A stretch of 46,972 bases of DNA from an uncultured Alphaproteobacteria bacterium (GTDB taxonomy: Bacteria; Pseudomonadota; Alphaproteobacteria; Bin95): assembly GCA_938083135.1 (NCBI GenBank), contig CALLKY010000134.1:1-46972 (forward strand), written 5' to 3'. The position numbers and the translations under genes are program-made. The notes below the pieces were generated by a model. That model saw nothing but the letters and a program-made list of their open reading frames with translations, made no database searches and was not told the DNA's origin. Numbering within the stretch: position 1 is the first letter of the stretch; every line of letters starts with the position of its first letter. This document shows, one piece after another, positions 1 through 46,972 of this stretch.

Positions 1-123
1 CTCAGAAAAGCCTCCGCCCGCACTGTCCATCGCCTCTGGAACGCCATTCGAGACGCTATCGACGCTATAACGACAAAGGATGCCCGAAGCTTCTTCACTG
101 CATGCGGCTATGAACCGGAATGA
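1..123 (+). CDS. IS630-family transposase, C-terminal fragment
   Basis: Frame 1 is open from the first base and gives 40 residues ending SFFTACGYEPE before TGA at 121-123. A tryptophan-containing helix (HRLWNAIRDAID) followed by an FF..CGY.. ending is the usual C-terminus of IS630 DDE transposases. The catalytic residues are not in the window. The 5' end of the same kind of gene appears at 46928-46972 in the same orientation. It is cut by the window edge rather than visibly broken. Confidence 0.75.
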   Translation, partial: LRKASARTVHRLWNAIRDAIDAITTKDARSFFTACGYEPE

Positions 124-136
124 TCCAAATCCGCTC
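1..136 (+). mobile_element. IS630-family insertion sequence, right end only
   Basis: This is the 3' end of an insertion sequence: the end of a transposase frame followed by a terminal inverted repeat. The last nine bases (128-136) are the reverse complement of the GAGCGGATT that begins the element at the other end of the window (46837-46845). The TA at 137-138, inside a CTAG, fits the TA target duplication of IS630/Tc1-type elements. The boundary lies 27 bases from the stop of the next gene. The rest of the element lies outside the window. Confidence 0.8.
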
Positions 137-138
137 TA
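128..138. repeat. IS terminal inverted repeat plus TA target site
   Basis: AATCCGCTC at 128-136 is the inverted match of GAGCGGATT at 46837-46845, and the flanking TA (137-138) is the presumed target duplication. Beyond nine bases the two ends match only imperfectly. Confidence 0.7.
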
Positions 139-163
139 GATGCCGGCACGTAGGCCTTACCGC

Positions 164-1975
164 CTATTCCGCCGCTGCTCGATACTGCATCAACGGTGTC
201 ACTTCTATCGGTGCCTGGTCGAGCAGGCCCAAGTCATTCGCCTTAATCTGCATTGCCAAGTACTTGGAATATATGCGCACATGCGGCAAGCCACCGGCTG
301 TGAACCAGAGGCCGGGCTGTGCTGTTCGCCGCCACATATTCCGCTCTTCCCCACCTTCATCAAAGCCCCACACGGGGCCGATCCGGTCAGCGACATCATC
401 CCCTAAGAGATTGCGGATGACCTCCTGCTGGTTCTTGTAGCCTGTCGCCGTTACCAACACATCGGCTTCCAACAGTGAGCCATCTTTCAGGCGCGCGCCG
501 CTAGCTTCAAAGCGATCAATCTGGTCATAATTGATGAGCCCAACATCGCCAGAAACGATCAGGTCTGAACAGCCGACATTGAAATAATATCCGCCACCCC
601 GACGGAGGTATTTCATCTGATAGCCCGTATCATCTGGCGCGCCATTATCCAGACGGAACCCGCGCGCCTCTAAGCCTTCCAGCAGTGTCTTATCCGCGGC
701 TTGCATCTTCGCGGCGGCGATCTGATAGCCCTTAACCAGCACGTCATAGGGTGCCGCCGTCGCCAACAGGTCATTGTCCGCAAGGGATGGTCCTTCGGCG
801 TAGAGTGAATAGACCGTCTGCGCCTGCTCCAGACTGACGATCAGGGTTGAACTGCGTTGGATCATCGACACATCGGCACCAGAGGCGTGCAGGTCATGGG
901 CCACATCATGGCCGCTATTCCCGGTCCCCATCACCAGCGCCTTCTTGCCCTTCCACGCATGGCCATTCGCATAATGTTTGGAATGCATGACTGTGCCGTT
1001 GAAGTCTTCCAGGCCCGGAATGCTTGGCGTCACTGGGATATTGCTCACCCCAGTTGCAAACACCAAATGCTTCGGACGCATGGCCCGCAGCGTCCCGTCT
1101 TGGCGGCGTAGCTCGACGTCCCAGCAGTCATCGGCCTCGTTGTAGCGACCGGACGCCAGCTCCGTCGCACCCCAGAAGTTCAGCTCCATGGCTTCCGTGT
1201 AAATCTCAAACCAATTGGCCAGCTTGTCTTTTGGAATGAACACCGGCCAGGTTTCTGGAAACGGCATATAGGGCATGTGATTGATGTAGACTTCATTGTG
1301 CAGCGTTAGCGCGTGATAACGCTTGCGCCAGGCGTCCCCAGGCCGCTCGTGCTGATCAATCACCAATGCGTCAATACCGACTTGGCCCAAGCACGCCGCA
1401 ATGCCAAGGCCCGCCTGCCCACCGCCGATAACAATGCATTCAGGGTCATGGGCTTCATAGGCTTGCGCGCGCGTGCGGTGGTCCTGCCAATTTTCCCCGC
1501 CGAATTCCCGTGAGTAATCACCACCGCCTGGCCGCCGCTCGCCCGTGCGCTCTTCATGGCCTTTCAAGTCCACAAGTGCTGTCAGCAGCACCCAGGCCTT
1601 GTGGCCGCCTCCGTCCGGCAGTAACCGAAGCACGCCAGCACAGGGGCCATTCTCCGTCTCAAAGCCAATGATGGCTTCAATAACATCCCGTCCGGCGCGG
1701 TTGATGGCCCGCGGCTGCATCCGGTCCGCCGGAATATGAAAGTCATGCGCCCTAACGCGTTCTAGCGACCGTCCGAAGTTATCTGCGATATCGGCATGAC
1801 CACTGGCCGTTTCGATATGCCAAGTGAACGCGACCAAATCTCGCCAGTGACCGTCAGTCGTAAAAAGCGCGGCTGCCGCACTCGCATCATTGGCAATGCA
1901 GGCGGCTTCAAACCCGCGGAGCCAATCTGTGACGATTTCTGACAGGGCTAGATCGGACTGGGCTGGATCGGACAT
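164..1975 (-). CDS. NTF2-like domain fused to a flavin-containing monooxygenase
   Basis: A 603-residue protein. Residues 1 to about 130 look like an NTF2/SnoaL-like domain (WLRGFEAACIANDASAAAALF, then DGHWRDLVAFTW). The rest is a class B flavin monooxygenase. It has an FAD-binding GGGQAG (184-189), a second nucleotide-binding GTGNSG (350-355) for NADPH, and between them F-x-G-x3-H at 325-331, the core of the FMO/BVMO fingerprint. The likely reaction is NADPH-dependent oxygenation of a small substrate, which I cannot name. Ordinary FMOs of this type run about 450-480 residues, so the extra N-terminal domain is notable. ATG at 1975 has a GGAG about ten bases upstream. It follows a minus-strand oxidoreductase gene, and its stop is 27 bases from the IS end. 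Confidence 0.85.
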   Translation of the reverse strand: MSDPAQSDLALSEIVTDWLRGFEAACIANDASAAAALFTTDGHWRDLVAFTWHIETASGHADIADNFGRSLERVRAHDFHIPADRMQPRAINRAGRDVIEAIIGFETENGPCAGVLRLLPDGGGHKAWVLLTALVDLKGHEERTGERRPGGGDYSREFGGENWQDHRTRAQAYEAHDPECIVIGGGQAGLGIAACLGQVGIDALVIDQHERPGDAWRKRYHALTLHNEVYINHMPYMPFPETWPVFIPKDKLANWFEIYTEAMELNFWGATELASGRYNEADDCWDVELRRQDGTLRAMRPKHLVFATGVSNIPVTPSIPGLEDFNGTVMHSKHYANGHAWKGKKALVMGTGNSGHDVAHDLHASGADVSMIQRSSTLIVSLEQAQTVYSLYAEGPSLADNDLLATAAPYDVLVKGYQIAAAKMQAADKTLLEGLEARGFRLDNGAPDDTGYQMKYLRRGGGYYFNVGCSDLIVSGDVGLINYDQIDRFEASGARLKDGSLLEADVLVTATGYKNQQEVIRNLLGDDVADRIGPVWGFDEGGEERNMWRRTAQPGLWFTAGGLPHVRIYSKYLAMQIKANDLGLLDQAPIEVTPLMQYRAAAE

Positions 1976-2044
1976 GGCTGAGGCACTCCGGCTGAATGAA
2001 TTTCATAGCATTTCAGCATGGCCGGGCCGCTGCGCAAAGCCTGG

Positions 2045-2215
2045 TCAGAGATCAGGTTTCGCCGTCATCAGCCAGAACAGCCCTGTCAATACGGACAGCC
2101 CGATCGAAACCGCTGTCCAGCCTTCACGGAGCGGCCAACCAATCATGTGCGTCAGGCGCACGCCTGTAATGGGCTGCGCGCGAACGGCTGAAGCCGTGAA
2201 TATCCAATCCGCCAA
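2045..2215 (-). CDS. possible small membrane protein
   Basis: The 261-base gap between two minus-strand genes holds an open frame of 56 codons from a TTG at 2215 to TGA at 2045-2047. It is in the same frame as the preceding oxidoreductase, just past its stop. The translation has one hydrophobic stretch, about WTAVSIGLSVLTGLFWLM (33-50), flanked by charged residues, as in a single-pass membrane peptide. I see no convincing ribosome binding site, and a shorter version could start at an internal ATG (26 residues). It may instead be the decayed tail of a longer gene or a chance frame. Confidence 0.3.
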   Translation of the reverse strand: MADWIFTASAVRAQPITGVRLTHMIGWPLREGWTAVSIGLSVLTGLFWLMTAKPDL

Positions 2216-2236
2216 GGACAAGAACGCGCATATCCG

Positions 2237-3451
2237 CTAGATCACCGCCTTTTCAACAAACGGCTGGCCTAAGGCAATACGCTCATAATTGAACGGCGAG
2301 AGGTCCAGGCTGCGGTATTCCCCATAGGCGATCAGCTCTGCCGTGCCCCGGCCCATGGCGGGGGATTGTTGGAGGCCGTGGCCGGAAAAGCCGTTGACGA
2401 AGACGAAGTTTGTCACCTCCGTATGCGGACCCAGGATTGCGTTGTGATCAAACGTGTTGAAGGCGTAATGGCCAGCCCAGGAGTGGGTCAGCTTGATGGC
2501 CTCGAACTGCGGTACGCGGTTAGCGAGGATCGGCCAGACTTTCTCTTCCCAAATACTATGGTCTTGTACGAAATCATCGTAATCAACTGCCGGATCATCA
2601 TCAGGCGGGCACCCGGCCAGATAATTCATGCCATCCGTCCGCATATGCACACCGGATGGGTCAATGGTTAGCGGCAAGTCCTGGTCCAGCGGATCTTCAG
2701 CACTGAAAATGAACGTGTAGCGCTTTCGCGGCTCTACTGGCAGTTCGATCCCCGCCATCCGGGATGTGCGCACGGCGCGGGGGCCGGACGCATTCACGAC
2801 TGTACCGCACGCAATGACCTCACCAGACTTCAGCGTGACGCTTTCAACTTTGTCCCCCGCCGCAGACTTCGCCATGGCGACGACTTCGTTGGAGACATAT
2901 TCAACGCCGTTCTCCCGCGCTGCGCGGCGCCAGCCCTCGAATACGGCCCCACCTTCCCAATAGCCCTCATCCACCAGATTGATGCTGCCCGCAACGATAT
3001 CCTCAACATTGTAGAACGGGTAATGCCTAGATATTTCCGCTGCAGACATAATCTGCGTCGCCGCCCCGCAGGCCGCCTGCACCTTCTGGCTTTCACGCAG
3101 GGTCTGCGCAAACGCTTCGTTATCCGCCAGATACATATAGCCGTAGCTTTGAATGGAGAGTTCTGGCACGCGTTCATCGCCGCCCATATAGCCCCGGAAA
3201 TTCTTCACAAAATCAGCGGCAAACTGCGATATCCGCACGTTGATCTCATTGGAGAATTGCTGGCGCATGCAGCTATTTGTGTGGGCGGTGGAGCAATTTT
3301 CATATGTGGGGTCCCGCTCGACCACCAACACAGACCCGTCAAACCCAGGGTTCACGCTAAGCCACCACGCAACAGATGAGCCGTACATCGCCCCGCCCAC
3401 AATCACCACATCGTAGCTGGCGCGCTTCGGCGCTTCTGTTGGCAAGGCCAT
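2237..3451 (-). CDS. FAD-dependent oxidoreductase, DAO family
   Basis: A 404-residue protein with an N-terminal dinucleotide-binding strand-turn-helix, DVVIVGGAMYGSSVAWWL. The usual GxGxxG reads GGAMYG (19-24), as in the sarcosine oxidase / dimethylglycine dehydrogenase branch of the D-amino-acid-oxidase fold. VVNASGPRAVRT in the middle and FVFVNGFSGHGLQQSPAMGRGTAELI near the end are the conserved second FAD-contact regions of this family. It probably oxidises an amine or amino acid. ATG at 3451 follows GGGAG by eight bases. It is divergent from an ornithine-cyclodeaminase-like gene across 93 bases, which suggests shared control and an imine-linked pathway. The substrate cannot be told from sequence. 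Confidence 0.85.
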   Translation of the reverse strand: MALPTEAPKRASYDVVIVGGAMYGSSVAWWLSVNPGFDGSVLVVERDPTYENCSTAHTNSCMRQQFSNEINVRISQFAADFVKNFRGYMGGDERVPELSIQSYGYMYLADNEAFAQTLRESQKVQAACGAATQIMSAAEISRHYPFYNVEDIVAGSINLVDEGYWEGGAVFEGWRRAARENGVEYVSNEVVAMAKSAAGDKVESVTLKSGEVIACGTVVNASGPRAVRTSRMAGIELPVEPRKRYTFIFSAEDPLDQDLPLTIDPSGVHMRTDGMNYLAGCPPDDDPAVDYDDFVQDHSIWEEKVWPILANRVPQFEAIKLTHSWAGHYAFNTFDHNAILGPHTEVTNFVFVNGFSGHGLQQSPAMGRGTAELIAYGEYRSLDLSPFNYERIALGQPFVEKAVI

Positions 3452-3506
3452 ATCCGGGTCTCCCTTAAATTTCTAAGCGATCTAGCGCCCGACGCGCGGT
3501 AAACGC

Positions 3507-3527
3507 AATATATATGTCGACAATATT
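3507..3527. promoter_or_regulatory. imperfect dyad in a divergent promoter
   Basis: An AT-rich imperfect palindrome centred on GTCGAC, with AATAT and ATATT outer arms, lies 18 bases before the start at 3545 and 56 bases from the start of the divergent oxidoreductase. Its position suits an operator; ATGTCGACAAT resembles some GntR-type sites. No regulator gene is nearby. Confidence 0.35.
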
Positions 3528-3544
3528 CGCCGAGGAGCGCACCG

Positions 3545-4456
3545 ATGCCCTATGCCGGACTGGACTCCCTGCCCTTCTTCAGTGAGGCCGATATCGCCCG
3601 CGCCCTCACCTGGGGCCCACTGATTGACGCGCTGGAAGCCGCGATGATCGACCTTTCAGCTGGGAATGTCGCCCAACCCGTGCGCCAAATCACGCCGGTA
3701 CCGGGGGAGGACGGGTTCATTGCATCCATGCCCGCTGTCGGCCAAGCGATGGCCGTGAAGATCGTCACGCTCTATCATTCCAACGCTGGAACGAACCTGC
3801 CGACCCACCAAGGTGTCATCCTGCTGTTCGACAAATCCAACGGTGCCCCCTTGGCCGTGATGGACGGGCGGTTGATCACTGAAATGCGCACCGCCGCAGG
3901 CTCTGCCGCCGCCCGCGCCCTGGCCGCAAAGCAATGCGACGTGCTGACGATCATCGGAACCGGTGTCCAAGCCCGCGCCCACGCCGCCGCACTGGCCCAC
4001 GTGCGCTCCTTCCAGGCCGTCCGCATTACGGGCCGGAATGCAGAAGCAGGTGCAGCACTGGCGGCGGACATCGGCGCTACTTTTGTGGCCGACGCTGAAT
4101 CCGCCGTCCAAGGCGCAGACATCGTCATCACCGCAACATCCGCCGCGGACCCGGTGCTGCACGGCGCATGGCTAAAACCTGGCGTGTTCGTCTCCTCCGT
4201 CGGCTGGAATGGCCCTGAAGGCCGCGAGCTAGACGCTGCCGCCATGTCCAACACTGTCATCGTAGAAAGCCGCGCCGCCGCCCTGGACCAAGCCGGCGAC
4301 ATCCGCGCCAACAACGCCAAAATCTTCGCAGAAATCGGCGAAATCTACGCCGGCACCAAATCCCCACCCAAAGGCACCACCATCTACGACAGCATAGGCG
4401 TCGCCATCATGGACGCGGCAGCGGCACAGTTGGCGTATGAGAGGATGGTGAGATGA
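3545..4456 (+). CDS. ornithine cyclodeaminase / mu-crystallin family protein
   Basis: A 303-residue protein of normal family length. It has the substrate-side lysine in AVKIVTLY (K72), the R-T-A-A-A region (EMRTAAGSAAARALA, about 113-127), and a Rossmann motif TIIGTGVQARAH with GTGVQA at 138-143 for NAD(P). Members are NAD(P)-dependent cyclodeaminases, imino-acid (ketimine) reductases or alanine dehydrogenases. GAGGAG lies about seven bases before the ATG. The divergent FAD amine/amino-acid oxidase makes an imine as product, so a pairing of oxidase and imine reductase is a reasonable inference. The exact substrate remains open. Confidence 0.88.
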   Translation: MPYAGLDSLPFFSEADIARALTWGPLIDALEAAMIDLSAGNVAQPVRQITPVPGEDGFIASMPAVGQAMAVKIVTLYHSNAGTNLPTHQGVILLFDKSNGAPLAVMDGRLITEMRTAAGSAAARALAAKQCDVLTIIGTGVQARAHAAALAHVRSFQAVRITGRNAEAGAALAADIGATFVADAESAVQGADIVITATSAADPVLHGAWLKPGVFVSSVGWNGPEGRELDAAAMSNTVIVESRAAALDQAGDIRANNAKIFAEIGEIYAGTKSPPKGTTIYDSIGVAIMDAAAAQLAYERMVR

Positions 4457-4543
4457 CACTAAATTTGGAACAAATAAGAAATATCTTGAAAGTTCAAAAA
4501 TAGAACATAGATGGTATATCGTCAACACTTTTGGAGATGGACG

Positions 4544-4606
4544 ATGAATAACCCTAAATCAGCCCCCAATGGGGCTTTGAATCAATCTATGAAGATGACG
4601 ATATGA
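4544..4606 (+). CDS. possible 20-residue leader frame
   Basis: A 20-codon frame begins at ATG 4544, eight bases after a TTTTGGAG ribosome binding site, and ends TGA at 4604-4606. That stop overlaps the ATG of the next gene as ATGA. The downstream gene has no good ribosome binding site of its own, so this could be a coupling leader. It could also be the true N-terminus of that gene separated by a one-base indel. The AT-rich stretch 4457-4543 before it is the likely promoter region. Confidence 0.35.
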   Translation: MNNPKSAPNGALNQSMKMTI

Positions 4607-5757
4607 CACCGCCGGCTGATATCCGGCCGTATGGCGAACGGAATGACTTTCTGCAGTCATCCGTTGGCGAAGATCGGGCAAACCGTTGGCAAGATGTCGC
4701 TACCGCAGGCCGTGTCCTTGTTGAGACAGGTGACCTTTCTCGTAATGACGCCGCACTTCAGGGCGACATGACACCCGCATTGCCGAAAGCTATCATGAAC
4801 CTACAGGCGCGCGGTGCAGCCACGAACCCAGATATTAAGATTGACGGCATCCTTGGTCCACAAACGTTAGCCCTGGCACTCGAACATGAACTACCGAAAG
4901 CCCGTGCCAAACGGGCGACAGGGACAAGTTCTCCACCAAACCTGCTGATTCCAGTAGAGCAACGTCGTCCCTTCACGCCCTTGCCGGTGCCAGATAGAGA
5001 AACAGTCAACCAACTCGTTCAAAACGTCATCAAAAAACGTACAAGCGAGGCCAACAGAGCTTTGTCTGTTTCAACTGGTGAGGCCCAGCTCCAGGAGGCG
5101 TTGCCTGCGACCGCTGTCGTGCCAGACATAGAGGAAAATAAGATTCTCTCAGGCGAGGAATCTAACACGCATCTTTTTGGCTCTCCTGCAGATGATGAAC
5201 TGCTTGATGTGACGACTTCTCAGCCTAATTCGCTGTCGATGAAGGCACCTCCTCCGCCGCTTCAAGAATTGACCTCCAACGCTGATCCTGCGCCTGCAAC
5301 AGAGAAGCCTCCAACAGCAGTGGAATCAAGTTTCAGCGCTACAGATCATCTGGAACATATCGCGTACAATATACATTTCATTCGCGACAGGACAGCGACG
5401 GTTGCTGCACTCGATAATGCTGCTAACGCCTTGGCTAAGTCCGTTGACCGGGCCGATATGGAGGCGATGGATGAGCGATCAGCTTATTGGCGCCGGCGGT
5501 TGAGGTCTGCCATTAATGCTGACGGTAGCGCCCTGGATATGGCCGAATGGAAGGAAATTCGTGCTGATATTGCCGAGGCCGAATTACGGCGAGAGGCGAA
5601 TAGGGAAGCGTTCGGCGTCAACCTCGCACGCAATGGCGATGGCGGCTTCCAACTCAAGACAGACGGCGGTCAAGACCTGATTTCGCTGCCGCCAATCGCC
5701 GGTGCCGCCATCACTAAGGCTCCAGACCGGCACGGCCTGCCTTTTGCTGGCGCATAG
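4603..5757 (+). CDS. unrecognised protein with a peptidoglycan-binding-like segment
   Basis: A 384-residue protein I do not recognise. Residues about 40-90 contain DIKIDGILGPQTLALALEH, which resembles the IDGxxGPxT core of peptidoglycan-binding-1 domains. The middle (about 100-250) is proline- and polar-rich and probably disordered. About 250-345 is helical and highly charged (DMEAMDERSAYWRRRLRSAI, then EWKEIRADIAEAELRREANR). There is no obvious signal peptide. Base composition is visibly lower in GC than the neighbours, which suggests transfer or fast evolution. It starts within an ATGA overlap with a 20-codon frame. Nearest guesses are a phage-related or cell-wall-associated protein; function unknown. 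Confidence 0.65.
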   Translation: MTPPADIRPYGERNDFLQSSVGEDRANRWQDVATAGRVLVETGDLSRNDAALQGDMTPALPKAIMNLQARGAATNPDIKIDGILGPQTLALALEHELPKARAKRATGTSSPPNLLIPVEQRRPFTPLPVPDRETVNQLVQNVIKKRTSEANRALSVSTGEAQLQEALPATAVVPDIEENKILSGEESNTHLFGSPADDELLDVTTSQPNSLSMKAPPPPLQELTSNADPAPATEKPPTAVESSFSATDHLEHIAYNIHFIRDRTATVAALDNAANALAKSVDRADMEAMDERSAYWRRRLRSAINADGSALDMAEWKEIRADIAEAELRREANREAFGVNLARNGDGGFQLKTDGGQDLISLPPIAGAAITKAPDRHGLPFAGA

Positions 5758-5772
5758 TATAAATGAAGCTCC

Positions 5773-5910
5773 ATGCATCAAAAACCGAACCTTCCCCAGA
5801 AAATCTGCAAAGCGTGCGGGCGACCGTTCACTTGGCGAAAGAAGTGGGAGAAGGTTTGGGAGGATGTGCTTTACTGCTCGAAGCGCTGCCGTAACGCCAA
5901 ACGGAGCTGA
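5773..5910 (+). CDS. DUF2256 small zinc-ribbon-like protein
   Basis: A 45-residue protein from ATG 5773 to TGA 5908-5910. It carries [19 protein letters not shown] and then VLYCSKRCR: two CxxC/CxxxC-type cysteine pairs around the W-R-K-K-W core that defines DUF2256. The family is short, basic and presumably zinc-binding, with no assigned reaction. It starts 15 bases after the unrecognised 384-residue gene and runs convergently to the monooxygenase gene at 5928. Its conserved residues make it much more than a chance frame. Confidence 0.87.
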
Positions 5911-5927
5911 AGGCTGAAACCTTCGCC

Positions 5928-7790
5928 CTATTCCAGGACGAACGGTTCCATGGTTTCCAGCGCTTTTTCGCGGATTTCGTGCCATTTTGCCGGGCCGCCG
6001 TAGTAAGCGAGTGTTCCGGGGGCAGCAGCACCGTCGCCGTTGTAATAGCTGATGCAATCGCGGAGTGGCGATGTGCGGATGTCGGCTTCGGCGCAGTGGG
6101 CGGCGTATTCAATTTCGGATTCTTCGGTGATGTCCAGCGTGCGGGCCTTCTTGTCCCGCAGCATTTCCAGCATGCTGACAGCGTATTTCACATGCATATC
6201 AATGGTGCGCGTGAAGTTGAACTGGCCGCCGCCGCCCTGCGGGCCGGACATGATGAACAGGTTTGGGAAGCCGTTGCTGTGCAGGCCAAGGAAGGTACGG
6301 GTGCCCTTCTCCGCCCATTTCTGTTGCAGGGTTTGCCCGCCGCGTCCGGTAATCATGTTGAAAGACGCGGTCGCCATCCATTGGAAGCCGGTCGCGTAAA
6401 TCATCACGTCCACGGGGTATTCGACGCCGTTATGGACAACGCCGCGCTCATTGATTTCCTGCACGCCCATGGGTGCCGTGTCGATTAAATGCACATTGGG
6501 CTTGTTGAATGCGGGTAGGTATTCATCATGGAAAGTTGGGCGTTTGCAGCCGTACGGATAGTAGGGCTTCAGCGCCTCCGCCGTTTTTGGATCTTCGACA
6601 ATTTCGTCCACGCGGGCGCGGATTTGCTCCATGATGCGGAAGTTGGCGTTGAGCTGCTTCTTGATCAGCTCATCCTGGCTGATTTCGGTCGCGTGCTGTT
6701 TGCGGCCAGCGTTGACGTCCACCTTTCCGGCCAGGAAATCATCATTGCCTTTAAGCGCCGTGCGCCCTGCTGAAATCAGGGCCAAACGCTCACGCCGGGC
6801 GACGGCCCAGCCGGGTTCATTGGCCCATTGCTTACGCTCTTCATCCGTCGTCTCGCGCTGATCTCGCACATCAATGGACGATGGCGTGCGCTGGAATACA
6901 TGCAGCTCCTTCGCGATCTTGGCGAGTTCCGGCACCGCCTGCACAGATGTTGCACCTGTGCCAATAATGCCGATGCGCTTGTCTTTCAGGTCCACATGGT
7001 AGTTCCAACGGGAGGTATGGAACGCCTCACCCTGGAATTTCTCCATGCCGTCAATCTTGGCGAGTTTTGGTGTTGTCAGAATGCCGTTCGCCAGAATGAC
7101 AAAGCGGGCGCGCATTTTATCACCGCGGTCGGTGACGACGGTCCAGCGGGCGGCGTCTTCATCCCATACGGTTTGGTCTACGGTGGTATGGAACAGGCAG
7201 CGGTCATAGAAGCCGAACTTCTCGGCCATGCTTTGGCAGTATTCCAGAATTTCAAAGCCTGATGCGAACTTCATGGAGGGGACGTAGCCCATCTCCTCCA
7301 GCAGTGGCAGATAGCTGTAGCTTTCCACATCACACGCAATGCCGGGATAGCGGTTCCAGTACCAGGTGCCCCCAACATCACCGCCTTTTTCGCAGAAGCG
7401 CACATCTTGGAAGCCGGCAGCCTTCAGCCGATACCAAAGCAATAGCCCCGCGAACCCGGCACCGACGACAACGATCTCACATTCATCGCTCAGCGGGTCC
7501 CGTTCAACCGGCGCATCGGAATACACATCTTCCAGATACTTCGCGAACTCACCTTCAAGGCCGATATATTCAGCCGCCCCGCGCCGGGCTTCCTTGAAGT
7601 CCCGATACTTCGCTTGTTCTTCCGCATTGAACGCCGCACCCGGAGGTGCTTCCGGCAGCGTTGTCAGCGCTTCATCATCAATAACCGAATAGCCTTTGCC
7701 CTGAATCCTGTCAGTCGCAAGGCTGGCGCGGGTATTGAACATCTTCAGGCCAGTGGCGGGGTCGATTGATACGGCATTCGGTGCGGACAA
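5928..7790 (-). CDS. Baeyer-Villiger type flavin monooxygenase
   Basis: A 620-residue protein with the layout of cyclohexanone/phenylacetone monooxygenase relatives. It has the FAD site VVVGAGFAGLL (GAGFAG 110-115), GGDVGGTWYWNRYPG, the Baeyer-Villiger fingerprint FQGEAFHTSRW (252-262, F-x-G-x3-H-x3-W), and the NADPH site IIGTGATSVQ (277-282). The about 100-residue N-terminal extension is found in many large BVMOs. The reaction would be NADPH- and O2-dependent conversion of a ketone to an ester or lactone; the substrate is unknown. The start is a TTG at 7790 preceded by AGGAG at eight bases. It lies 103 bases downstream of the Rieske oxygenase gene on the same strand, with a short dyad in the gap. 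Confidence 0.92.
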   Translation of the reverse strand: MSAPNAVSIDPATGLKMFNTRASLATDRIQGKGYSVIDDEALTTLPEAPPGAAFNAEEQAKYRDFKEARRGAAEYIGLEGEFAKYLEDVYSDAPVERDPLSDECEIVVVGAGFAGLLLWYRLKAAGFQDVRFCEKGGDVGGTWYWNRYPGIACDVESYSYLPLLEEMGYVPSMKFASGFEILEYCQSMAEKFGFYDRCLFHTTVDQTVWDEDAARWTVVTDRGDKMRARFVILANGILTTPKLAKIDGMEKFQGEAFHTSRWNYHVDLKDKRIGIIGTGATSVQAVPELAKIAKELHVFQRTPSSIDVRDQRETTDEERKQWANEPGWAVARRERLALISAGRTALKGNDDFLAGKVDVNAGRKQHATEISQDELIKKQLNANFRIMEQIRARVDEIVEDPKTAEALKPYYPYGCKRPTFHDEYLPAFNKPNVHLIDTAPMGVQEINERGVVHNGVEYPVDVMIYATGFQWMATASFNMITGRGGQTLQQKWAEKGTRTFLGLHSNGFPNLFIMSGPQGGGGQFNFTRTIDMHVKYAVSMLEMLRDKKARTLDITEESEIEYAAHCAEADIRTSPLRDCISYYNGDGAAAPGTLAYYGGPAKWHEIREKALETMEPFVLE

Positions 7791-7880
7791 GAGAGCGGTC
7801 TCCTGGGGATCATCGGGAATGTTGCGTGAACGACAGTTTATACCCTATGCAAATCTAAACAAGCATCGAGCCGCATGCGT

Positions 7881-7896
7881 TAGGGTCAGGACCCTA
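7881..7896. promoter_or_regulatory. 16-base dyad upstream of the BVMO gene
   Basis: TAGGGTC and GACCCTA are perfect 7-base inverted arms around a 2-base centre. They overlap the stop codon of the Rieske gene and lie about 90 bases before the BVMO start. The centre is too short for a stable RNA hairpin loop, so a DNA-binding site is more likely than a terminator. Confidence 0.3.
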
Positions 7897-9213
7897 GGGC
7901 GTGTAGCCGAAGTCTTTTCCCACCCGTGCTGTCATTGGTTCTGCACCGGCTTTCTGCCAGTCGGCGTCTGCAGGCAATGTCATGGATATGGCGCGGACCA
8001 TGCTGGCGGTTGGGTCTTCGGCTGGTGCGGGTTTGATGCCGGTGTCGCGATATGCTGCAACGCCTTCCAACAGGAACTGGCGGGTGACGGCGATGCCCGC
8101 ATCTGAAACACACAGGTTTTCCTGGGTACGATCAACGATGGGCGACACGCCGGATTGGCAGGCTGCGTCCTGAATCCACAAGCCCGGCAGGCCAGAGAAC
8201 CAGGCCGTTTGCTGGCTTTCATAATCAAAGCCATAGCCGGTATCGGGGGAGAACTTGGTCCAGAAATCGGCATAGGGCGTGGTGGATGGTTTTGGCGTGT
8301 AACAATTGCGGCTGGCATGGCCAGTTTCGCGGCCCCGATGGCCTTCCTCCAGCAGCTCCCGTGTACGGGGATACAGCGGTGTGGCGGGCGTGTAGGAGAA
8401 CATCAGGCAGAGCGTGTGTTCATCATCCATCGGCACCCAAGCATGGCCGCTGAGCTCCGGAAACTTTGATTGTGGCGGCACCAGTGTCCAGAACGGCGCC
8501 ATGAACTGATTGACCCGCCAATAGCGCGTCGCATCGTCAATCCGGCGCCGGGACGCGATGTTGACGCCGAATGGCTGCTTCACGCATTTGAATTTTGGGC
8601 GAAGATCCTGTGCGGCCACCCAATCATTGATCGCGCCCTTCTGGTCAATCCGGCCATGGAGGATCGGCGCATGGGCGGAATCAATTTCCCCTTCCAGCGC
8701 TTGCAGCCAATTGCATTCCTGTACCCGGAAGGAGATATGGACGTTTTCTGCCGGAACCATGTTGAACTCAAGCTGCGGCAGGGGCGGCGGGCTGTCCTGA
8801 TCTTCGCCGAGATACGCCCAGAGCACGCCATTTCGTTCTTGGCAGGCATAGGCCTTCAGGCGAACGCGGTCTTTCAAACGGCTACCTTCAGGCTCTGCTG
8901 GCAGGTCAAGCACGTTGCCCGTCGTATCGAACTTCCAGCCATGATAAACGCAACGAAGGCCGCATTCCTCATTCCGCCCAAACATGAGCGGCGCCCCCCG
9001 GTGCGGACAGGCATTGGCAACCAGACCAACCTTGCCGGCCGTGTCCCGGAAGGCCACCAAATCTTCGCCGAGCAACTTTATACGCTTTGGCTGACCATCC
9101 GGCGGCAGCTGATCGGCAGGGTAAAACGGCAGCCAGAACAGCCGCATCCAATCGCCCATCGGCGTATCGGGACCAACGCGAACAAGTGTTTCGTTTTCCT
9201 CAACGGACAACAT
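7894..9213 (-). CDS. Rieske [2Fe-2S] ring-hydroxylating oxygenase alpha subunit
   Basis: A 439-residue protein. The Rieske cluster ligands are C69-x-H71 (NACPHRGAPL) and C88-x2-H91 (CVYHGWKFD). The mononuclear iron site is in EGEIDSAHAPILH, with H181 and H186 and the bridging D178. This places it with the phthalate 4,5-dioxygenase / vanillate demethylase-like single-component alpha subunits, which hydroxylate or demethylate aromatic and related substrates with electrons from a separate reductase. No reductase or ferredoxin gene is in the window. Its ATG overlaps by one base (TAATG) the stop of the upstream NHL-propeller gene, so the two are probably translated together. Confidence 0.93.
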   Translation of the reverse strand: MLSVEENETLVRVGPDTPMGDWMRLFWLPFYPADQLPPDGQPKRIKLLGEDLVAFRDTAGKVGLVANACPHRGAPLMFGRNEECGLRCVYHGWKFDTTGNVLDLPAEPEGSRLKDRVRLKAYACQERNGVLWAYLGEDQDSPPPLPQLEFNMVPAENVHISFRVQECNWLQALEGEIDSAHAPILHGRIDQKGAINDWVAAQDLRPKFKCVKQPFGVNIASRRRIDDATRYWRVNQFMAPFWTLVPPQSKFPELSGHAWVPMDDEHTLCLMFSYTPATPLYPRTRELLEEGHRGRETGHASRNCYTPKPSTTPYADFWTKFSPDTGYGFDYESQQTAWFSGLPGLWIQDAACQSGVSPIVDRTQENLCVSDAGIAVTRQFLLEGVAAYRDTGIKPAPAEDPTASMVRAISMTLPADADWQKAGAEPMTARVGKDFGYTP

Positions 9214-10169
9214 TACAGCGTTTCCTTGACCAGCTTCCTCAATGTTGGCAGGTCTGCTCGCATTTCTTCGCCCATATTGCGCTGGTTGGTGAAGGAGACT
9301 TCGCCGACATAGATATCACCGTGCCTGTCCGTCGCCAGGCCGTGGGGGGCAAGGAAGCGCGCAGGGCCTTCACCGGCTGGCAGGCTTCCAAGCCGCGCTA
9401 GAGCCGTGCCATCGCCTTTCAGGATGGAAAGCCGTGGCCCGACATTCGGCATATTGCGGTTTACGTTCATGCCGGGACCAAGTTCGCCAATATAGAACAG
9501 CGTCTCCCCCATACAGCTCATGCAGATGCCGCAGGGGCGGTGCATGTTGTTCCATTGGGTCTCGTACCGGCCTTTGCCGTCGAACACCTGGACACGGTGA
9601 TTTTCCCGGTCCGCCACATAAACCCAGCCATCGGCGTCACAGCAGATATTGTGGGGAATGTTGAACTGGCCGGGGTCCGTGCCCGGCTCCCCCCAGGAGA
9701 ACAGCAGCTTACCGTCCGGCGAATATTTGTGGACGCGGGCATTGCCATACCCGTCAGACACATAAATGTCCCCTTCCGGCGATTGGGCCGAATGGGTGCA
9801 GCGGTGGAAAGCTTCACCACTCATATATTCAGAAGGCTTGCCAGGTATACCGATTGTCATCAGCACCTTGCCGTCAGGCGTGCATTGGCGGAGCGTGTGG
9901 TCGCCATCATCGGTGCAGAACAGTGTATCGTCCGCAGCGATATGCAGACCATGGGGGCGGCTGAACAGTCCCTCCCCCCAGGCGCGCAGAAAGTTGCCAT
10001 CCCGGTCAAAGATAATCATCGGATGTTCACCGCGATTGAACACATAGACTTGGTCTTTGCTGTCGACCGCGACCGCCGCCACATCCTGGAACGACCAACC
10101 CTCCGGCAGCTTCGCCCATTCCATATCCACCCGGTAGCGGTGTTCGCCTTCACCCATAATCGTCGTCAT
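9213..10169 (-). CDS. NHL-repeat beta-propeller protein
   Basis: A 318-residue protein built of about six NHL-type blades: repeated F-x-x-P-H-G/N-I segments (SRPHGLHIAADDTLFCTDDG; IPHNICCDADGWVYVADREN) each followed by HRVQVFD-like strands. It resembles the peptidylamidoglycolate-lyase / six-bladed NHL group, but no signal peptide is present and an enzymatic role is not certain. AGGAGG lies five bases before ATG 10169; a TTG just upstream is less likely. It is the first gene of a minus-strand unit with the Rieske oxygenase, so it may bind or process that pathway's substrate. Confidence 0.85.
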   Translation of the reverse strand: MTTIMGEGEHRYRVDMEWAKLPEGWSFQDVAAVAVDSKDQVYVFNRGEHPMIIFDRDGNFLRAWGEGLFSRPHGLHIAADDTLFCTDDGDHTLRQCTPDGKVLMTIGIPGKPSEYMSGEAFHRCTHSAQSPEGDIYVSDGYGNARVHKYSPDGKLLFSWGEPGTDPGQFNIPHNICCDADGWVYVADRENHRVQVFDGKGRYETQWNNMHRPCGICMSCMGETLFYIGELGPGMNVNRNMPNVGPRLSILKGDGTALARLGSLPAGEGPARFLAPHGLATDRHGDIYVGEVSFTNQRNMGEEMRADLPTLRKLVKETL

Positions 10170-10245
10170 CAAAGCCTCCTAACATCGTCTTAGGCATTAG
10201 AGTGACCTATATTGCTGAGAACGCCAATCGCCTGGACTGTATGCC

Positions 10246-11664
10246 TTGACCCATCCCACTGGCCCAATTGTCATCCTGCAACGACAAGCCGCGTTCCAAG
10301 ACCCGCATGACTGCACGGACCGGGCGGATGTATTGGCGCTGTTTGAAGCCGTGTTCGACGCCCCTGTTCGCCGCGATACAGAAGGCCGCTTCCAGCCAGC
10401 CCTGGCGGAGCGTTGGGAAGTAAGCACGGACGCGCGGACATGGACCTTCCACCTCCGCCCCGGCCTCACGTTCCACAATGGGGACCAGGTTGATGCCAAT
10501 GTGATGGTGAAGATGATTCAGCGCATGCAGCGTCCAGACATTGGTGCCACGCTGGGGGCACCTGCAGTATGGGGGCAATATCTTGGCGGGGCGACCGTCG
10601 CGGCTTCAAGCGCGCTTACATTCGTGATCACGCTTCAGGAACCAATTGCGGACCTGCTCGATATTCTTTGTTCCGCATACGCCCTGCCGCCTGAACTTGC
10701 GGATACACCAGGATTTCTGGAGGCTCCGATAGGCAGCGGTGCCTATAAAGTGGATGCTATCAGCGACGGTGAAATCGCTATGTCCGCCAACCCAAATTGG
10801 TCTGGTGGCAGCGCCCCGAATGCGCAATTGCTTTGGCGCACTGTCCCTGATCCCACTGAACGTGCCAAGGCTGTCGCCAATGGCGAAGCCCATGTCGCGA
10901 CGCGGCTTGGTCAGGCGCCAACGCATATCGACTACCTTGACCCTGTGGCCATCATATACTTGCTGAATGCAGCCAGGGGTGCCCTCACCGACGCCCGCGT
11001 TCGATGTGCAATAGCGCTGGCCGTAGACCGTGACGCGCTGGTGCGCGATGTACTTGGCGGCGCTGGCCAGCCGCTATTGGGCTTCCTTAGCCCCAACCAT
11101 GTCGGCGCTGATCCGGCACCGCAGCCGATGTATGACCCGGATAAAGCCAGACGCTTGTTAGCCGCCGCCGGGTTCGCCGATGGGCTTGGGATTACAATTG
11201 ATTGCCCGACAAGCCTGCCCGATGAAGCCGAAGCACTCACGGCTGCTGTTATCCAACATCTGGCTGATGTTGGTGTCACAGCGACGGTTAGGCTGCATGA
11301 GGACCGAACAGCCTATGCGGAAATGGTCCGCGCCAAGGGCATCGGCGATATGTGCGTGTTCGATTCAAGCCCGATGAGCGCCTTCCGTGTGCTCTTCGAG
11401 AAGATCGACAGCCGGAACGGCGGCGCATGGCACCAAGGCTACGCAAATTTGGAGATTGAGACGTTGATCGACCAAGCCCGATCGACAACGGACCCAGCAG
11501 CCCGCGAGCACCTGCATCATCGCTGCTATCAGTTGTTACAAGCAGACCCTGCGTGGCTGACCCTCTATAACCACGTTCGAAGCGCCGCATTAGCAGGCGA
11601 TCATAGCGGCTGGCACATGCGCGCCGACGGCGTCCTCGACGTCACCACCCTGCCCAAATTCTAG
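10246..11664 (+). CDS. family 5 solute-binding-like protein without a signal peptide
   Basis: A 472-residue protein of the SBP_bac_5 (oligopeptide/nickel-binding, DppA-like) fold. The family hallmarks are LAERWEVSTDARTWTFHLRPG, FHNGDQVDANVMV, IGSGAYKV and the lower-lobe VRCAIALAVDRDALV. The only good start is TTG at 10246 (an in-frame stop lies at 10216-10218), and the N-terminus MTHPTGPIVILQRQ is not an export signal. No permease or ATPase genes are nearby. It is either a cytoplasmic substrate-binding homologue or a gene that lost its signal sequence. It is divergent from the NHL/Rieske unit over about 75 bases, and nine bases separate it from the next gene. Confidence 0.85.
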   Translation: MTHPTGPIVILQRQAAFQDPHDCTDRADVLALFEAVFDAPVRRDTEGRFQPALAERWEVSTDARTWTFHLRPGLTFHNGDQVDANVMVKMIQRMQRPDIGATLGAPAVWGQYLGGATVAASSALTFVITLQEPIADLLDILCSAYALPPELADTPGFLEAPIGSGAYKVDAISDGEIAMSANPNWSGGSAPNAQLLWRTVPDPTERAKAVANGEAHVATRLGQAPTHIDYLDPVAIIYLLNAARGALTDARVRCAIALAVDRDALVRDVLGGAGQPLLGFLSPNHVGADPAPQPMYDPDKARRLLAAAGFADGLGITIDCPTSLPDEAEALTAAVIQHLADVGVTATVRLHEDRTAYAEMVRAKGIGDMCVFDSSPMSAFRVLFEKIDSRNGGAWHQGYANLEIETLIDQARSTTDPAAREHLHHRCYQLLQADPAWLTLYNHVRSAALAGDHSGWHMRADGVLDVTTLPKF

Positions 11665-11673
11665 GAGATTTTG

Positions 11674-12498
11674 ATGACCCGCAAAATCGCACTTCTGGCT
11701 GCCAGCGCCCTTCTGCTTCAAGGTGTTCCGGCTATTGCTGATGACATGCCGTTAATCGACGCCCACATCCATTACAGCCATGACGCCTGGGATATGTTGC
11801 CGCCCGATAAAGCCGTACAGGCATTGCGAGCTGCGGGTCTTACACAAGCATTCGTCTCCAGTTCCAGCGATCTTGGCACGCAGAAACTATATGCAGAGGC
11901 ACCTGACCTGATCGTGCCGGTGCTCCGCCCCTACCGGAAACGCGGCGAGACCGGGACCTGGCACAATGACCCGACCGTCGGCGATATGGTGGCGGACCTG
12001 CTTGCCAAGAACCGCTATGCGGGCATTGGCGAATTTCATGTATATGGCGAGGATGTGGAGAAGCCCGTTGTCCGCCGCGTCGTGCAGTTAGCCAAGCAAT
12101 ACGGAATTTTCCTGCACGCCCATTCGGATGCTGAGGCCGTAGACCGCATCTTCGCCCAAAACCCAGATGCCCGCGTGCTCTAGGCGCATTCAGGCTTTGA
12201 CGATCCAGAAGACGTGGCGGCAATGCTTGCCAAACATAAAAACCTCTGGTCAGACTTGGCCTTCCGCTCCGAGCATGGCGGCGGCGGCAAGGTTGATCCG
12301 GAATGGCGGAAAGCGTTCATGGCCTTCCCGGACCGCTTCATGATCGGCACGGATACCTTTACGCCGGAACGCTGGTTCTATGTGGCAGATCACGCCAATT
12401 GGTCCCGCGCATGGCTGGCTGACCTGCCGCCAGATGTCGCTGCAAAGATTGGTCATCAAAATGCCCGCACATTGGCAGATTGGGCGCTGAAACGGTGA
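11674..12498 (+). pseudogene. secreted amidohydrolase interrupted by an in-frame TAG
   Basis: ATG 11674 follows AGGAG by six to seven bases and opens with a signal peptide, TRKIALLAASALLLQGVPAIA then DD. The metal-dependent TIM-barrel hydrolase features are all present in one frame: IDAHIHYSH (strand 1 HxH), FLHAHSDAE, then TAG at 12181-12183 followed at once by AHSGFDDP, IGTDTFTPE, and a C-terminal KIGHQNARTLADWAL. Relatives usually read VLWAHSGF here, so TAG most likely replaces a TGG tryptophan codon. The first part encodes 169 residues and would lack the last barrel strands; the intact form would be 274. TAG ends several normal genes in the window, so recoding is unlikely. A sequencing error is possible. 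The next gene overlaps its end. Confidence 0.85.
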
Positions 12499-12896
12499 GA
12501 CTGCCAGGCTTGATTACGGGCGCTGTAGCACTTTTATCTACGCCAACACTTGCTGCTGCCAACTGCCCAATCGATGCGCCAATGGCGGCGGCGGGTGACT
12601 ACCAACTATCATACACGCTAACGCCAGCCCTACCGACGGTTGGCCAGCCATTTCAGATGACGATTGAGGCCTGTGGTCCAGCAAACGCACCCTATACCGG
12701 TCCTATATTGGTGGACGCGGATATGCCCGCCCATCGCCATGGCATGAACTACAAACCGACCGTCATCAGCACGTTGCCCGGCACTTATGTGGCCGAAGGC
12801 TTTTTGCTGCATATGCCCGGCGATTGGCGGTTCAAGTTCCGGTTAGCGGGCGCTGATGGTCCGGTTCGGCTGGCCCACGGACATGTGCAACCGTGA
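12495..12896 (+). CDS. secreted YtkA-like domain protein
   Basis: A 133-residue protein from GTG 12495, which overlaps the amidohydrolase stop as GTGA. A signal peptide (RLPGLITGAVALLSTPTLAA) precedes the mature part. The mature part has two cysteines (about 23 and 58) and an immunoglobulin-like beta pattern with DADMPAHRHGMNYKP and HMPGDWRFKFRL, which fit the YtkA-like/FixH-like class of small periplasmic proteins. The His/Met cluster could bind copper, but this is inference. It is coupled by 4-base overlaps to both neighbours and so is probably made together with the following di-heme peroxidase. It carries a single tryptophan. Confidence 0.75.
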   Translation: MRLPGLITGAVALLSTPTLAAANCPIDAPMAAAGDYQLSYTLTPALPTVGQPFQMTIEACGPANAPYTGPILVDADMPAHRHGMNYKPTVISTLPGTYVAEGFLLHMPGDWRFKFRLAGADGPVRLAHGHVQP

Positions 12897-14050
12897 TCCG
12901 CTTGCTCATCCTGGCAGCTGCAATGATTGGCGCGTGTGCGAACGCTCCATCCGCCATCGCCCAAGACGTAAGCTTCAGTGAGACTGAGCGGGCGGCCATC
13001 CTCCGCTTTGGTCCCTGGCCGCCGCTACCAAGCACTGACGCCAGCAACCGCGTATCTGGTGACGAAAAGGCGATCCGTCTCGGCCTGCAGCTGTTCAATG
13101 ATCCTAGGCTATCGCCATCAGGTCGCGTCGCTTGCGCAAGCTGCCATCAGCCGGAGCAAGCCTTTGCCGATGGTCGCCCGGTTGCCATCGGTGTTGCAAA
13201 GGGTGTCCGCAATACGCCTTCGCTCTTGGATACAGGCTTCAGTCGCTGGTTCGGTTGGGCAGGTGCTAATGACACGCTTTGGGGTGCCAGTATCCGTCCC
13301 ATCACTGCCGCTGCCGAAATGGCGAGCGCTGCCGAGCATGTTCAGACCCTGATTACGACGGACACAACGCTCGCCGCCGCCTTCACCCAAACATTTGGCG
13401 CAAGCGCTAAGGCAATGGGGGCGGAGCCAGCCCTTATGGCGGTTGGTAAAGCGCTTGCCGCATATCAGGAAACGCTGATCAGCAAACGAACGTCTTTTGA
13501 CCAATTCCGAGACGCCCTTGCGGCAGGCGATACCACCGGAACGTCCAAATACGCGGACAGTGCCAAACGTGGCCTTAAACTTTTCATTGGCGAAGGCCGG
13601 TGCAGCCTGTGCCATCTGGGCCCACGCTTCACCAATGGTGAATTTGACGACATTGGCATTCCGTTTTTTACCGGTCCCGGCAAGGTCGACAAAGGGCGCT
13701 ATGCGGGCATTCAGTATTTCAAGAAATCTGCATTCACCCGGCTTGGCGCGTATTCTGATGACCCGGCAGGTAAGGATAGCCCCGCCGCCATTCCATCCCA
13801 CCATGTCGCATTACAGGGCCGGGCGTTCGGATCCTTCAAGGTGCCCTCATTGCGTGGTGTTCAGGAAACAGCGCCCTATATGCACAACGGGACGCTAAAC
13901 ACGCTGCCAGAGGTCATCGACCACTATTCCAAAATGGACCAGGACCGCCTGCACATTGATGACGCCGCGATCCTCCGCCCCCTTAATCTTACGCCACAGC
14001 AAGCGCTTGACCTTGAAGCTTTTCTACGGAGTTTGTCACCAACGAAATGA
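12893..14050 (+). CDS. di-heme cytochrome c peroxidase, MauG/CcpA family
   Basis: A 385-residue protein from a GTG that overlaps the previous stop (GTGA). An N-terminal signal (RLLILAAAMIGACANAPSAIA) precedes two c-type heme motifs, CASCH (81-85) and CSLCH (227-231). WFGWAGANDTLWG and an EMAS segment lie between them, and SLRGVQETAPYMHNGTL near the end supplies the usual methionine and its loop. This is the bacterial cytochrome c peroxidase/MauG superfamily in the periplasm. Some members reduce peroxide; others oxidise tryptophan of a partner protein. The gene partner here is a small secreted protein, so either role is possible. Heme attachment would need the cell's general maturation system. 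Confidence 0.92.
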   Translation: MIRLLILAAAMIGACANAPSAIAQDVSFSETERAAILRFGPWPPLPSTDASNRVSGDEKAIRLGLQLFNDPRLSPSGRVACASCHQPEQAFADGRPVAIGVAKGVRNTPSLLDTGFSRWFGWAGANDTLWGASIRPITAAAEMASAAEHVQTLITTDTTLAAAFTQTFGASAKAMGAEPALMAVGKALAAYQETLISKRTSFDQFRDALAAGDTTGTSKYADSAKRGLKLFIGEGRCSLCHLGPRFTNGEFDDIGIPFFTGPGKVDKGRYAGIQYFKKSAFTRLGAYSDDPAGKDSPAAIPSHHVALQGRAFGSFKVPSLRGVQETAPYMHNGTLNTLPEVIDHYSKMDQDRLHIDDAAILRPLNLTPQQALDLEAFLRSLSPTK

Positions 14051-14070
14051 ATCCTGATTTAGCCGGAACG

Positions 14071-14098
14071 ACAAGCCCCATCCAAGGCTTGTATTTAT
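14071..14098 (+). terminator. weak intrinsic terminator after the peroxidase gene
   Basis: ACAAGCC (14071-14077) pairs with GGCTTGT (14086-14092) around an 8-base loop and is followed by ATTTAT. The stem is good but the T-run is short, so termination may be partial before the next gene at 14114. Confidence 0.4.
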
Positions 14099-14113
14099 AG
14101 CCAACTCGCCCCC

Positions 14114-15748
14114 ATGCCCCCTGAAAGCGCGCCCTTGCCCGCATCCTTCAAACCACTCCTAACGGCCGCCGCTGCCAATCCTGCGCTTGAAGAGATGGCA
14201 TTGGATGCACGTGACGAAATTCTGATGGGTTTCCGGCTTTTTGAGGCAGAGCTTCCACTGCAGAGCCCTCGCGCACGAGAGGCCGGATACAGCACATGGA
14301 GCGAACTCCTCGCCGCCCGTGCGGCAGACGGTGTGCGCGTGCGGATTTTACTTACGGACTTCGAACCCATCGTCGCGAACACGCTACATGCACAGGCATG
14401 GTCGGCCCTCGAAGGTTTCGTCAAAGCGGGCGATGCTGCGGGTGCTGGAGATAATCTATCCGTGATCGCGGGCCTGCATCCGGGTGAGCTTGGCAAAATT
14501 ATCCGCCTCGTGTTCTGGCCCGCGCTGCGCTTTCGCCTGCATCGTGTGCGCAAGAAAGCAGAGCGGGACAATGACCAGGACCTGGCCCACACGCCTGGCC
14601 TTCGCGCCTATTTGCGCCGCAAGGGCCGTGCGCTCAAAGTGCAAAACTTCCCGTCTGCCCGGTTATGGCCCGCGACCTATCACCAGAAGATGGCCGTGTT
14701 TGACGGCACCCGCGCAGTCATTGGCGGCATCGACTTGGCGGAACGGATGGCCGATACGCCCGCCCATGACCGCCCAGCGGATGAGACTTGGCACGATGTT
14801 AGCGTCGCCGTTGAAGGCGATGTTGCAGCGGCAGCTCGCGCGCACCTTAAGGCGGAATGGAACGCCAATACGCCCCGCTTCAACGCCCGGCTAACGCGGA
14901 TGGGCGCGCCATTTGAACAAATGCTCCGTCCTGTCGCCCCAATCCTGGATGACGCGCCCAAACTTTCACCACCCAGCCTAGATCGTGGCGTATTCCTGCG
15001 CACCCGATCTCGCCGCTCCCGTTCGCCATTTGCCATCGGCCCGCGGCCTGACGTAATTGAGATCGAACGTTCGAGTATTAAGGCCATTCTGGGAGCAGAG
15101 CGGCTGATCTATCTGGAGACGCAATTCCTGCGTTCGCCGGTGATTGTTCAAGCACTGGTGCGCGCAGCATCCAGGACCACGTCCTCGCAGCTGATTATCG
15201 TTCTGCCAGCAGCACCCGATGATATCGCGTTTGACGACAATCGCGGTGCCGATGCACGCCAAGGGGAATGGCTGCAAGTCCGCGCGATCAGGCGTATTCA
15301 GAAAGCCTGGGGCGATCGCTGTGGCATGTTTAGTTTGGCACAGCCACGCCCGGTAAGCGCTGACGAGAACGCTTTGCCGGATCGTGCGACGCTGCAGGAT
15401 GCGCCAATCGTGTACGTTCACGCCAAAGTCTCGATCTTCGATAGTAGGGACGCGATTGTCGGGTCCGCCAATCTGAATGGCCGCAGCATGCGTTGGGACA
15501 CAGAAACCGCCGTTCATTGGCGGGACAAAGAAAGCGTTCAGACGCTCCAGAACGCATTATGGACTGCACATTTCGGCCACGCCGTCGATGCAGAAAGCGC
15601 AGAGCCATTGCGCGCCTGGTCAACCCGCGCCCAGGAAAATGCTGCCTGCGCGCCAGAACAACGGCAAGGCTTCATCATGCCGTACGATCTAGAGGCCGCC
15701 GCTAAAACTGCTAAATACCGCTGCTGGGTCCCGACCAATATGGTCTAG
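14114..15748 (+). CDS. phospholipase D-fold protein (cardiolipin synthase-like)
   Basis: A 544-residue protein with two HKD motifs. The first is YHQKMAVFDG with H190/K192/D197 and the GG-x-D signature after it. The second is YVHAKVSIFDS with H436/K438/D443, followed by GSANLNGRSM. Two complete HKD motifs mean one active site of the phospholipase D superfamily: phospholipases, cardiolipin synthases and some nucleases. There are no clear membrane helices at the N-terminus, unlike many cardiolipin synthases, so a soluble phosphodiesterase or transphosphatidylase is more likely. Its stop shares a CTAG with the stop of the convergent gene. Confidence 0.88.
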   Translation: MPPESAPLPASFKPLLTAAAANPALEEMALDARDEILMGFRLFEAELPLQSPRAREAGYSTWSELLAARAADGVRVRILLTDFEPIVANTLHAQAWSALEGFVKAGDAAGAGDNLSVIAGLHPGELGKIIRLVFWPALRFRLHRVRKKAERDNDQDLAHTPGLRAYLRRKGRALKVQNFPSARLWPATYHQKMAVFDGTRAVIGGIDLAERMADTPAHDRPADETWHDVSVAVEGDVAAAARAHLKAEWNANTPRFNARLTRMGAPFEQMLRPVAPILDDAPKLSPPSLDRGVFLRTRSRRSRSPFAIGPRPDVIEIERSSIKAILGAERLIYLETQFLRSPVIVQALVRAASRTTSSQLIIVLPAAPDDIAFDDNRGADARQGEWLQVRAIRRIQKAWGDRCGMFSLAQPRPVSADENALPDRATLQDAPIVYVHAKVSIFDSRDAIVGSANLNGRSMRWDTETAVHWRDKESVQTLQNALWTAHFGHAVDAESAEPLRAWSTRAQENAACAPEQRQGFIMPYDLEAAAKTAKYRCWVPTNMV

Positions 15749-16794
15749 ATGAACGTCAGCAGGCGCTTAGGATTATCGACGATGATCGCGTCTATTTCAG
15801 CCTCGGTATAATCGCGGAGGCGCATGAATGGGACGACATTCTCAAAAATATGCCCATAGCCGTGCCCACCCTTAGACTTAAGGCGCGAGACGTAGCAGAT
15901 GTCATGGCTGATCACGATCTGATCCAGATGGCCACGTTCAATCAAAGACCGAATGTGACGAAGGCGGATCGCATCATTGGGCATGTCGATACAGGGATTG
16001 AGCGCATAAAAGCTGCTTTCCTGGCCGAATAGATCAAACTCAATGATGCAGCCCGTGTCTGCTAAGCGAAACAGGCGGTCTTGATCAAAGATTGTACGAT
16101 CGACATGGCTGATGATCGTGCGTTCAGGAATGCCGCCTTCGGCCTTAACGAAATCCATCACTTCCTGTGGCTGATCAGCGTCCCGTCCCGGATGCACGTT
16201 GAGTGCTGCGCCGGTTTCTGCCTGGGCCGTAATGGCACCACGCATGACGCGGCGTTCAAGCTCTGTCCATGGGGATTGGCAGCCAATCTCACCAATCATC
16301 CCAGCGCGAACATCACTGCCCCATGCACCTTCAAAAATCTGATCGATCATTTCAGCTGCGAAATCATCCGCACTGCGGTTCTGGTTTTCGGCGTCCTGGT
16401 ATTCTTCAACATACTGGCCGCAGCCCATGATGATGTTGGCACCTGTCGCCCTTGCGACTTTCGCCAACTCCGCAGGTTCCGGCTTTAGCCCGCCCGATGA
16501 CAATTCAACCACCGTCTCGCCGCCAACAGCAACCATCTCTTTAACTTCGCTGATCGCAAGGTCAGTCGAGCGTGACACCAGATTGCGCGGAACTTTGACC
16601 CGGCCGTACGTCATCTGCCAGCAATTGCAGAGCGTGATCGTTGGCCCCTGGTCCATTGCCGCCGCAAGTGCAGGCGGGCGTATGTCCCAGATCAGGTGTT
16701 CATGCATCAGCGTCTTGCCTAGTGCGGCAGGGTCCATGACACCGCGTACAGATTGCGCTTTGCCGGCGAGATCGCTGCGAGATAGTCGCGCCAA
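15745..16794 (-). CDS. phosphotriesterase-family hydrolase
   Basis: A 349-residue TIM-barrel metal hydrolase: HEHLIWD (H31, H33) for the first metal, LNVHPGRD and IISHVDR for the second, and VISHDICY for the catalytic aspartate. Between the first and second sets the sequence reads MIGEIGCQ, with glutamate where phosphotriesterase has a carboxylated lysine, as I recall for the E. coli homologue PHP. It probably cleaves a lactone or ester rather than an organophosphate. The start is TTG 16794, and the GGAG before it overlaps the stop of the upstream CoA-transferase gene, so the two genes are coupled. Only five bases separate them. Confidence 0.87.
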   Translation of the reverse strand: MARLSRSDLAGKAQSVRGVMDPAALGKTLMHEHLIWDIRPPALAAAMDQGPTITLCNCWQMTYGRVKVPRNLVSRSTDLAISEVKEMVAVGGETVVELSSGGLKPEPAELAKVARATGANIIMGCGQYVEEYQDAENQNRSADDFAAEMIDQIFEGAWGSDVRAGMIGEIGCQSPWTELERRVMRGAITAQAETGAALNVHPGRDADQPQEVMDFVKAEGGIPERTIISHVDRTIFDQDRLFRLADTGCIIEFDLFGQESSFYALNPCIDMPNDAIRLRHIRSLIERGHLDQIVISHDICYVSRLKSKGGHGYGHIFENVVPFMRLRDYTEAEIDAIIVDNPKRLLTFI

Positions 16795-16799
16795 TTCGG

Positions 16800-18023
16800 T
16801 TACTCCGCCGCTGACCGGGTTTCCGCAGGTGCAGCCGCAACGGTAACGCCATCATCGATCATGCGGGCGATATCGCTTGGGCTGAAGCCGGCCTCACGCA
16901 GCACAGCTTCACCGTCCGAGCCGAGGGCGCCTGGCATGGTGCGAATGCCCGCTGGCGTTTTCTCGAACTTTACGCCTGGGCGAACCAGACGGATGCGGCC
17001 CTCTGTTGGGTGGTCATAATGTTCAAACATGCCAACAGCGTCCAAATGCGGATCATTGGCGAGTTCGCCAAGCAGCGTCGCTTTACCGTGCGGTACATCA
17101 GCAGTTTGTAATGCGGCCAGCAGTGGCTCAGTCGGCCAATCGCGGACGCATTGCGCGACCATTTCATAAAGCTCGCCGATCTTTTCGCTGCGGATTTTGC
17201 CATCGTTGACGCGCGGATCCTCAATCATATCCGGGCGTTCCATCATCTCAAAAAACGCGCGCCATTGCTTGGTATTGTATGGCAATACGCATACAAACCC
17301 GTCTGCCGTGGCATAGGGCCTGCGATATTCCACCATGGCGCGTTCATAGCCGACAGGGCCAAGCGGGGGATCAAATGTCTGGCCAGACTGATGCTCCACC
17401 AGGTTAAATCCAACCATGGATTCCAGCATCGGCACTTCGACCAATTGCCCCTCGCCCGTGCGTTCACGGCTAAACAGCGCTGCCGTCATGGCGTGCACAG
17501 CGAATTGGGAACAAATCTTGTCGCAGACGGACGCTTTGATGAACGCAGGCTCACCGCTCCGGCCACCCTGCATGTCCGCCATGCCTGACAAACCTTGGAT
17601 CACATCATCGTAAGCCGGGCGCTTTGCATAAGGCCCATCCTGGCCAAAACCGACCAATGCGACATAGATGATTTTGGGATTGACTGCCGTAAAATCCTCA
17701 TAGCCAAGGCCCAGGCGTTCCATCGCGGCTGGGCGCACAGAGGTCAACACCGCGTCCGCACCTTCAGCTAGTTTCAACATCGCATCGCGGCCTTCAGGCT
17801 TTTTCAGGTCCAGCACAATGGAGCGCTTATTGCGGTTCGCCATCAGGTAAAAATGGCCCATGCCTGGGTTCTTGAACGGAGAAATGCCGCGAGTGATATC
17901 TCCTTCATGGGACTCGATCTTGATGATTTCCGCACCATAATCACCCAGGATTTGACCGGCATAGGGGCCGAAGCCAACCGTCGTCAGATCAAGTATTTTT
18001 ACGCCGTCCAGCGGTCCAGCCAT
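16800..18023 (-). CDS. class III CoA-transferase (CaiB/BaiF family)
   Basis: A 407-residue protein of normal length. The N-terminus, LDGVKILDLTTVGFGPYAGQILGDYGAEIIKIE, and NRNKRSIVLDLKKPEGRDA are the CaiB/BaiF nucleotide-fold signatures. The catalytic aspartate should be in RPAYDDVIQGLSG. It would move CoA between carboxylic acids through enzyme-bound anhydride intermediates. AAGGA precedes the ATG by about nine bases. It leads a two-gene unit with the phosphotriesterase-like hydrolase, which could supply or use the acid. It is divergent from the SnoaL-def-fmt-truA genes across 133 bases. Confidence 0.93.
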   Translation of the reverse strand: MAGPLDGVKILDLTTVGFGPYAGQILGDYGAEIIKIESHEGDITRGISPFKNPGMGHFYLMANRNKRSIVLDLKKPEGRDAMLKLAEGADAVLTSVRPAAMERLGLGYEDFTAVNPKIIYVALVGFGQDGPYAKRPAYDDVIQGLSGMADMQGGRSGEPAFIKASVCDKICSQFAVHAMTAALFSRERTGEGQLVEVPMLESMVGFNLVEHQSGQTFDPPLGPVGYERAMVEYRRPYATADGFVCVLPYNTKQWRAFFEMMERPDMIEDPRVNDGKIRSEKIGELYEMVAQCVRDWPTEPLLAALQTADVPHGKATLLGELANDPHLDAVGMFEHYDHPTEGRIRLVRPGVKFEKTPAGIRTMPGALGSDGEAVLREAGFSPSDIARMIDDGVTVAAAPAETRSAAE

Positions 18024-18156
18024 TGAATCAATCCTTCATGCAGCAATCTTTGTATTGGGATATTTTTGCATATCGCCGCAACAAGGGGTAGCGCCCCGGT
18101 TGACGGCACCCGTGCAGCATTCCAAAACAGGACTGTTGCACTTAAGGAGCGGACGA

Positions 18157-18543
18157 ATGACGGCGATTGACCGCAAGCAAGCGATGGACGTGTTGAAAGC
18201 CTTCGGCAAGGCGTTCAACAAGGGCGATGCCGAGGGCATTCTGGCCCAGGTCACAGATGATTTTGAATGGCGCATGCATGAAGGCCCAGAGGCACCCGAA
18301 GGTGCGGTCATCAAAGGCCTTGAGGCGACCCGCAAAGCACTGGCTGAGCGCGCCGAGGCTATTGAAACCATGCGCTTTTCCGAAACCGAAGTGCTATTCG
18401 GTGATGACCATATTGTGGGGCGGTTTCGCGCAACCGGTCGTTATACCACTGGTGCGGCAATCGACGTGCGCGGCATCGATATCTACTCGTTCCGAGATGG
18501 CAAAATCTCGGTCAAGGACAGTTACTGGAAAGCGATCCGTTAG
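18157..18543 (+). CDS. SnoaL/NTF2-like small protein
   Basis: A 128-residue single-domain protein. AAGGAG lies about seven bases before ATG 18157; the frame is open further upstream but has no ribosome site. The pattern RKQAMDVLKAFGKAFNKGDAEGILAQVTDDFEWRM, then VIKGLEATRKAL, then IDVRGIDIYSFRDGKISVKDSYWKAIR is the cone-shaped NTF2-like fold of SnoaL-type proteins. These are small isomerases, hydrolases or binding proteins. It sits six bases before def. This is probably shared transcription rather than shared function. Confidence 0.83.
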   Translation: MTAIDRKQAMDVLKAFGKAFNKGDAEGILAQVTDDFEWRMHEGPEAPEGAVIKGLEATRKALAERAEAIETMRFSETEVLFGDDHIVGRFRATGRYTTGAAIDVRGIDIYSFRDGKISVKDSYWKAIR

Positions 18544-18549
18544 AAGCCA

Positions 18550-19083
18550 ATGAGCGTACTGCCAATTGTAATCGCGCCCGACCGGCGCCTGAAATTTCGC
18601 TGCAAGCCCGTGGATGCCGTCAATGATAGCGTCCGGGAAAAGCTCACCGACATGCTGGCGACGATGTATGACGCGCCCGGCATCGGCCTCGCCGCACCGC
18701 AAGTTGGTGACGAGCGGCGCTTGATTGTGATCGATGTCGCCCGTGAGGATGACCTGCCGGAACCCATGCAAATCGTCAACCCAGAAATCCTCTGGGCGTC
18801 AGACGAGAAATGCATCATGAACGAAGGCTGCCTGTCGATCCCAGATGTCTATTACGACGTCAAACGGCCCGAGCGGGTGCGCGTCAAATATCTGGATGAG
18901 AAAGGCGCTGCACAAGAGATTGAAGCGGACGGCCTGCTCGCCCGCTGCCTACAGCACGAGATTGACCATCTGGACGGCGTGCTGTTCATTGACCACATCT
19001 CGCTTCTCAAGCGGAATATGGCGCTCTCCAAAATGAAGAAGCTGAAAGCCGGAGAGGCGCGCAATCGCCCGGTCAAGGGCTGA
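18550..19083 (+). CDS. def: peptide deformylase
   Basis: A 177-residue enzyme that removes the formyl group from new proteins. All three family motifs are present: [10 protein letters not shown] (44-53), EGCLSIP with the metal-ligand C94, and QHEIDHLDG with H136, E137 and H140. Length is normal. It is followed after four bases by fmt, the classic def-fmt pair in which one enzyme adds and the other removes the formyl group. Confidence 0.98.
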
Positions 19084-19087
19084 TCCG

Positions 19088-20020
19088 GTGAGCGCGCTCC
19101 GCCTCGCGTTTATGGGCACACCAGATTTCTCAGTCCCCGCGCTTGCGGCACTGTTGGACGCTGGGCACGACGTGGTGGCCATCTACAGCCAACCACCGCG
19201 CCCATCTGGCCGGGGCCAAAAGCTAAAGCCATCACCGGTACATGCGTTTGCGGAAACCAAAGGCATAGACGTGCGGACGCCGAAGTCGCTGCGGAATGTA
19301 GAAGCGCAGGCAGCGTTTGCAGCGCTCAATCTCGATGCTGCAGTGGTTGTCGCCTATGGGCTGATCCTGCCAGAGCCCATTTTGGCCGCGCCCAGGCTTG
19401 GATGCGTCAATATTCATGCCTCCTTACTGCCACGCTGGCGGGGCGCTGCGCCGATCCAACGGGCAATCATGGCCGGTGATGAAGACGCTGGCGTCGTGAC
19501 CATGCTGATGGATATTGGCCTCGACACTGGCCCGATGCTGATGACCGAACGAACACCAATCACATCCAGTACGACAGGCGGCGACTTGCATGATGCGCTG
19601 TCCGATATCGGCGCGCGGCTGATTGTGCCGACGCTTGCCGGATTGGATACTGGGGCGTTGAGGCCGGTTAAACAGCCGGAGGATGGCGTCACCTATGCCA
19701 ATAAGCTATCCCGCGCCGATGGCCTGCTCGACTGGCGGCGGCCAGCTTTGGAATTGGAGCGCACGATCCGCGCGCTCTCGCCCCAGCCCCGTGCCTGGTT
19801 CCCCTATGAAACCGCAATGATCAAGACTGGCGCAGCCACTTTGGAAGCCGCGACTGGCACCCCCGGAACTGTCCTTGATGACCGGCTGCTGATTGCCTGC
19901 GGTGACGGCGCGCTTCGTCTGACCATGGTTCAGCGGCCCGGTAAGGCCATGACAGACGCGGACGCTTTCCTGCGCGGATTCAGTATCCCCAAAGGCACCA
20001 TTCTGCCGGTTGGCGCATAA
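19088..20020 (+). CDS. fmt: methionyl-tRNA formyltransferase
   Basis: A 310-residue enzyme that formylates initiator Met-tRNA with 10-formyl-tetrahydrofolate. The N-terminus [18 protein letters not shown], the folate-site segment [18 protein letters not shown] and the D-x-G-x motif in [13 protein letters not shown] are all typical. The C-terminal beta-barrel carries LSPQPRAWF. The start is GTG 19088, four bases after the def stop. Order and spacing suggest one transcript with def and truA. Confidence 0.97.
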
Positions 20021-20076
20021 CGCACCATGAGCCAGCTGCCAATCAATGCGCTCCCGCCTCAGGCCAGTAGCTAGCG

Positions 20077-20826
20077 ATGCCCCGCTATCGGATTACCCTT
20101 GAATATGACGGCGGTGGATTTGTCGGCTGGCAACGGCAGATAACCGGCATGTCCGTCCAGCAGGCGCTGGAAGAGGCGATCCTTAAATTATCCGGCGACA
20201 CCGTCAGGGTGTGGGGCGCCGGGCGCACGGATTCTGGCGTGCATGCATTGGCCCAGGTGGCGCATTTTGATTTGGCGGCACCACAGCCGCTGAAGGCCAT
20301 CAAGGACGCCTTGAACTTTCATGTCCGCCCGCACCCTGTCGCGGTGATCCATGCAGTGGAAGCAAAACCAGGTTTCGACGCGCGCTTCTCTGCGATCCAG
20401 CGCACATATCGCTATCGCATCCTAAACCGGAGTGCGCCCGCGATCCTGGACAGAGGAAAGGTCTGGTTCGTCAGGCATCCGTTGGATGTGGCACCAATGC
20501 AGGAAGCAGCGAGCCGGTTGGTCGGCCATCATGATTTCTCAAGCTTCCGCGCCATTAAGTGCCAGGCAAATTCACCAGAGCGCACGATGGATGTGCTCCG
20601 CGTTTCGCAGCATGGCGACGAAATATGGATCGAGGCTGAAGCCCGGTCCTTCCTGCACAACCAAATTCGGATCATCACCGGCACCCTCGCCCGCGTCGGC
20701 GACGGCGCATGGACGCCAGATGACGTATCCGCCGCATTGGCAGCAAGGCATAGAGCCGCGGCGGGACCAACGGCCCCGCCGGACGGTCTCTATCTCACCA
20801 GCGTCGGATATCCAGACGACGCTTAG
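20077..20826 (+). CDS. truA: tRNA pseudouridine(38-40) synthase
   Basis: A 249-residue enzyme with the catalytic aspartate in GAGRTDSGVHALAQ (D52), the N-terminal RITLEYDGGGFVGWQRQ and the C-terminal RSFLHNQIRIITGTL, all typical of TruA. It modifies U38-40 in the anticodon stem. The 56 bases after fmt hold a 15-codon frame (20027-20074), probably without meaning. Its TAG stop (20824-20826) overlaps the stop of the convergent protease gene, so the two transcripts meet with no spare bases. Confidence 0.97.
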   Translation: MPRYRITLEYDGGGFVGWQRQITGMSVQQALEEAILKLSGDTVRVWGAGRTDSGVHALAQVAHFDLAAPQPLKAIKDALNFHVRPHPVAVIHAVEAKPGFDARFSAIQRTYRYRILNRSAPAILDRGKVWFVRHPLDVAPMQEAASRLVGHHDFSSFRAIKCQANSPERTMDVLRVSQHGDEIWIEAEARSFLHNQIRIITGTLARVGDGAWTPDDVSAALAARHRAAAGPTAPPDGLYLTSVGYPDDA

Positions 20827-22319
20827 CGATCGCTGATGATTTTAACTGTCGAGCCGACCTTCAATGGCTCTGTTTGCGATACGCCGTTCAGCAGCATAAA
20901 GCGCTCCAAAGCGAACTTTTTCACTGCCATCCGGTTTGCAATTCGCGTGACCGTATCGCCAGACCGCACGCGGTAGATTCGGATGCGCAGCGGGCCAAGA
21001 TCACGCCTCTCCCGCGCCGTCAGGTGGCGGAAAGAATAGGTCGTGCGACGGAAATCATCCCGCAGACGGCTGGTCATGTTGGGTGGTGACAGGAACTGCA
21101 TCCGGAACGTGCTGCCATCCTCACCACGAATTGCGAGCAGGCGGACATCCATGGTCTTGCCGTTGATATTACCCCGCGTTGTGGCCGTACCCGCTTCAAG
21201 GCCGTTCACCCTAATTGCCTCAACCCCAGACAATCGGGCCGACTTGGCCCAGGTCTGGCGAATATAATCCGCCATTGAGCCACCATAGTTTTTAGGCCCA
21301 CCATCAAAAACAATGATCGAACCACCCGGTCCGAAAGCGGTTACGTTTTTAGCGGAATTAAACAGGGTGAAGCTGTCCGGCACTTCATAACGGATGTTCA
21401 GCTTTTCATGGGCGAACACACCATCGCGCGCATAGCCCTGGTCAGGAGGATCACCCCAAATCATGCCGTCGATTTTAGAAAAATAGACGTCGCGGGCTTC
21501 AATTGGGTTCTGTACTCGCACTTTGGAAGCAAGGCCGCGTGCACGCGCGACACGTTCTTGTGTCGGAGGATGCGTATCTAGGTATGAGGTACCGCGCGGT
21601 GTTTGCCCCCGCAGTTTCGCCATCAAATTCTTCTCTTGGTTCAGCTTCGCGAGGAAGCCGGACATGCCGTAGGGGTCAAAGCCAACGCGGCCCGTATACC
21701 GGACACCCAGCGTATCCGCTTCATATTCCTGACCACGGCTATATGAGGCCACATACCCTTGCGCACCAATACCAGCGAGTTGCCCAGCCGCCCGCCCGAC
21801 TTGGGCACCGCCGAGCACTGCCCCAAGAACCTGCGCGCCAACGACGCCAACCGTCGCCAGCGTACCTTGAGCGGACCGCTGTGCACCGTGCCGGGCCGTT
21901 ACATGGCCAATTTCATGGCCGATAACCGCCGCTAGCTGCGCTTCATTCTCTGCCAATGAGAGCAGCCCGCGGGTCACATAGACATACCCGCCCGGCAACG
22001 CGAAAGCGTTAGTGACGTCGCTATCGAGCAGCGTAAACGTCCATTTGATATTTGGCAGCTCAGAACTTGCGGCTAAAACATCGCCCAGAGACTTCACATA
22101 AGCCTGAAGTTCACGGTCGCCATAAGCCCCGCCAAACTGCTGCAGAATTTTGGGGTGGTTTTCGTCCCCGATGCGTTTTTCATCCGCTTGGGACATGAAC
22201 ACGACATCTTCGCCGCCTGTCGCCGGATTGGTGGAACACCCTGCTACCGCAGCGCCAATCGCAACGGCGGACAATGCAGCAGCCAAATGGCGGCGTAATG
22301 GGGATGTTTCTGTCTTCAT
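20823..22319 (-). CDS. M48 metalloprotease lipoprotein with C-terminal LysM domain
   Basis: A 498-residue protein. The start is set at 22319 because that ATG overlaps the previous gene's stop (ATGA) and begins a lipoprotein signal, HLAAALSAVAIGAAVAGC, with the lipid cysteine at 28. The zinc site is HEIGH (135-139), with a second-site EYEADTLG further on. About residues 452-496 form a LysM domain (YRVRSGDTVTRIAN...LNGV). The domain order resembles periplasmic BepA/YfgC-like outer-membrane quality-control proteases, but with LysM in place of TPR repeats. It is coupled to the SNase-like gene and convergent to truA. Confidence 0.9.
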   Translation of the reverse strand: MKTETSPLRRHLAAALSAVAIGAAVAGCSTNPATGGEDVVFMSQADEKRIGDENHPKILQQFGGAYGDRELQAYVKSLGDVLAASSELPNIKWTFTLLDSDVTNAFALPGGYVYVTRGLLSLAENEAQLAAVIGHEIGHVTARHGAQRSAQGTLATVGVVGAQVLGAVLGGAQVGRAAGQLAGIGAQGYVASYSRGQEYEADTLGVRYTGRVGFDPYGMSGFLAKLNQEKNLMAKLRGQTPRGTSYLDTHPPTQERVARARGLASKVRVQNPIEARDVYFSKIDGMIWGDPPDQGYARDGVFAHEKLNIRYEVPDSFTLFNSAKNVTAFGPGGSIIVFDGGPKNYGGSMADYIRQTWAKSARLSGVEAIRVNGLEAGTATTRGNINGKTMDVRLLAIRGEDGSTFRMQFLSPPNMTSRLRDDFRRTTYSFRHLTARERRDLGPLRIRIYRVRSGDTVTRIANRMAVKKFALERFMLLNGVSQTEPLKVGSTVKIISDR

Positions 22320-23074
22320 GGGTCTAGCGCCTCTATCTGCTGCGGACAGGTAATATCTAGCATGGGACCGTTTCTCCATACCAACCAACCTCTAACCAGC
22401 AATTTCCGTTCCAACAAAGCATCGAAGCCCAGATTGGCTTTGTCCAGCCGTCGGGCGGACGATTTGGTCGCCCTAAGTGTGAAATCCTGGCGCCAGTCTT
22501 TGTCGAAATTAAGGTAACGCACGTTCCGACCACCCCCGCTTTCAAAGGGCATGCCCGCTACCAACACAAATCCACGCGCTTTGATTGGCTGCACAGCATC
22601 ACGAACCTGATAGACGCCAATCCGCCAAAGGCCCCGCCGCGCCGTCCGCGCGCTGGCTTCGGCATCGCGTAACAATTTGAGACGCCCTGGGTCACCGAGC
22701 GGGCAAGGACCAATGCGCGCCAAGCCTTCCTGCAGCATCCGTTCCTGAAGCCAAACGCCAGACCCCTGAAGATGCACATCGGCTGGAATGCGGTTCCATC
22801 GGTCCGCTACCTCCAACAACGGGGTTAGCCGTGCAGTCTGGCCAACGGCACTTTCGATCATGCGGGCAAGTGCGGCTGCTGCAATTTTATCTGCCGCAGA
22901 ACGCCCACCATCATCATCTGGATTCGGTGCCAACAGGCCATCGAGCAGAACAATTCTCCCATCGGCCATCCGCAGCGTTACAGCATCCTCTGCAGCGCTA
23001 ACCCGGAGAGGCTCCGCCCCCGCCGGAAAGCGTAATCCAAATAGAATGAGCAAGATGGCTAGCGAGAGGCGCAT
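22316..23074 (-). CDS. secreted SNase-like (thermonuclease fold) protein
   Basis: A 252-residue protein with a signal peptide (RLSLAILLILFGLRFPAGA). It has an OB-fold nuclease-like region: VTLRMADGRIVLLDGLLAPN, then VWLQERMLQEGLARIG, then LLRDAEASARTARRGLWR. The last two are typical of staphylococcal-nuclease homologues. The canonical Arg/Glu active-site set is not fully clear, so activity is uncertain. A further about 90 residues follow, in which GFVLVAG may be a repeat of the fold. The stop overlaps the M48 protease ATG by four bases, tying the two envelope proteins together. Confidence 0.78.
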   Translation of the reverse strand: MRLSLAILLILFGLRFPAGAEPLRVSAAEDAVTLRMADGRIVLLDGLLAPNPDDDGGRSAADKIAAAALARMIESAVGQTARLTPLLEVADRWNRIPADVHLQGSGVWLQERMLQEGLARIGPCPLGDPGRLKLLRDAEASARTARRGLWRIGVYQVRDAVQPIKARGFVLVAGMPFESGGGRNVRYLNFDKDWRQDFTLRATKSSARRLDKANLGFDALLERKLLVRGWLVWRNGPMLDITCPQQIEALDP

Positions 23075-23122
23075 GCAATCGTTTATACCTTTTTGAATTC
23101 ACTTTGAGAGTATGTTTCGCCA

Positions 23123-24094
23123 ATGCCCTCCTCCCGCCACCTCCGCGCTGAATTGTTCGCCCCCTTTGACGCGAACAATGCTGGCTATCTGAACGTTGGA
23201 AATGGCCATCGCTTGTGGTGGGAAGAATCAGGGTCCCCGGATGGCCTGCCGGTCGTGTTTCTGCATGGCGGCCCTGGGGCCGGATGCTCGCCTGCTTATC
23301 GGCGCTTCTTTGACCCGCAATCTTACCGCGTTATCCTGTTTGATCAGCGCGGCAGCGGTCGTTCAAAACCCTATGCCTCGACCGACCACAACGATACCCA
23401 AAGCCTGATTGAAGACATTGAAGCGCTCCGCGAGCATCTCGGCGTTGAGCGCTGGTTGGTATTTGGTGGCTCTTGGGGATCAACCCTGGCGCTGGCCTAT
23501 GGCGAGGCTCATCCGGAGCGTTGCCTTGGGTTCATTCTGCGCGGCATCTTCCTTGGCGGTGGCGAAGAGGTTGATTGGTTCTTGAACGGCATGGGCCGCG
23601 TATTCCCGGAAGCGCATCGCCAGTTGGCAGAGCATATTCCTGCCGCCGAACGCAGCGACTTACTCTCCGCATATATTCGCCGCTTGAACAGCACGGACCG
23701 GCAAACAGCAATCAACGCCGCCCGTATCTGGAGCCGCTATGAGTCTATGTGCTCGACGCTGCGTCCCTCAGAAATGCCGTCATTTAATGATGGTGAAGGA
23801 TTGCTGGCGATTGCACGGATTGAGGCGCATTACTTTATGCACCGGCTTTTCCTGGAAGATGACCAGCTCATCCGGGATATCGACAGAATCCGCCACCTGC
23901 CCTGCACCATTGTTCAAGGGCGCTATGACATGATTTGCCCAAGCGTCAGTGCCGAGCGGTTAGCGCGCGCATGGCCCGGCAGCCGCTACAATGTCGTAGA
24001 TGATGCAGGCCATTCTGCCATGGAGCCCGGCATTCGTGCTGCCCTGGTCCGGGCAACAGAAGCATTCAAAACCCGTGTCAGTGTCGCTGCATGA
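23123..24094 (+). CDS. pip: proline iminopeptidase (S33 family)
   Basis: A 323-residue alpha/beta-hydrolase. HGGPGAGCSP (oxyanion region, 48-57), DQRGSGRSKP and GGSWGSTLALAY with nucleophile S117 are the proline iminopeptidase signatures. The acid/base residues are in QGRYDMICP and DDAGHSAME. It removes N-terminal proline from peptides in the cytoplasm. The gene is divergent from the SNase-like gene (48 bases) and its stop overlaps the start of the phosphatase gene (ATGA). Confidence 0.94.
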   Translation: MPSSRHLRAELFAPFDANNAGYLNVGNGHRLWWEESGSPDGLPVVFLHGGPGAGCSPAYRRFFDPQSYRVILFDQRGSGRSKPYASTDHNDTQSLIEDIEALREHLGVERWLVFGGSWGSTLALAYGEAHPERCLGFILRGIFLGGGEEVDWFLNGMGRVFPEAHRQLAEHIPAAERSDLLSAYIRRLNSTDRQTAINAARIWSRYESMCSTLRPSEMPSFNDGEGLLAIARIEAHYFMHRLFLEDDQLIRDIDRIRHLPCTIVQGRYDMICPSVSAERLARAWPGSRYNVVDDAGHSAMEPGIRAALVRATEAFKTRVSVAA

Positions 24095-24822
24095 ATGCGT
24101 CACTGCCGCCGCGCGCGCCAGACGGCCATATCGTCTACGCCATCGGTGATTTGCATGGCCGGTCAGACCTGCTTGAGCGCATGCTCATTCGCATTCAAGA
24201 AGACGCAGCCGTCCGCCCAGCCGAAAAACGCACAATTGTGTATCTGGGTGACTATGTGGACCGGGGCCATGATGCGCGGGGCGTGATTGAACGCCTGATC
24301 GAAGGCCCACCAGACGGTTTCGAACAAGTCTGCCTGATGGGCCACCATGAATCCTGGCTGCTGGACTTCCTAGAGAGCGCCCATGCTGGGGCGGGCTGGT
24401 TCATGAATGGCGGCGTCGCCACATTAGCCAGCTATGGTGTGCCCTTCAGCCATGGCGGCAATCGCATGGACAGGCTGGAGGATGCCCGCGCCGCCTTCGC
24501 CGAAGCGCTACCGCCGCAGCATTTTTCGTTCCTGGATGGCCTGCACTATTTGTGGCGGGCTGGCGATTACGTGTTCGTCCACGCAGGAGTGCGCCCAGGT
24601 GTGTCACTGGGCGATCAGGACCCGGAAGATATGGTCTGGATCAGGGATGAATTCCTGGAATCTTCAGCCGATTTCGGCGCTGTGATCGTGCATGGACACA
24701 CCATCCGCGATTACCCAGAAGAACGGCCAAACCGCATCGGCATAGACACTGGTGCGTTCGCCACTGGCTGCTTGACGTGCCTCTGCCTTGATGGCGAAAA
24801 GCGCGACTTTATCCAGACTTAG
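24091..24822 (+). CDS. PPP-family metallophosphatase
   Basis: A 243-residue protein with the PPP motif set in order: AIGDLHGR (19-24 core), LGDYVDRG, GHHES (in place of the more usual GNHE) and, late in the protein, VIVHGHTI. These bind two metal ions and catalyse phosphate-ester hydrolysis, as in bacterial Ser/Thr phosphatases and diadenosine tetraphosphatase relatives. The substrate cannot be settled. It is translationally coupled to the iminopeptidase gene by ATGA. Both are plus-strand and convergent to the LLM oxidoreductase gene. Confidence 0.88.
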   Translation: MNASLPPRAPDGHIVYAIGDLHGRSDLLERMLIRIQEDAAVRPAEKRTIVYLGDYVDRGHDARGVIERLIEGPPDGFEQVCLMGHHESWLLDFLESAHAGAGWFMNGGVATLASYGVPFSHGGNRMDRLEDARAAFAEALPPQHFSFLDGLHYLWRAGDYVFVHAGVRPGVSLGDQDPEDMVWIRDEFLESSADFGAVIVHGHTIRDYPEERPNRIGIDTGAFATGCLTCLCLDGEKRDFIQT

Positions 24823-24831
24823 CAGCGCCCT

Positions 24832-25731
24832 CTAACCAACCAGCTGGCGGACCTCGCCTGCAATCAATTCGATCATCTCCATATGTGCCGATTTCTCACG
24901 GCTGCCCAGCGAAAGCACGACTTCATGAATGCCGGCGTCCCCATAGGCACCGATCGTGTCCGCCATATCCTGGGCCGCACCTTTCAGGCTGGTATGGTCG
25001 TCTGGCGCTCGGCCAGACGCCTTCATGTCCATCCCGACAGGCAGGCTGATCGAAATGTGCAGATCGGTGATATCCCGACCGGCCGCATCCATCATTTCAC
25101 CAAGGTCTGCCATGGCTTCACGGATTTGGCCCGGCGTTTTACGAAGTGCGTGCCAGCCATCGCCAAACCGCGCGGTCCGTCTGAGCGCCGCTTTACTACC
25201 GCCGCCAACTAAGATTGGCGGATAGGGTTTCTGTTTGGGTTTTGGTGAGAATTTTTGGCCGGAATATGTGTAGAAAGGCCCCGAATATTCCGGTGTTTCC
25301 TGGGTCCAAAGCGCTTGTAGCGCGCCAAGCAAATCATCCGTGCGCCGACCACGCGTTTTGAAATCCACGCCGAGATTTTCAAACTCATCCTCAGTCATCG
25401 CAACGCCGATCCCCAGGCTGACACGCCCGTTGGAAAGATGATCCAGCGTCGCCACGGTTTTGCCAAGCCGGGGCGGGTCGTGCCATGGCAGCACCAGAAC
25501 CGAGGTGCCGAGCCGAACCTTTGATGTCACGGCTGCAACGGCGGTCAGGATCGTCAGGGGCTCAAAATACGGGCGATTATCCAGCCGTTCCGCGATGTAT
25601 GAGGAGTGGAACAAATGCTCACTCGCCCAAACGCTGTCGAAGCCCTTCTGTTCCGCCAGTGCCGCCAAATCAACCAGCGCATGGACGTTCTCAAAGCCTT
25701 GGTTGCTTGGAATACTGTACCCAAATTTCAT
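24832..25731 (-). CDS. LLM-class flavin/F420-dependent oxidoreductase
   Basis: A 299-residue TIM-barrel protein of the luciferase-like monooxygenase group: ALAEQKGFDSVWASEHLF, VRLGTSVLVLPWHDPPRLGKTVATLDHLSNGRVSLGIG and PPILVGGGSKAALRRTARFGDGW. The sequence type is that usually annotated as F420-dependent, but FMN is possible. It is the last gene of a tight minus-strand operon (gaps of 6 and 10 bases) after an acyl-CoA ligase and a glutathione transferase. This suggests a role in breakdown of an organic acid. Confidence 0.88.
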   Translation of the reverse strand: MKFGYSIPSNQGFENVHALVDLAALAEQKGFDSVWASEHLFHSSYIAERLDNRPYFEPLTILTAVAAVTSKVRLGTSVLVLPWHDPPRLGKTVATLDHLSNGRVSLGIGVAMTEDEFENLGVDFKTRGRRTDDLLGALQALWTQETPEYSGPFYTYSGQKFSPKPKQKPYPPILVGGGSKAALRRTARFGDGWHALRKTPGQIREAMADLGEMMDAAGRDITDLHISISLPVGMDMKASGRAPDDHTSLKGAAQDMADTIGAYGDAGIHEVVLSLGSREKSAHMEMIELIAGEVRQLVG

Positions 25732-25741
25732 TGTTCAATCC

Positions 25742-26377
25742 TTAGATAACGCTCGCGGCTATTGCTTGGGGCACTGGCTTTGTCGCCGCAAAAGATGGTC
25801 TTGCTGCAAGCCGGTCTACAGCGGTGGCCAATGCCGGATGCGCTGGCCGCCAAAGATAGCTTGGAAAGCGGACATCCAGATACAGCATCACCGTTCCGAC
25901 AGCGATGTCTGCAATTGTAAACTGGTCGCCAACGCAAAATCCATTTGCTGGAACATGGAGCGCCATATCCGCGACGCCGCCATCAATCTTGCGCATCTGG
26001 CGGTCCATCCACGGCTGACTCTGCTTTGAAGCTTCGCGCATGGTTTCAAAGAAATATAGCACGAAGGCATCACACACACCGTCCGCCACCACTTCAAAAC
26101 GCCGTGCCGCAAGGCGTTGATCAGGATCGGCTGGATGAAGTGCGGGCGTCGGGTATTTTGCCTCCAGCCATTCAAGGATGAAGTCACTCTCGAACACGGT
26201 TTGACCGTCATCCAGGATCAAAACCGGTAGCTTCTCCAGCGGATTGTATGCAGGCGTTGCGGTTCCTTCATTCCAAGGAACTTCCGTCATCAATTCGAAG
26301 TCCAACCCCTTTTCCGCCAGCGCAATGCGTACTTTGCGAGCATAGGGGCTGGGGGTGGCGCTCAATAACTTCATCAT
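25742..26377 (-). CDS. glutathione S-transferase
   Basis: A 211-residue cytosolic-type GST. The thioredoxin-like N-terminal domain has SATPSPYARKVRIALAEKGL, with the catalytic-region Ser/Tyr near the start, then NPLEKLPVLILDDGQTVFESDFILEWLE with the cis-proline and the glutathione-binding E-S pair. An all-helical C-terminal domain follows. It conjugates glutathione to electrophiles or acts as a glutathione-dependent isomerase. It sits six bases from the acyl-CoA ligase stop and ten from the LLM oxidoreductase start. The first two codons are both ATG, so the exact start is uncertain by one residue. Confidence 0.92.
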   Translation of the reverse strand: MMKLLSATPSPYARKVRIALAEKGLDFELMTEVPWNEGTATPAYNPLEKLPVLILDDGQTVFESDFILEWLEAKYPTPALHPADPDQRLAARRFEVVADGVCDAFVLYFFETMREASKQSQPWMDRQMRKIDGGVADMALHVPANGFCVGDQFTIADIAVGTVMLYLDVRFPSYLWRPAHPALATAVDRLAARPSFAATKPVPQAIAASVI

Positions 26378-26383
26378 CGCAGC

Positions 26384-27949
26384 CTAACCATTCGCCAGTC
26401 CATCACGCAATTCGCGGCGCAGAATCTTGCCCGACGCAGATTTCGGGATCGCGTCCATGAACGTCACCTGCCGGATGTGCTTGTAGTTCGCCAAACGCTC
26501 CGCCGCGTGCGCCATAACGGCCTCAGACGTTAGCGATTGACCTGTTGCGATCACAACAAAGGCCGCCGGAAGCTCACCCGCCTCGTCATCTGGCACGCCA
26601 ATAACCGCAGCGTCGGCGATGGATGGGTGGGACAGCAGAACATCCTCTAGTTCTGCCGGGGCAACCTGGAAGCCCTTATATTTGATCAGCTCTTTCAAGC
26701 GATCACGAATGTAGAGGTAGCCGTCTGCATCAAAGCAAGCGAGATCGCCAGTTTTCAGCCATCCTTCACCGTCTAGGGTTGCAGCAGTGGCTTCAGGATT
26801 ATTCAGATAGCCAAGCATGACCTGCGCGCCCTGTACCCAAAGCTCGCCTTCTTCATCAACGCCTTTATCGGCACCCGTTTCAGGGTCCACAATCCGGGAC
26901 CGCGTGCCCGGTAGCGAAAGCCCAACCGCACCTGCCCGCACCGTCTTCAATGACATCAGGTGCGAGGCCGGGCTGAGTTCCGTCATGCCATAGCCTTGCA
27001 GTACCTGCACATTCAGCCGCTTGGCACAGGCTGCCGCAGCATCTTCGCCCAAGGGTGCTGCTGCGGAAAAGATGCTGTGGAGCTTGCTCATATCAAACGC
27101 ATCGACCAGCGGGTGCTGCGCCAATGCAATCGCAACCGGCGGTGCCACGAACATACGTGGTGCAGCGTGATCCTGGGTCAGCCTGAGAAACAATTCTAAA
27201 TCAAACCGGGGCATGGTGATGATCAACCCACCTGCTGCCAGATAGGGATTCAGCAGTGCATTCAGGCCGTAGATATGGAAGAACGGCAGGAACACGACTG
27301 TCGGCTCACCTGGCTCAATCTGAAAAACCTCCAATATCTGATCCACATTGGTGGACATGCTTCGGTGCGTCAGGATCACGCCTTTTGGAAGGCCCGTGGT
27401 GCCGGATGAATAGGGTAGTGCTGCCGGGTGGGTGTCCAGATCAACCGGTGCCTGTTTCTCTAGCGGATCGCCCATCATGGCGCTCAACGGAAACACATCG
27501 CCACCGCCCTCTCCACCCATCAGGATGATTGTCTCGACGCTTGATTCCGCGGCCGCAGCCCGCGCGACTTCCAGGCAAGCCGGTGCGGTAATCAGCACCG
27601 TGGCCCCCGCATCCTGTAGCTGATGCTTGACCTCATAGGACGTATAGGACGGATTGACCGGTGTGACCGTACCGCCCGCCCAGGTGACCCCATGAAATGC
27701 CACGCAATAGTCCGGCATGTTCGGTGCCATGATCGCAACAATCACACCAGCGCCCAGCCCGCGCGCCGTAAGCCCACCTGCCAAGCGCTTCACCTGGTCC
27801 ACGAGTTCTGCACCCGTAAGGGATGCGCCCGTCGCGCCATCAATTAGGCATACCGCATCCATGCGACCTTCCAGGCCAGCAAATACACGCTCCGTGATCG
27901 TCAACGTGCTCGGCGGGATATCGCCATAAGGGCTTTCGAATACGGCCAT
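26384..27949 (-). CDS. acyl-CoA ligase (ANL superfamily, 4-coumarate-CoA ligase-like)
   Basis: A 521-residue adenylating enzyme with all core motifs: YSSGTTGLPKGVIL (A3, P-loop), LQGYGMTELSP (A5), WLKTGDLACFDADGYLYIRDRLKELIKYKG (A7-A8) and KSASGKILRREL with the A10 catalytic lysine. It activates a carboxylic acid with ATP and joins it to CoA. The 4-coumarate/medium-chain type of motif suggests an aromatic or branched acid, but specificity is open. It leads the three-gene minus-strand operon and is divergent from the MOSC gene over 160 bases. Confidence 0.94.
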   Translation of the reverse strand: MAVFESPYGDIPPSTLTITERVFAGLEGRMDAVCLIDGATGASLTGAELVDQVKRLAGGLTARGLGAGVIVAIMAPNMPDYCVAFHGVTWAGGTVTPVNPSYTSYEVKHQLQDAGATVLITAPACLEVARAAAAESSVETIILMGGEGGGDVFPLSAMMGDPLEKQAPVDLDTHPAALPYSSGTTGLPKGVILTHRSMSTNVDQILEVFQIEPGEPTVVFLPFFHIYGLNALLNPYLAAGGLIITMPRFDLELFLRLTQDHAAPRMFVAPPVAIALAQHPLVDAFDMSKLHSIFSAAAPLGEDAAAACAKRLNVQVLQGYGMTELSPASHLMSLKTVRAGAVGLSLPGTRSRIVDPETGADKGVDEEGELWVQGAQVMLGYLNNPEATAATLDGEGWLKTGDLACFDADGYLYIRDRLKELIKYKGFQVAPAELEDVLLSHPSIADAAVIGVPDDEAGELPAAFVVIATGQSLTSEAVMAHAAERLANYKHIRQVTFMDAIPKSASGKILRRELRDGLANG

Positions 27950-28109
27950 GCTTCTATCCTATTGCTGCAACACACTGGCAGGATCGTGACGCATGGCGCT
28001 AATTTCGGCAATCAGATCTTTCCATTGGGCTTCTCCCAAGGGACACGCTTATGCCATGCTTGAGCGGCAATAGTTTAGCTTGAGCCCACATATCCAAAAG
28101 GAACGCCCG

Positions 28110-28661
28110 ATGGCCCGCCACCTAAACAAAGAAGAACTTGCCGCTGGCCTGCCCGAAATCCTGAATTCACCCAAGGACAAAGGCCCTATTGAATCGATTA
28201 CTGTGCGCCCCGCCTCTGAGCAGCGTCGCACCGTCAACAGTGTCGCGATCAGCCTGGCAGGCGGGGTTGAAGGCGATCACTGGGCACAAGGCTGCTGGAA
28301 ATCCACAGACGCGGGTGAGCCACACCCGGATGTGCAGATCTGCATGATGAATTCCCGCTGCATTGATCTGATTGCCGGCAACAAGGATAATTGGGCACCA
28401 GCAGGCGATAACCTGTTCATCGACATGGACCTGACGCCAGACAACCTGCCGCCCGGAACCCGCATCGCCATGGGCACCGCAATCCTGGAAATTACAGATA
28501 CAGCGCACAAAGGCTGCGCCAAGTTCATCGAACGCTATGGCCGCGACGCCTGTGTCTTCGTCAATGTCGGTGACGGCGACCGCTACAAACTCCGCGGCAT
28601 CTATGGCCGCGTCGTCCAAGACGGCGTCATCTCTGTCGGTGATTTGGTGACAAAGCTGTAA
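28110..28661 (+). CDS. MOSC domain protein
   Basis: A 183-residue protein beginning at ATG 28110 after AAAAGGA; an in-frame upstream start lacks a ribosome site. The MOSC beta-barrel signatures are GGVEGDHWAQGC, NLFIDMDLTPDNLPPGTRI and TDTAHKGCAKFIERYG with the invariant cysteine. MOSC domains bind sulfur-carrier or molybdenum-cofactor ligands. Stand-alone short ones are sulfurtransferase-like proteins of unproved role. It converges on the DsbA-fold isomerase gene. Confidence 0.85.
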   Translation: MARHLNKEELAAGLPEILNSPKDKGPIESITVRPASEQRRTVNSVAISLAGGVEGDHWAQGCWKSTDAGEPHPDVQICMMNSRCIDLIAGNKDNWAPAGDNLFIDMDLTPDNLPPGTRIAMGTAILEITDTAHKGCAKFIERYGRDACVFVNVGDGDRYKLRGIYGRVVQDGVISVGDLVTKL

Positions 28662-28676
28662 GCGCAAAATTCCAGG

Positions 28677-29303
28677 CTATTTGCGTGGCCATTCGCCCTT
28701 GAATGGCTGTTTCAGGGCGCGTTCGACCAATTCCAAGCGGTCCTGGCCGTAGAACATGTCGCCGTCCACGAAATATGTCGGCGAGCCGAATACGCTGCGG
28801 GCGATCGCTTCTTCTGTGTTTGCTTTGTATACGGCAATGACGGCTGGAACTTCTGCCGATTGGAATAGTGGATCAGCCGCGATGCCGACATCTTTGCAAA
28901 TGGCAGTGAGGGTTGGGCGGTCGGCCAGGTCTGCGTCATCGCGCCAATGGGCTTCCAGCATGCGGTGCGCCAAAGCGTCAGCATCTAGCTTCTGGTCTTG
29001 CGCCGCGATCAGCATTCCGTTCGCAAGGGCCGGATCATTGTGATGATGCGTGGGGATGCCGTTCATCACGGGGGCGTTGCGATATTCGGCCCACCGGTCA
29101 ATTTCACGCCCGAAATAATATGCGCGATGATTTGGCGGGCGGTTCCGGGTGTCACTGGACCCGACGCCAGGAATGCCGATCCGCAGATCATAGGGCCGGT
29201 GCACAATCGTCCGTCCCGCCGCTTTCGCGATATCCATAAACCGCTGTGAGCCCAGATAGGCGAAGGCGGAATGTGCGGAATAGAAATACTCGATCACGGC
29301 CAT
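28677..29303 (-). CDS. 2-hydroxychromene-2-carboxylate isomerase-like (DsbA fold)
   Basis: A 208-residue protein. The N-terminal IEYFYSAHSAFAYLGSQRF has serine where thioredoxin-fold relatives have CxxC, as in kappa-GST/2-hydroxychromene-2-carboxylate isomerases. The C-terminal SVFGSPTYFVDGDMFYGQDRLELVERAL is the usual cis-proline and final-helix region. It would use glutathione to isomerise an aromatic intermediate. Start chosen at 29303, which has AAGGA about ten bases before it; an alternative ATG lies six codons upstream at 29321. Confidence 0.88.
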   Translation of the reverse strand: MAVIEYFYSAHSAFAYLGSQRFMDIAKAAGRTIVHRPYDLRIGIPGVGSSDTRNRPPNHRAYYFGREIDRWAEYRNAPVMNGIPTHHHNDPALANGMLIAAQDQKLDADALAHRMLEAHWRDDADLADRPTLTAICKDVGIAADPLFQSAEVPAVIAVYKANTEEAIARSVFGSPTYFVDGDMFYGQDRLELVERALKQPFKGEWPRK

Positions 29304-29384
29304 AGTCGATGCGTCCTTCATTGATTTGCCAGAGACATTATCCCAAGCCAGAGTGCGAGGCTATCGAAGCGGAGATGAAAGCCT

Positions 29385-30563
29385 ATGAGCGACGATTTAT
29401 GGCTGGTGACCCCATCTGGCCAGCGCGGCGACGGTGCCTGGATCGATGATGTATTGGTCGAGCGCGCCGCGGAATCCGGGCTGGAATGGCGCTATTCTGC
29501 GGCAGGCAACTTCCCGCGCGAACGCATCGAAGTGATCCGGGATAAGCCCCAGGCCGAAATCGAACGCCTATATTATCGACGTGGATGGACGGATGGGCTG
29601 CCCATTGTTCTGCCAACCCAAGCCCGCGTCAAAGCCATGCTGCGACGCGCCCGCGTACCCGCCGACAAAATGCTTGGCGAGGCCGAGCCCTTGTTCGGCC
29701 AAGCCACAGCAGAAAAAGCCGCCGCAAATGCCGTTATGGCCGGATGTGACGCCGTGCATTTTCCATTCGTACTGGCCGCGCTCGAATCCGTACTGGACCC
29801 AACCTTCAATCTGCGCGGCGTGCAGACGACCGACGAGAATGTCGCCCCGCTGCTACTGCTATCCGGCCCGGACCTCGAAAAGGTTGATATATTCGGCGGC
29901 GTTGGCGCGCTTGGGCCTGGATGGCGGGGTAATATGGTGATTGGGCGTGCGCTCCGCCTTGCGATGCAGAACCTTGGTGGCGGATGGCCAGGTGCCACGA
30001 CGCTGGCAGGTCTTGGGCAGCCAGGGCGGCTTTGGCTGGTCTTGCCGGAGAACCAAGCATCATCACCCTGGCCAAGCCTGCGTGAACGCGAAGGCTACGC
30101 CAAGGACGAAACGCTGATGCTCACGCTACGGGCAGAAGCCACAGTGACAGTGACAGGCCGCATTGATGACCTTGGCAACGTCATGCGCTCCTCACTCTCC
30201 GCCTTCAGCCGCCTGCACGGCGGCCATTGCGCGGTTGCTATTGCGCCGTTCGTGGCGAAGGCTTTGGCGGATGATGGATGGAGCGAGGCAGATGTGCGCC
30301 AACGCCTATGGGCGCTTTCCCGGGCGGATACGGATGACTATGCCCGAAGCTGGATCCGGGCGGAACTGAAGCCGCGCACCGGCATTGCAGAGTGGGCGGA
30401 CGCTGCCCTATCGGCAGGCCATCAGCCGCCTGCTGTTGAGAGCCCGGATCATATCGTTCTGGTGGTTGCGGGGGCGGACGCGGCCATTCCGCAACATGCT
30501 TATTTCCCAACTTGGGGCTTCCCAGAGGCCAGGATCGCCAAGCGCATCAAACGCATTGATTGA
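29385..30563 (+). CDS. conserved protein of unnamed function
   Basis: A 392-residue protein. It resembles a widespread family of unnamed bacterial proteins I know only by pattern. Shared segments are RRGWTDGLPIVLPT, ATAEKAAANAVMAGCDAVHFPFVLAAL, FNLRGVQTTDENVAPLLLLSGP and GNMVIGRALRLAMQNLGGGWPG. I weakly associate the family with UGSC-type (seleno)proteins, which is from memory and not shown here. One conserved cysteine (in VMAGC) could be functional. There is no signal peptide or membrane segment. It is divergent from the DsbA-fold isomerase and followed by a strong terminator shared with convergent hppA. Confidence 0.7.
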   Translation: MSDDLWLVTPSGQRGDGAWIDDVLVERAAESGLEWRYSAAGNFPRERIEVIRDKPQAEIERLYYRRGWTDGLPIVLPTQARVKAMLRRARVPADKMLGEAEPLFGQATAEKAAANAVMAGCDAVHFPFVLAALESVLDPTFNLRGVQTTDENVAPLLLLSGPDLEKVDIFGGVGALGPGWRGNMVIGRALRLAMQNLGGGWPGATTLAGLGQPGRLWLVLPENQASSPWPSLREREGYAKDETLMLTLRAEATVTVTGRIDDLGNVMRSSLSAFSRLHGGHCAVAIAPFVAKALADDGWSEADVRQRLWALSRADTDDYARSWIRAELKPRTGIAEWADAALSAGHQPPAVESPDHIVLVVAGADAAIPQHAYFPTWGFPEARIAKRIKRID

Positions 30564-30571
30564 TCGGCCAC

Positions 30572-30608
30572 AAAGAAAAACCCCCGCCACCGTTTCCGGC
30601 AGCGGGGG
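30572..30608 (-). terminator. strong intrinsic terminator of hppA
   Basis: On the minus strand CCCCCGC pairs with GCGGGGG and an inner CCG with CGG around a GAAA tetraloop, followed by TTTTTCTTT. It lies 28 bases past the hppA stop. The stem is also readable on the plus strand, where it may stop the convergent gene at 30563, though that side lacks a T-run. Confidence 0.88.
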
Positions 30609-30635
30609 CTCATCAGGTCGCTGAGAGCGGCTGGC

Positions 30636-32744
30636 TTAGTGCGCCAGGATCGCCAGCAGCAGCAAGGCCACGATGTTCGTGATCTTGATCATCGGGTTAA
30701 CGGCTGGGCCGGCGGTGTCCTTGTACGGATCACCAACGGTGTCGCCTGTCACAGCAGCTTTATGGGCTTCTGAACCCTTGCCGCCGTGGTTGCCGTCTTC
30801 AATGTACTTCTTCGCGTTGTCCCAGGCGCCGCCGCCAGCAGTCATGCTGATAGCGACATAAAGGCCCGTTACGATCACACCAAGGAGCATTGCGCCAAGG
30901 GCTGCGAAACCGGCTGACTTGCCCGCGATCGCGTAGATCACGAAGTACAGCACGATCGGAGCCAGAACTGGCAGCAGCGATGGAATAATCATTTCCTTAA
31001 TCGCGGCTTTGGTCAGCAAGTCAACGCATTTGTCATACTGCGGACGGCCAGTGCCTTCCATGATGCCCGGGATTTCGCGGAACTGACGGCGCACTTCCTC
31101 AACAACGGAGCCAGCGGCGCGGCCAACGGCCGTCATCGACATAGCACCGAACAGGAAGGGCAGCAGCCCACCAAAGAACAGGCCAACCACAACATACGGG
31201 TTGTTCAGGGAGAAGTTCGGCTTCACACCTTCGAAGAACGGATACGTCGCGGCATTGGCTGCGAAGTATTCCAGATCCGCCGTGTAAGCGCCGAACAGGA
31301 TCAACGCGCCGAGGCCAGCAGAACCAATGGCATAACCCTTGGTGACAGCCTTCGTCGTGTTGCCAACAGCATCCAGCGCGTCCGTGGTATTACGAACTTC
31401 TTCGGGCAGGTCTGCCATTTCGGCAATGCCGCCAGCGTTATCCGTAACCGGGCCGTAAGCGTCGAGCGCCACAACCATGCCAGCGAGCGCCAACATGGCG
31501 GTAACCGCGATGGCGATGCCGAAGATGCCAGCGATCATGAACGTCAGCACAATGGCGACGCAGATGACCAGAGCCGGACCCGCCGTCGCTTCCATAGAGA
31601 CCGCGAGGCCCTGGATGACATTGGTGCCGTGACCGGTGGTAGATGCCTGGGCAACACTACGAACCGGGCGATATTCGGTGCCGGTGTAGTATTCCGTGAT
31701 CCAGATGATCAGGCCAGTAACGACCACGCCGATCACTGCGCAAGCGAAGAGACCGCCGCCCGTGAATGTCGTGCCGTTCGCTGTGAATGCTGTGCCGAGG
31801 CCTAGAATCCATGCCGTTGCTGCGAAGATGAACAGCAGCGCCAAAACCGACGAGACGATGAAGCCTTTATACAGCGCGCCCATAATGTTGTTGGATGCGC
31901 CAAGCTTCACGAAGTAGGTGCCGATAATGGAGGCGATAATAGAAACGCCACCAATCATCAGCGGGTACATCAGCATCTGTGATTCTTGGGCGGTGCCGCC
32001 AAAGAAGATCAGGCCAAGGACCATCGTTGCAACGACGGAGACCGCATAGGTCTCAAACAAATCGGCGGCCATGCCAGCGCAATCGCCGACATTGTCACCA
32101 ACGTTATCCGCGATAACCGCAGGGTTACGGGGATCATCCTCAGGAATGCCAGCTTCGACCTTACCAACCAGGTCAGCGCCAACGTCTGCGCCTTTGGTGA
32201 AGATGCCGCCGCCGAGACGCGCAAAGATGGAAATAAGCGATGCGCCAAAGCCAAGCGCAACGAGCGGATCAATCAAGGAGCGGCCTTCGGCACCCATGCT
32301 CTGCAGCACACCGTAGTAACCAGCAACGCCCAGAAGCGCCAAGCCAGCAACCAGCATGCCTGTGACAGCGCCGGATTTGAACGCAATGTCCAGGCCCTTC
32401 GCGAGGCCGTGACGCGCCGCTTCAGCCGTCCGCACGTTAGCGCGGACAGAGACGATCATGCCAATATAACCGGCAGCGCCGGAAAGCCCTGCGCCAATGG
32501 CGAAGCCAAGGGCAGATTTAAAGCCGAGCAGGATGAAGGTCAGCACAAAAATGACTGCGCCAACAACGCCAATCGCCATGTACTGGCGCTTCAAATAGGC
32601 AGCAGCGCCTTCCTGAATGGCTTGCGCGATTTCTTGCATACGAGCGTTGCCGGCGTCAGCCGCCAGGACTGCCCGTCCGGTGAGAATGCCGTACAGAACT
32701 GCAGCCAAGCCGCAGAGCAATACGATTGTATAGGCCAGGGTCAT
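30636..32744 (-). CDS. hppA: membrane proton-translocating pyrophosphatase, K+-independent type
   Basis: A 702-residue integral membrane pump coupling pyrophosphate hydrolysis to proton export, with about 16 predicted membrane helices. The substrate-site segment [13 protein letters not shown] and [21 protein letters not shown] are the invariant pyrophosphatase motifs. [18 protein letters not shown] has lysine after GNTT, where K+-dependent enzymes have alanine, so K+ should not be needed. The start is taken at ATG 32744, eight bases after GGAGGGG. The frame runs 74 codons further upstream, but that part is not conserved-looking. It has its own terminator. Confidence 0.96.
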
Positions 32745-33054
32745 CGGTAAAGGCCCCTCCGATTGATTTGTTTTCAGGTCACACAAAACGCGCCGCGATC
32801 CCCCCATTACTGGGCCTCGCAGCGCATGTGTGACGGCTATGCCAGAACCGGCGCCGCTGCGCAAGTTTGCGGCGCTGCGACAAAGGTGTGCCAAGGGTGC
32901 AGCGAACGGGTCACCCAAGACAAAGATTACGCGCCAATATACTGCCATCAAAAACAGCAGTTGCAACTAAGCCAATCGCGTAATCGACCTGCAGTTTATA
33001 TATGGCTTATGGTTTCGCCGGTGCTAGGGTAACGACCCAAGAAAGGCGATGGTT
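32745..33054. other. divergent region upstream of hppA
   Basis: This 310-base stretch between hppA and the small membrane protein gene has no convincing gene; an 89-codon plus-strand frame lacks any protein-like pattern. It contains the hppA ribosome site, an inverted repeat GCGCCGC / GCGGCGC (32851-32857 and 32869-32875), and an AT-rich TTTATATAT just before the small gene that may be promoter. Confidence 0.6.
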
Positions 33055-33258
33055 ATGGCTGACAAAGAACGCTCAATTGCCGGAAATAGGGCTGAGGACA
33101 GAACAGGCCGACATCGGGTGCTTTCAGGCAACCGTGGTAGTGAATTCAGCCCTGTATCTTTTCTGATCGGAGCTCTCGTCGTCGCGGCGATTATTGCAGT
33201 GGTCTACTTCACGGGCGGACTTGGCGATCCGAACACAGTGCTAGAGATTAATCCCTAA
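33055..33258 (+). CDS. small single-pass membrane protein
   Basis: A 67-residue protein from ATG 33055, which has AAAGG at about eight bases; an ATG two codons earlier is too close to that site. A basic, polar N-terminal half (ADKERSIAGNRAEDRTGRHR) is followed by one hydrophobic helix, VSFLIGALVVAAIIAVVYF, then a short tail. I do not recognise the family. It is divergent from hppA and convergent to the enoyl-CoA hydratase gene. Confidence 0.6.
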   Translation: MADKERSIAGNRAEDRTGRHRVLSGNRGSEFSPVSFLIGALVVAAIIAVVYFTGGLGDPNTVLEINP

Positions 33259-33310
33259 TTCGACACCTTGAGACATACTCATCCCAACTGGAAGACATAC
33301 CTAATTTAGC

Positions 33311-34087
33311 TTACTCGCCTTTGAACACAGGCTTCCGCTTTTCCATGAACGCCACGCGCCCTTCATTATAGTCGTAGGAGTCCGAGGCCAGAGCCCGCAG
33401 GTCCTCGTAACCATCGCGGACATCAGCGATCTTGCCAGCGGAGATGGCGTTAATGGCCACTTTCGCACCTCGCACTGATAATGGCGCGCGCTCTGCGATA
33501 TGGGCGGCAAAGGCCAGTGATGCCGCCATAGGGTCGTCTACAATTTCGTCCAGCAGGTTCAGTTCAACCGCTTCTTCCGCTTCAAAATAGTCGCCAGAGA
33601 ACAGAATGCGCTTGGCATTTGATGCGCCGACGACAGTCGCCAGCATCTGGGTTTCTTCCATCGAGTACACAACGGACAAGCGCGCTGCCGGAATGCCCAT
33701 TTTGGTTTTCGCGTCACCGATACGGAAATCACACGCAACCGCAAGCCCGCACCCGCCGCCAATGGCGGAACCACGGATCGCCGCGATCACCGGCTTTGGA
33801 ATGGTGTTAATCGCAATTTCAGCCGCATCAACATCTGCCGAATAGATCGCAGCCGCTTCAGCATTATTCCGCGCCGTTGCAAACTCGCTGATATCCGCCC
33901 CCGCGCAGAAGTGATCCCCCTCGCCCGTCAAGATGATAACCCGCGCCTTTGGATCATCCCTAAGCGCCGTGAATGTCTGCCCCAGTCCTTGCCACATCGC
34001 TTGTGTGCAGGCATTCCGCCGCTCAACATGGGAAATCGTGACGATGGCTACGCCGTCTGGGCGGATGTCATGGGTAATGGCGGGCAT
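33311..34087 (-). CDS. enoyl-CoA hydratase/isomerase family protein
   Basis: A 258-residue crotonase-fold protein: VERRNACTQAM, ARVIILTGEGDHFCAGADISEF (first oxyanion-hole strand), then PKPVIAAIRGSAIGGGCGLAVACDFRIGDAKTKMGIPAARLSV (second oxyanion hole and active-site helix). It would hydrate a 2-enoyl-CoA or carry out a related CoA-thioester reaction. The first catalytic glutamate position is not clear to me, so the exact reaction is open. Divergent, across 111 bases with a short dyad, from a CoA-transferase gene, which suggests joint function in acyl-CoA metabolism. Confidence 0.9.
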   Translation of the reverse strand: MPAITHDIRPDGVAIVTISHVERRNACTQAMWQGLGQTFTALRDDPKARVIILTGEGDHFCAGADISEFATARNNAEAAAIYSADVDAAEIAINTIPKPVIAAIRGSAIGGGCGLAVACDFRIGDAKTKMGIPAARLSVVYSMEETQMLATVVGASNAKRILFSGDYFEAEEAVELNLLDEIVDDPMAASLAFAAHIAERAPLSVRGAKVAINAISAGKIADVRDGYEDLRALASDSYDYNEGRVAFMEKRKPVFKGE

Positions 34088-34139
34088 TGGAAAACCTTGT
34101 GCGTCGGAATTGAATGCCCCATCGTTGCCAAGCAGCAGC

Positions 34140-34155
34140 CATGTTTGTCAACATG
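34140..34155. promoter_or_regulatory. 16-base dyad between hydratase and CoA-transferase genes
   Basis: CATGTT (34140-34145) and AACATG (34150-34155) form perfect arms around TGTC in the 111-base divergent region. The place and size suit an operator acting on one or both promoters. Confidence 0.35.
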
Positions 34156-34198
34156 CAGACTGAACCTATCGAGCGACCTGCACACGGAGATGACGCCC

Positions 34199-35365
34199 AT
34201 GCCCGGCGCACTGGACGGCCTGAAGGTCGTAGATTTCACAAGCCACCTGTCCGGCCCTTACTGCGCCATGATCCTGGCAGACCAGGGGGCGGACGTCATA
34301 AAAATCGAAAAGCCGGGGAAAGGTGACGACCTCCGCCAATCACCGCCCTTCGTTGCGGGTGAAGGCGCGCCGTTCATGCTTTGGAACCGCAATAAGCGCT
34401 CCATCGCGCTTGATCTAAAAAATCCTGATGACCTAGCCACGGCTTTGACACTTATCGATAGCGCGGACGTGATGGTTGAAAATATGCGCCCCGGCGTCGC
34501 TGAACGGATTGGCATTGGGTATGCCGCCATGGCAGAGCGCAACCCTGGTCTCGTGTACTGCTCCATTTCAGGCTTCGGACAGACCGGCCCCTACAGCAAA
34601 CGCGGCGGGTTTGATCTGGTAGCCCAGGCAATGTCTGGCCTGATGACGATCAACGGCCCGCCAGAGGGCGGTCCATACCGCCTGCCCATTGCGATTTCTG
34701 ATGTGGCGGCTGGCATGAACGGTGCAATCGGCGTGCTTTCGGCCCTGCAACACAAGAACAAGACCGGCGAGGGCCAGCAGGTGGATGTGTCCCTGCTGGA
34801 TTCAGCACTGTCCATGTGCGTGTACGAAGCGGCGAGCGTGTTCGCGACCGGTGAAAAACCAGAGCGGCTTGGCCAAGGCCATCGTGGCTCCGCGCCCTAT
34901 CAGATTTTTCCAACCCAGAATGGCTGGTTCGCACTAGGTGCCTCCCAGCAAAGGTTCTGGGAGCAGACGTGTGAGGTGATTGGCGCTGCCCACCTGCTGG
35001 ATGACGCACGGTTCAAAGTGAAAGCAGACAGAGTCGCCAGGCAGCAGGAGCTCGCTGAGTTGCTCGCACCCTACTTCCAGAAACAAACGACAGAGCATTG
35101 GTTCGAAGCGCTAGATGCGCTCAATATCCCCTGCGGGCCCGTCATGGATCATCTGCAAACGCTAAGCGATCCGCATATTCTGGCGCGGGATATGGTGGCG
35201 CCGGTGGATCATGCGGTTGCCGGAAAAACCAAAACACTTGGAACGCCCATAAAGCTCTCGAAAACGCCAGGCGGTGTCAGGAACGCAGCTCCAGCCCTTG
35301 GCCAGCATGATGAGGAAATCCGCGCTGAAGCAGCCGCCCGCCAAAGCCAGGATGCCGCAGAATGA
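34199..35365 (+). CDS. class III CoA-transferase (CaiB/BaiF family)
   Basis: A 388-residue protein. The start at ATG 34199 is chosen because GGAG lies nine bases before it; an earlier ATG at 34190 touches the ribosome site. LDGLKVVDFTSHLSGPYCAMILADQGADVIKIE and NRNKRSIALDLKNP mark the family. The catalytic aspartate should be in RGGFDLVAQAMSGLM. It is a second CaiB/BaiF member besides that at 16800-18023; the two share the fold motifs but are clearly different genes. It overlaps the next gene by ATGA. A racemase-like role (alpha-methylacyl-CoA racemase family) is also possible. Confidence 0.92.
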   Translation: MPGALDGLKVVDFTSHLSGPYCAMILADQGADVIKIEKPGKGDDLRQSPPFVAGEGAPFMLWNRNKRSIALDLKNPDDLATALTLIDSADVMVENMRPGVAERIGIGYAAMAERNPGLVYCSISGFGQTGPYSKRGGFDLVAQAMSGLMTINGPPEGGPYRLPIAISDVAAGMNGAIGVLSALQHKNKTGEGQQVDVSLLDSALSMCVYEAASVFATGEKPERLGQGHRGSAPYQIFPTQNGWFALGASQQRFWEQTCEVIGAAHLLDDARFKVKADRVARQQELAELLAPYFQKQTTEHWFEALDALNIPCGPVMDHLQTLSDPHILARDMVAPVDHAVAGKTKTLGTPIKLSKTPGGVRNAAPALGQHDEEIRAEAAARQSQDAAE

Positions 35366-36498
35366 GCCTCCGCACCGCGCTCGCGGATCTCGAGACCCCT
35401 TGCTTATTGCTTGATAAAGGCAAGCTGCAAAGCAACTTGGCCCGTTTTCAAGCGATCGCCGACAGTCACAATGTGATGCTTCGTCCCCACTTGAAAACCC
35501 TGAAATCGGTTGAGGCGGCAAGGATGGCCGTCGGCGCGGATGGTGCCATTACAGTCTCAACGCTGGCAGAAGCCGAAGCCTTTGCTGCGGCTGGGTATCG
35601 GGACATTCTCTATGGCGTCGGGATGGCACCGAACAAGCTCGCCCGCGTGCATCGTATCCAGCAGGAAAGCGGCGCACGGATATTGTTAGTCACAGATTCT
35701 GCGGTCCTGGCTGAGGCGGCGGGTGCCTTCACCAAAACACAGGGAGCACACTTCCATTTCCTGCTGGAGATTGATTGCGGCGACAAACGGGGCGGATTAC
35801 CCGCCAATAGCCCGCATCTGTTAGCAGTTGCAGAAGCATTAAGAAGCGGCGGAGCGACCGTTGCAGGCGTTCTCAGCCATGCGGGTCACAGCTATGGCGC
35901 TTCGGAGCGCGCCCAGGTGGAAGCGATTGCAGAGGAAGAGCGCACGAGTGCCGTATTAGCAGCAGACCGCCTCCGCGCCAGTGGGCATGCGGCGGGTATT
36001 GTCAGCATTGGCTCCACACCAACCGTAGCCTATGCGAAAGACCTAACAGGCGTCACCGAAGTTCGGGCCGGGGTCTACATGCCATTCGATCTCGACCAGA
36101 TGTCGCGGGGGCTGTGCAGCCATGATGATCTGGCGCTTAGCGTCCTTACGACCGTTATCGGCCATAATCGGGAAGCGATGCGGATATTGGTGGATGCGGG
36201 CGGGCTAGCGCTTTCCAAAGACATCAGCGCGCAGGCGTTTATGCCAGGTGCGGGGTATGGCCTTGTCGCAGATGCCGAAACATTGGCACCGCTTGATAGC
36301 CTTGCCATCAACGCTGCGAGCCAGGAGCATGGGAAAATCGATGTGGCTGACGCCGCTTGGTTTCAGAAGCTGCCCGTCGGTGCCCAGGTCCGGGTCTTAC
36401 CGAACCATGCCTGCTTCACGGCCGCCGCATATCCCGGATACCAATTGCTGGAAGACGGTGCCCTTGGTGGCCGCTGGAGCCGTGTGAACGGCTGGTAG
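35362..36498 (+). CDS. fold-III PLP enzyme, D-threonine aldolase / D-serine dehydratase-like
   Basis: A 378-residue protein of the DSD1 / D-threonine aldolase family. DLETPCLLLDKGKLQSN is followed by RPHLKTLKS, whose lysine (K45) should hold PLP. The alanine-racemase-like barrel continues through VSTLAEAEAF, GVLSHAGHSYGAS and VSIGSTPTV. The C-terminal LPNHACF has the His-x-Cys pair that binds zinc in D-serine dehydratases. It acts on a D-amino or beta-hydroxy amino acid. Its start overlaps the CoA-transferase stop (ATGA), so both are coupled, though the metabolic link is not obvious. Confidence 0.9.
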   Translation: MSLRTALADLETPCLLLDKGKLQSNLARFQAIADSHNVMLRPHLKTLKSVEAARMAVGADGAITVSTLAEAEAFAAAGYRDILYGVGMAPNKLARVHRIQQESGARILLVTDSAVLAEAAGAFTKTQGAHFHFLLEIDCGDKRGGLPANSPHLLAVAEALRSGGATVAGVLSHAGHSYGASERAQVEAIAEEERTSAVLAADRLRASGHAAGIVSIGSTPTVAYAKDLTGVTEVRAGVYMPFDLDQMSRGLCSHDDLALSVLTTVIGHNREAMRILVDAGGLALSKDISAQAFMPGAGYGLVADAETLAPLDSLAINAASQEHGKIDVADAAWFQKLPVGAQVRVLPNHACFTAAAYPGYQLLEDGALGGRWSRVNGW

Positions 36499-36500
36499 AA

Positions 36501-36539
36501 TAGAAGAAACCCCCGGCGGGCCATCCTGGCTGCCGGGGG
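36501..36539 (-). terminator. intrinsic terminator of the RTX-only gene
   Basis: CCCCCGGC (36510-36517) pairs with GCCGGGGG (36532-36539), with a further GCCA/TGGC inner stem. On the minus strand it is followed by TTTCTTCTATTC. It lies 30 bases past the RTX stop and only 12 bases after the convergent PLP-enzyme stop, so it may serve both. Confidence 0.8.
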
Positions 36540-36568
36540 AAGGGTCATCCTCTAAGGAGACGAACCGC

Positions 36569-37879
36569 TTAGAGGATGAAATCGTAGGCGTTCAGATGGT
36601 CTGCATAGACGCCTTCGAAGGTGATTGACTGTTCTTCGTTCAGAACCAGAACTGTCCCGTAATCAGTGTCGTAGAAGTTCAGGCCATCGAAGCCGTATTC
36701 GGACAGGCCAAGCGCGCCCAGATCAACTGTATCCACGCCTTTTTCGAAGTCTTTAATGGCGTCCCAACCGTCGCCCCATGCGAAGGTGAAGGTGTCAGCA
36801 TCTGCGCCGCCAGTCAGGTCGTCATGGCCAGCACCACCAACGATCAGATCAACGCCGAAGCCGCCGTCGAGCCAGTCATTGCCTGCACCGCCAAAGAGGC
36901 AGTCATTATCAGCACCACCAAGAAGCGTGTCACAGCCATCGTCGCCGCAGATAACGTCATCGCCATTGCCGCCATCAACATAGTCATTGCCTTTGCCAGC
37001 ATAGATCACGTCATTGCCGTCATTGCCGAAGAGCACGTCATCGCCATAGTCGCCTGTCAGCAAGTCGTCGCCTTCACCGCCATCGGCCAAATCATCGCCT
37101 TTGCCGGTGTGGATTACGTCATTGCCCTGGCCGCCCCAGATGCCGTCATCGCCATCATGGCCTGTGATGAAATCATCGCCAGCGCCACCATAGATTTCGT
37201 CTTCGCCGCGGCCTCCGTGCAGCTGGTCATTGCCTTCGCCGCCGTCGAGAACGTCATTACCGTCATCGCCGGTCAGGAAATCGTCGCCAGCGTCGCCGGT
37301 TGCATAGTCATTACCGGTGCCGCCATGGGCATAGTCGTTGCCTTCGCCGCCATGCATGCGGTCGTCATCCTGGCCGCCGACCAAACGGTCGTCGCCTTGG
37401 TCACCGGTCAGCAGGTCATTACCGTGTGCGCCAACAACCGTGTCATTGCCTTCGCCGCCGAACAACTGATCGTCGCCAGCATTGCCTGCCAGCAGATCAT
37501 CGCCAGCGCCGCCTGAAAGCACGTCATATCCGGCACCGCCGAACAGTTTGTCATTGCCTTCGCCGCCATCCAGGTGATCATTGCCCCGACCGCCGAAGAT
37601 TTCGTCGTCGCCTGCGTCACCACCAACTTTGTCGTTACCGCCGCCAGCTTTAATGGTGTCCTTACCATTGCCGCCGCCGATTTCGTCATCGCCGTCGCCG
37701 CCATAGCCCCAGTCATCGCCGTTGCCCAGATGCATTTTGTCATTGCCAGCGCCGCCAACAACTTCGTCCATGCCGTCACCACCATTCAGATGATCATTGC
37801 CAGCATACCCTTTGAGCACGTCGTTCTCGCCCGTGCCATTGAGGTAATCGTCGTAGCCTGTTCCGTGAATATAAGCCAT
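36569..37879 (-). CDS. RTX protein made almost wholly of calcium-binding repeats
   Basis: A 436-residue protein. From about residue 6 to 365 it is a near-continuous run of glycine/aspartate nonapeptides of the GGxGxDxLx type (about 40), which fold into a calcium-bound beta-roll. The last about 70 residues (ADTFTFAWGDGWDAIKDFE..., ending YDFIL) look like the uncleaved C-terminal signal of type I secretion. There is no N-terminal enzyme or adhesin domain. Three cysteines (ICGDDGCDTLLGGADNDC) sit in the repeats, which is unusual in RTX proteins. AGGAG lies nine bases before the ATG. No type I transporter is in the window. A structural, surface-layer or adhesion role is possible. Confidence 0.88.
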   Translation of the reverse strand: MAYIHGTGYDDYLNGTGENDVLKGYAGNDHLNGGDGMDEVVGGAGNDKMHLGNGDDWGYGGDGDDEIGGGNGKDTIKAGGGNDKVGGDAGDDEIFGGRGNDHLDGGEGNDKLFGGAGYDVLSGGAGDDLLAGNAGDDQLFGGEGNDTVVGAHGNDLLTGDQGDDRLVGGQDDDRMHGGEGNDYAHGGTGNDYATGDAGDDFLTGDDGNDVLDGGEGNDQLHGGRGEDEIYGGAGDDFITGHDGDDGIWGGQGNDVIHTGKGDDLADGGEGDDLLTGDYGDDVLFGNDGNDVIYAGKGNDYVDGGNGDDVICGDDGCDTLLGGADNDCLFGGAGNDWLDGGFGVDLIVGGAGHDDLTGGADADTFTFAWGDGWDAIKDFEKGVDTVDLGALGLSEYGFDGLNFYDTDYGTVLVLNEEQSITFEGVYADHLNAYDFIL

Positions 37880-37984
37880 TGTGTCCGTCTCCTGATATCG
37901 ATTGTGTGGGCGGGGCCGTTTAACTGGCGTCTACTGCGCAATACCCCGTGTTTTCGTGAAGCTTTTATCGCGGATTTTAGATAT

Positions 37985-38000
37985 ATTTTCTATAGAAAAT
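37985..38000. promoter_or_regulatory. perfect 16-base palindrome upstream of the RTX gene
   Basis: ATTTTCTATAGAAAAT is its own reverse complement and lies 106 bases upstream of the RTX start. With no loop it is a DNA-binding site candidate, not a hairpin. Confidence 0.45.
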
Positions 38001-38044
38001 GGGTATTACGCCTTTCTATACTTTATTAATATTTGGATTTATCT

Positions 38045-38074
38045 TAAATACTGACGACCTATAGCCTAAATACT
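38045..38074. repeat. direct repeat TAAATACT, two copies 22 bases apart
   Basis: TAAATACT occurs at 38045-38052 and 38067-38074. The start-to-start spacing of 22 bases is about two helical turns, as expected for two sites on the same DNA face. Confidence 0.35.
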
Positions 38075-38149
38075 CACAATATTAGTATATATCTTGGCCT
38101 GATAAATCACCGTCGCAGCTTGGGTTTATCCGTGCTAATCCTGCGCGCC

Positions 38150-38869
38150 ATGACATATCCAATCATTGGCATTACCGCGGATGCTGAATCCGCTGGCACG
38201 TATTCAAAGCTGCCCTGGTACGCATTGCGCCAGAACTATGCAGGTGCAGTCGCAGAAGCAGGCGGCCTGCCGCTTATCCTGCCGCACGAACCGCAGCTGG
38301 CAGCGGCTTACCTTGATCAGATCGACGCTCTGGTAATTACCGGTGGCGCGTTTGATGTTGATCCAGCCTTGTTCGGTGCCACGGAGCAACATGCCGAAGT
38401 GGTGCTAAAACCCGCCCGGACGGATTTTGAGTTGGCGATGACCCGCGGCGCGCTTGCGCGCGACATGCCGGTGCTTGGCATTTGCGGCGGCCAGCAATTG
38501 CTGCACGTGGCATTGGGCGGCGCGCTCATCCAACATATCCCTGATGAAGCGCCAAGCGATATCGCCCACGAACAACCGAACCCGCGCACTGAACCCGGCC
38601 ATGACGTAATCATTGCACCCGGCACATTGCTGCGTCGGATCACTGGCCGGGATCGCATGCCCGTCAACAGCGCCCATCACCAAGCGGCAAAGGGCTGCCC
38701 GGATGGTGTTGTGATATCCGCCCGTGCGCCAGACGACCTTATTGAAGCGATTGAAGCCCCGGCCTACACGTTCTGCCTTGGCGTCCAATGGCATCCGGAA
38801 TACGCGATTAGTCCGGGCGATAACGCGATTTTGCAGGCGCTGGTTACCGCAGCGTCGGAGCACCGATAA
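38150..38869 (+). CDS. class I glutamine-amidotransferase-like hydrolase (PuuD-type)
   Basis: A 239-residue protein of the gamma-glutamyl-GABA hydrolase type. The N-terminal PIIGITADAE, LVITGGAFDVDP, the nucleophile elbow LGICGGQQLLHV (C112), NSAHHQAAK and GVQWHPEYA with the catalytic His/Glu are all present. It hydrolyses gamma-glutamyl amide bonds, in putrescine or related amine breakdown. The start MTYPIIGI is chosen because family members begin so; the frame is open ten codons further. The stop overlaps the next start as TAATG. Confidence 0.9.
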   Translation: MTYPIIGITADAESAGTYSKLPWYALRQNYAGAVAEAGGLPLILPHEPQLAAAYLDQIDALVITGGAFDVDPALFGATEQHAEVVLKPARTDFELAMTRGALARDMPVLGICGGQQLLHVALGGALIQHIPDEAPSDIAHEQPNPRTEPGHDVIIAPGTLLRRITGRDRMPVNSAHHQAAKGCPDGVVISARAPDDLIEAIEAPAYTFCLGVQWHPEYAISPGDNAILQALVTAASEHR

Positions 38870-39639
38870 TGGCTGACGCGACAGAAGAACCCCAGAAAGA
38901 GCGCATCGCCAAACGGATTGCCCGTGCTGGCCTGGCCTCCAGACGGGAAGCCGAAGCTTGGATCTTGGCGGGCCGGGTGCAAGTGAATGGCGAAACCCTG
39001 TCCTCCCCGGCACTCGCGGTGACGGCGGATGATGTGATTTTCGTGGATGGCAAGCCCCTGCCCGCTGCGGAGAAGCCCAGGCTTTGGCGCTATCACAAAC
39101 CGTCCGGGTTGGTGACCACCGCCAAGGACCCCGAGGGCAGGCCAACCGTATTCCAACGCCTGCCGGGGCATTTGCCGCGTGTCGTCAGCGTTGGGCGGTT
39201 GGATATGAATTCCGAAGGTCTGCTGCTGCTGACCAATGATGGCGGCTTGTCTCGCATGCTCGAACTGCCATCCCGTGGATGGGTCCGGCGGTATCGGGTG
39301 CGAGTGTACGGAACGCCAAGTGCAGCCGCGCTAAAGCAACTCCAACGGGGCGTCACCGTGGAGGGCGTGCATTACGGTGCCATTGAAGCCAGACCGGAAG
39401 AAACACCGGAAGGCGCGCCGCGCCGTGCGAATGTCTGGCTGGAAGTGGGGCTGACAGAAGGCAAGAACCGCGAAGTTCGCCGTGCGCTAGAGCATGTCGG
39501 CCACCCGGTTTCACGCCTGATCCGCACGGCCTATGGGCCGTTTCAGCTTGGTCGCTTGCCGCAAAACGCCGTTGAAGAAGTCACTGGCAAAGTGCTGAAA
39601 GAGCAGCTTGGCCGGGCCTATAAGGACCTTGGATTTTAA
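38869..39639 (+). CDS. rluB: 16S/23S rRNA pseudouridine synthase (RsuA/RluB family)
   Basis: A 256-residue enzyme with an N-terminal S4 RNA-binding domain (RIAKRIARAGLASRREAEAWILAGRVQVNG) and the pseudouridine synthase core VGRLDMNSEGLLLLTNDGGL with the catalytic aspartate. A further family motif is EGKNREVRRALEHVGHPVSRLIRTAYGP. The RluB branch is most likely from the tail, but RsuA/RluE cannot be excluded. It overlaps the preceding stop by one base and is one base from rsmD. The two rRNA modification genes probably form an operon. Confidence 0.92.
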   Translation: MADATEEPQKERIAKRIARAGLASRREAEAWILAGRVQVNGETLSSPALAVTADDVIFVDGKPLPAAEKPRLWRYHKPSGLVTTAKDPEGRPTVFQRLPGHLPRVVSVGRLDMNSEGLLLLTNDGGLSRMLELPSRGWVRRYRVRVYGTPSAAALKQLQRGVTVEGVHYGAIEARPEETPEGAPRRANVWLEVGLTEGKNREVRRALEHVGHPVSRLIRTAYGPFQLGRLPQNAVEEVTGKVLKEQLGRAYKDLGF

Positions 39640-39640
39640 G

Positions 39641-40201
39641 ATGCGGATCGTCGCCGGAAAACATCGTGGCCGCCCCCTATTAGCCCCTGAAGGCCCCACT
39701 ATACGCCCGACCCAGGACCGCACACGGGAATCGCTTTTTAACCTGCTGGAGCATGGTCGCTTGGCCCGTGACGGGTCCCGCGTCGCTGGTGCCATTGTGC
39801 TCGACGCCTTTTGCGGCACCGGCGCGCTCGCCCTGGAAGCCCTGTCCCGTGGCGCGCTTAGTGCAACGCTGATTGACAATTCTAACGCTGCCCTCAGCAC
39901 GGCCCGCGCCAATGCCGCTAGCTTGAATGAGACGGACGCAGTTACGATCCTCCGCGCCGATGCGCGCCATCCACCGACCGCGCCAATGGCCCACACACTG
40001 GTATTCCTTGATCCACCTTACGGCAAAGACCGGGCACCAGAAGCGATCAGTGGCCTAGATGCCGCCGGATGGATCGCAGAAGGCGCGCTAATCGCCGTCG
40101 AAATCGGCCGCACCGAAGACCTGGAATTGCCAGAAGGCTTCACCCTCGAAGACCAGCGCCGCTACGGCCGCGCCAAAATCTCACTCGTGACGAAAGATTA
40201 G
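39641..40201 (+). CDS. rsmD: 16S rRNA (guanine966-N2)-methyltransferase
   Basis: A 186-residue SAM-dependent methyltransferase. The start RIVAGKHRGRPLLAPEG, then RPTQDRTRESLFNLL, then VLDAFCGTGALALEALSRGA (SAM site) and the catalytic FLDPPYGKD are the RsmD signature. Starts further upstream in the frame lie inside the rluB gene and are rejected. It ends exactly where the convergent isochorismatase-type gene ends, with no base between the two stops. Confidence 0.96.
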   Translation: MRIVAGKHRGRPLLAPEGPTIRPTQDRTRESLFNLLEHGRLARDGSRVAGAIVLDAFCGTGALALEALSRGALSATLIDNSNAALSTARANAASLNETDAVTILRADARHPPTAPMAHTLVFLDPPYGKDRAPEAISGLDAAGWIAEGALIAVEIGRTEDLELPEGFTLEDQRRYGRAKISLVTKD

Positions 40202-40909
40202 CTATTCGGTAGCGGCGGCTTTGTCGCCGAACCGCGCTTCAAGGTCCGCCAGCACGGCATCCAATGGCTCAACATCAGCCATTTTCATATCCATGTCGAA
40301 GAGATTGGCACGATGGGCGGTTGGCGAACGGTCACCGCAGCAATCTTCAACCACAGTCACGCGGAAATTGTGGTTGAACGCGTCAAGCACACCGGCGCGC
40401 ACGCAGCCTGATGTGGAAATCCCGATCACCACCAGACTATCGATCCCCTGGTAGCGCAGCCAGGATTCAAGCGGTGTTGCGAAAAATGGTGAGGGCTTGT
40501 TCTTCAGTACAATCACATCTTCTTCCCGGGGCGCATAGGCTTCGGGCCAAGCGTCCGCGTTGGGATCCGTGGTGTACTGGAAGGTATCCGCCGTACCAAG
40601 CTTCAAGTTCCACACGCCACGCTTGATCGGGTGGCTGCGGTCATCACGGCGGCTGTAATAGATCGGCAGGCCAAGGCGCCGGAACGCCTCTGTGATCCGC
40701 ACGAAATTGGCAACCAAGCCGTCATCCCGCTCAGCGCACATATCATAGGCTGGATCGACGAAATTGTTGGTCGTGTCGATGTTCAGCAAAGCCACCTTTT
40801 CACCCAAACCAATGCTCTCGCCGAACTTGGCTTTGGCATAGGCCTGCATTTCAGCTTCACTGATCAAATCCGCCCATCGACGGATTTTCGCGTTCGGTTC
40901 ATTCGCCAT
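40202..40909 (-). CDS. isochorismatase-family cysteine hydrolase
   Basis: A 235-residue protein with the Asp-Lys-Cys triad of the family: ALLNIDTTNNFVDP (D45), KNKPSPFFATPLESWL (K138) and GISTSGCVRAGVLDA (C169), the last preceded by the cis-peptide region. The extended N-terminus and motif set are like the N-carbamoylsarcosine amidase branch, which hydrolyses amides. AGGTGGG lies about four bases before ATG 40909. It is divergent from the adenylate cyclase gene over 69 bases. Confidence 0.92.
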   Translation of the reverse strand: MANEPNAKIRRWADLISEAEMQAYAKAKFGESIGLGEKVALLNIDTTNNFVDPAYDMCAERDDGLVANFVRITEAFRRLGLPIYYSRRDDRSHPIKRGVWNLKLGTADTFQYTTDPNADAWPEAYAPREEDVIVLKNKPSPFFATPLESWLRYQGIDSLVVIGISTSGCVRAGVLDAFNHNFRVTVVEDCCGDRSPTAHRANLFDMDMKMADVEPLDAVLADLEARFGDKAAATE

Positions 40910-40978
40910 AGCGCCCACCTATCTAACCAAGATCATCGTGTTTATACCGGCTGCAGCCAGCATGAAGGAGAGCGGATC

Positions 40979-42370
40979 ATGGCTCAAGTCGCCACAATAG
41001 GTGCTGACGGTGCCGCAAATGAAAGGCTAGCCGCACCCGCAAGCATCAATCGATCCGGGCTTCACGCACGGGCGACATTTCACGCAGCAGACGTCCGCGC
41101 GCTCTGGATTGGGCTCTGGCTGCGGGTCGCGGCACTTGGCGTGATATTGATCTGGATTACGACGCTGGTTGGGCCCTATGCGGCCACATTCTATCTACCG
41201 TTTTTCGCTGGATACATTGCCATTGGCTACGGCCAGTATTTAGCAGGCAAGCAAGAACAGAATTGGGCGCTCTATGGCCTGATCCTGGCTGATTTTCTAT
41301 TGATGGCCGCCACGTTAGTTTTGGATAATCCGCTGAATGATGCCATTAAGCCGCCAGGCCAGGTCGCGTCTGAAGGGCGCGGCGTGTATCTGTTTATCCT
41401 GCTAGCGTCGGTCGCTGGGTGCTATGATCCACGACGCGTTTTATGGGGCGGATTATGCGCTGCTTTATCCTGGGCAGGGGCGTTCTGGTACCTCGCCACA
41501 CGCCCCAACGCCTTCACAATTTTCGACACAGGCTCCCCCGTCAACGGCGAAGCCTTTGTGACACTGACGGCCAACCCCTATTTCGTCGACATTGAAAAAC
41601 TGATTGAGACGATTGTTGTCATCGCCATTGTCACCGTCATCCTGGCGACCGTGGCCCAGCGCGCGCGGAGAATCGTCCGTGCAGAAATCAGCGCCACACG
41701 AGAGCGTGCCAACCTCGCACGCTATTTCGCACCGTCCATGGCCGAAGACCTGGCGCACCAGGACACGCCTTTTGATGTGATTACATCCCAAAACGCCGCC
41801 GTACTGTTCGCGGATGTTGTCGGCTTCACCAAAGCGGCGGAGAATGAACCACCAGAACGGGTTATCGGCTTCCTGCGCGCCCTGCACACGCGGCTGGAGC
41901 GTGCAATCTTTGAGAATGACGGCACGCTCGACAAATATATGGGGGATGGCCTGATGGCGACATTTGGCACGCCGCGTTCTGGGCCAGATGACGCCAGCCG
42001 GGCCATTGCCGCCGCCCGCGCAATCATCGCTGAACAGGATGCCTGGAACGTCAGTCGGGCAAAAGCCGGATTTGACCCTGTCCGCATCGCTGTCGGCGTT
42101 CACTACGGCCCGGTCGTATCCGGCGATATCGGGTCTGAGCGGCGGCTGGAATTTGCGACCATCGGCGATGCTGTCAATCTAGCGGCACGGCTGGAGCAGG
42201 TGACAAGACCGCTGGATGCCGGCGTCGTCATCAGTGAGGAGACGGCGAACCGGGCGCGCGCGGAAGACCCCGCCCGGGCTGAGGTCCTGTTGGAGAGGTT
42301 TGTCAGCGCAGGCGAGGTGGAGATCCGCGGCCATTCGGCTGTGCGAGCGCTTCGCCTGCCGCTGACCTAG
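40979..42370 (+). CDS. membrane class III adenylate cyclase
   Basis: A 463-residue protein. Residues about 40-225 hold about six membrane helices in two clusters, then a linker helix with ARYFAPSMAEDLA. The cyclase domain (about 270-460) has metal aspartates D279 (LFADVVGFT) and D323 (YMGDGLMATFG), the adenine-specifying lysine in DKYMGD, and FATIGDAVNLAARLEQ. It would make cAMP from ATP. The start is ATG 40979, eight bases after AAGGAG; a longer frame upstream is shadow of the isochorismatase-type gene. The membrane part may sense a signal, but no known sensor domain is visible. Confidence 0.92.
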   Translation: MAQVATIGADGAANERLAAPASINRSGLHARATFHAADVRALWIGLWLRVAALGVILIWITTLVGPYAATFYLPFFAGYIAIGYGQYLAGKQEQNWALYGLILADFLLMAATLVLDNPLNDAIKPPGQVASEGRGVYLFILLASVAGCYDPRRVLWGGLCAALSWAGAFWYLATRPNAFTIFDTGSPVNGEAFVTLTANPYFVDIEKLIETIVVIAIVTVILATVAQRARRIVRAEISATRERANLARYFAPSMAEDLAHQDTPFDVITSQNAAVLFADVVGFTKAAENEPPERVIGFLRALHTRLERAIFENDGTLDKYMGDGLMATFGTPRSGPDDASRAIAAARAIIAEQDAWNVSRAKAGFDPVRIAVGVHYGPVVSGDIGSERRLEFATIGDAVNLAARLEQVTRPLDAGVVISEETANRARAEDPARAEVLLERFVSAGEVEIRGHSAVRALRLPLT

Positions 42371-42376
42371 AGCCGA

Positions 42377-43378
42377 TCAGTCCATCCAGGATGGGGTTGG
42401 CAGGCCCTTCTCGCGCAGGAATTCTGGGTTGAACATCTTGCTCATATAGCGTGCGCCGCCGTCGCACAGGATTGTGACGATCGTCTTGCCAGGGCCAAGG
42501 TCTTTGGCCAACCGAATGGCACCTGCCACATTCACGCCAGATGATCCGCCGAGGCAGAAGCCTTCATGCTGTAACAAATCAAACGCAATAGTCAGGCTCT
42601 CTTCATCGGGAATTTGGTAGGCGTGATCAATCGGTGCATCTTCTAGGTTCGCTGTGATCCGGCCCTGGCCAATACCTTCCGTGATGGAAGACCCTTCTGA
42701 CTTGAGTTCACCATTCTTGTAGAATTCATAAAGTGCAGCCCCCGGAGGGTCAGCAATGCCGATGGCGATGTTTGGGTTCTTCGCCTTCAGGCCAATCCCC
42801 GTCCCAGCCAGTGTGCCCCCCGTGCCCACGGCGCAGATGAAGCCATCGACCTTGCCATCAGTCTGCGCCCAGATTTCCTCCGCCGTCGTGCGAATATGGC
42901 CTTCGCGATTGGCGACGTTATCAAATTGATTGGCCCAGATAGCGCCATTTGGCTCCGACTTCGCGCGCTCCTCGGCTAGGCGGCGGGAGACGTGGACATA
43001 GTTGTTAGGGTCTTTGAAGGGCGCGGCAGGCACTTGCACAAGCTCTGCACCGGCCAGGGTCAGCATGTCCTTCTTTTCCTGGCTTTGGGTTTCAGGAATA
43101 ACGATCACGGTTTTATAGCCACGCGCATTGCCAACCAGCGCCAAGCCGATGCCGGTATTGCCCGCAGTGCCTTCAACGATCACGCCACCGGGCTTCAGCA
43201 GGCCCTTTGCTTCTGCATCCTGAACAATGGCCAGCGCGGCGCGGTCCTTCACGGACCCACCTGGGTTCATGAATTCACATTTCCCTAAAATTTCGCAGCC
43301 CGTGGCCTCACTCGCCGCCGTCAGTCGGACCAGGGGCGTGTTGCCAATTGCATCGATAAAGTCCCTACGGAATTCCAT
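42377..43378 (-). CDS. cysK: cysteine synthase A
   Basis: A 333-residue PLP enzyme. IGNTPLVRL, then NPGGSVKDRAAL with K44 as the Schiff-base lysine, the phosphate-binding TAGNTGIGLALV and GTGGTLAGTG are the O-acetylserine sulfhydrylase signatures. It makes cysteine from O-acetylserine and sulfide. It is slightly longer than CysK of enterics. The divergent neighbour cysE makes its substrate, so the shared 186-base region is likely a sulfur-regulated promoter. Only six bases separate it from the cyclase stop. Confidence 0.94.
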   Translation of the reverse strand: MEFRRDFIDAIGNTPLVRLTAASEATGCEILGKCEFMNPGGSVKDRAALAIVQDAEAKGLLKPGGVIVEGTAGNTGIGLALVGNARGYKTVIVIPETQSQEKKDMLTLAGAELVQVPAAPFKDPNNYVHVSRRLAEERAKSEPNGAIWANQFDNVANREGHIRTTAEEIWAQTDGKVDGFICAVGTGGTLAGTGIGLKAKNPNIAIGIADPPGAALYEFYKNGELKSEGSSITEGIGQGRITANLEDAPIDHAYQIPDEESLTIAFDLLQHEGFCLGGSSGVNVAGAIRLAKDLGPGKTIVTILCDGGARYMSKMFNPEFLREKGLPTPSWMD

Positions 43379-43486
43379 GAGCCGGAGCCCTCCTAAATCC
43401 TTGACCCGGCGACCTGATCGTGCGGACTATGCCGAGCATTTTTGCATGAAACGCAAAGATAAACCGTGTTTTTCCTCTATTCCTTT

Positions 43487-43504
43487 TATGGGGCGAAACC
43501 CATA
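43487..43504. promoter_or_regulatory. short hairpin in the cysK-cysE intergenic region
   Basis: TATGGG (43487-43492) pairs with CCCATA (43499-43504) around a GCGAAA loop, 60 bases before the cysE start. It could be an operator or a leader hairpin. The rest of the 186-base region shows a T-rich run (43468-43487) and no gene. Confidence 0.25.
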
Positions 43505-43564
43505 TTAGGACAACCCGTATTTCACTGCGTCCTGAAATATCCTGGCGGCGCTGGAGCGAGCAAG

Positions 43565-44263
43565 ATGTTCAAAGGCCTGATCGAAGAAATCGACTCTTAT
43601 GTCGCCCGCGATCCTGCCCTCAGGAACCGATGGGATGTGGTTCTCTCATACCCGGGATTTCACGCGCTCACATTCTATCGCGCCGCAAACTGGCTGTGGC
43701 GGAAGCGCCGGTTCACGCTTGGCCGCTTCGTCTCCCATCTTGGGCGCATGCTGAGCGGCATCGAAATTCACCCCGGCGCGACGATCGGCAAGCGCCTCTT
43801 CATTGACCACGGCATGGGCGTCGTGATTGGCGAAACGGCAGAGGTTGGCGACGATGTAACGCTGTATCAGGGCGTTACACTCGGCGGTACAGCACTTGAC
43901 CAAGGCAAGCGGCACCCAACGCTTGAAGACTGCGTGATCGTTGGCTCTGGCGCGCAAATCCTGGGGCCATTCACTGTGGGTGCAGGTGCTCGCGTCGGCG
44001 CGAACGCCGTCGTTGTGAACGCTGTGCCGCCCGCCGTTACCGTTGTCGGCATTCCTGCGAAAATCGTGAAGCGGGCAGAACCAACGCTAGAACCTGCGGA
44101 TTTCGCAGCCTACGGCGTTGCGGCAGGCATGGCAGACCCTGTCGCGCGTAGCCTCACAGCGATGCAGGAGGAGTTGGAAGCACTGCGTACCCGCGTCGAA
44201 GAGCTTGAAGGCGGCGCTGCAAGCGTTGATCCCGTGAAGAACCAAGGCTGCAGCGCCGCTTAA
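43565..44263 (+). CDS. cysE: serine O-acetyltransferase
   Basis: A 232-residue enzyme acetylating serine with acetyl-CoA. RLFIDHGMGVVIGETAEVGDDVTLYQGVTLGG has the catalytic His and the left-handed beta-helix hexapeptides, continuing KRHPTLEDCVIVGSGAQILG. A short acetyltransferase of the EpsC-like type is likely. ATG 43565 has GGAG a few bases before it; a longer frame upstream is not conserved-looking. The C-terminal tail ends QGCSAA, not the isoleucine that docks CysE into CysK in enterics, so complex formation may be altered. Confidence 0.93.
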   Translation: MFKGLIEEIDSYVARDPALRNRWDVVLSYPGFHALTFYRAANWLWRKRRFTLGRFVSHLGRMLSGIEIHPGATIGKRLFIDHGMGVVIGETAEVGDDVTLYQGVTLGGTALDQGKRHPTLEDCVIVGSGAQILGPFTVGAGARVGANAVVVNAVPPAVTVVGIPAKIVKRAEPTLEPADFAAYGVAAGMADPVARSLTAMQEELEALRTRVEELEGGAASVDPVKNQGCSAA

Positions 44264-44268
44264 AGCGC

Positions 44269-45324
44269 CTATCGCGGCTGATTGAGCCGCGCGGCTTCGG
44301 CCATCACTTCAACGGCCTCGTCCTGCTTCGTGCGGACAGTCAATGAAGCCAGGCCGATGTCTTCCCAACGCTTGTACCGCGCCTTGATGCGGGAAGCCGG
44401 GCCGACCAGGGATTTCTCATCCACCCACTCGTCTGGCACGGCCGCTGTGGCTTCTTTTTTATGTCCGGCCAGGAAAAGCTCCTGAATGCGGTCAGCGGCA
44501 TCGCCGAATCCGCGGCGGACCATCATTTCCTTATGGAAATTCTTATTCTTGTGCCCCATGCCGCCGACATATAACGCGACTTCAGGCTTCAGCCGGTCCA
44601 GCGCGCCCTGCACGTCCTCATCGATCTCAACATGGGCTGACGCCACGATTTCAAAATTGTGAAAGCCTTTTTCCATGCCCTTCGCCTGCGCCCTGGCAAA
44701 GCCTTCTTCCACCCAGGGCATATATTCCTGAACCGCAGAGGGCGTTAGGCCAAGCGGCAGCCAGCCGTCACATAGTTCTGCCGTCAAACGGACTGTGGCG
44801 GCATTACCGGCGCCGATAAAGATCGGAATATCCGGGTTCATATGCAGGATGGACTGCAATGGCTTGCCGACGCCAGCCGCACCTTCACCCTCATAGGGGA
44901 GACTAATTTCGCGCCCCTCATGACTAACCGGGCCTTCCCGGCGGAAAACCTTCCGCATGATCTCCACATAGTCCTTCAGGCGATAATAGGGCCGCCCCCA
45001 GGGCTGGCCATACCAACCTTCCACGATCTGCGGGCCGGAAACGCCCAAACCAGCGATAAATCGACCGCCACCAGCCATCGCATCGACGGTCGCGGCAGAC
45101 ATGGCGGCATTGGCCGGCGTTCTTGCTGCTAACTGCATGATCGCAGTGCCTAATTTAATGCGACTCGTCTGCCCCGCCAGGAATGCCAAAGGCGTCACCG
45201 CATCCGAGCCATAGGCCTCCGCCGTCCAAACACAGTCATACCCGAGCGCTTCAGCCCGCTGCACGCGCTCGACCGGTAAGTTCATCTCTGCGCCTGAATA
45301 ACCGATGGAAAGTCCTAATTTCAT
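44269..45324 (-). CDS. LLM-class flavin/F420-dependent oxidoreductase
   Basis: A 351-residue TIM-barrel protein. KLGLSIGYSGAEMNLPVERVQRAEALGYDCVWTAEAYGSDA, IKLGTAIMQLAARTPANAAMSAATVDAMAGGGRFIAGLG and IFIGAGNAATVRLTAELCDGW belong to the long (about 340-350 residue) LLM class that is often called F420-dependent. It is only distantly like the LLM protein at 24832. The start is ATG 45324 after GGAGGAA. It stands alone, divergent from the second RTX gene. Confidence 0.9.
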   Translation of the reverse strand: MKLGLSIGYSGAEMNLPVERVQRAEALGYDCVWTAEAYGSDAVTPLAFLAGQTSRIKLGTAIMQLAARTPANAAMSAATVDAMAGGGRFIAGLGVSGPQIVEGWYGQPWGRPYYRLKDYVEIMRKVFRREGPVSHEGREISLPYEGEGAAGVGKPLQSILHMNPDIPIFIGAGNAATVRLTAELCDGWLPLGLTPSAVQEYMPWVEEGFARAQAKGMEKGFHNFEIVASAHVEIDEDVQGALDRLKPEVALYVGGMGHKNKNFHKEMMVRRGFGDAADRIQELFLAGHKKEATAAVPDEWVDEKSLVGPASRIKARYKRWEDIGLASLTVRTKQDEAVEVMAEAARLNQPR

Positions 45325-45370
45325 TGCATTCCTCCAAGACCGATCCCGCTAGGAATCATTTATCCGCCTG

Positions 45371-45387
45371 AAAAACTGGCAGTTTTT
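45371..45387. promoter_or_regulatory. 17-base dyad upstream of the second RTX gene
   Basis: AAAAACTG and CAGTTTTT are perfect inverted arms around one base. They lie about 180 bases before the RTX start and 47 bases from the divergent LLM start. On either strand it could also act as a weak hairpin, but a DNA-binding site is more likely. Confidence 0.4.
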
Positions 45388-45405
45388 GAAAACCATTACA
45401 GCTTA

Positions 45406-45421
45406 GTTTACCTGTTTACCT
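45406..45421. repeat. tandem 8-base direct repeat
   Basis: GTTTACCT occurs twice without a gap (45406-45413, 45414-45421) in the 240-base region between the LLM and second RTX genes. It may be a binding-site pair or simple slippage. Confidence 0.3.
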
Positions 45422-45564
45422 CTTGCGAACCATAGGAACTTAAGAAGCCATTGTGGCCTCAGAACTGCGCAAATGTACTAAGCCATTTTGTGTTCGGGGG
45501 CGGAACAAGGTGGCGGCGGCTGGCGTGGCTCAGGTAGAGGCTTAAACCACGGAAGGAATTCGTG

Positions 45565-46734
45565 ATGGCGAATATTAGCGGCAATAATGCCGACAACGTA
45601 ATCAATGGCACAGCAGACGACGACCGCATTGTCGGCCAAGGTGGCAATGACACAATCAACGGCGATGCGGGCGATGACTTCATCCTTTGGCGCTACGGTG
45701 ATGGCGATGACATCATTGACGGCGGTGATGGCTTTGATACCGCGCGCTTCGATGGTGCCAACGGCCCAGGTGACAATATCGTTATCGAAGACGTGGTTGT
45801 CGGTGGCAATACCTTCACCCGCGTTTCGGGTGATGGCTTCTCACCATTTTCCAATCTCGTTTCAAATGTTGAGCGGATCACTGTATCTGGCGAAGCAGGC
45901 GACGATACGCTGACGATCACCGCGACCAATGCATCGGGCGTCCTCGGCGTCAACATGGGCGGTGGCGATGGTCAGGACATCCTGTTTGCAGGCCCCGGCG
46001 TTGGCCTAAGGATTGTGGCCCGCGCTGGCGATGGCGATGACCAGATGACAGGCGGTGACGCGAATGACCGTCTGCTTGGCGAATTTGGCCAAGACATGCT
46101 TAACGGCGGCGCAGGCGATGACTTCCTGAGTGGCGGCGATGGCGATGATCTGATCATCGGCGGCACCGGCAATGACGCGCTTGACGGTAATAGCGGCCAA
46201 GACACCATCAACGGCGGTGCAGGCAATGATTTGCTCATCGGCAACGATGGCGATGATGTGCTGAACGGCGAAGACGGCAATGATGTCATTCATGGCGGTC
46301 AAGGCCAAGATATCCTGAATGCTGGCGACGGCGCATTGGACATCCTTTTGGGCCAAGACGGCGATGACCAGCTCAATGGCGGCGCTGAGCGTGATGTTCT
46401 CGTTGGTGGCCAAGGCCAGGATGTAATGGTTGGCGGTGCAGGCAATGATACGCTGAATGGCCAAACCGGGGACGACGTTATGACCGGCGGTGCCGGAAAT
46501 GACGTGTTCATCTTCACGCCAAACTTTAACCACGACGTTGTCACAGACTTCGAAGATGGTTCTGATCGCCTGCGGTTCTTCAAAAATGGCGTGGCAGATA
46601 TTACTGATCTGACAATCAGTGATCTTAACGGCGACCTCCTGGTCTCTGTTACTGCAGCACCACAGAATGATGTTCTGCTGCTTGGCCAAGCTGGCCTCAC
46701 ACTCGATGCTGGGGACTTCATCTTCTTCCCCTAA
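45565..46734 (+). CDS. RTX calcium-binding repeat protein
   Basis: A 389-residue protein. Residues about 10-60 and 150-315 are GGxGxDxLx calcium-binding repeats (NGGAGDDFLSGGDGDDLIIGG). Between them a beta-rich segment, about 70-150, has no glycine/aspartate repeats. The end, VFIFTPNFNHDVVTDFEDGSDRLRF...DAGDFIFFP, is a serralysin-like C-terminal region expected for type I secretion. It has no cysteine, unlike the RTX protein at 36569. The ATG at 45565 is preceded by AAGGA; a GTG codon immediately before it is less likely. No transporter is nearby. Confidence 0.88.
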   Translation: MANISGNNADNVINGTADDDRIVGQGGNDTINGDAGDDFILWRYGDGDDIIDGGDGFDTARFDGANGPGDNIVIEDVVVGGNTFTRVSGDGFSPFSNLVSNVERITVSGEAGDDTLTITATNASGVLGVNMGGGDGQDILFAGPGVGLRIVARAGDGDDQMTGGDANDRLLGEFGQDMLNGGAGDDFLSGGDGDDLIIGGTGNDALDGNSGQDTINGGAGNDLLIGNDGDDVLNGEDGNDVIHGGQGQDILNAGDGALDILLGQDGDDQLNGGAERDVLVGGQGQDVMVGGAGNDTLNGQTGDDVMTGGAGNDVFIFTPNFNHDVVTDFEDGSDRLRFFKNGVADITDLTISDLNGDLLVSVTAAPQNDVLLLGQAGLTLDAGDFIFFP

Positions 46735-46790
46735 TATCGATCAGATTACGATCTGCACCTGGTCCCGAGTGGACAGTGTGCTTAATACTG

Positions 46791-46830
46791 AAACGCCCGC
46801 ACTCTTCATTGAGCGCGGGCGTTTTGTTTT
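46791..46830 (+). terminator. intrinsic terminator after the second RTX gene
   Basis: CGCCCGC (46794-46800) pairs with GCGGGCG (46815-46821), with a partly paired ACTC/GAGC extension and a TTCATT loop. It is followed by TTTTGTTTT. It lies 57 bases past the RTX stop. The IS element begins just after the T-run. Confidence 0.88.
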
Positions 46831-46836
46831 GATCTA

Positions 46837-46845
46837 GAGCGGATT
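46837..46845. repeat. IS terminal inverted repeat
   Basis: GAGCGGATT matches in inverted form the nine bases 128-136. It is flanked by TA at 46835-46836, the presumed target duplication. Confidence 0.7.
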
Positions 46846-46927
46846 GAGCGGCAATTGAATCATTAGGGATTCCGTTTGGCGTTATTTTGTGATTCATCAT
46901 GAGGGCTGGTGAAGGAGGCCAGCCTGC

Positions 46928-46972
46928 ATGGCCAAAGCCCTCTCTGTCGATCTTCGCCGTCGCGTCGTAGAT
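46928..46972 (+). CDS. IS630-family transposase, N-terminal fragment
   Basis: ATG 46928 follows GAAGGAGG by nine bases and opens MAKALSVDLRRRVVD, the usual start of IS630 transposases (S-x-D-L-R-x-R-V-V before the helix-turn-helix). The gene runs off the window after 15 codons. It is in the same orientation as the C-terminal fragment at 1-123. Confidence 0.82.
   Translation, partial: MAKALSVDLRRRVVD

Follow-up and report, generated by a model that had tools for sequence, protein, structure and literature searches.

Why a gene for a secreted amidohydrolase should carry a stop codon in its middle is the question raised by a 46,972-nucleotide stretch of DNA from an uncultured alphaproteobacterium (assembly GCA_938083135.1, contig CALLKY010000134.1), referred to here at its full length as the window. 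The original prediction held that a TAG at 12181-12183 interrupts an otherwise intact frame and offered three options: a recent nonsense change, a read-through site, or a sequencing error. Comparison with relatives confirms the interruption and points to recent nonsense inactivation, arising independently in this lineage (or to null alleles that still segregate), of a gene for a secreted, metal-dependent enzyme. This is probably part of a parallel loss of the gene within the genus. The features of the interrupted gene are:

11674-12498, + strand: secreted Amidohydro_2 (PF04909) gene, interrupted; 274 codons if the TAG is counted as one, recognized by Pfam, structure model and homologs.
12181-12183, + strand: in-frame TAG at codon 170, a tryptophan codon in every one of the 106 relatives that could be aligned here.
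12184-12495, + strand: codons 171-274, 3' of the stop, encoding metal ligands H172 and D227; compared with the sister genome G003, differences are 25 synonymous and 1 nonsynonymous.

The TAG is in frame with both the ATG at 11674 and the TGA at 12496-12498. With the TAG treated as one residue for protein searches, the frame yields a 274-residue protein of which residues 93-267 match Amidohydro_2 at 46.6 bits (gathering score 26.4). The N-terminus, judged by eye, is signal-peptide-like. The structure model of the 274-residue protein is TIM-barrel-like and confident (mean pLDDT 87.6), with its closest solved fold being 3cjp, an uncharacterised amidohydrolase, and the other nearest folds being enzymes of the amidohydrolase superfamily; a search of solved structures by sequence returned no relative. 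Metal-ligand motifs lie on either side of the stop, as had been noted from the sequence: H31, H33, E120 and H148/H150 precede it, while H172 and D227 follow. Among 14 sequences compared, H31, H33, E120, H150, H172 and D227 are invariant and H148 is nearly so. Codon 170 falls at the end of a barrel strand, immediately before H172, a metal-ligand position in this family. The above-cut-off Pfam match, the conserved motifs and the barrel model align the protein with Amidohydro_2 of the amidohydrolase superfamily, whereas its signal-peptide-like start, its linkage to YtkA-like and MauG-like genes and its interruption set it apart from other members of the family.

The openness of the frame past the TAG is, taken alone, weak evidence; an open frame of 104 codons after a stop has a chance of about 5% at the base composition of the window. 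Homology makes a chance open frame untenable. Whole-genome and genome-collection searches returned 111 distinct relatives (window copy excluded), of which 106 could be used at the codon 170 column, and every one of these has the tryptophan that was expected before the A-H-x-G motif (an earlier subset gave 94/94). None of the aligned relatives stops at codon 170, which answers whether the protein normally ends there, and the TAG of the window is unique among the genomes examined. An in-frame stop of any kind is found in only two of the 111 relatives: G003 and L068 (OX638326.1), a distant relative in which TAG replaces a conserved tryptophan near codon 243 (window numbering). The L068 copy (L068:5001-5792, identical in sequence to L157 of G310) brings the broken family members to three; the two relatives nearest to it, L155 and L156, carry intact copies. 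With the window left out, the amidohydrolase has no significant excess of stops over its partner genes (2/111 versus 0/98, p 0.50).

The decoding of TAG in this genome appears ordinary. Release factor 1 (RF1) is intact, no CUA anticodon occurs among the 36 readable of 37 tRNA matches (the last is a contig-end fragment, and the assembly has gaps in which a suppressor tRNA may lie), and TAG terminates 58 of 178 long frames sampled over 447 kb of the genome, as well as several neighboring genes in both this genome and G003. No stable RNA structure was detected 3' of the TAG (z +1.0 versus shuffles). Since RF1 is intact, no suppressor tRNA was read, TAG is in normal use and stable RNA structure is lacking, termination at residue 169 is to be expected. 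That this organism would read TAG as an amino acid is favored only by the continuation of the frame and the expected tryptophan, and the idea was rejected on RF1, the tRNAs and stop usage as almost certainly wrong; the earlier view, in which general recoding is unlikely and TAG serves elsewhere as a normal stop, is upheld. A gene for release factor 2 (prfB) was not found in this assembly, rated 99.99% complete, and none was matched in G003 or G004. Nor does this genome contain a close match to the PBP1A-like gene that adjoins prfB in G002. The missing release factor was considered as a pointer to recoding and dismissed, as the neighbor of prfB is also missing and TGA terminates 66 of the 178 long frames; an assembly gap is the most likely cause of its absence.

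What turns a single oddity into a probable parallel loss, beyond what had been seen in the window, is the sister genome G003. G003 is of the same genus and is the closest relative among the genomes compared (89% DNA identity over 3.8 kb), and it is collinear with the window from ~5.7 to 20.0 kb. Its amidohydrolase has TGG at codon 170, yet it carries two lesions of its own:

11773-11775, + strand: codon 34, TAC in the window and TAA in G003.
12073-12084, + strand: codons 134-137, absent from G003 through a 12-base in-frame deletion.

The deleted segment includes R134, a highly conserved arginine kept by 97 of 106 relatives. By contrast, the window copy has a single lesion. Within the shared block, in-frame stops occur in the amidohydrolase alone, one in each genome; a comparison of the syntenic genes, in which 29 codons of one of them were unaligned, revealed no frameshift or other stop. 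Five genomes of the genus were compared (this genome, or G000, and G001 to G004): the amidohydrolase is intact in G002, carries stops in G000 and G003, and has no match in G001 and G004. The latter two, drafts of 90% and 96% completeness, also returned no match to the MauG-like partner, and both genes are likely absent from them. Outside the genus the rate of stops is about 1 in 109 relatives. At that rate, the chance that either of the two remaining genomes of the genus with this gene would also have a broken copy is about 2%; the coincidence is only moderately improbable, and the figure is no more than suggestive because the window was itself selected for its stop. The enzyme appears dispensable in the genus, as the sister seems to have lost its gene independently and two more genomes are likely without the cassette.

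Selection on the gene bears on the age of these lesions. The two copies differ by 62 synonymous and 10 nonsynonymous changes, for a dN/dS of 0.038 by Nei-Gojobori count, and the stretch 3' of the TAG is the most constrained. Relaxed selection, which a very young lesion need not show, was not detected by dN/dS between the two genomes. The low ratio limits the age of the lesions, since any period without constraint would make up no more than about 6% of the divergence. With dN/dS this low, either both lesions are recent or a product is still made; a low ratio is equally expected of a gene that is still expressed.

The competing accounts draw on this same constraint. A consensus or assembly error, in which the organism has tryptophan at codon 170 and an intact gene, would concern a single nucleotide of a draft assembly in 163 contigs. 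A stop results from about 3% of the single-base changes that the amidohydrolase gene can undergo, so that, with an error rate near 1e-5 (our own estimate), each draft genome should contain a few stops made by error; the strong constraint across the rest of the gene would also follow. It is harder to reconcile with G003, where a separate stop and a deletion affect the same gene and no other of the shared block, and with syntenic genes that compare without a frameshift or other stop. An error of this kind is unlikely, though it is the strongest of the alternatives. A read-through or regulated stop, by which a low level of full-length enzyme would be made past the TAG, would be in keeping with the codons 3' of the stop being the most constrained, with the TAG that replaces a conserved tryptophan in L068, and with the argument of Belinky et al. 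(PMC7918605) that some bacterial in-frame stops persist under purifying selection. The position of the stop, however, is common to no relative, and the stop of G003 differs in both codon and place. The lack of stable RNA structure, the lack of a visible suppressor tRNA and the intact RF1 speak against it further, and recency accounts for the constraint just as well. Read-through is thus improbable, and in its programmed form it was rejected because the position is unconserved and stable RNA structure is lacking. Improbable as well is that full-length amidohydrolase continues to be made at a low level, with in-frame stops that shift position serving as a reversible expression dial in several lineages. 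Of the three options originally offered, the recent nonsense change is strengthened by the invariant tryptophan, while read-through retains little beyond the low dN/dS.

A genuine nonsense mutation is the preferred reading. A G-to-A transition would have turned the invariant tryptophan codon into TAG very recently, and translation would be predicted to stop at residue 169. The truncated product would be without 38% of the barrel, including H172 and D227, and would presumably neither fold nor act. The sister species would have lost its amidohydrolase independently, through the other stop and the small deletion. The TAG may be fixed or may be segregating in the population. The locus offers a small, clean, apparent case of early parallel gene loss, with two single-step stops in sister species and intact neighbors, and it illustrates that a low dN/dS is no proof of a living gene.

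The amidohydrolase is the first gene of a three-gene cassette (11674-14050), in the order amidohydrolase, YtkA-like, MauG/MbnH-like:

12495-12896, + strand: YtkA-like gene, with a GTG start that overlaps the amidohydrolase TGA (GTGA) and a Pfam match too weak to reach the curated cut-off.
12893-14050, + strand: MauG/MbnH-like di-haem peroxidase gene, third in the cassette, intact.

The trio is present at 86-87 of 97 loci of relatives across the Alpha-, Beta- and Gammaproteobacteria, and no other widely conserved neighbor was found among these loci. Decay of the cassette as a whole is not supported, since the YtkA-like and MauG-like genes are intact in both this genome and G003, and the partner genes are intact in relatives. 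Owing to the GTGA overlap, the stop in the amidohydrolase may lower translation of the YtkA-like gene. A literature search found no description of a cassette of amidohydrolase, YtkA-like and MauG-like genes, to which the present case draws attention.

The phenomenon is itself already known. In Chlamydia trachomatis, aaxB and aaxC were inactivated recently and in parallel, and substitution rates bear no trace of it (Giles et al. 2009, PMC2720952). Similarly to aaxB/aaxC, the lesions described here are independent and recent in close relatives, one stop replaces a tryptophan, and no sign of relaxed selection is found. By contrast, the loss of activity in Chlamydia was shown by expression and concerns a host-restricted pathogen, whereas here the loss is predicted from the draft genome of an environmental alphaproteobacterium. 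Belinky et al. 2021 (PMC7918605) report that in-frame stops are common in bacteria, are under purifying selection and mostly seem short-lived, on the scale of polymorphism. Their filtered set holds stops at one position across several species, while in the present case the stop of each genome lies elsewhere. The finding in the window fits both the aaxB/aaxC case and the survey of Belinky et al.

The background of in-frame stops in this genome was gauged by an ab initio scan of the window and of 400 kb elsewhere, which returned one other clear case, a TAA inside an FG-GAP/RTX repeat protein. Extrapolation gives a genome-wide number of in-frame stops of order ten, which is unremarkable and could also arise from draft-assembly error. 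The TAA lies at L188:10265-10267 on the minus strand (contig C13 of this genome), and the FG-GAP/RTX repeats continue on both sides of it.
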